From Mucor racemosus (lineage: Eukaryota; Mucoromycota; Mucoromycetes; Mucorales; Mucoraceae): 64,000 nucleotides of DNA. How positions within the stretch are numbered: the first letter of the stretch is position 1; every line of letters starts with the position of its first letter. The DNA lies in NCBI GenBank assembly GCA_027405735.1, contig JAPEHQ010000013.1, positions 1,736,001 to 1,800,000 on the forward strand. The letters run 5' to 3'. Below are positions 1-64,000 of this stretch, one piece after another. The translations under genes were made by a program, and so were the position numbers. The notes beneath the pieces are model-generated. The model did not search any database. It saw only the letters and a program-made list of their open reading frames with translations, and was not told the DNA's origin.

Positions 1-1154
1 TATCAAGACTCAAAATCATGAAATTCTCGGCGTATTTCTTAGAGTGTGATATGAAATTGCAAAGTGGCGCTTAATCTCTTTTCAGATGTAGTGTCATGTT
101 TAAGATAACTTGAGGACCGAGTGAACGGCGATCTAAATAAAGTATGCTGATGTGGCACCATGTTCCTCAATTTGAGCCTATCGATTATACTTACTAAGGG
201 CAGGGGCGATTCCTTTTTTTGTCAACTGCATTGTCATACTTGAAGTTTGCTGTTGCAAAAAAAGCCAAATAAATCCAGACATCATGATGGCACTTGGATT
301 GAATAGCATTCTCGCGTGCAACTTCTTTTTCTATTAATCATTAATTTTAAATTGCTAATTGTTTTCTTTTGATTGAAACCTGATACGATTTCCTGATCCA
401 ACCCCCGATAAATTTCTATATGTTTGTTTGGTAGGCATTTAAAAATGAAAAAAAAAAAAAAAAATAGAGAACAATAGCGCCAAGTTTTAGATTACCTATA
501 GATTTGAATGGATTGATTAAATTGATTGCTTTACTGCAACGTAATATCTTGATTTAACAAGTCCAGCAAATGCACATTATTTTTTCATGTAAATTTTGAA
601 TAATGGATTGGGGACAAGTGTTTCTTTTGCATCTGGATTAACCTGTAATTTTTAAAACTGAAAGGTGCTTGGCGGTGATTTATCCTTCTTTGTCGTCTTT
701 ACATTGACTGCGCATGTAGTAAGATTATAATAGCGTGGAGTTTGGTACTACAATTAATGATATATACTTTACCCGTACTAAGAGTAATGCGATCTAGTAT
801 ATATCCTTGTATCTGCATACTTTTAGCAAGTTCTACGATATATTCTGAAAATAGAAATTGATTGATGATGGTACGATTTCATAAAGAAGGGTTGAATCTC
901 AAAAAAAAGTGAACCAAGTCCGAGAAACTTGTTAAAAAGCATGCCATATGCTAATGTGAGACTACAAATCTGCACAAACAGACCCAGTGATATGCCATAA
1001 AAGGCCTACGGCAACAGAGCCAGCAATGAATCGGAGAAGGTAAATTAATCAAATCTGCTCATAAACGCTCCCTTCCCCCCCATGAAGGCAAAAAAAGCAT
1101 GAAAAGTGGAGTGACTCTATTCGTAGTATAGTTTACTTTTTTTGGGTCACACGA
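1..1154. other. Gene-free upstream stretch
   Basis: No open frame or RNA gene is supportable here. The stretch is AT-rich with a run of A near 448-463. It ends in the promoter of the downstream zinc-finger gene. Confidence 0.5.
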
Positions 1155-1162
1155 TATATAAA
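1155..1162 (+). promoter_or_regulatory. TATA box of CCCH zinc-finger gene
   Basis: TATATAAA lies about 90 bases before the ATG at 1250, followed by a T-rich tract, a plausible distance for a fungal core promoter. The role is inferred from motif and position only. Confidence 0.5.
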
Positions 1163-1249
1163 GGACCCCAATTTTTTGAATGATAGTTTTTCTTTTTTGG
1201 TTATTATTTCATTCTTTTCTCACTCTTATTTAATAATTTATAACAAAAT

Positions 1250-2564
1250 ATGAACAACCCTCACATTATGTCAGTTTCTCCTCGCTCAGCATTTGGATTA
1301 AATTTTATCAAAGAAAATATCAGTAACAGCTACGAAGAGATCGATGAGCGATTATTCGATAGTTATTTAGAAATTTCTGAACATAAAAATTCCAAGTCAT
1401 CATCTTTTGAAGCTGGAAATAATTCTTCTTTAAATGTTAGCCCTTGCCTTTCAGAAGAAGAAAGTGATAGTTCTCATCAATATAAACAATCAGTTATCGG
1501 CAATGGCCGTAAAATGATGAAATCCACCAATAACAATCAAAAGAAACGTGAAACAAAGAGTATGTATTTATTATTATTTTAGGGGACAAGGCTAGCTACT
1601 GTCTGGGGGAGGGGTGTTTATACTACCAATGATTTCATTTGCTGACAAACAATTTTATATAGCTCACAAAAAGGAGGAAATCGATTCTGACAACGAATCA
1701 ATGAAATCCTTAAAAAAATCACCTAAATCTGCCAACAAGAAATCTTCAATTCAGGTTTCTACCAACAATAATAACCAAGATGACTCTGAAAAGAAGCAGA
1801 AAAGTCTCTACAAGACCGAACTTTGTCGTAATTGGGAAGAAACTAGTCATTGTAGATACGGTATGAAGTGTCAATATGCTCATGGTGCTGCTGATTTGCG
1901 TGAACTTGATCGTCATCCTAAATACAAGACTCAGAAATGTCGTACTTTTCATCAAACTGGTTCTTGCCCTTATGGTGCTCGTTGTACATTTAGACATTTC
2001 AATCTTCCCGGCGATGCCCTTGAAATGAAGAATCTCGAAAAGGAAGAAGAAGAAAAGAGACAAAAAGACGAAGCTGCTGCTGCTGCTTCTGCTGCTTCTG
2101 CTGCTGTCATTGCCGAAAATATCAATATTGAAAAGCAAGAAATCATCAGTATGAAGCTAGAAGATCGTCCATCCATCTTTTCCGCCGAGAATAAGAAAGT
2201 TCTTCAACAAAACTGGTTTTTGGATAATAACAACATGTCTCCTTTGAATGGACTTGTAACTGAGAACAACACTCTTCCCAAGAGAAATATGATGATGAAT
2301 CAATTTAGCAACTCTTTTGACCCTGAAGATTCCCTTCTCCCTTCAAATGCTGAAAGTCTACTTCCTCATCAACTCTTATTTGATTTAGAATCACCCGAAG
2401 AAGAAGAAGAACCTGCTCGTTGTCCTCTTCGTAATTACGTAAACTTGCCTTCTTTCTCTAATTTCCAAGTTCCTCACCATCTTCCTCACAACCATCCTCA
2501 ACAACATCAACAACAACATCAACAACAAGAATGCAAGACTTTCTTCCGTCCTTGGTTATTCTAA
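1250..2564 (+). CDS. Tandem CCCH zinc-finger protein, TTP/TIS11 family
   Basis: Proposed exons are 1250..1559 and 1663..2564, giving 403 aa. The 103-nt intron has donor GTATGT and acceptor TATAG and keeps the frame. Two C-x8-C-x5-C-x3-H fingers are visible: C158, C167, C173, H177 and C196, C205, C211, H215. They are 18 residues apart and each is preceded by a YKT-type lead-in (YKTELC, YKTQKC), the signature of TTP/TIS11/Cth proteins. These bind AU-rich elements in 3' UTRs and recruit deadenylases, so a role in cytoplasmic mRNA decay is inferred. The rest is low-complexity: a serine-rich acidic N-terminus, an E/K plus alanine tract after the fingers and a His/Gln-rich C-terminus. The next gene converges from the opposite strand. 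Confidence 0.9.
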
Positions 2565-2591
2565 ATTAAATTAATTTTTTTTTTCTCTTCA

Positions 2592-2600
2592 TATTTATTT
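2592..2600 (+). promoter_or_regulatory. AU-rich element in 3' UTR of CCCH gene
   Basis: TATTTATTT occurs about 28 bases after the stop codon, and more ATTTA-type cores follow near 2638 and 2711. TTP/TIS11 proteins bind UAUUUAU cores and often regulate their own messages. Autoregulation is inference and AT-rich sequence makes chance matches common. Confidence 0.3.
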
Positions 2601-2905
2601 CAAACTAGCAAAAAAAAACACTCCCAAAAAAACTTGATATTTATTACCCTTCTTTCTCTCAACAGAAAGAAATTTCATCAATTTCAAGATTTTTATATGA
2701 AGCAAGCAGAATTTATTCATTATTATATAGCATCATTTTCTTTTCAATTAACAAAAATTCCCCAACTCTTTTTTCTTTCTTTCTATTATTCATTCTTCCT
2801 TTCCCCCTCCCCTCTCTATTTCTCATTATATTATATATTTGTATATACATAATCTTATATAACTTATTTTATTCATTTCCATTTTGATAAAAAAAAATTA
2901 CATTT

Positions 2906-4287
2906 TTAATGCATGACAGGACATTTTAAGGTTGCAGTGTTATTTCTGTACTTTTCAGGGCCCAATTCTGAAATACTATAACCATCCTTATAAATGTAAG
3001 GCTTGTAGTTAAAGTACTCAGGTATATATTTTCCTTCTTTGTTTGGATAAAATGGCGTTCTACTAAGAAATGCGGATCTAGGCAACATGAAATTTCTAAT
3101 AAAAAATGCTCGAGTAGCCATGATAGATTTAAACATAAATGTCAAGGCATTGGATTCTTCAGGTAATTGAAATGCCTTGGCATCTGCACTGTCAAGAATA
3201 GAAGACAGTACATGGAGAGCAAAGTTATAAATGGGTTCTCTTACAAATGAAGGAATGCCAGATAAAAGATGACGAAATGTGGGTTCACCACATTTCCAAT
3301 TTGTAGGAGCATACTTGATATGATTCTCTGCGTATCTCTATAAATTTACAGTTAATGGTCATACACTAACATGCATACAGGGTAACCTTAATACTTTACA
3401 TTTTTAAAAGCAAGCATCTTTTCTGGTGTGTCTGGAATATCTTGGAGCTTCATTCCTACACCGACATCATACCACACACGGAACATGGCCTAGATTGTTT
3501 TATTTTTGAGTAAAATGCATCCATATTGTATAACATAAAGTCTTACATTAATCTCTCGTTCATCAAGTTGCCTCCATTCATAACGATTGATCCATGACAC
3601 AGGTTCAAAAATAAATAAAGATAGGGTGTATAGATAATCATCATTTAAAATGTTGTATTTTCCATGCAATTCATTTAATCTTGTCAGCGCTATATCAGGT
3701 CTCTTCCATTGTGCTTTGATATCTTCTTCTGGTGTATTAGGATCCTTACCAAGTTGCTTTTGAATTCTCGAATGTGTTTCTGTGATTTCCATCAGTACAA
3801 GCTCAGTATCCTCGGCCCTTCGAGTACAATCCTTTTTGAATTCACCTGTAGCTACCAATAGCTTTGAAATGGTAGGGATCGAAAAGGTTTTGAATAAAGC
3901 TAATTCTGTACCTTCTCGGCTTAAAACTACGGATCATGGTTAAATGTTTAAACTCCATGTTGCATTTATAATTTATACTTTACAAGGAAATTCCTTTTTT
4001 GCGGTAATTGAAGTGATTTCTCTAGCAATATCAATATTATCCAGTATATCTTGAGGGTTGGGATACTTTTCACGGATGAATTTGATATTTTTATATCGTA
4101 AATGACGAACAGTAGCCAAATACAACAGTAAGATACTGCCGCCAGCAGCAGCTGATAAAATGAATGTATTTTCTTTTTGTCGTGTGCCTTCAACGAAGTC
4201 TGTTAATCTATTAACTAGATTGTCAATTTGACTAGTAGGATTAGTCTCTTGAATCAAATTTTGAAGTGTATTTGTTATATTGTTCAT
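2906..4287 (-). CDS. mpaB/DUF2236-type ER-bound oxygenase
   Basis: Four exons on the minus strand, 3984..4287, 3547..3926, 3400..3489 and 2906..3337, are joined by introns of 57, 57 and 62 nt and encode 401 aa. One hydrophobic segment lies near residues 38-58, followed by a soluble domain. The continuous product shows the pattern of the mpaB/rubber-oxygenase catalytic domain (PF09995, formerly DUF2236): an ALFKTF-IPTIS segment, then WINRYEWRQLDEREIN and FRVWYDVG. Characterised relatives are the mycophenolic-acid oxygenase MpaB, which cleaves a prenyl chain, and bacterial latex-clearing protein. The substrate here is unknown, and such genes are common outside biosynthetic clusters. An in-frame ATG at 4344 would add 19 hydrophobic residues; 4287 was chosen because it gives a simpler N-terminus. 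Confidence 0.75.
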
Positions 4288-5989
4288 GTTTTTTTTTATT
4301 AATGTAAGATATAATAATGAGGAAACAAAGGAAAAACAAAACAAAACAAAAAAAAGGGGAAGCTTAAATGCAAGTTAATTCTGTTTTAACAGGGCGGATT
4401 GTTACATGAATTTAAAGCTTTTTGATTACATCCAAACTCATTTTTTCCCAATCATATTTGAAATTTGAAGGATTCAATCAGCAAGGCTTTTTGCTGCTGT
4501 TGATGGAATTACATTTCAATATCCAATATACATAATTTTCAAGTATTAAGGAGACATAAGTTTATATTACACGCATAAAATGTCGCTGCAGGGAAGTGGG
4601 AAAAATGGAAGCGAGATAAGGCTACCAAGTATATAAAACAAAAATTTTGAACGTGTATATCAAAAAGGTGAATATAACATTACATGATGCTTTCACAATA
4701 TCATTAGGTTTAGGTTAGATCAATAACGAATAAATGTTGTGTAATATATAATTGATCTTTTACGACATTATATCTTTTGTTTACACAATTGAAACATATT
4801 CGTAGTTTATTTATAAATGATTATGCGTGTGCATATGACTTTAGAATTTCTTGTATATAATAATTCGCTTATATAATAATGTTATAGATAATAAAAAAAA
4901 AAAAAGGGGGATATAGCTTTTTTACAGCACATTATATCCTTAAAACATGCTTCATTTTCCTCAAGTCATCCAGGAATTACTAAACATATCTACATACATG
5001 CTTGCACAGATTCTACACGCTAAATTGTTGTCCGTGTTGATGTGTAACAAGAAATGTCTTCGGCAATTGAACCGGATTTCTGTCGGTTTACATGTGTTCA
5101 CAGGATATTGGTAATAGATATACTTAAAAGCTGCTAAATATGAATATACCAAAACCTAGAGAAAAAATTAGCGTGTAAACTTTAATGTAGTCTGTATTCA
5201 AAATCAGTTTTACTTTTTTAAAGATATACCTACTTGTTCTGGAATAATAATCCTTTAAAACAGTCGGTGTGTACAAAAAATTTCCGGTTGATAATTGAAA
5301 TCAGAAGATTATTTGAAAAAGTTTAATTTTTGCAACAACTGTGGAACATTACACTTCAAATATTAGATGCACCAAATTCATGAACGTTATCTCTATATGT
5401 ATATCAAGACGTCTATACATAGCTCTAAATTCATCATCAAGTGCATTAATCATATATCAGAAGCACAACTAGTATCAAACAAAAAATCTGCGAACTGCTA
5501 CTTGATTTATAACAATAGTTTAATTTATTGGTGGACCTCAACTTTTTTTTGAAATGTCAAAACTTTAGAATTAACATATGAGAACTGTATCTGAGATGTT
5601 GCGGAATAGGTTCATCCACAGTGATCCGAGACCTCCTCTGGGCTCCCAAATAGACCTGACTTTGACTTCTTTGTAGGTTGGAATTTTGGTCTTTAACAGA
5701 CGCCATTTGAATTAAAATGCATAATGAAGCATTACAAACTCAATGAAACTCGCATGTTTTGTTTATGTTCCCTACAATAAATCCAAGTATCAGCAATTTG
5801 AAGAAAATATGATTTTTTTGGTTGTTTATTCAAGGTTAAAACTATTTGGATATCGTAGCAATAAGCAATGCTATTTTATATTCACCAGATGATGCTAATT
5901 TGCGTTTATTTGTGTCATTTTCTCTTTTTAGGAATATTTATTTCTAGTGGAAATGATAACAATTTTGCTAATACAGGTTATGGCTGTCA
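4288..5989. other. Gene-free stretch
   Basis: AT-rich sequence with short chance frames only. It holds the promoter of the oxygenase gene at its left end. No repeat shared with the rest of the window was recognised. Confidence 0.4.
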
Positions 5990-7240
5990 TTAATGAGAAA
6001 AATTGAACTTCCAATCAATCTTCAAATCGAACCATGCCCTCTTTTCCAAGATAAGCCCGACACAAAGCACTTTTAAAATATACGCTAGACACTACTAAAT
6101 AGATATGAATTGATCGCATTATTTTGCCTGTTCCAGAATTCATTTTATACCTCATAAAAGACTCAAAACGCGTAAAATCCACTGCTTTTTTCTTAAAAAC
6201 TGGGTCTCACTTTTCATCCCTGCACAACTTTTTTTTTCACTAAATAACACCAAGAAAAAAATATATGCCAATGTACCTGAGATGCTCACCTGTAATTCAA
6301 AAGCAAGTATCTGGAAATATCCTACTTTTTACAGTTGGTATTAATTTTTCAGTGCTAAGGTTTCAGATTTTTTACGCGTATTTCACTGCTAATGATTGAA
6401 AACTTTGAGGCTTCATATCTCTAGAGAAAATTAAGCTATACTAACACTTTTTAATAATAAAACTTACTTGTTTTGAAGTGCTATATAACATATTTTAGTA
6501 TAAAAACATTCTGAGAACCTTTATTTTTTTTTCATTTTTTTTGGCATTTCTATACTAGGTTTCAAAATATTGGCTAAATTGAGCAACATTTTTTTTGCAT
6601 TCATGTCCTTAAGCTCGTTAAGCTCTCTCGGACCCAATTTAGAGTTTTTCAAAATATTGATTTTTTGTGGAGATATCCTAAAAAATGTGTACAAAAAGGC
6701 ACCTCAATTTCTAGCTTCCATTTTCCCTTATATACCCTCATCCTAAATTCTGAAACAGAAAAAAATTTGGACAAAAATGTTGTTTTCTCTACGAAAAATG
6801 CAGCTAGAAGATTGTACAATAGCTTGATCAATAGATAATAATTTTTTGCATCATCTCGATTAGTTGTATTTTAAATATGCTTATAAAAAGTGATGTGTAT
6901 CTTCAAAAAACCTCCAAAATTTCAATTGCATTTTACGCAAAATTTAATGTAAAATGTTTGTCTGAATTTTATTTAGATCGATGCAGAATCCAAAACTCTA
7001 CAAAATTTATTTAGTATACTAGGTCGACTTACTTTGCAGTTCATGATCAATTAAACGATTTTGTTTTTTCATCATTTTTCGTCCATTTTTTAAAATAAAT
7101 TTTGGAACCCAGTTATCATAATTTGTAAGCTGTGATATCGACTATTATTTTGATTATCTCGATGAAAATTGAATATTTTTGGCTGAAACAAAAAATACAG
7201 AGTAGCAATCAATTAGATCTATCTTGTGAATACAGAAATT
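5990..7240 (+). repeat. Repeat family A, copy 1
   Basis: This block matches 27140-28350 in the same orientation, and its right end matches the inverted fragment at 63830-64000. Shared text is clear from about 6085 to 7215, for example around the GGACCCAATTTAGAGTTTTT stretch. On the minus strand both copies contain related coding-like text (LLYNLLAAFFVEKT...), intact for 112 codons in copy 2 but broken by a frame change here. The element class is unknown. Ends are approximate. Confidence 0.75.
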
Positions 7241-7483
7241 AATCGCTGGATAATGAGTTTTAAGTTTTACAAAATAATAAACTAATACTTACAACTACAG
7301 AAAACAAAGAAAAAAAACTCCATCCTTGTGAATATTGATCCAATTAATTTCCAATTATACATGATGGTAGATTTGCATATATCCTGCATGAAATTTTATA
7401 TTTCTACTCTCACAGATCGCTGTGATGAATTGAGAAAACCATCAGCAAAACATGATATTTCTGTCCAACAAAACTACCTGTTG

Positions 7484-7980
7484 TGTCCTATATTTTTATC
7501 TTTGATGAATCAGTTCTTCAACAACTGTATAATAAAAACAAGGTATTGTTTATTTAGATTTAAAAGTATGGCCTTTTTACTGTTTATTGATTTGATATTG
7601 AGCTCCTGAGATGTAATTTAAGACACTATGGGACCATTAGATCTATTTGATAGTAGTCTATGGATTGAAATGGATCAATCATAATTCAGCCGTGCTTATA
7701 GAGCTTGTGAGTTGCCTTGTTACAATGCTGCGTCAAATGTGCTTAAACGTTGATTTGATAGTTACTTGATTGGTTAATCGCTGGGATGAAATAATATGAT
7801 GGTGTCATAATTGAGGTCCAAGAAGCGTTCTTGATAATTGCTGGATAAACTTAGTACGCTAGGAGTTTTTTATATCGAATATCAAGACCTTGCACTTCAA
7901 TAGATGTCGTAGTCAATAGATTGTAAGATGTATTTATACTGTAGACGGTGATAAAGTATGGTACTTGGTGGCATGCAACA
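7484..7980 (-). repeat. Solo LTR, family C, diverged copy
   Basis: This 497-bp segment matches 60422-60949 in the same direction and 12033-12561 inverted. It begins TGTCCTATATTT and ends GCATGCAACA, corresponding to the TGTCGTAT...ATACAACA ends of the better copies. No matching target duplication is visible, as expected for an old copy. Confidence 0.65.
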
Positions 7981-8338
7981 ATCTTTAGTTACCTTTAAAG
8001 ATTTGACGCAATTTGACACAATATTAGACGAAAAAATTCGAAAATTTATCTGAAAGCCATCTGAAATCTGCTTTTTGTAACCGTATAAAACCGAAGACAA
8101 AAACCTTATTACTCACGGCGAACTTTAATCCTAATGATTTCTAATTTTACATGATAATAGATGATAGTAGGTACACAACATTTGCCACAGGATGACCTGA
8201 AAGAGCAATTCCTGCAACATACTGTGTGTCAAAAAAAGTATTTCCAAAGTACAACTATAGATTTTTATGCTCTCTATTAAAAACAACTGAAAATACAATC
8301 TCCATTACTACTGATACAAGTAGTAGTAGGCTGTCTTC

Positions 8339-8500
8339 TGTAATGATCTGTGATTTTGGATATATACAGTATTATGATGGTCAAAATGATATGCTACTGA
8401 TATGATTTTTAATACTAGTAGAGATCGGTGAATATTGGTTGAAGGAAGGCTGGTGTTCTTATTTGTTGTTATTGCGTACCCACTCCACAGGTAATTATAG
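8339..8500 (+). repeat. Remnant of LTR family D
   Basis: It starts TGTAATGATCTGTGATTTTGG like the LTRs at 18289 and 59187 and shares the GGTGTTCTTATTTG block farther in. Similarity then fades, so this is a truncated, diverged copy. Confidence 0.45.
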
Positions 8501-9131
8501 TAATTTGTAAAATAATAATGTGAAGTGAATTAAGCTAGATTCCCATCATAAAATACCTAAATTAGATGTCATCTCATTTGAAACCATGCTATCAAATATA
8601 AGGCTATATAGTAAATAGACAATTGCATGAAGATAGCAAGGGTATAATACTCAAATAAGAGATGCTAAAATACTAAAGTAATGTGGGATATCCCAAATAA
8701 AAGATACAAAAAGTACATGCTTATCAAGTAGAACAAGTAAGGGCTGTTCTAAAAGCATGATTGACAAACTATATTTAAAACACCGTTCTTGATTCACCAA
8801 ATCAATCACCAAACAACCCAACATTTATACTCAAAATTAATGGAATCGTTGACAATTGCAATGCAATTGCAAGATAGTAAATAATCAACAAATAATATAA
8901 ATAGAGACGTAGAATAACCATTTTATTACACATTATCCATATTTTAATAAAGAAGGATTTTAACAGTATTTTTTATCGCTTTTTACACCCATATTTTACT
9001 GCATAATGAATCTTTTGTGTTGTAGTCCTTATTGTGAAAGTAAGCTAACTAATCTGCTGAAATTACAATTCATAATTGATCTTAGTTGATTGAAGAATGG
9101 TCTGAAATATAAGGAATATATGTAAGTATAA
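8501..9131. other. Gene-free stretch
   Basis: AT-rich sequence with no gene. A TATAAATAGAGACG stretch near 8898 followed by more AT-rich text could belong to another old LTR, but no boundaries could be set. Confidence 0.3.
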
Positions 9132-9443
9132 AACACGAGCCAAGCCCCGGACGAGCTTTGTATCACTCCAGCTTGAGCCAAGCGTTTGATTTCTTTTCAA
9201 AAAGTTCAAATTTAATAATAATAAGTAAATTATATGACATTATTACTTTAAATAATTGTCAATCGACATGCATAAGTTTGCTTTACTTTAGATATTTGTC
9301 ACTTGAAAGGTAAAATAAAGCTCGCATTGAGATGATGAGTTTTAATCGCTGCATAAAAAAGCTCGTGTGGGTGAACGAGCTAAAGTCAACCGCAAAAAAA
9401 AAAGCTCGACTGCATACTGTACAAAAAGCTCGGCTCGTTTAAA
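9132..9443. repeat. Possible MITE with ACGAGCC inverted ends
   Basis: The segment opens with ACGAGCCAAGC and closes with GCTCGGCTCGT, an 11-bp inverted pair with one mismatch. Between them the word AAGCTCG recurs several times. A miniature inverted-repeat element of about 310 bp fits. No clear target duplication was found, so the call is tentative. The same ACGAGCC...GGCTCGT pair occurs in the small insertion at 15664-15740. Confidence 0.4.
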
Positions 9444-9581
9444 ATAATTAGATACTGTATATGAGACACCATGTTTAGTTACATAAACTATGTGCCCCTC
9501 AAATATGCTATGCTATTAATGTAAATAAACACTGATCTAACGGATGAAATTGTTATATAGAATTTGTATATAAATAGGATA

Positions 9582-12500
9582 AATTGGTCTGTACATGAGC
9601 ATCGTGCCATCCTCAAAATTCTATTGCATTTTTTAATGGAATAGGTTTTTAAATTGCGTTTGCTTTTATCAATATAGATTATAGAAAATACAATACAATT
9701 CAATGCGTTGTTAATTTAGAGCAATACATGCAAGAGCCAATATATTTAGGATTATCATCAGTTGTAAATATGTTTATAGCACTAATGTTTACAGTAACAA
9801 TGGTTTTTCCTCGAGCGTAAGCTTAAATACAGTGTATAACACTTACTGCTTAAATTTATATGCAAGTTAAATCTAAGGCTATAAATGTTACTTTATCACT
9901 CATAAAGTGTAAACAAATTAACCTTCTTGTTTAAGCTTACTATTTTAGTTTACGACTGTCAGCTGTAAAAAGATTTGTCTTCAAGTATACAGTAGCTACG
10001 ATCAAAACTATGGTTATTAGACAAGACATTATATTATTCTTTATTTTTGTTTCTATATTATTTGAAATCTTATCACTTTTCTGGAACATTTGGTGGGCTT
10101 GTTGCCAGTTCTAGCATTTCATTGGGTAGATATAAATATCGTTGTTTTCGATTTGATCTGGTAATCAAGAAATACGTCCAACAATACAGTAGTAAATAAT
10201 AATATTAGACCTTAGAATGCGGTTAAATAATGGAAAATATTAGTCTCCAATATAGACTGTTACCTATATTGAAAATATTAGTCCCTTACTGTGTGTTAGC
10301 ATGCGTATTTGGAAAAAAGAAAAGAATATCAGCTTGATAGTATGATATGCCTTATCAAACGGTGAGTGTATTCTTGGAATATAAAAACAACACATGTAGA
10401 AAAGGATTTTCAAGGCTTTACATTATTTAGCGCAGTTAAAACCCTGCTAAATTGCTCATTTCAGCCAATGTAAAAGCAGCATTATAGCGCATGTACCATA
10501 AACTAAACAAAATAGGTAGTAACTGTTACCATAGAAGCATACATTTTTTTACCAGAAAAAACACCGTCTATCATATCATACATTCATTAAAAAATTGCGA
10601 ACGCAAGCCTGTAGAGCGACGTCGTAATTGAGCAAAGCAAGATTAAACGGCTAAGTCTCTTATACTAATGGTATATCTAATTAAGTTTTAAATAAAAAAG
10701 CGTTTTATTTTTACTTTTTGTATATTTAACCATGTACTGTCTGAAAATTCAGACTTTGTAGCGGACATTTTCGGGAATCATTTTATCCTTACCAACACTC
10801 ATGATTTTGATCAAAAAACAGAAAAGTCAAATTTTGATACAAAAATCAACGTTTAAATATACTACATTGTGAGAAAAAATTGTAGCTATAGCTAATATGC
10901 ATTTTATAAAAGCTTAACATCAAAAGTTAAGTAATGAAACTTTGTACTTTTGGCCCAAAAACGGATTTTTGGTTAAAGGATTTTCATGTAATATTTTGCA
11001 ATGAAAATGTTTGTTATTTTTTATTGACCAGATAGAGCGCTAAATTTTTTATATGTGTATATTTTTTGTTTTTATAATTGGTAGTATAATTAACTCTAAA
11101 TTTGCAAATCTAGAAAAAAAAATTAAAAAATGTCAAAATTGATGATCTGGACAAAAATAATTTTTGAAATTAATATTCCGCTTATGAGCCTTGTAAGTCT
11201 TAAAAATAAGAGATTTTATAATACTGGAGAACTTTTTCAAGAATTTACGATGCTGTACTTACTTGATTCAAGCTAATTACTGTAAATCTTTATACATGCT
11301 AATATTGTGTGGTGGTGTATGTGATGATAATATAGTCTTACTTTATAATTATTGCGTTAGAGGTGATTTACATTAAGTTTTAGCCTTATCTCTCCAATAT
11401 TATAAATTATAAATATAAACATGGCCAGCACTGGAACCTATTGCTGCCTTTTTGCCCTCTTTTTTGTCCCAGGCCAATTTGTTCAGTGCTTTACGAGAAC
11501 CAACAACTTAAGTACTTACAAATGGTTTCTCGGTAGTATTTGCATTAAAATTCTATAAATTAAATTGACTGGTTCCATCTACAGTAGTATCAAACGTATC
11601 ATCAACCCCCCTTATGATAAATGTCAATCTAAAATCAGAAACATCCCATTGTCATTGTTATAAGATATGAAAAGCTTGATTTTTAATAATACAGCAATTA
11701 AATAAAAACAAGATGATACTAATAATAGCATATGGTGGGTATTTAGTATATAAGTAAGTTTGATGAAGTATGCTTTTAAACCCTTTTGAAAATCCTGAGG
11801 CAAACACAACATCTTGATCCTGTAATTTCTATCCATCAAAATATTGCGATTTTCACTACACAATGAATGCATCTTTTATCAATCTCGACCTCGATGTACA
11901 TTGGGTGTCAGTTTTTTACTAATTGCATTTTCTCTGATTTATTAATATCACGTCATATTGAACGATGGTTTGTAGCACTGCCAAAAAAAAAGAATGAATG
12001 TTTTAACTGAGTTCTCTACATATCAAATCATGTGTTGTATTCCACCTACTAGTATCATACATTATCACCTTCTACAGTATCAATACATCTTACAATCTAT
12101 TGACTACGACATGTATTGAAGTGCAAGTCTTGATATCGGATATAAGAAACTCCTAGCGTATCAAGTTTAATCCAGTAATTACCAAGAACGCTTTGACCTC
12201 AATTATGACACCACATTATTTCATCCCAGCAGTTAACCAATCAAGTAGTTATCAAATCAACATCCAAGCATATTTAGCGCAGCATTGAAACAAGACAACT
12301 CACAAGCTCTGCAAGAACGGTTAAATTATGATTGATCCATTTCAATCCATAGATTACTATCAAACAGATCCAATGGTTCAATAGTGCTTTAAATTACATC
12401 TCAGGATCTCAATGTCAAATCAATATAAAAGGCCATACTTTTATATCTAAATAAACGATATCTTGTTTTTATTATACAGTTGAAGAACTGATTAATTACT

Positions 12501-12588
12501 CATTCTTCTATAATTGTATTCTTGTTTAAGTACTATTTATCAATCCTGAAAATATACGACATTATGCGATTTAATAGCAATGAGTGCA
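9582..12588 (+). repeat. Repeat family B, copy 1 (contains an LTR)
   Basis: From about 9582 the text matches copy 2 (from ~14510) and copy 3 (from ~56455) base block by base block, and the inverted copy 4. It includes a GTCTGAAAATTCAGAC palindrome near 10741 and the TAGCGGACATTTTCGGG block. The copy lacks the first ~400 bp seen in copies 2 and 3. It is interrupted by a family C LTR at 12033-12561 and ends where copy 2 begins. No intact gene is present. Confidence 0.8.
12033..12561 (+). repeat. Solo LTR, family C, inserted in B copy 1
   Basis: This 529-bp segment starts TGTTGTAT and ends ATACGACA, near-perfect inverted ends of TG...CA type. Flanks are TCATG on the left and TTATG on the right, a 5-bp target duplication with one change. 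Copy 2 of family B has the uninterrupted text (ACATATTAAATTATGCAATT near 17254), and copy 4 likewise lacks the insert. The empty sites therefore fix the boundaries. Confidence 0.85.
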
Positions 12589-12651
12589 CACTACGGCCGA
12601 CCTGTGCTGCACACAATGATTTCGTTGTGCCCAGGTGGGCTTCGCATCATA

Positions 12652-12863
12652 CAGTGAGTCGCAAAACCCTTTCAATGATTTGGAAATTTGAATGAAAATA
12701 ACCATAACTTTCTCAGTTTCAGTCGGAGATACACTAAATTTCTATTTTAAGTAATTCAAACGTTTTTAAATTATTTTCAAAAATTTCGATCTAATTAATT
12801 AAAATTCCGCAAAAACTATGCAAGTTTAAAAAAAGGTACATCATTGAAAGGGTTTTGCACGCA
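12652..12863 (+). repeat. Left TIR of Tc1 element
   Basis: Inverted match to 14076-14287. The arm carries GCAAAACCCTTTCAATGA at its outer end and the inverse of the same word at its inner end, so each arm could itself fold back. Confidence 0.9.
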
Positions 12864-12898
12864 TTATCAAAAAAAAATTGAAGCTTATTTAAATGCAG

Positions 12899-13927
12899 TC
12901 AATAATCAATACCGTAACCTTTGGCTTTAATACAAGCTTTTACACGATGAGGCATAATCGAAATAACTTTTTGATATTCCCCAACTGTTATGTTGTCATA
13001 CCAAATCTCTTGAGTTCTGTCCCAAATATCATTCATCCCTTTTGGGGATGTATCGTATTCGTTTAGGCGGATTTTCAATAACCTCCACATATTTTCAATG
13101 GGATTAAGGTCTGGAAATTGCGCTGGCCATGACATTACTTCATATTTTTTTGTTTTGAAGTCTTCTTTCATTAAATTAGAGGTGTGCTTAGAATCGTTGT
13201 CTTGTTGAAGGATAACCTAATTACGACGCAACTTCAATTTTTGACACATATCGTCAATGGATTTCTCCAAATCATCATCAATAATAGTTCTGTATGGGTT
13301 GGAGTTCATATTACCTTCGACCTTGGACAACCAAACGACACCAGACCAAGAAATAGAGCTCCAAATCATGATACGACCATCTCCATTTTTCTTGTTTTTT
13401 GGTATGCTTAGGTTTTATCTCCTCGCTGTCTCTTTTCCAGCACCAAATTCGATCATCCGAGTTAAAACAATTAATTCTAGCCTCATCAGTAGATATAACA
13501 CGGTTTCAGTCATCCAAAGTCCAATCAATTCTGTTTTTACATCAGCGGAGGCGATCCTTTGCATTTTCATCACTGATTTCTGGCTTTTTTATCTTAGGTA
13601 ATGCGCCTAAACCATTATCCCGAAGAGCCCTAGTACAATATTCGCACTGCCATTAACGTGTACATTACGATGAAGCTCTTTTTTGGCTTGTAACGCATTA
13701 TCCAAGCCACCTTTGGTGATTTTATGGACACAATATCTCATATCCGCAGTAGTCAGCTTAGATGGTCGGTCTCCTTTAAGTTTTTCTCGGTCAGGACAGG
13801 CCTTTTTTTCAATACGACATACTGTGGCTTGACTAACAGCTACATGACGAGCAATTTTCGATACGGTATGGCCTGAATTTAACAGAGAGATAACGTCATT
13901 ACGTTTGGCATCCGATACAGTTTTCAT
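12899..13927 (-). pseudogene. Tc1-type transposase, broken
   Basis: The reading starts at the ATG at 13927 with MKTVSDAKRNDVISLLNSGH, a helix-turn-helix DNA-binding N-terminus of Tc1 transposases. It ends at 12899 with the DDE core segment WPAQFPDLNPIENMW. All three catalytic acids are recognisable: D in STDEARIN, D in LQQDNDSKH and E in NPIENMW, the last two with the spacing usual for DD34E. The gene is disrupted by a frameshift near 13640, a second near 13390, and in-frame stops at about 13542-13544 (TGA), 13506-13508 (TGA) and 13217-13219 (TAG). At least the middle stop falls where the family has tryptophan (DDW). The enzyme would have cut and pasted the element through its TIRs. Confidence 0.9.
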
Positions 13928-14075
13928 CTTGATGATTTTGCTTGAAACTACTAGTGAAAAAGGCAGGGTAAAAGTTGAAAAACATCTCATATATTTTCCG
14001 CATATTTCTCTGTTTTATAAGATATCCAGCGTTAATGTACAAGTTAGGGGTTACAAAATTGTAATTTTAAGCCTG

Positions 14076-14287
14076 TGCGTGCAAAACCCTTTCAATGATG
14101 TACCTTTTTTTAAACTTGCATAGTTTTTGCGGAACTTTAATTAATTAGATCGGAATTTTTGAAAATAATTTAAAAACGTTTGAATTACTTAAAATAGAAA
14201 TTTAGTGTATCTCCGACTGAAACTGAGAAAGTTATGATTATTTTCATTCAAATTTCCAAATCATTGAAAGGGTTTTGCGACTCACTG
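14076..14287 (-). repeat. Right TIR of Tc1 element
   Basis: Inverted partner of 12652-12863, with only scattered differences visible by eye. Its outer edge is ...GCGACTCACTG followed by the TA duplication. Confidence 0.9.
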
Positions 14288-14975
14288 TAGCCTGAGCTGT
14301 TGTGTCCACTAAATATGGCTAAAAAGATAACAGGATGCACACGGGCACAACAAAAGAAACTGCACAAGAGCACAACAATGCTAATCCTGTATGTGCAGAA
14401 TTATAGATTCTGTCCATGTGCATGACATTAATCCCATGATGTGTGCATAATAATATTAGAATTGCCCATAATAAGCACATCATTATCCCTATTTGTGCAT
14501 AATAATAAAATCTGATCATGAGCATTGTGCTATTCTCAAAATTTCATTCCATTTTTTTTTACTGAAATGGGGTTTCAAATTACTTTTGTTCTTATTAATA
14601 TAGATTACAGGCAATACAATTCAATACATTGTTGATGTAGAGCATAAAGCAATAAAGAATAAATGCAACTGCCAATATATTTAAGATTATCATCATTTGT
14701 AAATATGTTTATAGCTATAATGTTTACAGCAGCAACAATGGTTTTTGCTGGAGCATAAACTTAAATAACACCTACTACTTAAATTTATATGCAAGCGAAA
14801 TCTAAGCTTATAGATGTTACTTTATCACATATAAAATTTAAATAAATTAGCCTTCTTTAAACGTACTATTTTAGTTTACAATTTTCAGCTGTAAAAAGAT
14901 TTGTTTTCAAGTATATCGACGATCATAACTATGGTTATTTGGCAAGACATTAGATTATTCTTTTTTTTATATTTC

Positions 14976-15190
14976 TGTTATGTCAATACTCATCCTAGGT
15001 CTCACATCCAAGGTCACAGTCTCTAATTAGTGTTACAGTAAATCAATGCGGATCAATGACTTACATCATATTCTTAGATAGTAAAACCCTAGTAATAGTT
15101 ATAATTAATGTATATAAATACATCCAAAGAATGTATTGTTAATAAAGGTGTAATATTCTGGCAAGATTATTTATATAGACTCTTTTGACA
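14976..15190. repeat. Solo LTR, family G, inserted in B copy 2
   Basis: This 215-bp insertion is absent from copies 1 and 3 of family B. It starts TGTTATGTCA and ends TTTTGACA, flanked by TTTC on both sides (14972-14975 and 15191-15194), a 4-bp target duplication; it can also be read as a 5-bp ATTTC. It contains TATATAAATA and an AATAAA signal, as LTRs do. Confidence 0.75.
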
Positions 15191-15663
15191 TTTCAATTTC
15201 TATATCATTTGAAATTTTATCGCTTTTCTGGAACATTTCGTGGGTTTGTAACTAGTTCTAACTTTTTATTGATTAGATATAAATATCATTGCCTTCAGTT
15301 TGATCTGGTAATCAAGAAATACGTCCAACAATACAGTAGTAAATGATGATATTTGATCTTAAAATGCGGTTAAATGAAAAAAATATCAGTCTCTAATATA
15401 GACTGCTACCTATATTAAAAACATTAGCCCCTTATGTTAGAGTGCGTATTCAGATACAAGAAAAGAATACCAGCTTGATAGTCTGATATGCCTTATCAAA
15501 CGATGAATATATCCTTGGAATATGAAAACCAAAAGAGAGAAATTACACACGTAGAAAAGGATTTTCAAGGCTTTACATTATTTAGCGCAATTAAAACCCT
15601 GCTAAATTACTCATTTCAGCTAAATGTAAAAGCAGTATTACAGCGCATGAACTATAAACTAAA

Positions 15664-15740
15664 GTTACTGTCGACGAGCCAGGTTTTGCCAGCCAAATTT
15701 ATTAGTACAAGCTCGGCTCGTCAACAACAACATCCCTATC
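15664..15740. repeat. 77-bp insertion between 10-bp direct repeats
   Basis: ATAAACTAAA occurs at 15654-15663 and again at 15741-15750. The 77 bp between them are missing from the other B copies, which read ATAAACTAAACAAAATAGG without interruption. Inside are ACGAGCC and GGCTCGT in inverted orientation. It looks like a very small non-autonomous insertion with a 10-bp target duplication. Confidence 0.6.
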
Positions 15741-17685
15741 ATAAACTAAAAAAATAGACAATAACTGTTATTATTATAGAAACATATATTTTTCTACCAG
15801 AAAAACCATCTGTCATATCATAGATTCGTTAAAAAATTGAAAAAAACGAGTTCGCAGAGCGACGTCGTAATTGAGCAAAGCAAGATTGAACGGCTAATTC
15901 TACTATGGTATACCTAAGGTTTAAATAAAAAACCGGTTTTTTTAACTTTTTTTATATTTAACCATGTATGGTCTGAAAATTCAGTTTTTGTAGCGGACAT
16001 TTTCGGGACTCATTTTATCCTTACTAACACTCATGATTTTGATCAAAAATCAGAAAAATCGAATGTTAATACCAAAATCAACGTTTAAATATACTACATT
16101 GTGAGAAAAAATTGTAGCTAGAACTAATATGCATTTTATAAAAGCTTAATATCAAAAGTTAAGTAATGAAATTTTGAACTTTTGCCCCAAAAACGTATTT
16201 TTGATTAAAGGATTTTCATGTAATATTTTGCAATAAAAATGTTTGTTATTTTTTATTGACCAAATAGAGCGCTAAATTCTGTATATGTGTATATTTTTGT
16301 TTTTATAATTGGTAGTATAATTAACTCTAAATTTGCAAATCTAGAAAAAAAAAATTAAAAAATGTCAAAATTGATGATCTGGACAAAAATAATTTTTGAA
16401 ATTAATATTCCGCTTATGAGCCTTGTAAGTCTTAAAAATAAGAGACTTTATAATACTGGAGGAGTTTTTCAAGAATTTACAATGCTGTATTCACTTGATT
16501 CAAGCTAATTACTGTAAATCTTTATACATCTTAATATTGTGTAATAGTTTATTTGATGGTAATATAGTCTTACTTTATAATTATTGCGCTAGAGGTAATT
16601 TACATTGAGTTTTAGTCTTACCTCTCCAATATTATAAATTATAAACATAAACATGGACAGCACTACTGGAACGTATTGCCGCATTGCTACCCACTTTGTC
16701 CCAAGCCAATTTATTCACTGCTTCACCAGAACCAAATTAAGAACTTACAAATGATTCCTCGGTATTTTTATTCAAATTTCATAAATTAAATTGGCTAGTT
16801 CCATCTACAGTAGTGTCAAACGTACCATCAGCCCCCCTTATGATAAATTTCAATTTAAAATCAGAAACATCCCATTGTCATTGTTATAAGCTATGAAAAG
16901 CTTGATTTTTAGTAATACAGCAATTAAATAAAAAACAAGATGATACTAATAGCATATGGTGAGTATAGAGTATTTAACATCTAAGTAAGTTTGATGAAGT
17001 ATGTTTTTAAAACCCTTTTGGAAATCCTGAGGCAAACACAACACCTTGGTTCTGTAATTTCCATCCATCAAAATTCTGCGATGATTTTCACTACACAATA
17101 TATGTACCGTTTATCAACCTTGACCTCGATGTATTGGGTATCAGTTTTTTACCAGTTGCGTTTTCTCTAATTCATTAATATTCAGTCATATTGAACGATG
17201 ATTTGGAGCATTGCCAAAAAAAAAAAAGGAATAAACGCTTCAAGAGTTTTGTACATATTAAATTATGCAATTTAATAGCAATGATTTTACTATTGCACTT
17301 AACTATGCTTTTTGAACCTATCAATGTTAATCAGAATAATTAGTACTTTCATTCAAAAGTAAGTTTTGCTTTATACTTTTACATTTACGCATTCAATAAA
17401 TGAAATTGCATTTATTATCCGTTATATCAATCAACCAACTTCATCTTTATTCGACGATACATTTGACAATTATATGCCTAGACTACACTTGAGCCACCAG
17501 GTGATATCGCCACAAAAAAATCTCGTACAGGTCGACAAAGCATCGCAATTTGGATCATTTTTTTGTATTCATAGATCTGAGCTCTCTCACACATACATAG
17601 ATTATCTCTGCAAGAACCACATCTCTATCTGTTCAATTTAACTAAAATACATCGAACACCAACATCGTACACAATAAAACATCTT

Positions 17686-18088
17686 TGATATATCAGAAGT
17701 TTACCCAGATAGAGAAATCCAGGAACAACTATTGAAATCCAGCATGGCATGACATTTAGTAACTCATACTAAATGTCATACATAACCACTAGCATTAACA
17801 GCAATTATCAGGAACATTCAGGAACACTTGTCAACAATAATGAAACATAAGCAATCCTACATCTTATCCAAATGATACAATCACAGATTCCCAATTCCAC
17901 AGATTTCATTGTATATGATTTGTTCCCAAATCATATTAAGTACCTCAATACCCGGCAATTCATTAATAATATCAATAATCATATACAGTATCTATCTAGA
18001 AAACATATAAATACGAAGAATCAATGAATTATTAATAAAGTGTATCTTTTAGCAGAGTATTTTTATATTATTATCTTTTGATATAACA
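17686..18088. repeat. Solo LTR, family H, inserted in B copy 2
   Basis: This 403-bp segment starts TGATATATCAG and ends TTGATATAACA, with ATCTT directly on both sides (17681-17685 and 18089-18093), a perfect 5-bp target duplication. B copy 4, read in reverse, lacks it. A TATAAATA and an AATAAAG lie near its right part. No internal retrotransposon genes remain. Confidence 0.8.
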
Positions 18089-18167
18089 ATCTTATTACTT
18101 TATTGCGAGTCAACAATACAACTAATTAATGCTAGTTTAGCATCAGCAGTTGAATCAGGTAAATTTG

Positions 18168-18560
18168 CACTATGGCCGACCTGTGCTGCACAATATGATT
18201 TTGTTCTGCCCCGGTAGTCTGCACACTATAGCCTGAGCTGTTGTATCCACTGAATATGATAACTAAAAAGATAACAAGGTGCACATGGTGTAATGATCTG
18301 TAATTTTGGACTAACAGCAAAGGTGGATAATATGCTTATAGATATTATTTTTGTTATTATAAATTGGTGATCACTGGTTTGATGAAGGTTGGCGTTCTTA
18401 TTTGTAAATTAGTTATTTATTAGTGAATAAATAAAAGTAAAGGGAGTGTAACAAGACAGGTAAATCTACAAGGGATCATGTAATGATTTCCTTGTAGTAT
18501 TTATATAAGAAATGAGGCAAGGTTCTGCATGAATGAAATTGAAATGTTTGACTCATTACA
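18168..18560 (+). repeat. Truncated B head joined to LTR D
   Basis: CACTATGGCCGACCTGTGC at 18168 repeats the first ~120 bp of B copies 2 and 3, then stops at GCACATGG where a family D LTR (18289-18560) begins. The sequence after the LTR does not resume family B, so one side was lost by recombination or deletion. Confidence 0.7.
18289..18560 (+). repeat. Solo LTR, family D
   Basis: This 272-bp segment starts TGTAATGA and ends TCATTACA, an 8-bp perfect inverted pair. It matches 59187-59468 directly and 62919-63201 inverted. It carries TATTTATATAAGAAATGAGG near the right end. Flanking 5-mers (CATGG, CTTAA) do not match. Confidence 0.75.
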
Positions 18561-18805
18561 CTTAAAATAAGCCTTTGAATAATTAATAGCAATATAGTCA
18601 AACCTTAATTTTTGTATGAAATTTTGATACCTGCATCTTATACAATAGCTGCTTGGAATATTTAAACAACCGCGTCCGGGCTGTCCGGTGGTTTTTTCTA
18701 GAAATTTAAAGCTTGGAAAAAATATCATTAGATGGCCGCTTCCGGCGATTGTTCAGCTTTTTTTTTGGAAGAGTGACCATTGGCAAAAATATGAATCATA
18801 TACTA

Positions 18806-18965
18806 TGTTGTATGCCACCAAGTATCATGTGTTATCACCTTCTACAGTATCAATACATCTTACAATCTATTGACTACGACATGTATTGAAGCGCAAAGTC
18901 TTGATACCAGATATAAGAAACTCCTAGAGTTCTAAGTTTATCCAGCAATTATAAACCCTATTAAT
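18806..18965 (+). repeat. LTR family C fragment
   Basis: Starts TGTTGTATGCCACC and follows the family C text through ACTACGACATGTATTGAAG to about 18965. After an internal gap it may continue briefly near 18976 (AATAAACGATATCT). Truncated copy without target duplication. Confidence 0.6.
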
Positions 18966-20825
18966 TTCATTCCAATAAACGATATCTCTTGATTAAATTG
19001 CTAGTTTTATTTCACATTAACATATTCCAATAAATCATTCTCAAAGGGCAACTTCCACAAACTATTGCGTATCGAGAAATCATCATCAAAAGTGCGCCTA
19101 TACCTTACTGCACATCTTTATTGCAAAACAATAAAAAGTAGGATTTTTACTGTAATGAATTGCATTTATTACATGTTGTCTCAATTTATATGAAATATGA
19201 AACCCAAACCACTAATCCCCAAATCATATAAATATCTTTATGAAAAACAGATATTTGATCTCTAGTGAAAATGTCCGTTCTCTTCTGTAATGAATCAAAT
19301 TATTAGTATGATAATCCACAGCAGTAATGCTCATATCATTAATCATTAACATATTATTTTGACCATATTATTTATCCAAGATCACCGAATGTCTCAAAAT
19401 ATATACTACAGCTATAATAGTACCTATAATAAGAATTCATTATCCCATTGGTTTGCTGGTTAACTTGTAGGGATCAAATACCCAATTTTTTCAAGTGGGT
19501 CTATAACTTTGCAGCCCATTTTAAATTAGAAATAGCGCTAGAAAATCAGCCAAAACTAGCATATATGAATGACAACTACCGAGGTTAATAAGGAATTGTT
19601 CTCTTTATGCATAATCAAAGCTTTATATAGCGCAATATGTTTCACATTCACTTTTTTAAAAGTATTGGATTTCAAATATTGTTTTAAATAACTATATAAA
19701 CAAATAAGGGCCAGAAAAATAACAGAAAATCATAACCTCTGTTTCTTAAATGAGTTAATTTACTGATATTACACAAATAATGGCTAGACAAATAGTAGAC
19801 AAGGTCATCTACTGGATACTTTTTAAAATTTCAAAATGAAACAATTTAAGAGTAAATTTATTTTTAGAGTTACAAATCGATTCAGAATTAGATGGGCTAC
19901 AAAAATAACTTAATTGAATAATGCTGGTATCTATATAGTTTGCTGTCAAATTTCAAAAACATTCTTGCTTGAGCATTTTCTGAGTCATTGTTGGTAAAAC
20001 GAATGCATTAATGCATCATATCGCCGGTAAATATACTTTATTTAACTGTATATTTGTATACCTACATTATATAAAGCTTATCAATTGATCGTATGCACTT
20101 TATGAAGGATTTTTTTTTCGTATTTATTCATATTTTTCGCATATTTTACGTAGTGAATTCAAAAAAAAAAAACATACTCGATATTTAGCGAACAGTATAA
20201 TATGTTTTTTGAATTATAATGTATCAAGAACTATTTCTGAACCATATACATATTTTTTTATTGGTATATTCATTTATATTTCTTTGTAGAATCATTATCA
20301 AATTTATTGCATTTTCAAATCCTCAACCCCAGATATGGGTGTAGTGCCTATAAATTTGTGAAAATACTAAAAATTTGTCCTTGCATTCTTCCATACTAAA
20401 TTTTTTTTTTTTGTGCTTTTGAAAATTACTGATGAAGTACAAAGTTTTTGATAGCATTTGCTGACATCTGAGCAGCATCTCAGCATTTTTAAATTGAACA
20501 TAAAGCATTATATATATCACAATATTGGAAGTGAAACTGTGGTGGTTCGTCCAACAAAATCCTAGAAAATTACCTCAAATGTCTGATACATTGAAACCCT
20601 TTGTAATAATAAATTAAAAGGTAACGAGCCATCCCTTTTTTTGACATTATATTACAACGGATCGTTACACAAAACTGAGGCTTACATGCAACTCTAATGC
20701 ACACTTTACCTCATCAAGTAAACAGAAATTTTTTGTCGTTTTTAAGAAGCGAGTTTCAATTTGTATAAAATGGGGGCCATCGGTTGTTCGCCTGGCAAGC
20801 TTTTCTTTTATTTCATATTCACAAA
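18966..20825. other. Gene-free stretch
   Basis: AT-rich, with no supported gene. About 19390-19600 matches 54720-54900 in inverse orientation (listed separately). The right end holds the promoter of the first wax-synthase-like gene. Confidence 0.4.
19390..19600 (+). repeat. Repeat family F, copy 1
   Basis: Shares blocks such as TAAATTAGAAAT-GCGCT, ATCAGCCAAAAC and TTTGCTGGT with the reverse complement of 54720-54900. It is diverged with small gaps. The class is unknown. Confidence 0.45.
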
Positions 20826-22262
20826 ATGTACGTGGATCACACAAAACCACCATTCATAGATATAACACTGCCACCAGCGATTATTTTACCGGCATATGCG
20901 CTGATTTCATTATATGGTGTTTTACTAACAATCGACTTTTTTTTACTACGTAATGAACGTCATTTCGCTTCTTTCATCACGCCTAAACAACTACGATTTA
21001 TAATGGCAGTAGTTCATATTATCATACCAATGGTTTACATATCTAGTCATCCACCCTCAAATATTTTATTCGCTTCTGCCCCATGGTTCTTGGCCTCTTA
21101 TTCTGCTCATATGCCAACTGATCAACTCACCATTGAAAAATATATTCATACAATATTCAAAATAACTGTCGATAATGAAGATTCTCTTACAACTTCAAAA
21201 ACAAAAATTAGAATTAAAGGTGCTGCAAAAATTGCTTTGGGTATATTCAAAATCGCATTTATGCATCTCATAATCGATCCTCTCTTACCGCGTCACCCAG
21301 ATTATGCATTAGAATACGCTTGGAATAGTGCAATGAGCATGATATATACTGTTTTATTCGGTATAAAAGCCTATTGTTTATTGGGTGCTGTTGACGTATT
21401 TATGGGAATTGAGCAACTTTTATTTGCCTGGAATATGGTTACTTTATTCAACTCTCCTATAATATCCAATAGTCCAAGAGATTTTTGGAGGTAAGTTCCA
21501 CATAAAAGGAGATAATGGTAAATCTTGATATTAACAATAATATATGAACCTAGTCGACGATGGAATAGAGTGGTTCGAAATCTATTACATTCACAAGTAT
21601 TTGGACCAAATGGAACAGTTGATATAGATGAAAATAAATTCATTACACCGCCATCTTCACTAAATTTGGATATTGCATTAAAAGAGGAAGCTCCAGTCAA
21701 AAAAAGATCTACAAAGAAATCAACTCAAAAAACTACTAGTAAAACAACAGCAACAACCACTACAGAAACAACCACTACAGCAACAGCAAAAAGAGTAACT
21801 CGTGCAGCTGCCGCTGCTGCTGCTGCTGCAAAAGCAAAAAAAGCAGAGGCAAATGAAATAAAGACACAAGCTAGAATCAACACTGAATCCACAGATGAGG
21901 AGGGACATGATGTCATTGTAGCACACAATGGATCAACACAACGATTACCGAAAAAGTCGTTTTGGACAACACGCCAGGGCAAAGGCTTATTGGCATTTAT
22001 TATTAGTGGAGCATTTCATGAATTGATCATTATGAGTGCTTGTCGACATATCACATTAGAAAACTTGGTTTTCTTTACATTACAAGGTATTGCAGTGATG
22101 ATTGAAGTCGAACTTCGACAAGGAAATCTAAAGCAAGAACCTCAAGGCATTATGCGTGTGATTTGTGTAGCACTTCAATTAATATTCATGTCTATTACTG
22201 GTAGATTATTTACAGGTCCTTTTCTTAGATATCAATTTTTCCCAGAGAACCTTGATGTTTAA
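20826..22262 (+). CDS. Wax-synthase-like MBOAT acyltransferase 1
   Basis: Exons 20826..21490 and 21554..22262 (intron 63 nt, GTAAGT/TAG) give 457 aa. The product is multi-pass with hydrophobic segments through most of its length. It carries the wax-synthase/MBOAT core: PRDFWSRRWNRVVRN across the splice junction and SGAFHEL with the presumed catalytic His377. Relatives transfer acyl groups from acyl-CoA to hydroxyl acceptors at the ER; the acceptor here is unknown. About residues 268-350 form a low-complexity K/T/A tract (poly-Thr, then poly-Ala) absent from the paralogue at 32536. The ATG at 20826 was chosen because it aligns with the paralogue start and follows AAA. Paralogy with the gene at 32536 is clear from NRWN/RRWN, VRNLLHSQVF and GAFHEL. 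Confidence 0.85.
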
Positions 22263-22737
22263 TGGAGGAAAAAACCTTGTTTAGATGAGAAATAGGAATT
22301 TACAGAATATATATAATAAATATTTATTTAGAGTTCGTACCATAATTATATATGTTTTTTTATGGATATTATAAATAAGTCTCTAGATATACGTATAGAA
22401 AATATATAAAATGTAGTATGCAAATGCAAAAATACCTAAACTAAAAACATACAAACTATGATAACATGGGCATCAATGCAAAAAAATAAAATAAAAATAA
22501 ACAGCTTTCGTTATAAAAAGCTTAAACACTATAAATCCTATCAGTAAATAAAATAATATGGCAATGAAGAGTAGTATCTGATGTTCATTTTATATTAAAT
22601 AATACCTTAATAAATTACGTCTATTTGAGTCATTAAAAACCTTTTTAAAACTATTACCATGGTGAGCCGCCATATTAAAACGCGGAATATTTTATTTATT
22701 TATTGGATGAATATGTATAAAATGAATAATTAATGCG
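22263..22737. other. Convergent intergenic spacer
   Basis: This 475-bp AT-rich spacer lies between two convergent genes. It presumably holds both 3' UTRs, and nothing else was recognised. Confidence 0.5.
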
Positions 22738-23945
22738 TTAATCCAAACGAGCATGGAAGGCATAAACTGTCTTTTGAGAATAAACACCATCCTTTTGAAG
22801 TAAAGTAGCACTACGCCATTCAGGCTTATTAGGTGAATCAGGGTTACGAGATGCTTCAAGACAGAAACCAGAAGCAGGACCAATCTTGGCTTTAGCTTGA
22901 TCTTTCTTTGCTGTCATTGTATCAGAAGCAATCCAACCACCAGTATAGAATTGGAAAGCAGGTTCAGTTGTAGAGAAGTCTAACTCAATACCGGTATCAG
23001 GAGAGTAGACTGTAACAGCTTTACGGAGAGGAAGACTAGCGGTATCAGTCTTGTATTCATTATGGATAACATAAGGATGATCATAACCACGGGTACCTTG
23101 AAGATTTTCAAGACGAGCACCAATTGGTTTACCAGCATTTTCGCCCTAAATTACATACATTTTAGCTTAAATTTCCCACCTCTCATTCAATTATAATACT
23201 TACAGAAAAGTTCATCCATGGAGCCTCAGACCAGCTGAGAACCTTACCAGTAGGTAAACAGTCGCCATCACATTCCAATACAGCCTTTACTTCATCGGTC
23301 ATAGTAACTCTATGATCCAAGACATTAGGATTTAACTCGACACCAGACAAATTAAAATAAGAATGATTTGTCAAATTAATAACAGTATCTTTATCAGTAG
23401 TAGCATGATATTCAAGGACAAGTTCATCTTGATCAGTAACTGTATAGGTAAGTTGGGTAGTTACTGTACCGGGATAACCTTGGTCGCCATCAGGAGATAC
23501 AAGTTCAAGACGAACAGAAGCAGGTTCTTCAGAAACAACGGTAGCTGTCCAGATTCTTTTGTCAAAACCTTCAAGACCACCATGAAGAGAATTTGGACCA
23601 TTGTTAATAGCAAGTTGATAATCTTTGCCATCGACAGTGAATTGACCCTTACCAATACTATGCGATTATTAATAATTCAATCCCATGTAACGATATCTAC
23701 ACATTTTAACTTTACCGGTTACCATATCTACCAACAACAGCACCAAAATAAGGATTAGGTTTCTTGTAAGACTCATAATCATCAAAACCAAGCACGACAT
23801 CGCGTACAGCGCCGGTTTTATCAGGAGTGAGAACATGAGAAATAATAGCACCATAATTCATGATCATGACAGCCAAGGTTTTACTTTTGTTAATCAATGT
23901 ATATTGATCAATACCATCAGCGATAGTTAATTTGGTAACAGCCAT
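22738..23945 (-). CDS. Aldose 1-epimerase (galactose mutarotase)
   Basis: Three exons, 23716..23945, 23204..23657 and 22738..23145, with two 58-nt introns, encode 363 aa, a usual length. The enzyme interconverts alpha and beta anomers of galactose and other aldoses in the cytosol, feeding the Leloir pathway. The family's catalytic residues are visible: His102 in NSLHGG, His175 in NHSYFNL and Glu325 in FCLEAS, with the GRYGNRI segment before them. There is no fused UDP-galactose epimerase as in yeast Gal10; this is a stand-alone protein. A bZIP-like TGCGTCAT lies about 130 bases upstream of the start. Confidence 0.93.
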
Positions 23946-24071
23946 TTTATATTTAAGAATATATTTTAGTATATAAAGAAGAAAAGCAGGTTGAGAATTT
24001 GGCAATTTTTTCCAGCCTTTTATAGTGCAACAGATCCATGGAAAAACGCCTAAACTTGAGTCCAACATTTA

Positions 24072-24079
24072 TGCGTCAT
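24072..24079 (-). promoter_or_regulatory. bZIP/CRE-like site upstream of mutarotase
   Basis: TGCGTCAT (inverse ATGACGCA), a typical bZIP half-palindrome, about 130 bases upstream of the mutarotase ATG. Similar octamers lie upstream of several other genes in the window. Confidence 0.3.
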
Positions 24080-24227
24080 TTTACATTATGTAATACATTC
24101 TAATTTTCCCAAATATACTTCCCTCTTCCCCCATTCAATATCCCCCGAAAGGAAATTATTTTCCCGTAGAATTTTTCATCAAGATTTTCCCCTAAATCCC
24201 AAGTCGTACGACAAGGTATTCTTTTAT

Positions 24228-25313
24228 TTAAATTCGAGATTCTCTCTTCATGGTATAAAGTGCTAAACCAGAACCAGGACCGAATATTACAGAATTATAC
24301 AAAATGGTTTTGATGCCATCTTTGCCGTCTTCAAGCCATGCCCAATAAGTGAATGTAGTCAAAAGTGCAACAATATCCCACATCAACATGTAGGCTACTG
24401 GATTAGTTCCGCTGCTACCCAAAGAGAAAAATAATTCTATCCATTGTTTCACCATTAAGTCAGGTGCATTTGTTGTTTGCAACCATTTAATCCAAACCCA
24501 ATACCATAAAAATGCATTAATACTAGCAATGCCTGCATACAGTAACCGAACACTATCTGTTGCTCCTCTTTTAGTTTTACAATCAAGATGATTTACAAAA
24601 AATGGGATAATCCATTCAAACAAGCCGTATGTGATTGGAAAATATTGGAAAATAGCAAGGATATTGCGTTGTGTAAGCGAAGAACCGTGAGATACTAGGA
24701 TAGCTACTGGCAAAAATTGACCAAATAAAGTAGCCAATGCAATTGCAAATGCACGATGAGGTGCAACATGCGGCATGCCATGTTGTTGGTTGTGATAATC
24801 ACTGATTTTTTCTCTTAGGCTTTGCTTTTTACCTATAGATTTGCTATTTGCATTGATGGCCACTTGATTTTGCTTTGATTTCTTTTGATGTTTATATAAT
24901 GACCAACCATACCAAGGTAACCAAGCCATAGGGGCAACAATTCCAGTACCAATGACATTGCCCATCATGATCATAAATGGTGCTAAACATGTGTTACTCT
25001 TGAATCTAATTCTTTCAATTGACATTACAGCGTAAGCAGTAGTGGCTAATCCAACCAATGTAGCTGTCATTGGAAAACAAAGGGGATCATTGACAGCTTG
25101 GGAACAGAACTTGACCAAAACACAAACGATTCGATCCAATATATCATGAAATCCAAGAGCTGAGTATGTTTCTAATATATGAGCTGGGTTTTGACACGCA
25201 GTTTTCTGTAAAATATTAAATGGAAGCAATACGTGATGAAGATGATTCAACAAGATATAACCTAGTGGACTAACAGCAATGTAAAATAATATAGAATTTT
25301 TTGTTCGAGACAT
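24228..25313 (-). CDS. Multi-pass membrane protein, divergent partner 1
   Basis: Single-exon frame of 361 aa starting at the ATG at 25313. It has about eight hydrophobic segments and a basic loop near residues 140-175. Function is not recognised with confidence. The sequence is distantly related to the divergent neighbour at 25643: both have LDRI(V/I)C followed by a TAYA(V/I)M..E..R block, and similar lengths. The pattern of a hydrophobic N-terminus, 'LDR-C-V-F', then a charged 'E-x2-R' loop faintly recalls uncharacterised fungal polytopic proteins found near indole-diterpene and meroterpenoid genes (AtmA/AusL-like), but no such cluster is present here. The coding call rests on the long open frame and on conservation with the partner. 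Confidence 0.75.
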   Translation of the reverse strand: MSRTKNSILFYIAVSPLGYILLNHLHHVLLPFNILQKTACQNPAHILETYSALGFHDILDRIVCVLVKFCSQAVNDPLCFPMTATLVGLATTAYAVMSIERIRFKSNTCLAPFMIMMGNVIGTGIVAPMAWLPWYGWSLYKHQKKSKQNQVAINANSKSIGKKQSLREKISDYHNQQHGMPHVAPHRAFAIALATLFGQFLPVAILVSHGSSLTQRNILAIFQYFPITYGLFEWIIPFFVNHLDCKTKRGATDSVRLLYAGIASINAFLWYWVWIKWLQTTNAPDLMVKQWIELFFSLGSSGTNPVAYMLMWDIVALLTTFTYWAWLEDGKDGIKTILYNSVIFGPGSGLALYTMKRESRI

Positions 25314-25642
25314 TTACTATGGATATTCATTTTGCATCCAGATTTTATATGAACCTATATATATATACAAAATTAAATTTTAATTTTTACTGCTACATTT
25401 TCTTTTTTTCATGCCACTTTACCCTAACCCCTAACCCTTTTTCTTCGGGTCGGTATTTTCGGGAATACTACTACATCTTTGCCTCTTCCAATAGAAACCA
25501 TGCAAAAGACTGTTGAAAAATTTACGTGTTCCACTCTTACCTCATTATGTGCGAAACCAAATATAATGGGATTATTGTAAATATGTAAATAGATTTTTTT
25601 TTTCATTTCTCTTTTGTATATTAAACTGTCGAATTATAAATT
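25314..25642. promoter_or_regulatory. Divergent promoter of two membrane-protein genes
   Basis: The 329 bp separate two divergently transcribed, distantly related genes, so regulatory elements may be shared. The only conspicuous motif is the telomere-like stretch at 25421-25437. Confidence 0.6.
25421..25437. promoter_or_regulatory. Telobox-like motif
   Basis: ACCCTAACCCCTAACCC, two to three telomere-type units, sits 107 bases upstream of the left gene and 206 upstream of the right one. In fungi and plants such teloboxes bind Tbf1/Myb-type factors in promoters. No longer telomere tract is present, so this is not a chromosome end. Confidence 0.5.
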
Positions 25643-26791
25643 ATGAAGGTACTCTTATCTTTTATTGTGGGGGTGGCACTTGTGTCATATACCGCTTTAA
25701 ATATACAACAAGGCGCCGAACCATGGGCTCCTAAAATCATGAACATGTGTTTGAATCCTGCAAATAACGATGTTAATGGAAGTCTTCGTGTAGCATATAC
25801 CGGCCTCTCCAATACATTAGATCGCATCATTTGCTTTTATGTTAATTTCAATCAACAACCTCTTCATGATTTATTGGGTGCTCCTCTCATGCGTTTAATG
25901 ATGGGTGCATTCGGTACTGCTTATGCTATTATGGCATTTGAAGGCTCCCGTAAAGGCTTCAAGACTTCTACACTTTTGGCCGTTTTTCCATTATTTGGTC
26001 TTTTAGCGAATTTTGTTGGAATTTTTTCGGTATTCTCTCTTTTGTGGATTCCATTGGATCTTTATTATAAAAACAAAAAGAAGAATACATCTGATTGGAA
26101 TATTACCTTACCCGAGGCTTATGGTACATTGGCTGGTATCGTTCTCGGTTATGGTGTTCCCAGTGCCATCTTGGCTTCCCCTCTCATCAAGGATGATTCT
26201 AGCTTTGAACAAGATTTTATTTGTGTATGGATTGTCTTGCCTATGATCATTATTCCCTTGATTAGTTTCTGTATCAGATTTTTCAAAAATCAAGGCTCTG
26301 CTATTGACAATATCAGTGATCCCGCATTAAAGGAACGTTTGTATGTCGCAGAGGGTAAGGATGCTTTGGAGAGATCATTCTTGTTTTTGGGTGTGCTCAA
26401 TATGCTCAATTATTTTGTCAATTTCTGGATTGTGGGACAAAAAGGTATTCGTATTTGGGATTCCATCTTGTTGCTTTTAGGTGCTCCCGGTAACCTTCCT
26501 GCTGATTTGACATTTGGTGATTTAGGCCAATTACTGGGAACTCGTACATTATTGATTGATTATATCGCTTTAACTGCTGGATTTATTCTTTGGGCTATAT
26601 TTAGTAGCGGTATCTTTGCTGGTATTGTTGTTGCCCTTTTGACACCTATGGTTGGACCTGCCTCCGCTATCTCTTTTTATGCTTATTATAGAGAAAACAA
26701 AATCCAAAACATTGCCTCTGCTGATCCTGAAGCAGAAAAGGCTGCTGCTGCTGCTTCCATTGCCAGTTTCTCTGCCAATAAAAAGAAATAG
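25643..26791 (+). CDS. Multi-pass membrane protein, divergent partner 2
   Basis: Single-exon frame of 382 aa. It begins with a hydrophobic signal-anchor-like N-terminus, has roughly eight predicted hydrophobic segments and ends in an Ala/Lys-rich tail (EKAAAAASIA...NKKK) whose terminal lysines could act in ER retention. Shared features with the minus-strand neighbour are LDRIICFYVNF, GTAYAIMAFEGSR and a comparable segment layout. Function is not recognised; the same weak resemblance to uncharacterised fungal polytopic families applies. Codon use is even and C/T-rich at third positions (GCT, GGT, TTG, CTC), suggesting a well-expressed native gene. Confidence 0.8.
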   Translation: MKVLLSFIVGVALVSYTALNIQQGAEPWAPKIMNMCLNPANNDVNGSLRVAYTGLSNTLDRIICFYVNFNQQPLHDLLGAPLMRLMMGAFGTAYAIMAFEGSRKGFKTSTLLAVFPLFGLLANFVGIFSVFSLLWIPLDLYYKNKKKNTSDWNITLPEAYGTLAGIVLGYGVPSAILASPLIKDDSSFEQDFICVWIVLPMIIIPLISFCIRFFKNQGSAIDNISDPALKERLYVAEGKDALERSFLFLGVLNMLNYFVNFWIVGQKGIRIWDSILLLLGAPGNLPADLTFGDLGQLLGTRTLLIDYIALTAGFILWAIFSSGIFAGIVVALLTPMVGPASAISFYAYYRENKIQNIASADPEAEKAAAAASIASFSANKKK

Positions 26792-27139
26792 AATGTCATC
26801 CTTACTATTATTCTCTCATGTAAATTATTATCAGTGTTAAATAAAATTCTTTGCCTTAAATAAATCGAAGATTTCATCAAAATGGCGACCTGTAAAGATT
26901 TTTTCAGTATATACCCAGAAAGCTTGAATTTGCATTAAATCGATTATATACGAATATGCCTGTCTGCATCTTTTATAAACTCTCGACTTTTGTTATGGCT
27001 TTTCAATTTGAACTTTATTAAATTGGTCTAATACACTCGGGGAAAGTTGCACACCAAAAGTGAAAATGGATTTTCATATTTTTTGTAGGTACCTACTCGA
27101 ATTTTCAAACCCCCACCTCAATTTTTATTGATTTCAATT
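26792..27139. other. 3' flank, no gene
   Basis: Intergenic AT-rich sequence between the membrane-protein gene and repeat A copy 2, with nothing further recognised. Confidence 0.4.
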
Positions 27140-28350
27140 TTCAAAATCGGAGCGTGTCCTCTATTCCGTAACTAATCTTACCCTAAAGCCTAAACTCTAT
27201 TTAGGATACGCCTTAGATACTGCTAAACAGATATGAATTGGTCACATTATGCTACCTATTCCTAAATTTATTCTATATCTCACGAAAGGCTCAAAAACGC
27301 GTAAAATTCACTGCTTTTCCCTTGAAAACTGAGTCTCACTTTTCATTCCTGTTTTACTTTTTTTTTCACTAAATAACACCAAAAAAATTTTATATGCCAA
27401 TGTACCTGAGATGTTCAACTTTAATCCAAAAATGAGTATCCGGAAATATCCTACTTTTTGCAGGTGGTATTAATTTTTCAGTGCTAAGGTTTCAGATTTT
27501 TTACGCGTATTTCACTGCTAAAGGATTGAAAACTTTGAGGCTTCATATCTCCAGAAATAATTAAGCTATACTAACACGTTTTAATAATGAAACTTACTTG
27601 TTTTAAAGTGCTCTATAACATATTGTAATATAAAAAAATTCTGAGAACCTTTATTTTTTTTTCATTTTTTTTTGATATTTCTATAGTAGGTTTCAAAATA
27701 TTGGCTAAATTGAGCAACATTTTTTTTGCATTCATGTCCTTAAGCTCGTTAAGCTCTCTCGGACCCAATTTAGAGTTTTTCAAAATATTGATTTTTCGTG
27801 GAGATATCTTCAAAAATGTGTACAAAAAGGTACCTCCATTCTTAGCTTCCATTTTTCCCTTATATACCCTCATCCTAAATTCTGAAACAGAAAAAAATTT
27901 GGACAAAAATGTTGTTTTCTCTACGAAAAATGCAGCTAGAAGATTGTACAATAGCTTGATCAGTAGATAATAATTTTTTGCATCATTTCAATTAGTTATA
28001 TTTTAAATATGCTTATAAAAAATGATGTGTATCTTCAAAAAACCTCCAAAATTTCAATTGCATTTTACGCAAAATTTAATGTAAAATGTTTGTCTGAATT
28101 TTATTTAGATCGATGCAGAATTTAAAGCTATACAAAAGCTATTTAGTATACTAGGTCGACTTACTTTGCAGTTCATGATCAATTAAACGATTTTGTTTTT
28201 TTCATCATTTTTCGTCCATTTTTTAGAATAAATTTTGGAACCCAGTTATCATAAGCTGTAAGCTGTGATATCGACTATTATTTTGATTATCTCAACGAGA
28301 AATCAGTATTTTCGGCTGAAATAAAAAATTCAGAGTAGCTTTAAGTTGGA
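27140..28350 (+). repeat. Repeat family A, copy 2
   Basis: Direct match to 5990-7240 across about 1.15 kb. On the minus strand an open frame (27613-27951) of 112 codons contains the segment GPRELNELKDMNAKKMLLNL, also readable with a frame break in copy 1. This suggests a relic of a protein-coding mobile element whose class could not be identified. Ends are approximate. Confidence 0.75.
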
Positions 28351-28990
28351 TCTACCTTGTGAATACAATAAAACAAATTCATAGCTCAATTTGGAGTTTA
28401 AATTTTACAGCTCATTTTAGGTCAAGTTTAGTAGACTAGATGAATGTTAATGCACTCATGTCCTGGTAATAACCTTTCATTTTAGGACATGTATCAATAG
28501 CCATATAGGGAAGGTACATCTTTTATGAAGGTTGACATAGATCGACTCGACATTGGGCAAGAAAACCCGACCCCTTCCAAAACTGTTTAAAACCTACTTT
28601 TCACAACAGTAGAAAACCGATCTATTAAACTTTGTGCTTAGTAATATCCACAATTTTTAAAGTAGTTGTTTGAGGAAGCACACGGATGTAAAACTATACG
28701 GTAGGGTGATTTAATATTGTACAGGAGCCACGTAAAGATAAGAAAGTATTAGATTTCATAGAAGCTAAAAAAAAGTTTCTGTGAGCCCCTGAATTTACAA
28801 TAAATCGATGTCCTAAAACTGCATATCTTTTCTTTCTATTCTCTGATATTAAAACGTAATGTACAGGTACTAAATTGAATGGTCAAATATAGGGGTTTAA
28901 TTTACTAATAACATCACAAATGCTTTCGATATTATTTATTCAAAGCGCAAATACACAAATACATAATACACAAAGTAATCCTATAACCAA
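28351..28990. other. Gene-free stretch
   Basis: 640 bp between repeat A and the UBX gene's 3' end. No gene or repeat recognised. Confidence 0.4.
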
Positions 28991-30951
28991 TTACTCATGA
29001 TTGACAGAATTACCATTATAGGTAGGTCTTTTATCTTCATCTTCAGAACCATCTTCATCGTGAAGAGTATTTACCCGTGTTGCATAAGGATTGCGTCTAT
29101 AAAACATCATGAAAAATAAGCTGGTGATATCAAATGCAATATTTCAATTTAAAGTTTACCTTTGAGCGGCTGATGATGAGGATGGAGTAGATGTAGAGGA
29201 AGATTCGGCGGTTGTGTTTTCTCCTCCAAGTCTTTGACCATCTCTCATATTTCGAATGAGCGGCTGTTGTTGTTGAGAGGCTGGAACATCATTATGGGCC
29301 ATTCCGTTAGTGGGAAATAAGGTAGCTAATACACCTGTCAATAGGTTGATCAGTGTAATCACAAATCCATAGATGAGATCGAATGCCGAATAAACATATC
29401 CAGTGACACCTGTATTATTTCCACTGCTAACACTACGTGCGGATGAAGAAGATGATCCTGCTTTGAGAGGTTTCATAATAATGGTTGCGCTGGGGCAGAG
29501 GTTCAAATCCTTGAGAGTTGTGTTATCATCTGCATCTGTGAATAAGCGATTAGGAAATTGAGATGAAAGTTTGTAAGGCTTTTTAGCTCCCTCAGTGCGA
29601 TTCTATGGAAATAGAGCTTAGTTAAACGTAATATTAATGTTCCTTGTATAATTATTTTACCTCTTTGATCCAATCTCGTACTTCTGACAAAGTGGAAATG
29701 GCTAATAAAGAATGATTAGAATATGTCAACCTTGTGTATTGTATTTCAATAAACCTTCAAATTGATGGCGAATGTTTGAACCATCCAATTGACGAATGTT
29801 CAAATTACTAAAGGCATGATTATTATTGTTAAGGCTACTGCTACTACTGCCTCCTTCTGTTGGTGTAATAATAGGTGATGATGTCGAATTTTGGCGTTGC
29901 TTTTCAGTATTTCTCTGAGCAATCTTCTCTGCACGATCTCTTGCAATTTGCTCACGAACTTTCTTTCTGTGGGCTTCATCGTCTTGACGTTCCTTTTTAA
30001 TCTTTTCAAAATAAATTTTGTTTTCCTTATCAACTCTGGATTGTCTAGCTTCCTGAAGCATTTTTGCCTCTTGTCTTCGTTTAATCTCTCTATCTTTAGC
30101 ATCTTGTTTTTCTCGCTCAGCACGTTCTTTACGAACTTGCTCTAATTGCTTTTGGATTCTATTTGTATATACATATCAAAATTATGAATCATTTTAATTG
30201 AATATATCCTCTTACTCTTCTTTTTTTGCTTTATTTTCATTATTTTGCTCGGCCTTCTTTAAATTATCTGCCGAATTCACTGTAATCGAGGATGCAGAAG
30301 GAGTTGATATATGAGTGGTATCAATTGTTGATGGCTGTGAAGCTGGTACTGGTGTAGTAGGAGCAAATTCAGGCACGGTCTGTATGGGTGCCTGTGCTGG
30401 TGTTGCTACAGGTAAGGGCTGTTGTGCAGGAACGATAGGGATTTGATCAACTGCAACGATTTTATCTATGACTTCCTGGCTAGTTAAAGTCTCAATGCCG
30501 AAGTCTCTGATTGTCCCTTGCTTAATAAAGTAAAGTATGGGTACAGTTTGAATAGGATCTGATAACAGCTGGTTAGTTATTGATTGATGTAGTCATTATC
30601 ATATGCTTACAATATTGACCAAATAAGGCGGCGTTTTCTGAGCTCTTTTCCATGGCAACAGCAACTGTTTTTTCTTTAATCGTCATGGCAACCTACATGA
30701 AATGGCCATGTCAATAAACGATTTATAAATAAAGCTTTTATAACTTTGCTTGCTTACTTGTTCGTTTTTTAAGGTATCGTTTAAAGTATTTGTTTTTTCA
30801 GAATCATCTATAGAAATGATATCAATTGAATATTCTTTTTCCAAGAATTTGTAATAATTTTACCATGAATATACACAAGAAATACGCATTGCTTTTGGGC
30901 TACTAATGAAATAGCATCTGCCATAGCCCCATTAAACCAATTATTGTCCAT
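28991..30951 (-). CDS. UBX-domain protein, UBXN4/erasin-like
   Basis: Eight exons (30864..30951, 30758..30807, 30611..30692, 30216..30558, 29755..30158, 29661..29701, 29160..29602, 28991..29096) encode 518 aa. The order matches UBXN4: a thioredoxin-like N-terminus (starting WFNGAMADAISLVAQKQ), a Pro/Thr-rich linker, a long charged coiled coil (~175-270), a UBX domain (~305-382) with FPNR at about 352-355 in the Cdc48/p97-binding loop, then a hydrophobic hairpin (~404-433) and a Ser/Gln-rich tail. UBXN4 is an ER-membrane Cdc48 adaptor in ER-associated degradation; the same role is inferred. Introns are 52-65 nt. The donor after exon 5 reads GTTTAT, weaker than the others, but is needed to continue the UBX domain. 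Confidence 0.88.
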
Positions 30952-32535
30952 ATTAATATTTGTAGAAAGAAAGTTATAGAAATGCAAAATACAACGCACT
31001 TGGGAAGTCCAATTTTAATTGATTGGGTGTTTGAAAGCTAAATTATCCCAACATTTGTGCGTCACTCGCCCTCTGATTTACTTTTACATCAGGTTACAAT
31101 GTTATAGCCAATTAATATCTGACAACGACACATTTAACTGAAAAAACACACAAAGACAAATTGTTTTTTTTTAAAAAAAGTTTATTTATTTATTATATAT
31201 TTAAGATTAAATTAACCAGAATAGATCAAGAAATCTAGAAAGAATAAACAAAATGATTAATATTTTTTCTTGGAAAAAAATGATAGTAAAATTATCAAAA
31301 TGTATATTTGAGTGCGCTCAGGTTTATATGGTGAAAGAGTTGTCATCAATAAGGATTATGCGTGGTGCATGATCAAGCTCATCAGTGCTTTCAATCAAAT
31401 ATACATTTTCATAATTACCATAATGTGTGTAGAGAGAGATTACTTACCATAAATTTGATTGATTGTAGAAAAAAAGATATCAAATACGAAAAAATTTCTC
31501 TCCTTTTAAAACAAAGATGATTTTCCTCTGTCATTTAGAAAAAATTTATTACTATATTGAAAGGTCACAAAGCAAGTCTTTGTGTCTGCTTTATAATACC
31601 TTGAAACAAAAACGATGCCCGGTAAAAAGTAGTGATGCACTGCAAGCATCCATTGTTGTAATACTATGTCAACTTGAAATCCAGACAAGTTGAGATATAT
31701 TTTTTTTGAATTACTTGAGATATACCGTACTCTTGGCATCCTATCGTCTGTCTTTTCAGCAAGGGCAATGAAATGCCCAAAGCTATTGATTGATATCTTT
31801 CATTGAGCCAGATCAGATAAATCAAGAAAATATTAGTAAAAATAATTCTGATACTTAGTTTTCAAATCGGATCCTGGAGTATTTCACTTAATAACTTGTA
31901 AATTTAAAAATATCTTTGCAAGCCTGACATGTCAAAGATTGTGCTCCAAAAAAGTTATGTGCTCTGTCTTGCGATATACAGTAAAATAAATCCTTTGAGT
32001 GCAGAAAATAATTCATGAAATAAAAGTAAAAAGCAAAAAAAAAAAAAGGTTATCCGATTATACAGTATTTTACATCCCGATTCATTCAACAAAAATTTGG
32101 TTAATAATTTCAAACTTATAGAATTTATTCTAGTCAAATTGCACATCTATAAAAACCAAATACCTTTAATATATTTCAAAGTATCTCGAGTATATTATGG
32201 GGGTTTTTTTTATTAGAAGTTTGTCATCTAAAAAGTGTTATTTTTTCATTTAAAGACTGGTTTCATCAAATATGAACTACTAAATGTTTTTCAGAATGGA
32301 TTTTGAGCTCTCGAGGGATCATTGACCTCTTCAAAGTCAAGATATGCTTTGTCCAAGTAGTGAAATATTTGCTTGTTTTCTCAATGGCAATTGATTGATT
32401 TAATCAGATAACGCACCTGATTCAAGGTACCACTAAACAATACTACTACAAACTCCGTTGTTGTAGTAGATATCATGTTTTGTAAATATCTCTTCAGATG
32501 ATGCGCGGTACTCTTTACAGCATAGACAACAAATA
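30952..32535. other. Gene-free stretch
   Basis: 1.58 kb AT-rich spacer between two divergent genes. It holds a bZIP-like TGCGTCAC at 31058-31065 upstream of the UBX gene and a poly-T/A tract near 31163. Short minus-strand frames near 31329-31425 and 31506-31739 look slightly coding-like but could not be assembled into a gene. Confidence 0.4.
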
Positions 32536-33730
32536 ATGCCACTTCACTCTTCGCCGTTACTAGATATCGCACTACCTAAACCGATTGTATTACCAACAAT
32601 ACAATTAGCAGGCCTATATGCTTGCATGTTGGGTATAGACTATGTCCTCCTTCGCTACCAAAATAAACTATTTATATCGAAAAACACTCTTAGAGTCGGT
32701 ATGACGGTTATCCACGCCATTGTACCCTTGGCCATAGTATCGCCTCTGCAACCAAATAATGTCACTTTTGCTGCAGTACCTTGGTTTTTAGCCTCATATA
32801 GTGCATATTTACCAACAGAGAATTTCACCTTGACCGAGTGGATAAAAGCTTTGTATAATACTATTGTCGACCGTACACCCACTAACAGCAAAACCAATGT
32901 CAATGTTTTGGGTCTGGTAAAAACTTTAAGGGGTATTGCTAAATTAGCTGTTCTTTATTTTGGTGTCGAGCCATTGTTACCAACTATGCCTGATGATATG
33001 TTGAGATATCCTTGGTTGAGTAAGGAGAGCTTGTTGGATACATTTCTATTTGGATTGAAAGCTTATTTGATTTTGGGTGTGGTTGATATATCAACTGGAT
33101 TAGCTCAAGCTGCAACGGGATGGCGCATGGTAGACATGTTTGATTCGCCATTATTATCGACTAGGTAATAATATAACAAAGTTTATGCCATTTAATTCTG
33201 TTAAACTAACACACGTTTTAACATAGCCCAAAAGATTTTTGGAGGTAATCCCCTGTAACTACTGGATATTTAACCGATTCGCTAACCTACTAACGTTTTT
33301 TTTTTTTTTTAGTAATCGATGGAATAAGACTGTTCGAAACCTTTTGCATAGTCAAGTATTTGCTATTCAAGCAAAGAATGATATGAAAAAAGACGACAAT
33401 ATCAAGGAAATTGAAAAGCCCGAGGGCTTTTTCTCTACCAATCAAGGTCGAGGCATGATGGCATTTATTGTAAGTGGTGCTTTCCATGAATTGATAATTT
33501 GTAGCGTCTGCCGCAAAGTTACATTGGAAAACTTCTGCTTCTTTACAATGCATGGTTTAGTTTGCATGATGGAAGCAAAGTATTTCAACACCAAACAAAA
33601 GCCAACAGGTTGGAAAAGAGCCGCCAGAATTGCACTTAATTTAGGTTTCATGACCTTAACAGGTCGTCTATTCCTTGCCCCTTTCCTTAGAACTAGATTT
33701 ACTGAAATTTTACCTATAACTCAATTTTAA
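32536..33730 (+). CDS. Wax-synthase-like MBOAT acyltransferase 2
   Basis: Exons 32536..33164, 33227..33244 and 33313..33730 (introns 62 and 68 nt) encode 354 aa. The middle exon is only 18 nt. It completes the conserved SPKDFWS-NRWNK motif and is flanked by proper GT/AG signals on both sides; without it the core motif is lost. The presumed catalytic His274 lies in SGAFHEL. The paralogue at 20826 has the same second intron but lacks the first. This copy also lacks the poly-Thr/poly-Ala insertion of copy 1, so it is about 100 residues shorter. Role by family: acyl-CoA-dependent O-acylation at the ER, with unknown acceptor. Confidence 0.85.
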
Positions 33731-35036
33731 TGATTTTTATAATATAACCTAAATTAAAAAATGCAAAAATAATTACATAATTTCGTTACAATCTTTCTGA
33801 AATAATGCGTCGTAGTATCGTGTCAATATATTCTCATTCAGTTATATTCACAATGACATTATAATCACACATGCAGTACAAAATAAGCCTGCTGAATATA
33901 ATATTTGTTTGACTATATGCTGCTGAGAGTTGGTAGCAGCCAAAAACCATCGCAAATTTGCTTTTAAAGTGCAGGGCCATGCCAATTTCGCTAATTTACT
34001 GGATTTTATAGGTATTTTAATGATCTTATTTGCATTATTTATCAGTAGCGTTAGCTGTGAGTATTGATTCTTTAGTTTCCATGTCATTCAAAGATTTCGA
34101 ACTAGAAATAGAGTAATACAAACTGGGATTATTGGCATTTTTCAGACTCAAAAAGCATCACTAATTTGATAGTAAAAACCATGTTTACACGCGATTACGT
34201 TCAGTTCAACGTGTTCTATCTATCAATCATAATGTTATGTAATACTTCATTGGCTGAAATGCATGAGGACCCCCGAATTGGAGAAATTTTTTGGGGCAGA
34301 AGGGAAAAAAGGTAGTTGGTCAATGATCATAAAATAACGCATATTTGGTCATGCCTCTCTCAATTTTTAATTTTTTGTTGACCTCAATACCTCAAATGAT
34401 GCGTACTAATTGGCGCTATTGATTCAAATAGTATTTTTTATATTGTTTATTAAAGTATGTGTTCACAATATCAAATAATGCGTAAATTACTTCTTGCGAA
34501 AATGGTCAATTATAGCAGCTTAAAGTGCTCAAATTCGCCTAAAAATAGGTTCAGCGTAATGCTGGATCATTGTATAATTATTCTGGATACTTTTTGCATA
34601 TTTTTTGGTCGACGAAAAATCGATGATTTTCACCCTTCTCTTGACGAGGTATCATAAGCAAAAAATTGAAAAATTCATATTATTCAAATTTTGTACCCAA
34701 AAATGTCACTTTTTACTAATGCATATATTAATAAAAAATGGTCGGACAATTTTCCTTTTTCATACAAAATTGTTTGTTTTGAGGTCGCTTACTGAAAAAC
34801 TAGACTTTTTCGCAGAAAACCAATTTGATGTTTTTCGATGATAACTCTCTCTATATTTACGTTGTTTGGTTGAAACCTACTTAGAAAAAAAGAGCGCAAA
34901 ATTTTACATTATTTCAATTAGAAAAATATAGCGCTTAAAGGACTTTTTTGTGATGAAAAATCGTGATAAAGTTTTTTTTTGTGAAATCCATCGATTTTTG
35001 ACAGAATCTGAAAGAAAGGATTTTAAAGACCGCAAA
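33731..35036. other. Gene-free stretch left of the Fanzor element
   Basis: AT-rich spacer. Frames at 33848-34087 (-) and 34457-34841 (+) show no recognisable similarity and no good start context. No match to repeat families A-H was seen. Confidence 0.4.
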
Positions 35037-35046
35037 GGGTATTACT
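35037..35046 (+). repeat. Left 10-bp direct repeat of Fanzor element
   Basis: GGGTATTACT, identical and in the same orientation as 39439-39448. It lies six bases outside the left inverted repeat and is interpreted as the target site duplication. Confidence 0.65.
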
Positions 35047-35052
35047 GCAAGC

Positions 35053-35074
35053 CTTGAATCTTGCGAGTATAATA
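35053..35074 (+). repeat. Left inverted repeat of Fanzor element
   Basis: 22 bp beginning CTTGAATCTTGCGAG, perfectly inverted at 39412-39433. The outermost bases beyond it do not match, so the true TIR may be slightly longer and imperfect. Confidence 0.8.
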
Positions 35075-35765
35075 TATTTTACACACTAAACTTACAGGAC
35101 AATCCATATGACAATTCAATGTTAGCATGCCATAGCTTCTACATGGATATACTATATTATTATTTTTAACTCAATTGATAACATTTATAATATAGATAAA
35201 TTTAATTTAACACAGATAATTGTTCTTAAACTCACTTTCAATTTATGTAATTTGCTCAATCAAGTATACTACTGTAGTGTTCGGATCATTGAGATAAATT
35301 TATTGTGCATATTGAAGTAACGCCAGTATAGAATATAATCAAAGTGAGATAGTACAAGAAATTTGTATTGTAGTCGGCTTGAATTTCTTCATTATTCATA
35401 TTCAGTATTATACGTATCTTCTTTATAATCCAGGCTGAATTGACCTACATACATAGTCAAATCAGTATACAGAATGTAATGTATTTCAACTGGCTGCTAA
35501 AATGGCATATAGAATATGAAATCATTTATGATATATTAATTGAGCTCAGGATATAGCCCCATAGATATTGTACATCAAACGTTTATTACACCTTTTCTTT
35601 TTCTTTTCTCTCTCTCTTTCTGATCCTATTTACCACTTTTTCACAAATACATTAATAAAAACATATACAATCAGGATATACAAGTATTACGAGTATGTAT
35701 GACACAAGTAGTGTTCGGTTTTAACATACGAGAACTAACATTTGGTCGATTATAATTTAAGCTAA

Positions 35766-38700
35766 ATGTCCAGCATCCATAAGAAGAAAGAACAGAGGGA
35801 TGCTTTTGATGGCACCCAAACTAGTTACCCGCCTCAATGGAACACTTCAAGTGGAAAAAAAAGAGAACATCCATCATCATCATCCACTGCAGCTCCCATA
35901 ATAAAAAGGCCAAGGACGTCTGGAGTTTCTTCTCAGAGACTGATGGATAGCTTCTATCAATCTATGCGTGATAATATTACAAATACGATTAAACCTATTA
36001 TTGGTAAAGATAAAAAGCTGATAGAATTAAAGAAAACGATGTCTGAAGCGAAGAGGCTCCCTCCTGGAATCCTTAGCAATGCTGAGAAAATATGTAACTG
36101 TAATCAAGGTGAATTAAGCGATTATCTTGAACACCATACTCTTAAGCGAAACTTTGTACACTGGCAAGACTATGTGAAAGAAAATTTTGACAACATTGTA
36201 TTATCTTTTTCATCAGAACCATCAAGTTCTTCAGAAAAAACATTACAGCAACCATCTCAAGCTGAATCTTCTAGCCTCATCCCTTCTCTTCGTCGAGAGC
36301 TCTCTGCAATGGATGTAGTATCTGAAGTATCTTCAATCTCTGGTGCTCCAACCGAAATGTCAGACATTTCCATTGAAAAAGAAGAAGAAAGCATGGAATA
36401 TCGTACCTGTACAGTATCATTTAAAAGCATATTACGAAAAGATGTAAATCCACAGATTGCTGAAGCATTTCTACGCAAAGTAAATGCTGCATTATATAAT
36501 GTATCTGATTATCTCATGGATATCCAACTGGTCGTTTTCACATTGATGCTCTCTATGAAATCATCGCAATTCGTGGTTGCTCAAAATGGAGATGTAGAAT
36601 ATAACAAGTGCCAAGGTTTCCCAATTGAAAGTATCCTTCCATCAGACTTTCGAATGAAATCTGACACCAAATTTTCTGCTCCTCCATTGTCATCAGACGC
36701 TGTCAAGTCTGAGTTCTTCTGCAAAAACTTGAAGCAACTCTTCCAAAGTCAACACATCGACTACCTCCATGTTACATTATTTGGAAAAAAGGGATCAAAA
36801 AGCACAAATCCTATATTTCATGCTTTGGCCGAAAGTAATCATCCGTTGATATCGTCATTTTCTCAGGAAACTCCTCGATCTGCTAATGAATTGATGCAAG
36901 TAGCTTTGAACCTATATAAAGTCAACTTGAAGAATATGTGGTCTGGTAACAAGTTATTCAACAAGATATTGAATAAGGTGATTGAAATCCTCCTCCTGAT
37001 ACATCTTGCTCCCAAACGCGAGAAAAAATATCAGGATTACATTGAATCAAAGTCAAAAGATGATCATGAAAAAGATGATGTTTCAAAGCCTTCTCGAAAT
37101 TCGTTCCACAACGCCATTCGATCAGAGAAGCACAAATTGAAAAAGTATCAGAGAAAGGCTCAAGGTAAAGGAGAAGATAACAAGTGGTTTGTATTAGCTG
37201 AAAAAAGCCAACAGCGAATCAACAATATGCATCAAAGTTTCAGACGCCCTGATCGTGATAAACCTCTTCAAGAAGAATTTGGGTCAGCCTCCAATGATAA
37301 TATTGTCCCGATCGAAGAAATCATCCCATTTAATGAAGTTCTGGAGGAGGAAGAAATGGAGGAAGCAGAATCAGATGATCGTGATGTAACAAGACGACGA
37401 ATTTTAACACTGAAAGCTGTTATAAAAGACCTTATGTTTAATCATTATGGTGAGACTATTACCGATAATCATTTTAAAGAGGAGGTTTCAGATATTACTC
37501 CTGCTGAAACTGCAGTATGTTTAATGTTATCAAACACATTGCTTCCATATATACCAAACAAAGAAAATTATGGTCATATTGGATTTCAACTTCCATTCTT
37601 ATTGTTAGCTAATGATGTGCTTCAATCAGTTGGATATAATAAATTCGTAATGGACTTGTGCCCCACATCCTCCCATGCATCTTTGAGTGCTTTACGATTA
37701 GATGCTCCATCAATTTATGCTTTATGCAGTCAGAAGAATGAAGGCGATCAGATGACCATTTTCGACTTTCAAGGTTATGTCATTGACTCAGTTGTTAAAG
37801 CACGTACCTACAAAGATGCAGTATTCAACTCTTTTTTCGACATTCGTGCTATTAATAATGCTTGTAAATCATATAAATTAACTTTTGCTCATAATGTGAT
37901 AATTTCACCTGGACTTAAATCTGCAAGAATCTTAGGAAATAGACCTATCAAAGACCAAGCTACCAACACAAACACCAACGCAAACTTGATCGACATTGAT
38001 TGGGACACTGTCAAAGATTTACAGTCGAGAAGCAATCAAGAATTGAAATCTGACATTGCTGATATAGGACAACAGATTCAGAATGTTTCTGCACTATTAA
38101 AAGAGCACAGCAGACAATTCAGACGAGACAATTTTTCTACAAGAATCAAAGATTTAAAAATTCAATGGAAGAATGATCATAGTAAATATCAGGAAATCCA
38201 AAAATTGAAAGCAGATAGATTCAATGCTTTTAGTGCTCTACAAGCGACGAAGCAACAGCTTGCTGATCTTAGGAGTCAACAATATTATTCAAGAAAAGCC
38301 ATTCAGTATCGCAATAAGAATATACCAAGTATTGCAAGGACTGAAGAAATTCATAATGAAGAATCCCTTGGAAATTTGATATTCTCAGGAACAGACAATG
38401 GTCTCAAAGTTATGACTGAAACAGTTGCTGTTGACATTAACAAGTATAAATACTGCTTAAATCTGCATAACAAATACTCTCCTCTTGCTTCTGATAATGA
38501 CAACGATGATCTTGATGCAGCATCTGACGTTTTCCAGACCCTTCCAGAATCGTATAAGATGTATGCCGAAGATATTGATTTCGGCTCTGGTCAATTCAGA
38601 AAGAGGAAAATGATGGAAAAAGACAAACAAAGCACAGAAGGCAGACAAGTAAAGATGATTGAAACCAAACTGTCCAAATCTAGTGTATATTTATCAAAGA

Positions 38701-39353
38701 ATGTTGATGAAATTCAGAGCAGATTGGTTAATCGTAAGGAAGATATCAAAACGCTCCGTGCATTCTACTATTCAAAGAAAATGGCTAATTTAACAAGAAG
38801 TACTGAATGCAATGACAAAAGATTTCGCTCCGGTGCTGCCTCCAAAGAAAGATCTTTTTGTGTTGGTAGACGTCCACAAGCGTCCCTTATAATGTTTATT
38901 GGGGATAGAGGCACTGGTGTTGGTTCGAGGCTGAAAGGCCATCTAAAATACGGAGGTAAATGGAAGCCAAAACTGCATGCTGTTTCTTCTGCTATCCATT
39001 TTATAAATGAACACAAGACATCCCAAACTTGTATGTTTTGTTTTGGTCCACTCACACATCCCAAAAGAACTAGTAAAGATAAATCAGCAAAAAAGACAGT
39101 AAATGGTGCTTTTTGGTGCCTTAATCCAAGATGTATTTCTGTCAGATCTCACAAGCCAATTCAATCAAGAGACAAAACATCCGCTTTGGCTATTGCTGTA
39201 TCTGGCCTTTCTAATTTAATTTTTAATGAGCCATTACCAGTGTTCAATCCTAAACCCAGTCAATCCTATACTGGTATTTTCACCAAGACCAACGCTTTCT
39301 GTTCAAGAAATGAGCATGGGGACGGCAGCGGTGCTGCATCAGCGGAGGCTTGA
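35766..39353 (+). CDS. Fanzor-like RNA-guided nuclease (TnpB homologue)
   Basis: One intronless frame of 1195 aa in a window where other genes average several introns. The C-terminal third has the layout of the TnpB/Fanzor nuclease: RuvC-I Asp877 in SGTDNGLKV, a Gly-rich FIGDRGTGVG strand near 1046, then INEHKTSQTC with Glu1082, a zinc ribbon C1089-x2-C1092 ... C1118-x4-C1123, and RuvC-III Asp1136 in HKPIQSRDKTSALAI. Fanzor proteins use an RNA from the element's end to guide DNA cleavage; that activity is inferred here. The Gly-rich strand has no Glu at the usual RuvC-II place, so Glu1082 may serve instead, as reported for many Fanzors. The N-terminus is long: low-complexity with a possible NLS (IIKRPR), an acidic patch at 526-540 and a coiled coil ~749-840. 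No stop or frameshift is seen. Confidence 0.75.
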   Translation: MSSIHKKKEQRDAFDGTQTSYPPQWNTSSGKKREHPSSSSTAAPIIKRPRTSGVSSQRLMDSFYQSMRDNITNTIKPIIGKDKKLIELKKTMSEAKRLPPGILSNAEKICNCNQGELSDYLEHHTLKRNFVHWQDYVKENFDNIVLSFSSEPSSSSEKTLQQPSQAESSSLIPSLRRELSAMDVVSEVSSISGAPTEMSDISIEKEEESMEYRTCTVSFKSILRKDVNPQIAEAFLRKVNAALYNVSDYLMDIQLVVFTLMLSMKSSQFVVAQNGDVEYNKCQGFPIESILPSDFRMKSDTKFSAPPLSSDAVKSEFFCKNLKQLFQSQHIDYLHVTLFGKKGSKSTNPIFHALAESNHPLISSFSQETPRSANELMQVALNLYKVNLKNMWSGNKLFNKILNKVIEILLLIHLAPKREKKYQDYIESKSKDDHEKDDVSKPSRNSFHNAIRSEKHKLKKYQRKAQGKGEDNKWFVLAEKSQQRINNMHQSFRRPDRDKPLQEEFGSASNDNIVPIEEIIPFNEVLEEEEMEEAESDDRDVTRRRILTLKAVIKDLMFNHYGETITDNHFKEEVSDITPAETAVCLMLSNTLLPYIPNKENYGHIGFQLPFLLLANDVLQSVGYNKFVMDLCPTSSHASLSALRLDAPSIYALCSQKNEGDQMTIFDFQGYVIDSVVKARTYKDAVFNSFFDIRAINNACKSYKLTFAHNVIISPGLKSARILGNRPIKDQATNTNTNANLIDIDWDTVKDLQSRSNQELKSDIADIGQQIQNVSALLKEHSRQFRRDNFSTRIKDLKIQWKNDHSKYQEIQKLKADRFNAFSALQATKQQLADLRSQQYYSRKAIQYRNKNIPSIARTEEIHNEESLGNLIFSGTDNGLKVMTETVAVDINKYKYCLNLHNKYSPLASDNDNDDLDAASDVFQTLPESYKMYAEDIDFGSGQFRKRKMMEKDKQSTEGRQVKMIETKLSKSSVYLSKNVDEIQSRLVNRKEDIKTLRAFYYSKKMANLTRSTECNDKRFRSGAASKERSFCVGRRPQASLIMFIGDRGTGVGSRLKGHLKYGGKWKPKLHAVSSAIHFINEHKTSQTCMFCFGPLTHPKRTSKDKSAKKTVNGAFWCLNPRCISVRSHKPIQSRDKTSALAIAVSGLSNLIFNEPLPVFNPKPSQSYTGIFTKTNAFCSRNEHGDGSGAASAEA

Positions 39354-39438
39354 ATCTGGTAAGTTGTAGTAAAAATTGGCTAAGCTATATGGCATTTACT
39401 AATATGGTAATTATTATACTCGCAAGATTCAAGTTTTC
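39354..39438 (+). other. Fanzor element right end, candidate guide-RNA region
   Basis: Only 85 bp separate the nuclease stop codon from the proposed element end, including the right inverted repeat. In TnpB and Fanzor loci the guide-RNA scaffold overlaps the nuclease 3' end and runs to the element end, with the guide read from flanking DNA. By analogy, the scaffold would lie here and in the last part of the gene. No secondary structure was computed. Confidence 0.35.
39412..39433 (-). repeat. Right inverted repeat of Fanzor element
   Basis: Perfect inverse of 35053-35074 over 22 bp, five bases inside the right direct repeat. Confidence 0.8.
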
Positions 39439-39448
39439 GGGTATTACT
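39439..39448 (+). repeat. Right 10-bp direct repeat of Fanzor element
   Basis: GGGTATTACT, the partner of 35037-35046. Confidence 0.65.
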
Positions 39449-39744
39449 TTATGCAAAATTCATCGTTTTAATATTTTAATGAATTTTACGAGCACCCAAG
39501 ACATAAAAACTAGGGTCCAGAGCAAAGATGACATTGTTCAACATATCGAGTTTTGCTCAATATTTATTTTTTTAAGAAATAATGTTAAATATTGCTATTC
39601 AGCTGCGATTTGCGAGAGTAGGGTTTTTAACATTAGCTTGGTAAATCAGTAAACACCTCCTATTTTTTTTTGCTGAAGCATGAAATATGCATGCCGAAGA
39701 AATTTATTATTATAATACAGTATGTGCATATGTCGATAAATGAT

Positions 39745-41963
39745 TTAAATAGGAACTGTTTCCTTTTTAAGCCATGCAGTAGCTAATTCATCATGAGCAA
39801 CAAGAGGAGCAAGCTTGGCTAAGCATTCTTCATGATAAGCATTGACCCACTTGATTTCAGTAGGAGACAAAAGATCAACATCAATCAAATTAAGACCAAT
39901 AGGTACGATAGTGACATGTTCGAAACCCAAGTAACCACGGCCACCAAAGTTGTTTGGAGTCTCGACATCCTTCACAAGAATGACATTTTCGATACGGATA
40001 CCAAATTTACCATCTTCATAGTAACCAGGCTCATCAGTAACGGTCATACCAGCAGCAAGGGCAGTGTCATTATAATGAGGACGGATACCGATACCATGAG
40101 GACCTTCATGAACATTCAAGAAAGAACCAACGCCGTGACCAGTACCATGCAAGAAGTTCAAACCGTCTTTCCAGAGATGTTGACGAGCAAAGGGGTCGAG
40201 CAAATAACCAGTAGTGCCCTTGGGGAAAACAGCTTCGTCAATGGCAATGTGGCCTTGAAGAACACGAGTGAAGCATCTCTTTTCATAAGCAGAAGGGGTT
40301 TTGAAGTGATAGGTACGAGTAACATCAGTAGTACCATCTTTGTATTGTCCTCCGGAATCACAGAGGTAGATATTGGCAGGGTCAATGATCTTACAAGTTT
40401 CTGGCTCAGGCTTGTAATGAATGATAGCGCCATTGGAACCGGTTGATGAAATAGTAGCAAAAGATAATCCGACATAATGATCTTGAACGGTACGGAATTG
40501 TTCAAGACGATCAGCGGCTTCAACTTCACTCAATTTTTCACCAGCAAGTAACTTATTTTCGAGCCAGGCAAAGTAATGAACAAGAGCGGCACCATCACGG
40601 AGATGACAATCACGCATACCTTGCAATTCTTCCTTAGTTTTGATGGCCTTGGAATCGGTAATGAAAGATCTCTCCTCTGAAACGTTAGTCTATAATAATT
40701 GAAATTTAGTCTTTTTTAATGATGGCCTTTTCCTTTTCCTTTTTTTTTTCAATTACCTCTCCAACAGCAACTTCCACAGCTAAACTAGTCTTGTTGTTAA
40801 CCAATACTTTCTTTCCATCTAATTTCAATTCCTTAAGGTCGGAAAAGAATTGAGTATAAGGTTTGGTGGTGACGGCAGAACCCAGGTGTGATTTAACTTC
40901 ATCTGTCAATTTGTCCAAGTCTAAATATAAAATGGCCTCATTTTCATTGACGATAGCATAAGAGAAAAATACAGGGTTGCATTCAATATCGGAGCCTCTA
41001 AGATTGAACAACCATGCAATCTCATCCAAGGCAGAAACGACAGTGCCGTATGCCTTTTTATTCTTGACATGGGCACGCAATTCGCTTAATTTATTTTGGA
41101 CAGATTTACCTAATGGCTCAAATGTTAATTACCTTTTACGGAATTAGTTGACTTTTTCATATGTTACCTGTAAATTCAACAGGTTGTACAAAGATTTTAT
41201 CCTTTGGTGCCTCGGGTCTATCTTTACCCCAGGCGAGATCAATCAAATTATCATGGATAGGGACTAATGATGATCCAAGAGGATCAAGTTGAACATTAAG
41301 TTGATGAGCGTCAACTGGAAAAGAAAGAACGAGATTAATCGACATTGAATAACAGATTTCAAGATTGCATTATTACCAGCATTAATAAGGGTAGGGTCAA
41401 GACCAATACGGGATCCAGCAGGAAGATTCTAGATGATGGAACATTTGATTAAAATGGGATGTGCATTCCTAAGTTTTATAACATACCTTGACCAAATACT
41501 CTTGCCATGTAGGTACACCTGGAAGACCTTGTTTCATTAAAGTCCAGTTATCATCCAATTGTTGAGATGCTTGCAAAAAGTAGCGACCATCAGTAAACAA
41601 AGCAGCTTCTGTGCTAGTAACAATTGCGAAACCTTAAAGCGATAATACCGTGAGAAAAGTTTAATTGGTACCTATATATTCGAATACTCTACCAGCAGAA
41701 CCAGTGAAACCTGAAATCCAATGGCGACGTTTATCACAATCAGCAATATATTCACTCTAAAAAAAAAGTTAATTATGGTTGCTATGGTTTCCATGAAGCA
41801 AATTTACCTGGTGAGCATCTTCAGAAGGGGCAAGGCTATTTTGTGATAGTTTATGAGAATTTGATCGAAATTCAGCATTGAAATTTACTTACAAAACATC
41901 AACTTGATGTTCTTTCATTTGAGAGCGAAGGCTTGCAAGACGATCTGAAGTAGCAGTGGGCAT
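39745..41963 (-). CDS. Xaa-Pro aminopeptidase (aminopeptidase P)
   Basis: Eight exons (41893..41963, 41808..41835, 41693..41756, 41487..41632, 41377..41428, 41168..41314, 40757..41109, 39745..40689) encode 601 aa, close to cytosolic XPNPEP1. The enzyme removes an N-terminal residue before proline and uses two metal ions. The M24 'pita-bread' ligands are all visible with family spacing: Asp398 and Asp409 ([13 protein letters not shown]), His472 (HGTGHGVG), Glu507 ([10 protein letters not shown]) and Glu521 (RIENV). Upstream lie the PSEDAHQSEYIA and GFTGSAGFA motifs of the creatinase-like N-terminal domains. Introns are 51-67 nt, and one exon is only 28 nt. A CRE-like GACGTCAT lies about 100 bases upstream. 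The next gene diverges. Confidence 0.95.
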
Positions 41964-42284
41964 TTTTTATTGTATTTTAAAGTTAAGAGAAAAGAATGAA
42001 AAGAGTTTCTTTGGAAAATTGAGTCTTTATAGTTCGGGAAACGCATTATAAGATTATGGGATGCGACGTCATTTGAGTGAGCAAAATTCAAGTAGTACTG
42101 GAAATATTTACCGACTGAAGAACTGACTGAACATCTTGACTCACGGAACTACAAAAAGGAGCCAAATAGATGAACACAATTGGGGATTTTATACACACCC
42201 AGATTCCTATTTATTTCTTTCCCTTTTCCCTCATTGCTTTCCCTTTTTCCTTCTCAGTCTTAATAAACCAGAAAAAATTTGAAA
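41964..42284. promoter_or_regulatory. Divergent promoter, aminopeptidase P / Sds3-like
   Basis: 321 bp shared by two divergent genes. GACGTCAT at 42065-42072 is a CRE/ATF-type site. The right half is pyrimidine-rich (CTTTCCCTTTTCCC) just before the Sds3-like start, a common feature of fungal leader regions. Confidence 0.5.
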
Positions 42285-43742
42285 ATGTCACAAAATAAAG
42301 TAGATGATGCTTACATGATAGAAAATAGCAATAGAATTCAAACAAGAAGAGCAAGCAGGTCAGCTCGCTCTGCTTCGCCCGTCATGGAAGAAGAAGTTTC
42401 TTCTCCTGTTTCTTCAGTTGAACTTAATCAAAACATTGGTAGTCAAGTAACTAATAATAGCCTTATATCTAATGGCGGTCGTGTTACGCGGTCTCAATCT
42501 GTTGAAAGCAGTGGTTATGAAACTACCGATTCAAGAAAAAGAAAGAGAAAAGCAAAGAACAACGGTTCAAGCAATAAAAAGAGAGTAGGTGATTCATACT
42601 CTAAAGCAACTCCTCCTCCAGTAGCATCAGCGTCAGTAGCAACTCCTCCTATGAATACCAATGTACAAAATGGCAGTAATTTAAATGGAGAAGGTGAGCG
42701 TGAAACAAGAAATACCGCCCAAAGGATTTCCAAAGAAGCTAGAGAAGCAAAGAGAGCACAAAGAGATCTTATCATTAAAGAAAGGTTAGCTAAAAAAGAA
42801 GCCGTACAATGTATACAAACAAATCATTAAGCATTCTTATTTCAGATTAACTGAATTGGATAAGCTTGAAAAGGCTGTCAAGGATGGATCACATTCTGAA
42901 TATCATAAATTATTAAATGATATAGAAACAAAAAGAACTAAAATGCTAAATGTAGCAGAAATGCGTAGATCACTTGCAGAAGGCAATGTGAATAATTTCT
43001 TTAATTCCCAAAAATATGCAGCATATTCACAGTACTATGTAAGTATAAAAAAAACTTTGTTATTCTTATTCTGTTTAGTAACCATGGTGATTTTCAAGTG
43101 GGACAAGTTAGCTCTCCGACGATCCATGATACAGCATGTGCAACGTAAAATTAATACATTGGAACAAGAATATTACTCAAATCATGTTCAAAGTAAGTTT
43201 GATTGGGTATTATATGATTTTATACAGAAAATAACTCGTGAAATAGGCTCTTTAGATGATGAACATTTAAGTGAATGGGTACCTCCTGATAGACCTTCAA
43301 TGATTAATATCCTTTTTTTTTATACGATTTCAAAATTTCATTAATATTTTTCCTAATTTAATACACCTATTTACCCTTAACAAACATTCTACGTTCTTTA
43401 ACATTAGGTTTAACTGAAGACGATGCCGAAAACGATATCGAGTGGGCAAAACAAGATCCAGCTGTCGAAGAGCCCATCTATGCAACATCAAATGCTTCAT
43501 ATCAACAACAACAACAATACCCCAATAAACAACATCAATTATCTTCTCCTACTACTACTTATTTTCGACATGATACACCTCCTACTACATCAACTCGTGA
43601 TTCTCCACCATTGGATATGTTGGCATCGCTGGCCGATCGTCATCACCAACAGGATTTTAAAGAAGAACCAACAGAAAAGTCCTATAATTTACCTCCATTA
43701 AACCCATGGCGATATGATGAGAGACCATCGTTACCTACTTAA
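42285..43742 (+). CDS. Sds3-like putative Sin3-HDAC subunit, with U12-type intron
   Basis: Exons 42285..42784, 42846..43038, 43099..43306 and 43408..43742 encode 411 aa. A charged, Ser-rich N-terminus with basic patches (RKRKRKAK, KKR) precedes a helical core: ELDKLEKAVKDGSHSEY, a KLLNDIE-type helix, and AEMRRSLAEGN. This pattern resembles Sds3/BRMS1-type subunits that scaffold Sin3 histone deacetylase complexes. That assignment is moderate; another nuclear coiled-coil regulator is possible. The C-terminus is Gln/Pro-rich. The first two introns are ordinary (61 and 60 nt). The third (43307..43407, 101 nt) has no GT donor; it begins ATATCCTTT, the U12 5' consensus, and ends TTAG, and joining there restores the frame. 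Confidence 0.65.
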
Positions 43743-44051
43743 AACACCGCTATCTTTCAGTTGTATAGTTTTCCTGAACCCTAAATACATACATTAAAAT
43801 ATATCTTTCTTATACATAAGTATACAATACACACACGCTCACTTACACACAAACACACAAATTACATGTTCATATCAATGTCTTTTAGTTTTTTTTTGTT
43901 TGTATTTATATACACACGTTTCTTTAAACTCAAATGTTAGTTAAAAAATAAAAACATATGCATCCTTAACTTTTTAAGACATTTTAGAATAGAATTTATG
44001 AAAGGGTAGATGAAAAATGATTACGTTTATTTAATAGAGAAAACATTTTCT
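43743..44051. other. Convergent intergenic spacer
   Basis: 309 bp between convergent genes, with CA-rich text (ACACACACGCTCACTTACACAC) near 43830. Presumed 3' UTRs only. Confidence 0.5.
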
Positions 44052-44840
44052 TTAAGCAGAACGATTGGCCTTGTCCAAAACAGCATCATAATCAACCTAT
44101 TTGAGATAGTGTTATATAAATAAAACGCTGCCATAATTAAATATCAATATATTTTATATTACCTCAGAAGTATCAGTGCCTTGGATCTCAATGGCTAAAC
44201 CAACCAACTTTCTACGAAGAGCATCCTTACTGGAAGCGTACAACATCTTTTGACGGACCTTGGAGGTATCAGGAATCCTAAATAACGCGTTTTTTTTTAG
44301 AACAAGATCATTCTAAAAGTAAACTGTGTATTGACTTACCAAGAGTAGAATGTAATCTTGCTTCTCTTACCCTCTCCAGGCTTTTCAAAATCGAAATCAT
44401 AGACAGCATAACGAGGTTCAGCTTCAGGGAGTTCACCCAAGAATTCATCGTATTCAGAGTTTTCGGCCTTCTTTTCAACAACAATTTCCTTGTTGTCATC
44501 TATTTGCACGTAATTCCAGTTAGATTTTATATACATTATCTCTCTTTCTATCGAGAACTTACCAGATAACTTGAAGATGATATACTTGTACTTTTTACCG
44601 ATCTTGAGCTCTTGATAGGAGGTAAGACATTCCTCGTTGACTGCAACACCAGATGACTAGAAATTTAAGATTTTAGTACTTGGCATACTTCCTTGGCTCT
44701 TTTCTGTAGTTTTTAGAATAAACACGAGAAATAAAAATATGAGCTATTTCTCTAGCCTTTTGGCTTCAAGAAAATCATATTTTTGACCCTATTGATCGAT
44801 ATTCAAACGGAAAAGAAATTCTTCAAGTTCAACTTACCAT
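44052..44840 (-). CDS. Cofilin / actin-depolymerising factor
   Basis: Exons 44838..44840, 44563..44656, 44340..44499, 44163..44277 and 44052..44096 encode 138 aa, the usual cofilin size. Exon 1 is the ATG alone, followed directly by GTAAGT; the first intron is 181 nt, longer than others in the window. The ADF-homology fold is recognised by [42 protein letters not shown] and [18 protein letters not shown], the last being the actin-binding long helix. Ser2/Ser3 are the potential inhibitory phosphorylation sites by analogy. It severs and depolymerises actin filaments in the cytosol. The gene diverges from a ZCCHC10-like gene. Confidence 0.95.
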
Positions 44841-45147
44841 TTTTTAAAAAACTTAAATTTATATTTAAAACGAAAAAAGAAGAAAAAAAAAAGGAAAAAA
44901 AGAATCCTGGAGAATATAAAGAGAGATACATACCGTAGAGGATACTTGGCTGGAATACAAAAAAGGCTGCCAAGATACGTCATGTCGGGTATCTACAGAT
45001 GTTTTTCAGCTTTGTTTGATGGTTTTGTTAGGTTGCAATCTGTGCTGGGTTACCTCGACCACAACACGTGATTGCGACACAAAGAAGCAGTTTTTTTTCC
45101 ATTCAAAAAATCTTTTATAGGGTCATACTTGTATAACTTTTCGAGAT
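44841..45147. promoter_or_regulatory. Divergent promoter, cofilin / ZCCHC10-like
   Basis: 307 bp. TACGTCAT at 44976-44983 is CRE-like, and CACGTG at 45065-45070 is an E-box. An A-rich tract lies next to the cofilin start. Confidence 0.45.
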
Positions 45148-45766
45148 ATGTACAGAACTGGGCCAAGATACCAAGCTTCAAGCAAGAAAGCTTCTACATC
45201 CACTCAATGCCAAAAATGCTTAGAGCATGGTCATTGGGTAAGTTAATATTTATTATAAATGAAATCACACATTTAACATTATTTTCACAGACTTATGAAT
45301 GTAAAAAAGATAGAAGTTATAAAGTGAGACCCACTCGTACACAGCAATTGAAGAAACCCATCAAGTTGTATCAACCTGAATTGCCTAAAGAACTTCAAGA
45401 TAAACGCGGTTTAGCCGACGAGATATTGAAACGTAAAGAAAAAGAGAGATCAAAGAATAAAAAGAGATCAAGGTATAAAAGCAAACTAATTGTAAATATT
45501 AAATGTCTAATTCTTCTAGTAGATCTTATTCATCGTCTTCTTCTTCGAGTGGATCTTCATCATCTGGAAGCGATAGTGATAGTAGCTTAAGTAGCAGCTC
45601 TCGTAGTCGTAGTCGTAGCAGTAGTTTAAGTAGTAGTAGAAGTCGCAGTTGCAGTGTCAGTAGTAGTAGCGGCAGTAGCAGTAGTGGAAGCGACAGCGGA
45701 AGCGAATCTGATGATTCAAGAGATGCAAAACGTCGCAGAACACAAAAATCATCATCAAGACGATAA
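45148..45766 (+). CDS. ZCCHC10-like zinc-knuckle protein with Ser/Arg tail
   Basis: Exons 45148..45237, 45291..45472 and 45520..45766 (introns 53 and 47 nt) encode 172 aa. Splicing the first intron creates CQKCLEHGHWTYEC, a C-x2-C-x4-H-x4-C zinc knuckle, followed by KVRPTRTQQLKKP, the conserved signature of ZCCHC10. The middle is basic (KRKEKERSKNKKR), and the last ~80 residues are almost only Ser with Arg, Gly and Asp, an SR-like tail that points to a nuclear RNA-related role. The molecular function of ZCCHC10 relatives in fungi is not established. The 47-nt second intron is the shortest in the window. Confidence 0.85.
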
Positions 45767-46229
45767 AAAAATATTACAAAAATCTACATAAATCTATCAA
45801 ATATTATGATTTTTTGACAAGAAACAAATTTGCATTAAATTTGAGCGATTGCGGAGCTATATAAGAGCAACTTGGTGGCTCCAATGATGATACCTGGATG
45901 AAATATTAATAATAAAATCGATTTTAAGTAACCATCAAATGTAAATATCATTAATAGAAATTGAATAAAACTGCTCTATTTTAATGCGTGTACAGTATGC
46001 AAAGCATGAATGTTATTTATTAGCATTTTTGACGTTCCAATAATGCATTAACGAACCTGTTTTTTGTAGCATTGACACAGCTACAGAGACTACGGATGAC
46101 GTCGATTAGCTGTTGCGTGTAGCTTTATCGAAACGCGCGTTCTAGATAGTTGTTTCTTGAGTTATAAAGTGTGCTTTCCTTCAAAATCCTTTCTCTTTTC
46201 ATTTCATTTATCGATAAAGCTATTACAAT
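45767..46229. other. Intergenic, promoter of proteasome alpha-6
   Basis: 463 bp. ATGACGTC at 46096-46103 is a full CRE palindrome core 127 bases before the proteasome start. No proteasome-specific PACE element (GGTGGCAAA) was seen. Confidence 0.45.
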
Positions 46230-47301
46230 ATGAGTCGCGGTGCAGGATACGATCGTCACATTACAATTTTCTCCCCTGAGGGTAGATTATATCAAGTTGG
46301 TAAATATCATCATGTTAAAACCCGGAAAAGCATTGTGCCTAATTTGCATGCCAAAAACTTATAGAATATGCTTTTAAGGCCATTTCAAACAGTGGTATTA
46401 CCTCCGTTGGCGTTCGTGGTCGTGATGGATCTGTAGTTGTTACTCAAAGAAAAGTACCTGTAAGTATACATTTATTGGTATAATTTCGATAATAACAAAT
46501 TAATTTGTTTAAATTATGAAGGATAAATTATTGGATCCCTCTACTATCACTCATGTTTTCAAGTTGACCCCCAAGATTGGTTGCGTTATGACCGGCATGA
46601 TTGGTATGTTTCATTAATTACTATTGATAGACAAAAGAAAAGCACTTCGTTGCTAACAACATTTTATGGAATAAAACTGATTATCTTTATACAATTTAGC
46701 TGATGCTCGCTCTCAAGTTACAAGAGCTCGTCAAGAAGCTGCCGAATTCCGTTACAAATACGGTTATGAAATTCCCACTGACATGCTTGCTAAGCGTGTT
46801 GCAAACATCAATCAAGTTTATACACAACAAGCCGCTATGAGACCCTATGGTGTTTGTAAGTATATTGGCCATCTAAGTTGAGAGATTTCGTATTTATTTT
46901 CTATATTTTATAGCAATGATTTTGATCGGTTATGATGATGAATTAGGACCTCAATTGTACAAGTGTGATCCTGCTGGATATTATGTCGGTTATAAAGCAA
47001 CTTCAGCCGGTGCCAAACAACAAGAATCCTTGAATCATTTGGAAAAGAAATTGAAGAAGAACCCTGAATTGAATATGGAAGATACCATTGAGGTAAGCAA
47101 ATGTAATATTGGATAAAGTGGAGTGAGTATATTAATATGATTATGTAGCTTGCTATCACAACATTATCTACCGTGTTGGCAGTAGACTTCAAAGCAGCCG
47201 AAATCGAAGTTGGTGTAGTTCATAAAGATGATTCTGACTTCCGTACATTATCTACTGAAGAAATTGACGATCATTTACAAAGAATTGTTGAAAAGGATTA
47301 A
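46230..47301 (+). CDS. PSMA6: 20S proteasome subunit alpha type-6
   Basis: Exons 46230..46299, 46365..46459, 46522..46603, 46700..46855, 46914..47092 and 47149..47301 encode 244 aa. The start [20 protein letters not shown] is the alpha-subunit signature of this subunit (human PSMA6, yeast Scl1), followed by LYQVEYAFKAI and the G-V-R-G-R-D segment. Alpha subunits form the outer gating rings of the 20S core and are not catalytic. Further support comes from CVMTGMIADARSQV, RPYGVSMILIGYD and the acidic C-terminus [13 protein letters not shown]. Five introns are 56-96 nt, all phase-consistent. Confidence 0.96.
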
Positions 47302-48175
47302 TAAAACATTTGTTAAAATATAGTTTTTTTTATACAGAAAAAGAATAAAAAAAATAGTAAATAGCCTGATTATTAGTGTAATTATATTTTATACTGCTTA
47401 ATAACCGCCTGATATGCTTGAGTTAGATTGAGATGTTTAAATGTACTTCCCTCATGCATCTAAGTTACTTTTAATCTTGTTCATGCTTTTGGATCGCGAA
47501 AAAACATATTCTGAACTTTTCATTCTCCGCAAATTTTTGTGAATGTTTCAGCAATTTTTTAAGGAATATAACGACAATTTATGCGTTTTTTGAACCTTTT
47601 AGATTAATTTTACAAGTATAAAGACACTTTAAGTTTATTTTTTTTGTCAATAAATGCAATTTTTGTAGATGGTAATGGCTATAATTCAAGCAAAAAGTGT
47701 TCGTATTTTAAACTCCGTTCATAATGTCTAAAAAAAATCAGGTGAAATATAATGTTTAGATAACTTTCCTGAATGTTATGACTATAAGAAGCCTCATAAA
47801 TCTTACTCTAACGTAATTTCTAGTACCATTTTTGATATATTATGCTTTTTTTTTTTTTGTCATTTTAAATAATTTTATAGGGTAAAATGTCTTGGAAATG
47901 TCATAACTGGAGCTGATCACATTATTATCTTGATCGAGTTTTACGTACTCAATATTGCATCAATATTGCATTAAACACAAAAAATCAACTTTATGAGATA
48001 ATAGTCTTATTAATTAACAGTTTGCATTGATTTATATATACTGATTTCCTATGCCTATTATCAAATGGAATGGAAATTGATCTTTTCTTACACCAACAGT
48101 AGTCACGGGAAATTGAATTGGAATGGCCATCCTGTAAGCAAAACTTCATCTCTTATCAAAAACAACAATTTTGCA
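47302..48175. other. Gene-free stretch
   Basis: AT-rich 874 bp with T-tracts near 47640 and 47848. An in-frame upstream ATG at 48065 could extend the next gene by 37 codons but lies before the better start at 48176. Confidence 0.4.
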
Positions 48176-49446
48176 ATGGCGTCAACCAACAAGACAGACT
48201 TTGCGTCTGATCCTCGAATGAAATTGAACGAACAAACAGGCAAATGGTCCTATGTTGGCGAAGAAGGTGTCTCATATGAATATGATGAAAATGTGGGCGC
48301 GTGGTTTCCAATGGTAAATTTCAATTATAAAAAACCATATAATGACATCTAATTAATGTGTTTGATAGTATGATGAGAAACTCATGCAAGCTCAAGCTTC
48401 TGTATATGCAATTGAAGGTGTGGAAGAGACTGTTGAAGTAAAAACTAAAGAGAAAAAAAAGCGAGCTGCGACATACGATGTAAGCGATTCCGATGTACAA
48501 CAGAAAAAGTTAAAACGTGAGCCTACAAAGAAGCCTGTAACTTCCGTATATGTTACTGGTATCCCACCCGATGCCACAGTTGAAGAATTAAAGAATACAT
48601 TTAGTAAATATGGTGTCATTATGGAAGATTTAGAAACCGGAGAACCCAAGATCAAAATTTATCGTGATGAGAATGGTGTATCAAAAGGAGATGCTCTTGT
48701 ATCTTACTTTAAAGAAGAGTCGGTTCCTCTGGCAGTTGATTTATTAGATGATTCTGAACTTAGACCAGGGGATAGTTCCACCAAATTGAATGTTCAAAAA
48801 GCGGTTTTCAAGGAAAAAGAACCAGTAGAAAAGAAAAAATCAACAACTGGAAAACTAAAAGCTAAAAAGAATATTCAAAAATTACAAAGAAAGTTTGATT
48901 GGGTTGAGGAAGAAGAAGGAAAGAAGCAAGAGAAATTTTCAAAGATTGTTATTTTGAAGAATATGTACACACAAGAGGAATTAGATACAGATCCAACATT
49001 ATTATTAGAATTGAAGGAGGATGTTAGAGAAGAATGCGAAAAATTAGGCGAGGTGACAAATGTAATTTTATACGATGTAAGTTGATAAAAGTAATTGTAA
49101 AGTGATTGTATCCAACATTGATGTAAATTTTTAACCTAGAAATCACCCGGAGGCATTATTTCTGTGAGATTCAAGGAAAAGGAGAGTGCAGATGCGTGTA
49201 TTGCAGTAAGCTTTTTGGTTATTAATGATAATATTTTGAATTTTTAATTGATTGCTATAGTTAATGGATAAACGATTTTTTGGAGGTAAACAAATTAGTG
49301 CTGAAGTATTTGACGGTAAAACCAAATATGAAAAGAGTGGAGGAAAACAAACAGAAGAAGATGAAGAAGCAGAGAGACTTCGCCTCGAAAGATATGCTAA
49401 ATGGCTTGAAGAAGAGGGCGGTAACGATGGTGATAAAACTCCCTAA
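48176..49446 (+). CDS. Tat-SF1 / Cus2-like U2 snRNP RNA-binding protein
   Basis: Exons 48176..48313, 48369..49076, 49140..49205 and 49261..49446 (introns 55, 63 and 55 nt) encode 365 aa. An N-terminal acidic segment with GKWSYVGEEG is followed by RRM1 (~103-190, starting SVYVTGIPPDATVEEL) and a second RRM-like domain (~232-345) starting KIVILKNMY. The second domain ends RFFGGKQISAEVFDG, the pattern of U2AF-homology motifs that bind ULM peptides in SF3b1. The domain order matches human HTATSF1 and yeast Cus2, which chaperone U2 snRNP during prespliceosome formation. A nuclear splicing role is inferred. The start at 48176 follows GCA and leads directly into the conserved region. Confidence 0.92.
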
Positions 49447-49729
49447 AATTATAAATTGTCATTTTTAACTTTTCAAGCAAATAAATATAAAAATCAGAAA
49501 ACACCATGATAAAATTTAGAATTTAATGATCATTTTATGGTATAATATTGCATACTAAATTGCAACTATTTTGGTTCTTAAAAATCCTATAAAGATTTAT
49601 ATTATGCGACATACTATGATTTTTCGTTTTTTTTCAAGAGCCGAGTGCAGCTTTTTTGTTGTGTAATACAGTATTTGTTTTAATTTTTATAATTTCTATC
49701 CTTCATAACTTTTTTGGTATAAAAGGAAT

Positions 49730-50947
49730 ATGTCTTTTTTTACCAATTTGGTGGGATCTATCAACTCTGTTGTTGATTCTGTTGTAGATACGTACAATAA
49801 TGCACAAACCTTCCCGAATACTGTTATAAAAGTAAATGGTAGAAGCTTTAGAATTACAAAACTATTAGGAGAAGGGTAAATTGACTATTTATTGTGAAAT
49901 ATTCATATTCAATATTCATTGAAAAAAACACTCTCAGTGGGTTTTCATTTGTTTATCTAGCCCAAGATGATAATAAACAGCTATATGCTATCAAAACAAT
50001 TCGCTGTAAGATGGGAAAAGAAGTTGCGGAAAATGCAATCAAAGAAGCAATTATTACAAACCGTTTCCAACACAAAAATATTATCAAAATAGAAGTAAAA
50101 TTTGTGTATAATGTTAGTATTTTGTTTAGTTATTAATTAGATATTTAATATAGGATATGTGTATGATTAGAGAGGAAGATGGGAGCAAAACAATATACAT
50201 TATTATGCCTTTTTATAAAGTAAATAGTATAACCACTGCAAATATCATATAACCTAACATTGTAGAGTAGAGGGGTAACATACAAGATTTAATTGACAAA
50301 TGCAATCAACAAGGAAAGACTATTCCAGAGAGACAAATCCTGACCTTATTCAGAGATGTTTGCCTAAGTGTTCAAGTATTGACATCTTATAAAAATAGAG
50401 CGGGTGTTAGTATACCATGGGCACATCGCGATATCAAGCCTGCGTAAGAATAAATCACATTATGAAATTACCTCTACATACTTAAGTATTTAAATCTAGC
50501 AATGTATTACTATCAGACGATGGAAAAACGCCTATATTGATGGATTTCGGATCAGCAAGACCAGCACATGTTGAAATTACAGATAGACGATCTGCAATGA
50601 AACAGCAAGATGATGCTGCTGAGAATTGTTCAATGCCTTACAGAGCTCCTGAATTATTTGACGTTAAAACAGATTCAATTTTAACAGAGAAAGTAGATGT
50701 ATGGTCATTGGGCTGTACATTATTTTCCATGGCATACGGTGAATCACCATTTGAAATGACGATCAATCAACAAGGAGGAACAATGGCACTCGCTGTATTG
50801 AATAGACAGTTCTATTTCCCCAATCATAAAAAAGATATTTACTCTAGAACACTCCAGGATTTGATATCGTGGATGTTAAATACTGATCCTAATGCGAGAC
50901 CAAACATAGATAAAGTTATTTCCGCCGTTGATAGAATACTTTCATAA
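49730..50947 (+). CDS. STK16/NAK-family Ser/Thr protein kinase
   Basis: Exons 49730..49875, 49938..50094, 50154..50219, 50271..50443 and 50500..50947 (introns 51-62 nt) encode 329 aa, one kinase domain with little else. Visible elements are the Gly-rich loop LGEGGFSFVYL, Lys68 in YAIKTI, the catalytic loop HRDIKPAN (Asp177), DFGSARP (Asp196) in the activation loop, and APELF as the APE motif. GGFSFVYL, the SMPYRAPELFDV text and the compact size match STK16/MPSK1 (yeast Env7), a constitutively active, membrane-associated kinase of the Golgi and vacuole. The N-terminal Gly2/Cys acylation motif of mammalian STK16 is not present (starts MSFFTN). Confidence 0.9.
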
Positions 50948-51120
50948 TATTGATAGTTTTACACTTTGAATTCACACTATTTCTCTAATAAATAATTCAT
51001 ACATATACTTGAATATGCCGAGAACATGTTAAATAGCAAGATCTATGCTTACAATCAACATTTTGTTCCATAAAAAACCTTGGAATCCCAATTTTGTCCA
51101 ATTTTGCCTATAATAACGGC

Positions 51121-51159
<39 letters not shown>

Positions 51160-51602
51160 TCAAGCATCATTTAACACTAGGTACTCCTAAATTCTCAGTC
51201 TCTTTTAATTAATTTACTGTAATTTACATTAAATATATGTTTTTGCAGCCTTGTCCATTTTAGATGACATGTTGTTGTAAGACATTAGCATTTTGAATTG
51301 TAGAAAGATCTTGAATAATCATATCGTATATTGTTTGGAGCTTCAATTCAATGCTTTTTTATAGATAGAACATACTAAGAAATTGTATACGCAAGTAGAG
51401 ATAAGTCTTGTATATATCCAAGCAATCTAATTTGCAGTAACCTGCTTAATCCTGCTGTCAATTGAAGGCATCAAAGAGCTTATTTGAAGTGATTAATGGT
51501 CACGACGCCGAGACTTCTTTTTCTCTATGAAATATTTTTTCTTTGTTGATTTCTTCTTCTTGATCCTGTCAAATACACATTTCAATATATCATTTATAAA
51601 TC
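50948..51602. other. Intergenic spacer with microsatellite
   Basis: 655 bp. It holds a (TA)n tract (51125-51157) and the promoter of the Nop16 gene. Nothing else recognised. Confidence 0.5.
51125..51157. repeat. (TA)n microsatellite
   Basis: About 16 uninterrupted TA units. Confidence 0.95.
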
Positions 51603-52347
51603 ATGGGTACCGTTCGTCAAAAGAAAGCCGCTAAAAACACCAACAAAAACACTAGACGTACTGCTGATAGACATAGAAAGAGAGTTACTATTCATGTAAA
51701 TTTAATTGCGCTTTTATCCATCAAATGTCATTTTAACATTTTGGTTTAGGGTAATGCTATCATCAAGGCTAATTGGGATAAAAAATTGACATTAAGACAA
51801 AAGTAAATATAAAACAAACTTTTATTTTAATTAAATCTGACATTTTGTTTCTGATAGTTATGAAAAGCTTGGTTTGTTAACCTCTTTGAATGGACAAACT
51901 GGTGGTAAAGAAAAGAATAAGCCTGATGCAAAGCCAACAGCAACAACAGACGATACAGAACCCAAAGAACTCAAAGAATTAACGGATGCTGATATTGAAG
52001 AGATCAAAAAGACTTTAGGTCCTGGAGAAGGTTTGATTCAACGTGATGATGAGGGCAATGTTGTGCGTATTATTGTTGGTGAAGAGAAATCACATGACGA
52101 AATTTTGGATGCTGAAGTTGCTCCTGTTGAAGCAAAGACCGATGTTGTTAGAGCTCTCGAAGAACAAGCCGCTAATGCCTTCCATCGTGAGAAGCATCAA
52201 TCAGAATTTGAAACAGATTGGATTCAAAAGTTGATCAATAAGCATGGTGATGATTATAAAGCTATGTTTTGGGATAAGGAACTCAATGTATACCAGCAAA
52301 CAGCAGCTCAATTAAAAAAGAAATGTCAAAAGTATATTAGCAAATAA
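51603..52347 (+). CDS. NOP16: Nop16-like 60S ribosome biogenesis protein
   Basis: Exons 51603..51695, 51750..51802 and 51858..52347 (introns 54 and 55 nt) encode 211 aa. The basic N-terminus (MGTVRQKKAAKNTNKNTRR), then IIKANWDKKLTLRQNYEKLGL, is the Nop16 signature, and the C-terminus carries HGDDYKAMFWDKELNVYQQT, conserved in the family. Nop16 is a nucleolar factor of pre-60S particles. The central acidic region is less conserved. The stop lies only 55 bases from the stop of the convergent transporter gene, so the 3' UTRs must overlap. Confidence 0.93.
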
Positions 52348-52402
52348 ATTTAATTAATAATAATAAAAAAAAGGGAAAAATTCAGTGCATATTATCTATA
52401 AT

Positions 52403-53831
52403 TTATGTGTTAAATCCAACATCGTCAACAACCCTTCTATGTTCAATTGGATGCTCTGCATTATAATCTAAATGAACAAATGCTCTTTCTACGTTTTCTA
52501 ACAACTCTAGTGCATCTTGTAAAGCTTCTCCTACATCGTGAGCTTCTTTGAGGGGACAATCTGGGGGTAAGATGATATCAACTTCCACTAAAAGACGTTC
52601 ACCCATGGTATAAGCACGAACCTAAGTAAATAATGCATTAAACTGTATGTATAAAATCAGCAATAAGCAGTAAACCTACAGTGTCAACAGCTGTGATTTT
52701 CTTTGAGAATCTATAAGCCATGTAAGTTAATTGCTTTAAATCATCTGCACTTGCTGCTTGGCCTGTTAATCTCCTGATGTTTTCAATCAAAACGCCCATC
52801 CACTCATAAATAATATAAATAGAGAGCAAAATAGCACCAACTGGATCCAACCAATTCCACTCCATATAATTACCCACAAGAGGGAACAATGTACTTGCTA
52901 TTGTAAACACAACATCATTTTCATGATCGTAAGCCAATGCTTCCACACTGGAACTACCTTTGATAGAAGCACACCATGCCCAAAGAGCAGCTTTAACTAC
53001 GACATTAACACCCAAAATAATCAAAGCGGATAGGCTCAAATCAATTTGCTCAGGGGCAGTACCAGTTGTTAGCTTTTCAACTGAAGTTATCAAGACTTGA
53101 GAAAATGAAGTAGTAATTATTACTGCAAACACAATGATACCTAATGGTTCCATACGAGATTTGCCAACAGGGTATGAGTAGTAATTTTTCTGGCGAATGA
53201 TACGTACAGTAAAGAAAATAATAGCATTACTAACAATGTCCAAGAAACTCTCAAATGCTGAAGCCAACAGTGCCATCGATCCAGAGTACCAAGCCAATAT
53301 GATTTTTGTAACGAATAATGTAATGTTGGCCAAGAATGACAGGTTAATAGCCAGTTGAATAATCCACATGGGAGACTTTGTAGATTCAATTTCGGGTGTG
53401 CTTGATCTGCTAGATACAAGAGGCTGGTTTTCTCCTGCCCCGACATCCAGAGTCATTGTGTTACCATTTTCGTCCTGAAAACCTCTTTCTTCATCTCCTA
53501 GAAAACTACCATAATGGTTTGATGAAGGAGCCTCACCCTTTTGTAAAGAATCCACCACTCGATCTACTTGCACAAATCGTGAAATCATTGAATTTTGATG
53601 CTATAAATCATTTTAGAGTTTTGTATACTATTGTTTCATATTATTAAGATTTACTTCATAAAACTTTCGGACTCTTTTATTTGAGCAGTTTTTGAGCTGA
53701 TCATCACTAATACGATGTGATTCAAAGTGAACTGGTGGAGGTAAAGCTTCATTTGCTGCTGTATACAATGAATCTCTATGAGACAATCGTCTAGCTGAAT
53801 TAAAAACCTCAGAATCAGGCGATTGCTTCAT
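52403..53831 (-). CDS. CDF-family divalent metal transporter
   Basis: Exons 53655..53831, 52680..53600 and 52403..52621 (introns 54 and 58 nt) encode 438 aa. The KRVRKFYEHQN segment before the first membrane helix, six hydrophobic segments and the C-terminal cytoplasmic domain (VEVDIILP, HDVGEALQDALE) define a cation diffusion facilitator of the fungal/plant Mn-CDF-like branch. Metal-site residues are Asp284 and Asp288 in DHENDVVFT (DxxxD), and Glu176/Asp180 in ESFLD where many Mn-CDFs have DxxxD. Substrate (Mn, Fe or Zn) is therefore uncertain. Such proteins export metal from the cytosol into vacuole, Golgi or mitochondria in exchange for protons. An in-frame ATG at 53909 would add a hydrophobic stretch; the later start is preferred. 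Confidence 0.88.
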
Positions 53832-54604
53832 GATAATAAATATAAAAAAGAAACAAACAAAGAAGAAAACTTTTCTATTCTTTTTCAAGCTTCTTATCTT
53901 ATCGGGCATAGATTTTCCGTTTCGAAAGGAGGGTTTTTAATCTGATACTGCAGTGCTTGTAATACAGTACAAAATAAGATTTAATCTTGTGTCAGATCCC
54001 AAAATAATAGTTACAAGTTACAAGTTACAAGTATTAACGCAACATTTTTTATTGCAATAAGTTTATGGTAGTTGTATTAATGTTTATAAATTATATATTC
54101 ATATGTGAAGCTTAAGAATATCTTTGACTAAAATATTTAAAAAGGAGAATGCAAGTATACAAGTAGCACTAATTCAACCAAAAATAGGTCAATTACTATC
54201 CCCTAATTCAATGAATATGATACAGTGTATTACTAATCCAGAAACACAAACGATTGTTGGATATAGCTGCAATCCTCGTATTAAATGAATGTATTATTGA
54301 CTAAATTTGTCAACATTGAAAAACAAAGCATCTTGAGATGCAATTCAGAAAAAAATCCTCCAACATTCATCATATCGGTGCTTTTTAATCATTTATATGT
54401 CTACCAATCTTAAACAATCTTGAAGCCATAGTACACAAGATTAAAGACACAATTTTACATTATTAAATTTACATTAATATTAAGCGTTTCAAAAGTTTTG
54501 GTATTATTACTGTAAACCTATAATTGTTAAATAACAGGTCAATTTAACCAATTAAATAAACCTACAGTTGCTGGAATTACTGGATATCCAAAGTTTTCGA
54601 AAAT

Positions 54605-54643
54605 ATACATATATATATAATATATATACAGTATATATATATA
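54605..54643. repeat. AT-rich microsatellite
   Basis: Imperfect run of TA/ATAT units, interrupted by CAG. Confidence 0.85.
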
Positions 54644-54719
54644 AATTACATTGCACTACAACTTTAATTATACATAAATAGGACGTTTACTTATTAATTT
54701 TGATACCTATCATCGCTAT

Positions 54720-54900
54720 ATATACTGGTTTTGGCTGATTTAGCGCCATTTCTAATTTAGAACGGTCTGCTACATAATATGCCTCAAACCCCACTTTTAC
54801 GAGTGGGCGATTGATTTTTAATTTTCACCAGCAAACAATATGATGCTAAAGTTTTAATTCTGGATATTGTTACAGCTGTAATATATATTTCGAAAATTTC
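54720..54900 (-). repeat. Repeat family F, copy 2
   Basis: Reverse complement of 19390-19600, with small gaps. Confidence 0.45.
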
Positions 54901-56140
54901 AGCTCATTTGGATCAAAATTCATTGATTAAGAGCATTTTTCCGATTGCTTTATTTTTTCTTAGGCAGAGAAAGAAAGGTTTCATTTCGAGACCTGTGCTA
55001 AACTCCTTCAAAAACAGCTGTTGGCTAATCAAATCAAAATATATTATTTGTATATTCACTGCGCATTATGTGCAACTTCAAAATTTCATTTCAAATTATT
55101 ATTTGATTTTATAAAAATTTTCAAAGAATATCTGAAGCAGCCCATACAGAAAAGTTCAAAAGAGTACGCGTTCTCGTTTTCTCATTCTCGCCGCAGCTCG
55201 GGAAGGCCAACATTTTTGAGATTCTGTGGGTCAATACTAGACATAGTACCTCCTACCACTGCAACGAGAGCTCATTTTGATCCGTATTTGGCGAGAACTG
55301 GTGTGCTTACCGACATTAGTAGATGTAAATAATAACAGGTAACCAGCTTGCTGCTCAAACTTACCGAATGCAAAATGACCCATGGGTGCTGATATATGAA
55401 ATACTTATAATAGTATCTATTTATACGATATCTATATCCATATAGAGCGGTAACTTACTTGGATCAGCATCCATAGAGATCTTATTTTAATGGTTTACGA
55501 TAAAAGCGTGCAGTAAGCTATAACTGCACTTTATTAGTGACGATTTTCTCAACATACAGTAGGTCGTGGAACTCATCCTTTGGTATTAATTGTGCCCAAG
55601 ATGTCTATTATATACCTACACTTATGCAAAGTTAAAAGTTATTAGGTTCGTAATTTGCAGAGATATGATTTTTGTTGCCGGTTTTTTATAGTTGTGAAAA
55701 AAAAAGTAGGTTTCAGATAATTTCAGATAGTTTTCAAATCTTCAAAGACGACGTATCTGTCTTCGTCTATGTATCATTGGTATCTGCCCAAAAATAAAGG
55801 GCTACTACCAAAATACAAGTGCACTTGTTATGCCAGGAGATTATATCAATCTCAAAGCTAAAATATGTACTAAATTACTCAATAAAAATAAAGGAAAACT
55901 GTTATAAAATGAAAGAGCACACTAAAACTAAAGAACTTTATTATAAATTTGAAATATTTTTTTTATATTCACATTCTCTATGTAGTTATATGACTAGTCT
56001 AAAATGAGTCTTCTATTTATATATACAGTAATACATATACCCACTCAAGTTTAGATGGCCCACGTTAGTTCCACATTCCTCAAAACATACAGTACAAACT
56101 GAGCTTTATAACATAACCATACATAGCAATATAAACTTAT

Positions 56141-58684
56141 CACTACGACCGACCAGTGCTGCACAAGAAGATTTCGTTGTGCCCAGGTGAGCTGCACACT
56201 ATATCCTGAGCTGTTGTACCCACTGAATACGGCTAAAAAAAAGATAACAAGATGCACATGGGCACAACAAAAGAAACTGCACAGGAGCACAACGCTAAGC
56301 CTGTATGTGCAGAATTATAGATTCTGTCCATGTGCATGACATTAATCCCATATGTGCATAGTAGTAGGATTGCCCATAAGTATATCATTATTCCTATTTG
56401 TCCGTAATAATAAAATCTGACCATAAGCATAATAAGCTGATTGTATGGGCACAAATTGGTTTGTACATGAGCATCGTGCCGTTCTCAAAATTCCATTACA
56501 TTTTTTACTGAAATGGGTTTTTAAATTACATTTGTTTTTATAAATATAGATTATAAACAGTACAACTCAATACGTTGTTGATGTGACAGAGTAATACATG
56601 CAAGAGACATTATATTTACGACTATTATCATCATTTGTAAATGTGTTTATAACAGCTATAATACTTACAACAGCAACAATGGTTTTTGCTCGAGCATAAA
56701 CTTAAATAACACTTATTGCTTAAATTTATATACAAGAAGCCAAATCTAAGGTGATAGATGTTACTTTATCACACATAAAATTTAAACAAATCGACTTTCT
56801 TTAAACTTCTTACTATGTTATTTTACAATTGTTTGCTGTAAAAAGATTTGTTTTCAAGTATAGCTACGATCAAAACTATAATTATGATACAAGACATCAG
56901 ATTATTCTTTTTTTGTTGTTTCTATATCATTTGAAATTTCATCACTTTTCTAGAACATTTCGTAGGTTTGTAGCCAGTTCTAGCTTTTTATTGAGTAGAT
57001 ATAAATATCATTGCCTTCGATTTGATCTGGTAATCATCAAGAAATACGTCCAACAATACTGTAGTAAATAATGATGTTTGATCTTAGAATGTGGGTAAAT
57101 GAAAATATCAGTCTCTAATAATATAATGACTGCTACATATATAAAAATCATTATTCCCTTATGTTAGAATGCGTATTCTGATACAAGAAAAGCATACCAG
57201 CTTGATAGTCTGATATGCCTTATTAAACGGTGAATATATCCTTGGAATATGAAAACAAAAAGAGAGAAACAACGCACGTAGAAAAGGATTTTCAAGGCTT
57301 TACATTATTCAGCGCAATGAAGACCTTGCTAAATTGCACATTTCAGCCAATGTAGTAAAAGCAGCATTACAACACATCAATCCATAGAATAAACAAAATA
57401 GGCAATATCTGCTATCATCATAGAAACATAAAATTTTCTACTAGAAAAGCCGTCTGTCATATCATACTGTACATTCATTAAAAAATTGCAAAAGCGAGCC
57501 CGTAGAGCAATGCCGTGATTGAGCATAGCAAGATTGAACAGCCAAGTCTTTTATACTATGATATATCTATGTTTTAAATAAAAAAGTGTTCTTTTCTCAA
57601 TTTTTTTTACATTTAACCATGTATGGTCTGAAAATTCAGATTTTGTAGCGGACATTTTTGGGACTCATTTTATCCTTACCAACACTCATGATTTTGATCA
57701 AAAAATAGAAAAATCAAATTTTGATACCAAAATCAACATTTAAATATACTACATTGTGAGAGAAAATTGTAGCCATGACTAATACACATTTTATAAAAGC
57801 TTAATATTGAACGTTAAGTAATAAAAATTTGTACTTTTGCCCCAAAAACGGATTTTTGATTAAAGAATTTTCATGTAATATTTTGCAATGAAAATGTTTG
57901 TTATTTTTGATTGAGCAAATAGAGCCCTAAATGTTGTATATGTGTATATTTTTTGTTTTCATAATTGGTAGTATAATTAACTCTTGATTTGCAAATTCAG
58001 AAAAAAAAAATTAAAAAATGTCAAACTTGATGATCTGGACAAGAATAATTTTCTAAATTAATATTTCGCTTATAAGCCTTTTAAGTCTTAAAAATAAGAG
58101 ATTTTATAATACTGGAGAACTTTTTCAAGAATTTACAATGCTGTACCCACTTGATTCAAGCTTATTACTGTAAATCTTTATACATGTTAATATTGTGTGG
58201 TAGTTTATTTGATGGTCATATAGTCTTACTTTATAATTATTGCGTTAGAGGTAATTTACATTAAGTTTTAGTTTTACCTCTCCAATATTATAAATTATAA
58301 ACAGAAACATGGCCAGTACTGGAACTCTGGAACCTATTGCCACCTTTTTACCCTCTTTGTCCCAAGCCAATTTATTCAATGCTTTACTAGAACCAACTTA
58401 AGTACTTGCAAAGGATTCCTTGGTATTTGCATTCAAATTCCATAAATTAAATTGACTGGTTCCACTTACAGTAGTATCAAACGCAGCAGCATCAGTCCAC
58501 CTTACGATGAACGTCAATCTAAAGTCAGAAACATTATTATAAATTATGAAAAGCTTGATTTCTAATAATACAGCAATTAAATAAAAAACAGCATGATAAT
58601 ACTAATGTCATATGGTAAGCAGCACTAAACATCTAAGTCAGTTTGATGATAAAGTATGCTTTTAAACTCTTTTAAAAATCTTGG
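56141..58684 (+). repeat. Repeat family B, copy 3
   Basis: Starts CACTACGACCGACCAGTG and runs through the same blocks as copies 1 and 2 without the Tc1, LTR C or LTR G insertions, so it supplies empty sites for these. It stops at AAAAATCTTGG, where unit E begins. The stretch 57170-58680 is nearly identical to the inverted copy 4. Confidence 0.8.
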
Positions 58685-59468
58685 CACTACGGCCGAACTA
58701 TATGCTTCCCATGGGCATAATGATCTGCACAGATGGGCAGAATAAAAATTTTTGTGCCGATCAGGCAGCCCAAATGAGCAGAGCAATGGGATCAAGGTTT
58801 TTTAGTCAATTTACTAAAGTATATCAATCATAATATAATTGATAATAAAGATAATTTGAATGGTTTAAAGCAGATGTGAGTTAACCTGATTCAACAGAAT
58901 TACCTTATTGACGAGATATATCAATTTAAAATTTGAGGTTTGAAAGAGTGCTGCCCATGTTCTTCTTTCGGAGACCAAATGAGAACAACAACAACAGCCT
59001 GTTTGGCAACACTAAAAGTGTTTATGCTTTTGTAAATTTCTGTTTGTAAGACATAAAATCAACTGATTTAGGATTATTTTTCTTTTTGATTCCTCATTCT
59101 TTCCTTCTTAGGTCTTTTATTTATGTTTAAAACTATAACAAAAACACCAATATTTCTTATAAACTGAAATCAAGAAGCAAGTACAATGTAATGATCTGTA
59201 ATTTTGGACTAATAACACCAAAGGTGGATAATTATGCTTATAGATATTATTCTTGTTATTATAAATAATTGGTGATTACTGGATTGATGAAGGTTGATGT
59301 TCTTATTTGTAAATTACATATTTACTAGTGAATAAATAAAAGCAAAGGGAGTGTAACAAGACATCATATAAATCTACAAGAGATCATGTAATGATTTCCT
59401 TGCAGTATTTATATAAGAAATGAGGCAAAGTTTTGCATAAATGAAACTGAAATGTTTGACTCATTACA
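58685..59468 (+). repeat. Unit E, copy 1, with LTR D at its right end
   Basis: 784 bp from CACTACGGCCGAACTATATG to TCATTACA. It recurs inverted at 62919-63701 at almost the same length and with very few differences. The first 11 bases are the same as the B family start, but the following text is different. The right 282 bp are a family D LTR. Confidence 0.75.
59187..59468 (+). repeat. Solo LTR, family D
   Basis: TGTAATGA...TCATTACA, 282 bp, matching 18289-18560. Flanks TACAA and TACTA agree at four of five bases, possibly an eroded target duplication. Confidence 0.75.
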
Positions 59469-60122
59469 TACTAGTACATTTTTCACTATGGTTTATTTGG
59501 AAACAAATTATTAACTGTTAATATTAGGGCGCATTATAATATCTTTCTCGAACAAAAAAAGCATCCAAGACTTAGTCATTTTGTTCCATCATCTACGTTA
59601 TAATCAATGCTTTTTTGGTATAATAAAGTTGATATCTACCTGCAAAAAAACTGGTGATTATAAAAGTATGCATAGTATTGACTTGATTTGAATAAATGAA
59701 TAAACTCATGTTAGTCTATTTAGTTCTAAAAAAATATTTGTATCTATTTAGTGGCCAACAGCCAAGAAGAGGGAAACGAGATGTTGTTTTGTATACCATT
59801 ACCAACTATCACAGGTACACCATAATCATTACTTTTTAATTCATTTTATTCATAAATCAATTTTTATAGGCCAAAAGTAAAGGCGTATTCAGTTCAAAGC
59901 GCTTGAAATAATTCAATTATGTTAACTCACATGGTTTATCATCTCTTGCTTATTCAATTGCTATTATTATATTTGATTTTAATATTTCGTTTATATTGCT
60001 ACATCGACTTGTTCGCCCATTATTATAGTTAACTCATTATACTTGATTAGCGTATCTATAATTACGATCCATTATTAGCTTATTTATGGTATGAAAAACT
60101 ATTAAAAAGGGTAGTCTAATCC
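59469..60122. other. Gene-free stretch
   Basis: 654 bp between unit E and B copy 4. No gene or repeat recognised. Confidence 0.4.
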
Positions 60123-62918
60123 CAAATTTATCCGATACATCAACTGCTAATGCTAAGATAGCATCAAATTAGTTGTGTTGACTCACAATAAAGTACGTAA
60201 GGCGTTTTACCAAGTAAGATGTTGGGATTCAATGTATTTCAGTTAAATTGAACAGATTGAGATATATAGTTCATGTAGAGATCTATGAATGTGAGAGAGA
60301 GAGAGAGCTCAGATATATATAATCACAAAAAAAGTGATCCAAATTGTAATGCTTCGTTGATCTGTACGTATAAGATTTTTTTGTAGCGATACCTGGTAAC
60401 TCAAGTGTAATTTAGGCCTTTTGTCGTATATTTTCAGGATTGATAAATAGTACTTAAAAAAGAATACAATTATAAAAGAATGAGTAATTAATCAGTTCTT
60501 CAACTGTATAATAAAAACAAGATATCGTTTATTTAGATGTAAAAGTATGGCCTTTTATATTGATTTGACATTGAGATCCTGAGATGTAATTTAGGGCACT
60601 ATTGAACTATTAGATCTGTTTGATAGTAATCTATGGATTAAAATGGATCAATAATAATTTAACCGTTCTTGCAGAGCTTGTGAGTTGTCTTGTTTCAATG
60701 CTGCGCTAAATATGCTTGAATGTTGATTTGATAACTACTTGATTGGTTAACTGCTGGGATAAGATAATGTGGTGTCATAATTGAGGTCAAAGCGTTCTTG
60801 GTAATTACTGGATTAAACTTGATACGCTAGGAGTTTCTTATATCCGATATCAAGGCTTGCACTTCAATACATGTCGTAGTCAATAGATTGTAAGATGTAT
60901 TGATACTGTAGAAGTGATAATGTATGATACTAGTAGGTGGAATACAACACCTTTAATTATCAAAAACTGTTGTAGCGAATCAAGATGAGGTTCGTTGACT
61001 GACATACCAGATAATAAATGCAATGTCATGTATTGAATGGGTGAATGTAAATGTATAAAGTAAAGCTTACTTTTGAATGAAAGTACTAATTATTCTGATT
61101 AACATCTATAGGTTCAAAAAGCATAGTTAAGTGCAATCATTACTACTAAAATGTATAATTTGATATGCAGAAAACTCTTGAAGCATGTATTCTTTTTTTT
61201 TGCCAATGCTACAAATCATTGTTTAATATGACTAAGTATTAATAAATCAGAGAAAACACAACTGGTGAAAAACTGATACCCAATGTACAACATCGAGGTC
61301 AAGATAGATAAGAGGTGCATTCGTTGTATAGTGGAAATCGCAACAGTATTTTGATGGATAGAGATTACAGGACCAAGGTGTTGTGTTTGCCTCAGAATTT
61401 TTAATAGGGTTTAAAAGTAAACAGTACTTCATCAAATTTACTTATTAGATACTAAATACTCGCCTTATGCTATTATTAGTATCATCTTGTTTTTATTTAA
61501 TTGCTGTATTATTAAAAATCAAGCTTTTCATAGCTTATAACAATGCCAATGGTGGGATGTTTCTGATTTTAAATTGACATTTATCATAAGGCGGACTGAT
61601 GAGACGTTTGATACTACTGTAAGTGGAACCAGTCAATTTAATTTATGGAATTTGAATGCAAATACCAAGGAATCCTTTGCAAGTACTTAAGTTGGTTCTA
61701 GTAAAGCATTGAATAAATTGGCTTGGGACAAAGAGGGTAAAAAGGTGGCAATAGGTTCCAGAGTTCCAGTACTGGCCATGTTTCTGTTTATAATTTATAA
61801 TATTGGAGAGGTAAAACTAAAACTTAATGTAAATTACCTCTAACGCAATAATTATAAAGTAAGACTATATGACCATCAAATAAACTACCACACAATATTA
61901 ACATGTATAAAGATTTACAGTAATAAGCTTGAATCAAGTGGGTACAGCATTGTAAATTCTTGAAAAAGTTCTCCAGTATTATAAAATCTCTTATTTTTAA
62001 GACTTAAAAGGCTTATAAGCGAAATATTAATTTAGAAAATTATTCTTGTCCAGATCATCAAGTTTGACATTTTTTAATTTTTTTTTCTGAATTTGCAAAT
62101 CAAGAGTTAATTATACTACCAATTATGAAAACAAAAAATATACACATATACAACATTTAGGGCTCTATTTGCTCAATCAAAAATAACAAACATTTTCATT
62201 GCAAAATATTACATGAAAATTCTTTAATCAAAAATCCGTTTTTGGGGCAAAAGTACAAATTTTTATTACTTAACGTTCAATATTAAGCTTTTATAAAATG
62301 TGTATTAGTCATGGCTACAATTTTCTCTCACAATGTAGTATATTTAAATGTTGATTTTGGTATCAAAATTTGATTTTTCTATTTTTTGATCAAAATCATG
62401 AGTGTTGGTAAGGATAAAATGAGTCCCAAAAATGTCCGCTACAAAATCTGAATTTTCAGACCATACATGGTTAAATGTAAAAAAAATTGAGAAAAGAACA
62501 CTTTTTTATTTAAAACATAGATATATCATAGTATAAAAGACTTGGCTGTTCAATCTTGCTATGCTCAATCACGGCATTGCTCTACGGGCTCGCTTTTGCA
62601 ATTTTTTAATGAATGTACAGTATGATATGACAGACGGCTTTTCTAGTAGAAAATTTTATGTTTCTATGATGATAGCAGATATTGCCTATTTTGTTTATTC
62701 TATGGATTGATGTGTTGTAATGCTGCTTTTACTACATTGGCTGAAATGAGTAATTTAGCAAGGTTTTCATTGCGCTGAATAATGTAAAGCCTTGAAAATC
62801 CTTTTCTACGTGCGTTGTTTCTCTCTTTTTGTTTTCATATTCCAAGGATATATTCACCATTTGATAAGGCATATCAGAATACTATCAATCTGGTATTCTT
62901 TTCTTTTATCTGAGTACG
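60123..62918 (-). repeat. Repeat family B, copy 4, inverted
   Basis: Reverse complement of family B from the GCGTATTC block (as at ~15448 in copy 2) to the family end ...GATAAATTTG. It lacks the first part of the family, where unit E copy 2 abuts. A family C LTR (60422-60949) interrupts it. It lacks LTR H and therefore provides the empty site for that insertion in copy 2. A GA microsatellite is near 60295. Confidence 0.8.
60422..60949 (-). repeat. Solo LTR, family C, inserted in B copy 4
   Basis: 528 bp from TGTCGTAT to ATACAACA, flanked by CCTTT on both sides (60417-60421 and 60950-60954), a perfect 5-bp target duplication. B copy 2 has uninterrupted text across this point (near 17472). Confidence 0.88.
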
Positions 62919-63201
62919 TGTAATGAGTCAAACATTTCAGTTTCATTTATGCAAAACTTTGCCTCATTTTTTATATAAATACTGCAAGGAAATCATTACA
63001 TGATCTCTTGTAGATTTATATAATGTCTTGTTACACTCCCTTTGCTTTTATTTATTTACTAGTAAATATGTAATTACAAATAAGAACATCAACCTTCTTC
63101 ATCAATCCAGTAATCACCAATTATTTATAATAACAAGAATAATATCTATAAGCATATTATCCACCTTTGGTGTTATTAGTCCAAAATTACAGATCATTAC
63201 A
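62919..63201 (-). repeat. Solo LTR, family D, inverted
   Basis: TGTAATGA...TCATTACA, 283 bp, contained in unit E copy 2. Confidence 0.7.
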
Positions 63202-63701
63202 TTGTACTTGCTTCTTGATTTCAGTTTATAAAAAATATTGGTGTTTTTGTTGTAGTTTTACATAAATAAAAGACCTAAGAAGGAAAGAATGAGGAATCAA
63301 AAAGAAAAATAATCCTAAATCAGTTGATTTTATGTCTTACAAACAGAAATTTACAAAAGCATAAACACTTTTAGTGTTGCCAAACAGGCTGTTGTTGTTG
63401 TTCTCATTTGGTCTCCGAAAGAAGAACATGGGCAGCACTCTTTCAAACCTCAAATTTTAAATTGATATATCTCGTCAATAAGGTAATTCTGTTGAATCAG
63501 GTTAACTCACATCTGCTTTAAACCATTCAAATTATCTTTATTATCAATTATATTATGATTGATATACTTTAGTAAACTGACTAAAAAACCTTGATCTCAT
63601 TGCTCTGCTCATTTGGGCTGCCTGATCGGCACAAAAAATTTTATTCTGCCCATCTGTGCAGATCATTATGCCCATGGGAAGCATATAGTTTGGCCGTAGT
63701 G
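62919..63701 (-). repeat. Unit E, copy 2, inverted
   Basis: Reverse complement of 58685-59468, starting with LTR D (62919-63201) and ending GGCCGTAGTG. By eye it is nearly identical to copy 1 apart from scattered substitutions. Confidence 0.75.
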
Positions 63702-63829
63702 TATCATATCAAACTGTGTCATAATCGTAATCAAGGAGTGTACACAGACTTGTGGACACAACAGCACTGACCTAATATCGGTCTAACACTGACTTAAAAT
63801 TGGTTGCCAAAATTAAGCATCAAATTTGA

Positions 63830-64000
63830 GGTATTGATTCTTTACAATAACCACAAGATAAATCCAACTCAAAACTACTCTACATTTTTTGTTTCAGCAA
63901 AAAATATTGATTTTTTGTCGGAATAATCAAAATAATAGTTCATATCCCAACTTAAAACTTATTGTAACGGGGTTCTAAAATTCATTTGTGAAATCGATCG
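63830..64000 (-). repeat. Repeat family A, copy 3, cut by window end
   Basis: The reverse complement matches the right part of copies 1 and 2 (AACTATTATTTTGATTA, GCTGAAACAAAAAAT, TTGAGTTGGAT, TATCTTGTG). It is more diverged, and the rest lies outside the window. Confidence 0.6.

Follow-up and report, generated by a model that had tools for sequence, protein, structure and literature searches.

A probable, unusually large Fanzor1-like nuclease carried by a terminal inverted repeat transposon of Mucor racemosus

In a 64,000-nt stretch of the Mucor racemosus genome (assembly GCA_027405735.1, contig JAPEHQ010000013.1, positions 1,736,001 to 1,800,000 of the forward strand; the whole analysed stretch is hereafter the window) we found a gene that probably encodes an unusually large Fanzor1-like nuclease of predicted activity, the only gene and likely passenger of a terminal inverted repeat (TIR) transposon with 8-9-bp duplications. 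The gene lies at 35766..39353 on the + strand and, as an earlier note on this DNA had described, is an unbroken, intron-free frame of 1195 codons opening with ATG; it is the sole long ORF of the 4393-bp transposon. The claim that it is nearly twice as long as a usual Fanzor also held, most Fz1 proteins being described as 600-700 aa (PMC11423790) and some Fanzor1 as reaching about 800 aa (PMC10711439). Relative to SpuFz1, approximately 490 additional residues precede the RuvC-I motif (Asp877 versus Asp383).

Nuclease motifs of the C-terminal third

A position check located Asp877, Glu1082, Asp1136 and the zinc-ribbon cysteines named in the earlier note. The motif GTDNG (38388..38402, + strand, from residue 875) contains Asp877, which from the motif alone is a candidate RuvC-I aspartate and is conserved in the alignment of relatives and in a second, related family (family 2). 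It is followed by MFIGDRG (38892..38912, + strand, from residue 1043), by Glu1082, the TS motif and a C4 zinc ribbon (39006..39134, + strand; NEHKTSQTC from residue 1081, C1089-x2-C1092 and C1118-x4-C1123), and by the RD motif (39168..39173, + strand, within SRDKTSALAI from residue 1134), whose candidate RuvC-III residue Asp1136 aligns to the post-zinc-ribbon aspartate of bacterial TnpB. The window protein thus carries the diagnostic TnpB/Fanzor motif D-X(125,275)-[TS][TS]-X-X-C4 zinc finger-X(5,50)-RD as given in PMC3627910, and this is not a chance match, since 500 shuffles of each of the 13 family proteins, 6500 in total, gave no match. Seven of the 13 proteins conform to a loose form of the motif and six to a stricter one, which P0005 misses because its GTDNG lies too far from the ribbon. 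Neither form is matched by P0002, P0006, P0008, P0010 and P0012, where the ribbon is absent or the sequence ends within or before it, or by P0007, which has no TS..C..C motif. Furthermore, G500 and E536 of SPu-1-1p, 36 residues apart, are reported as extremely conserved in Fanzor1 (PMC3627910); Gly1046, by this spacing the Fanzor1-specific glycine, and Glu1082 are likewise 36 residues apart, and both are invariant in a 6-sequence alignment and in family 2.

Profile-profile comparison with hhalign aligned the zinc-ribbon/RuvC-III part to bacterial TnpB, across the ribbon and as far as the candidate RuvC-III residue, with a score of 38.5 (P 2.3e-4, with a reported probability of only 45%), which was reached by none of 150 column shuffles and none of 150 shuffles with fixed cysteines (best scores of the two sets, 29.0 and 30.7). 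Residues 846-945, the RuvC-I stretch, scored at shuffle level against the TnpB profile (48 of 100 shuffles reached its score). Of the Fanzor/TnpB reading proposed earlier, the C-terminal third stood, on the motif, the Gly/Glu pair and hhalign, with RuvC-I a candidate from its motif. The profile search by which that reading was to be checked did not support it: neither the window ORF nor the alignments nor the relatives had a significant match in Pfam, NCBIfam or the PDB sequences. The window protein had no match to PF07282 at all; sub-threshold matches were obtained for one of six A1 members (E 0.53) and, at the ribbon, for the family 2 C-terminus (0.21) and P0009 (0.25). The PDB sequence search was insensitive, a true TnpB retrieving no Fanzor-named chain (36 PDB rows, E up to 10), and two AlphaFold predictions (mean pLDDT 36.4 and 44.0) were too low for a usable model. 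Scanning IMG/VR with a degenerate Fanzor1 motif found nothing.

The RuvC-I motif not confirmed by profile and the lack of a significant curated-HMM or PDB-sequence match speak against the nuclease reading. Together with the strong divergence and the long extension ahead of RuvC-I, they would suit a TnpB/Fanzor descendant of RuvC type that has lost its use of a guide RNA and assists transposition by binding or cutting DNA as an accessory factor. We consider this unlikely, given that family 2 and the four relatives from Mucor (P0001, P0003, P0004 and P0005) keep the catalytic-motif residues and that the right end of the element is structured.

The transposon, its copies and its mobilisation

The mobile element (35047..39439, + strand, 4393 bp) was delimited by the point where identity to other genomic copies ends and by its TIRs of about 28 bp (left, 35047..35074, + strand; right, 39412..39439, - strand) and flanking 9-bp target-site duplications (GGTATTACT at 35038..35046, repeated at 39440..39448); across copies the duplications measure 8 or 9 bp. 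Allowing up to two mismatches, the genome has 84 occurrences of the TIR core and 0 of the reversed control pattern. An oriented target-site motif with a consensus of about TTYRANNNYCG (35022..35032, + strand) ends 14 nt before the left end, and 14 of 24 left flanks have a match to its regular expression that begins 24-26 nt outside the element. The best 11 columns of the left flanks hold 5.96 bits of information; the highest value among 2000 shuffles was 2.43, and the right flanks (n=25) gave 1.42 bits. The motif may bear some resemblance to a Pol III B box. Insertion into tRNA genes was considered and rejected, as ARAGORN found 0 tRNAs in 11 restored sites.

At least 10 near-full copies are present in the genome at 96-100% protein identity (nine besides the window copy, at 96-98%), and the transposon has spread recently. 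Eight of 10 are intact, where simulation expects 0.21 stop-free per copy, and dN/dS, taken as the ratio of summed dN to summed dS for 45 pairs, is 0.32; the copies evolve under purifying selection. Shorter derivatives with the same TIR ends also occur, and the coding remnants found between these TIRs at L062, L066 and L069 are Fanzor-like. Five relatives of the protein share 42-55% identity with it; four come from Mucor species, and the fifth lies on a JGI contig of 5.2 kb. Family 2 is more distant (31-32% identity to the window family over long matches, 34% to the C-terminal 650 residues). Its element has different ends, and a target duplication was not seen in any of the nine copies (of 12) whose two ends were located; thus two different transposon chassis carry related proteins. 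An apparent frameshift shared by family 2 copies was dropped, as the stretches look like GT-AG introns.

A transposase with these TIRs was not found using Pfam profiles with limited controls. The MULE domains PF10551 and PF03108 had 0 matches in this genome, the PF03108 control matching nowhere and that of PF10551 only in three prokaryote genomes. The hAT and KDZ searches with PF05699 and PF18758 gave 70 and 7 matches, respectively, and in no case did a match lie as close as 6 kb to any of the 84 TIR cores. No transposase domain was present in nine ORFs of L061, L062, L065, L067 and L068 or in one of L069; the eight beside lone TIRs (L061, L065, L067 and L068), which represent a minority of lone TIR matches, have host-type or no Pfam domains and no transposase. 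The two chassis, the Fanzor-like remnants between TIRs and the transposase-free ORFs beside lone TIRs argue for a passenger role, in which a transposase encoded elsewhere would mobilise the element through its TIRs.

Alternatively, the element could be self-sufficient, with the protein, as a TnpB/Fanzor derivative, acting as its transposase and so recognising the TIRs, cutting, joining and choosing the oriented target motif. The sole long ORF, kept intact by selection, the negative MULE and hAT/KDZ searches, the TIRs common to the short derivatives and the precise, oriented target motif are all compatible with this. However, the element of the family 2 protein has neither these TIRs nor a visible duplication, TnpB is described as dispensable for transposition in the three elements tested (PMC3627910), and the transposase search was limited by weak controls and by most lone TIR matches being unread, so that we regard this explanation as very unlikely. 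Highly improbable, in our estimate, is a self-sufficient fusion without a classical transposase, in which the additional N-terminal half would recognise both the TIRs and the oriented target motif and a single TnpB-descended protein would move the element and, with right-end RNA, protect it.

Structure of the right end

The candidate guide-RNA scaffold (39340..39439, + strand) is formed by pairing of the stop-codon region with the right TIR. It folds at -28.6 kcal/mol (z -4.24), as low as none of 200 shuffles, and its z is the lowest among 66 windows along the element, of which two coding windows also fall below -3. The 5' arm of the hairpin occurs 38 times, and in 29 of these an opposed TIR follows 63-74 bp downstream. 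Just upstream of the stop codon lies a small GCAGC/GCTGC stem-loop (39325..39337, + strand), in which 96.4% of cells are paired across 11 sequences with little variation among them. Several short derivatives retain part or all of the structured right end. The Rfam search at gathering threshold found no match within the window.

The hairpin might be no more than an inverted DNA repeat near the terminus that a transposase binds, with no guide RNA encoded there, because its arm repeats the TIR core internally in inverted orientation. Covariation is also slight (2 pairs changed on both sides), and family 2 has no comparable structure. On the other hand, in the window copy G-U pairs and an internal stem carry the pairing past the TIR core, and the upstream stem-loop persists in elements that have lost most of the gene; we therefore hold the DNA-repeat explanation to be possible, though rather doubtful. 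Should the right end act as a guide RNA, a transcript of the stop-codon region, 3' UTR, right TIR and flank would supply scaffold and guide, and the protein, using the flank-derived guide, would cleave the site vacated by excision, whose repair would restore the element. Against a guide RNA stand the unstructured 3' end of the family 2 element (z +0.43 and +0.62) and the short derivative L018/L034, in which about 100 bp is all that remains of the right end.

Significance and comparison with known systems

If active, the protein would extend the known Fanzor1 size range from about 600-800 to about 1200 residues and would represent a Fanzor family missed by the curated domain model, and surveys built on that model would therefore undercount Fanzors. 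Moreover, near-identical intact copies, short derivatives and family 2 on a different transposon, all in one genome, offer a natural test of how a Fanzor helps a transposon persist.

The closest parallel is provided by the MuDr-like elements of Mucorales described in PMC3627910, which occur in fungi related to the Mucor species holding relatives of this protein and likewise combine a Fanzor1 gene, no transposase gene, TIRs and 9-bp duplications; the duplications here are 8 or 9 bp, and the comparison is by description rather than by protein or TIR sequence. TnpB proteins such as InsQ of IS609 (E. coli K-12) align with the window protein at the TS..C..C zinc ribbon and the following aspartate. 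InsQ has 402 aa versus 1195 here, and the RuvC-I stretch of the window protein is not alignable. Elements of the InsQ class are described as lacking TIRs and target duplications (PMC3627910), unlike the window element. PpFz1 of Parasitella parasitica is also an Fz1 from a Mucorales host, enlarged by an insertion, and is active in vitro, as is predicted for the window protein; the PpFz1 insertion of about 100 residues is reported within RuvC (PMC11423790), whereas the excess here lies mainly before the RuvC-I motif. Finally, as described in PMC10432273, SpuFz1 of Spizellomyces shares the order of an Asp, a Glu ahead of the zinc finger and an Asp behind it, with the first catalytic aspartate at 383 rather than 877 and activity that is shown there and predicted here. 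Its element has inverted repeats and many gene-less ghost copies, as does this one, and the 3' end of its omega-RNA is flanking sequence, comparable to the candidate scaffold and flank of the window element.

The Fanzor-like gene and its transposon

The Fanzor-like open reading frame (ORF) was recovered at 35766-39353 on the plus strand as the single unbroken frame of 1195 codons described in the earlier note, and the residues named there, Asp877 (GTDNG), Glu1082 (NEHKTSQTC) and Asp1136 (SRDKTSALAI), were confirmed; the zinc-ribbon cysteines are C1089/C1092 and C1118/C1123. The gene is part of a transposon. DNA identity between copies starts at 35047 and stops at 39439, which gives an element of 4393 bp with inverted repeats of ~28 bp at both ends and the duplication GGTATTACT on both sides of the window copy. 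The 53.2-Mb, 54-contig genome yielded 41 matches to the ORF, a second related family included, and holds nine near-full copies besides that in the window, plus several fragments. The core pattern of the terminal inverted repeats (TIRs), allowing up to 2 mismatches, occurs 84 times (reversed control 0). Among 11 elements paired by script, which missed the left end of locus L006, six carry exact duplications of 8-9 bp and four short ones (L041, L043, L063, L064) have no exact duplication; in L008 the duplication is offset by two bases at left. By eye, duplications of 8-9 bp are also seen in L003, L004, L007 and L013.

The frame is intact (1194-1196 codons) in 8 of 10 near-full copies and interrupted in L007 (stop at codon 839) and L010 (stop at codon 1168). 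As a fraction of 0.208 of copies remained stop-free in a simulation with 40 random substitutions, the binomial chance of 8/10 intact frames is ~1e-4 (hand calculation, stops only). Furthermore, dN/dS among the near-full copies, taken as summed dN over summed dS for 45 pairs, was 0.32.

All ten near-full copies have a complete right end; the left terminal repeat has lost bases in three of them (L003, L004, L007) with the flanking duplication kept, perhaps through abortive excision. A fungal transcription-factor domain adjoins one copy. Elsewhere in the window, 20784-22262 and 32536-33730 are two similar multi-exon membrane-protein genes, paralogues by eye and perhaps wax-synthase-like.

Relationship of the protein to Fanzor and TnpB

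The earlier note had proposed a check against Fanzor1/TnpB profiles: Pfam, NCBIfam and the sequences of solved structures gave no significant match, PF07282 matching three family members at sub-threshold level only. Sequence databases returned only close relatives of the ORF (5 proteins at first, 6 after a profile search and 11, at E up to 1, when the profile was C-terminal), two without an organism name and the others all from Mucor species. As a sensitivity control we used InsQ, the TnpB of IS609 from E. coli K-12, for which 36 PDB sequences were listed at E up to 10 without a Fanzor-named chain among them; since an undisputed TnpB misses the Fanzor-named chains, the lack of a database match says little.

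The proposed Fanzor identity was supported by the motif, the Gly/Glu spacing and the alignment of the ribbon to TnpB, but not by that of RuvC-I. The window protein contains the motif D-X(125,275)-[TS][TS]-XX-C4-X(5,50)-RD, described in passages of PMC3627910 as occurring in TnpB and Fanzor only. Its loose form was found in 7 and its stricter form in 6 of 13 family proteins (0/6500 shuffles), the six proteins with neither form being cut short or devoid of the ribbon motif. Fanzor1 has two conserved residues 36 apart, according to the same passages (PMC3627910), and Gly1046 and Glu1082 show this spacing, both residues being invariant across a 6-sequence alignment. Profile-profile alignment to 11 TnpB proteins covered the TS motif, the C4 ribbon and the aspartate that follows, with a score of 38.5 (P 2.3e-4, reported probability 45%) against at best 29.0 in 150 shuffles, 30.7 in 150 cysteine-fixed shuffles and 14.6 when reversed. 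The RuvC-I stretch (846-945) gave no alignment to the TnpB profile beyond chance, 48/100 shuffles scoring as high. AlphaFold models were poor, with a mean pLDDT of 36.4 for the whole ORF (6-sequence alignment) and 44.0 for residues 546-1195 (13 sequences).

Target sites, right end and short derivatives

For target analysis 52 ends were collected (24 left, 25 right, 3 dropped as unclear). Left flanks share an oriented 11-column motif near TTYRANNNYCG (window 35022-35032) at a fixed offset, ending ~14 nt before the element and, by eye, ~5 nt before the duplication; 14/24 match the regular expression at that offset. Five columns exceed 0.75 bit in left flanks, a number reached by 0/2000 shuffles, and none does in right flanks. 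Some left flanks resemble, by eye, the starts of coding genes.

The last 100 nt of the element fold at -28.6 kcal/mol (z -4.24, 0/200 shuffles as low), compared with z -0.81 for the left end and -0.75 to +0.29 for four 100-nt stretches elsewhere in the gene; the right end of the short derivative L042 gave -3.90. Along 66 windows the 3' window was lowest, two coding windows reaching -3.7 and -3.2. The right TIR pairs with the stop-codon region, directly downstream of a small stem-loop. In an alignment of 11 of 15 right ends (the L003 full copy, L010, L014 and L031 omitted) 94.8% of cells were paired versus 30-44% when slid, with both-sided change in only 2 pairs. Of 38 occurrences of the hairpin arm pattern, 29 have an opposed TIR 63-74 bp downstream. 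Since this arm also repeats the TIR core, a role as DNA is possible.

Elements of ~600-1000 bp with two TIR cores (L041, L043, L063, L064, L066 and the neighbour of L003) share 175-345 bp with the element's final 350 bp. L036 and L042, each with a single core located, match this part over 308 and 280 bp; L034, which coincides with L018, retains only ~100 bp of the right end. The L003 neighbour (5190-5855 of that locus) is separated by a few bases from the full copy's right end. Gene-less ghost elements have been reported in Spizellomyces (in passages of PMC10432273).

Mobilisation and relation to known systems

No transposase with these TIRs was found in a search that covered a minority of lone TIR hits, and what remains of coding sequence between the TIRs of L062, L066 and L069 is Fanzor-like. 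The second family, also Fanzor-like and 31-32% identical to that of the window, occupies 20 places (L015, L020-L030 and 8 further) and has apparent GT-AG introns; 11 fetched copies are 97.6-99.0% identical to L020 in DNA over long matches. Its element has a left foldback, is bounded on either side by short direct repeats (CAGTAT) and looks Crypton-like; of 12 copies, the 9 with located ends show no visible target duplication. Related proteins on two different chassis favour a passenger role.

PF07282 has 11 matches in the genome at E up to 1, 5 of them above the cut-off and none the window ORF; the genome also holds more canonical Fanzor or TnpB-like genes. At C19:930545-930881, ~150 bp from a TIR-core copy, PF07282 recognises a zinc ribbon of Fanzor type, so these ends may also serve another type of Fanzor.

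Size is what sets the window protein apart from reported Fanzors, whose lengths are given as 600-700 residues (passages of PMC11423790) and up to ~800 (passages of PMC10711439); among the titles that literature searches returned, with passages from a few papers, none concerned a Fanzor as large. The right-end arrangement resembles the prediction for an ascoviral Fanzor1, whose RNA scaffold would include the TIR and the duplication (passages of PMC10711439). Transposase-less, MuDr-like elements with Fanzor1 and 9-bp duplications are described from Rhizopus, Phycomyces and Mucor in part of PMC3627910, and the window family may be identical with MCi-4 or PBl-3.
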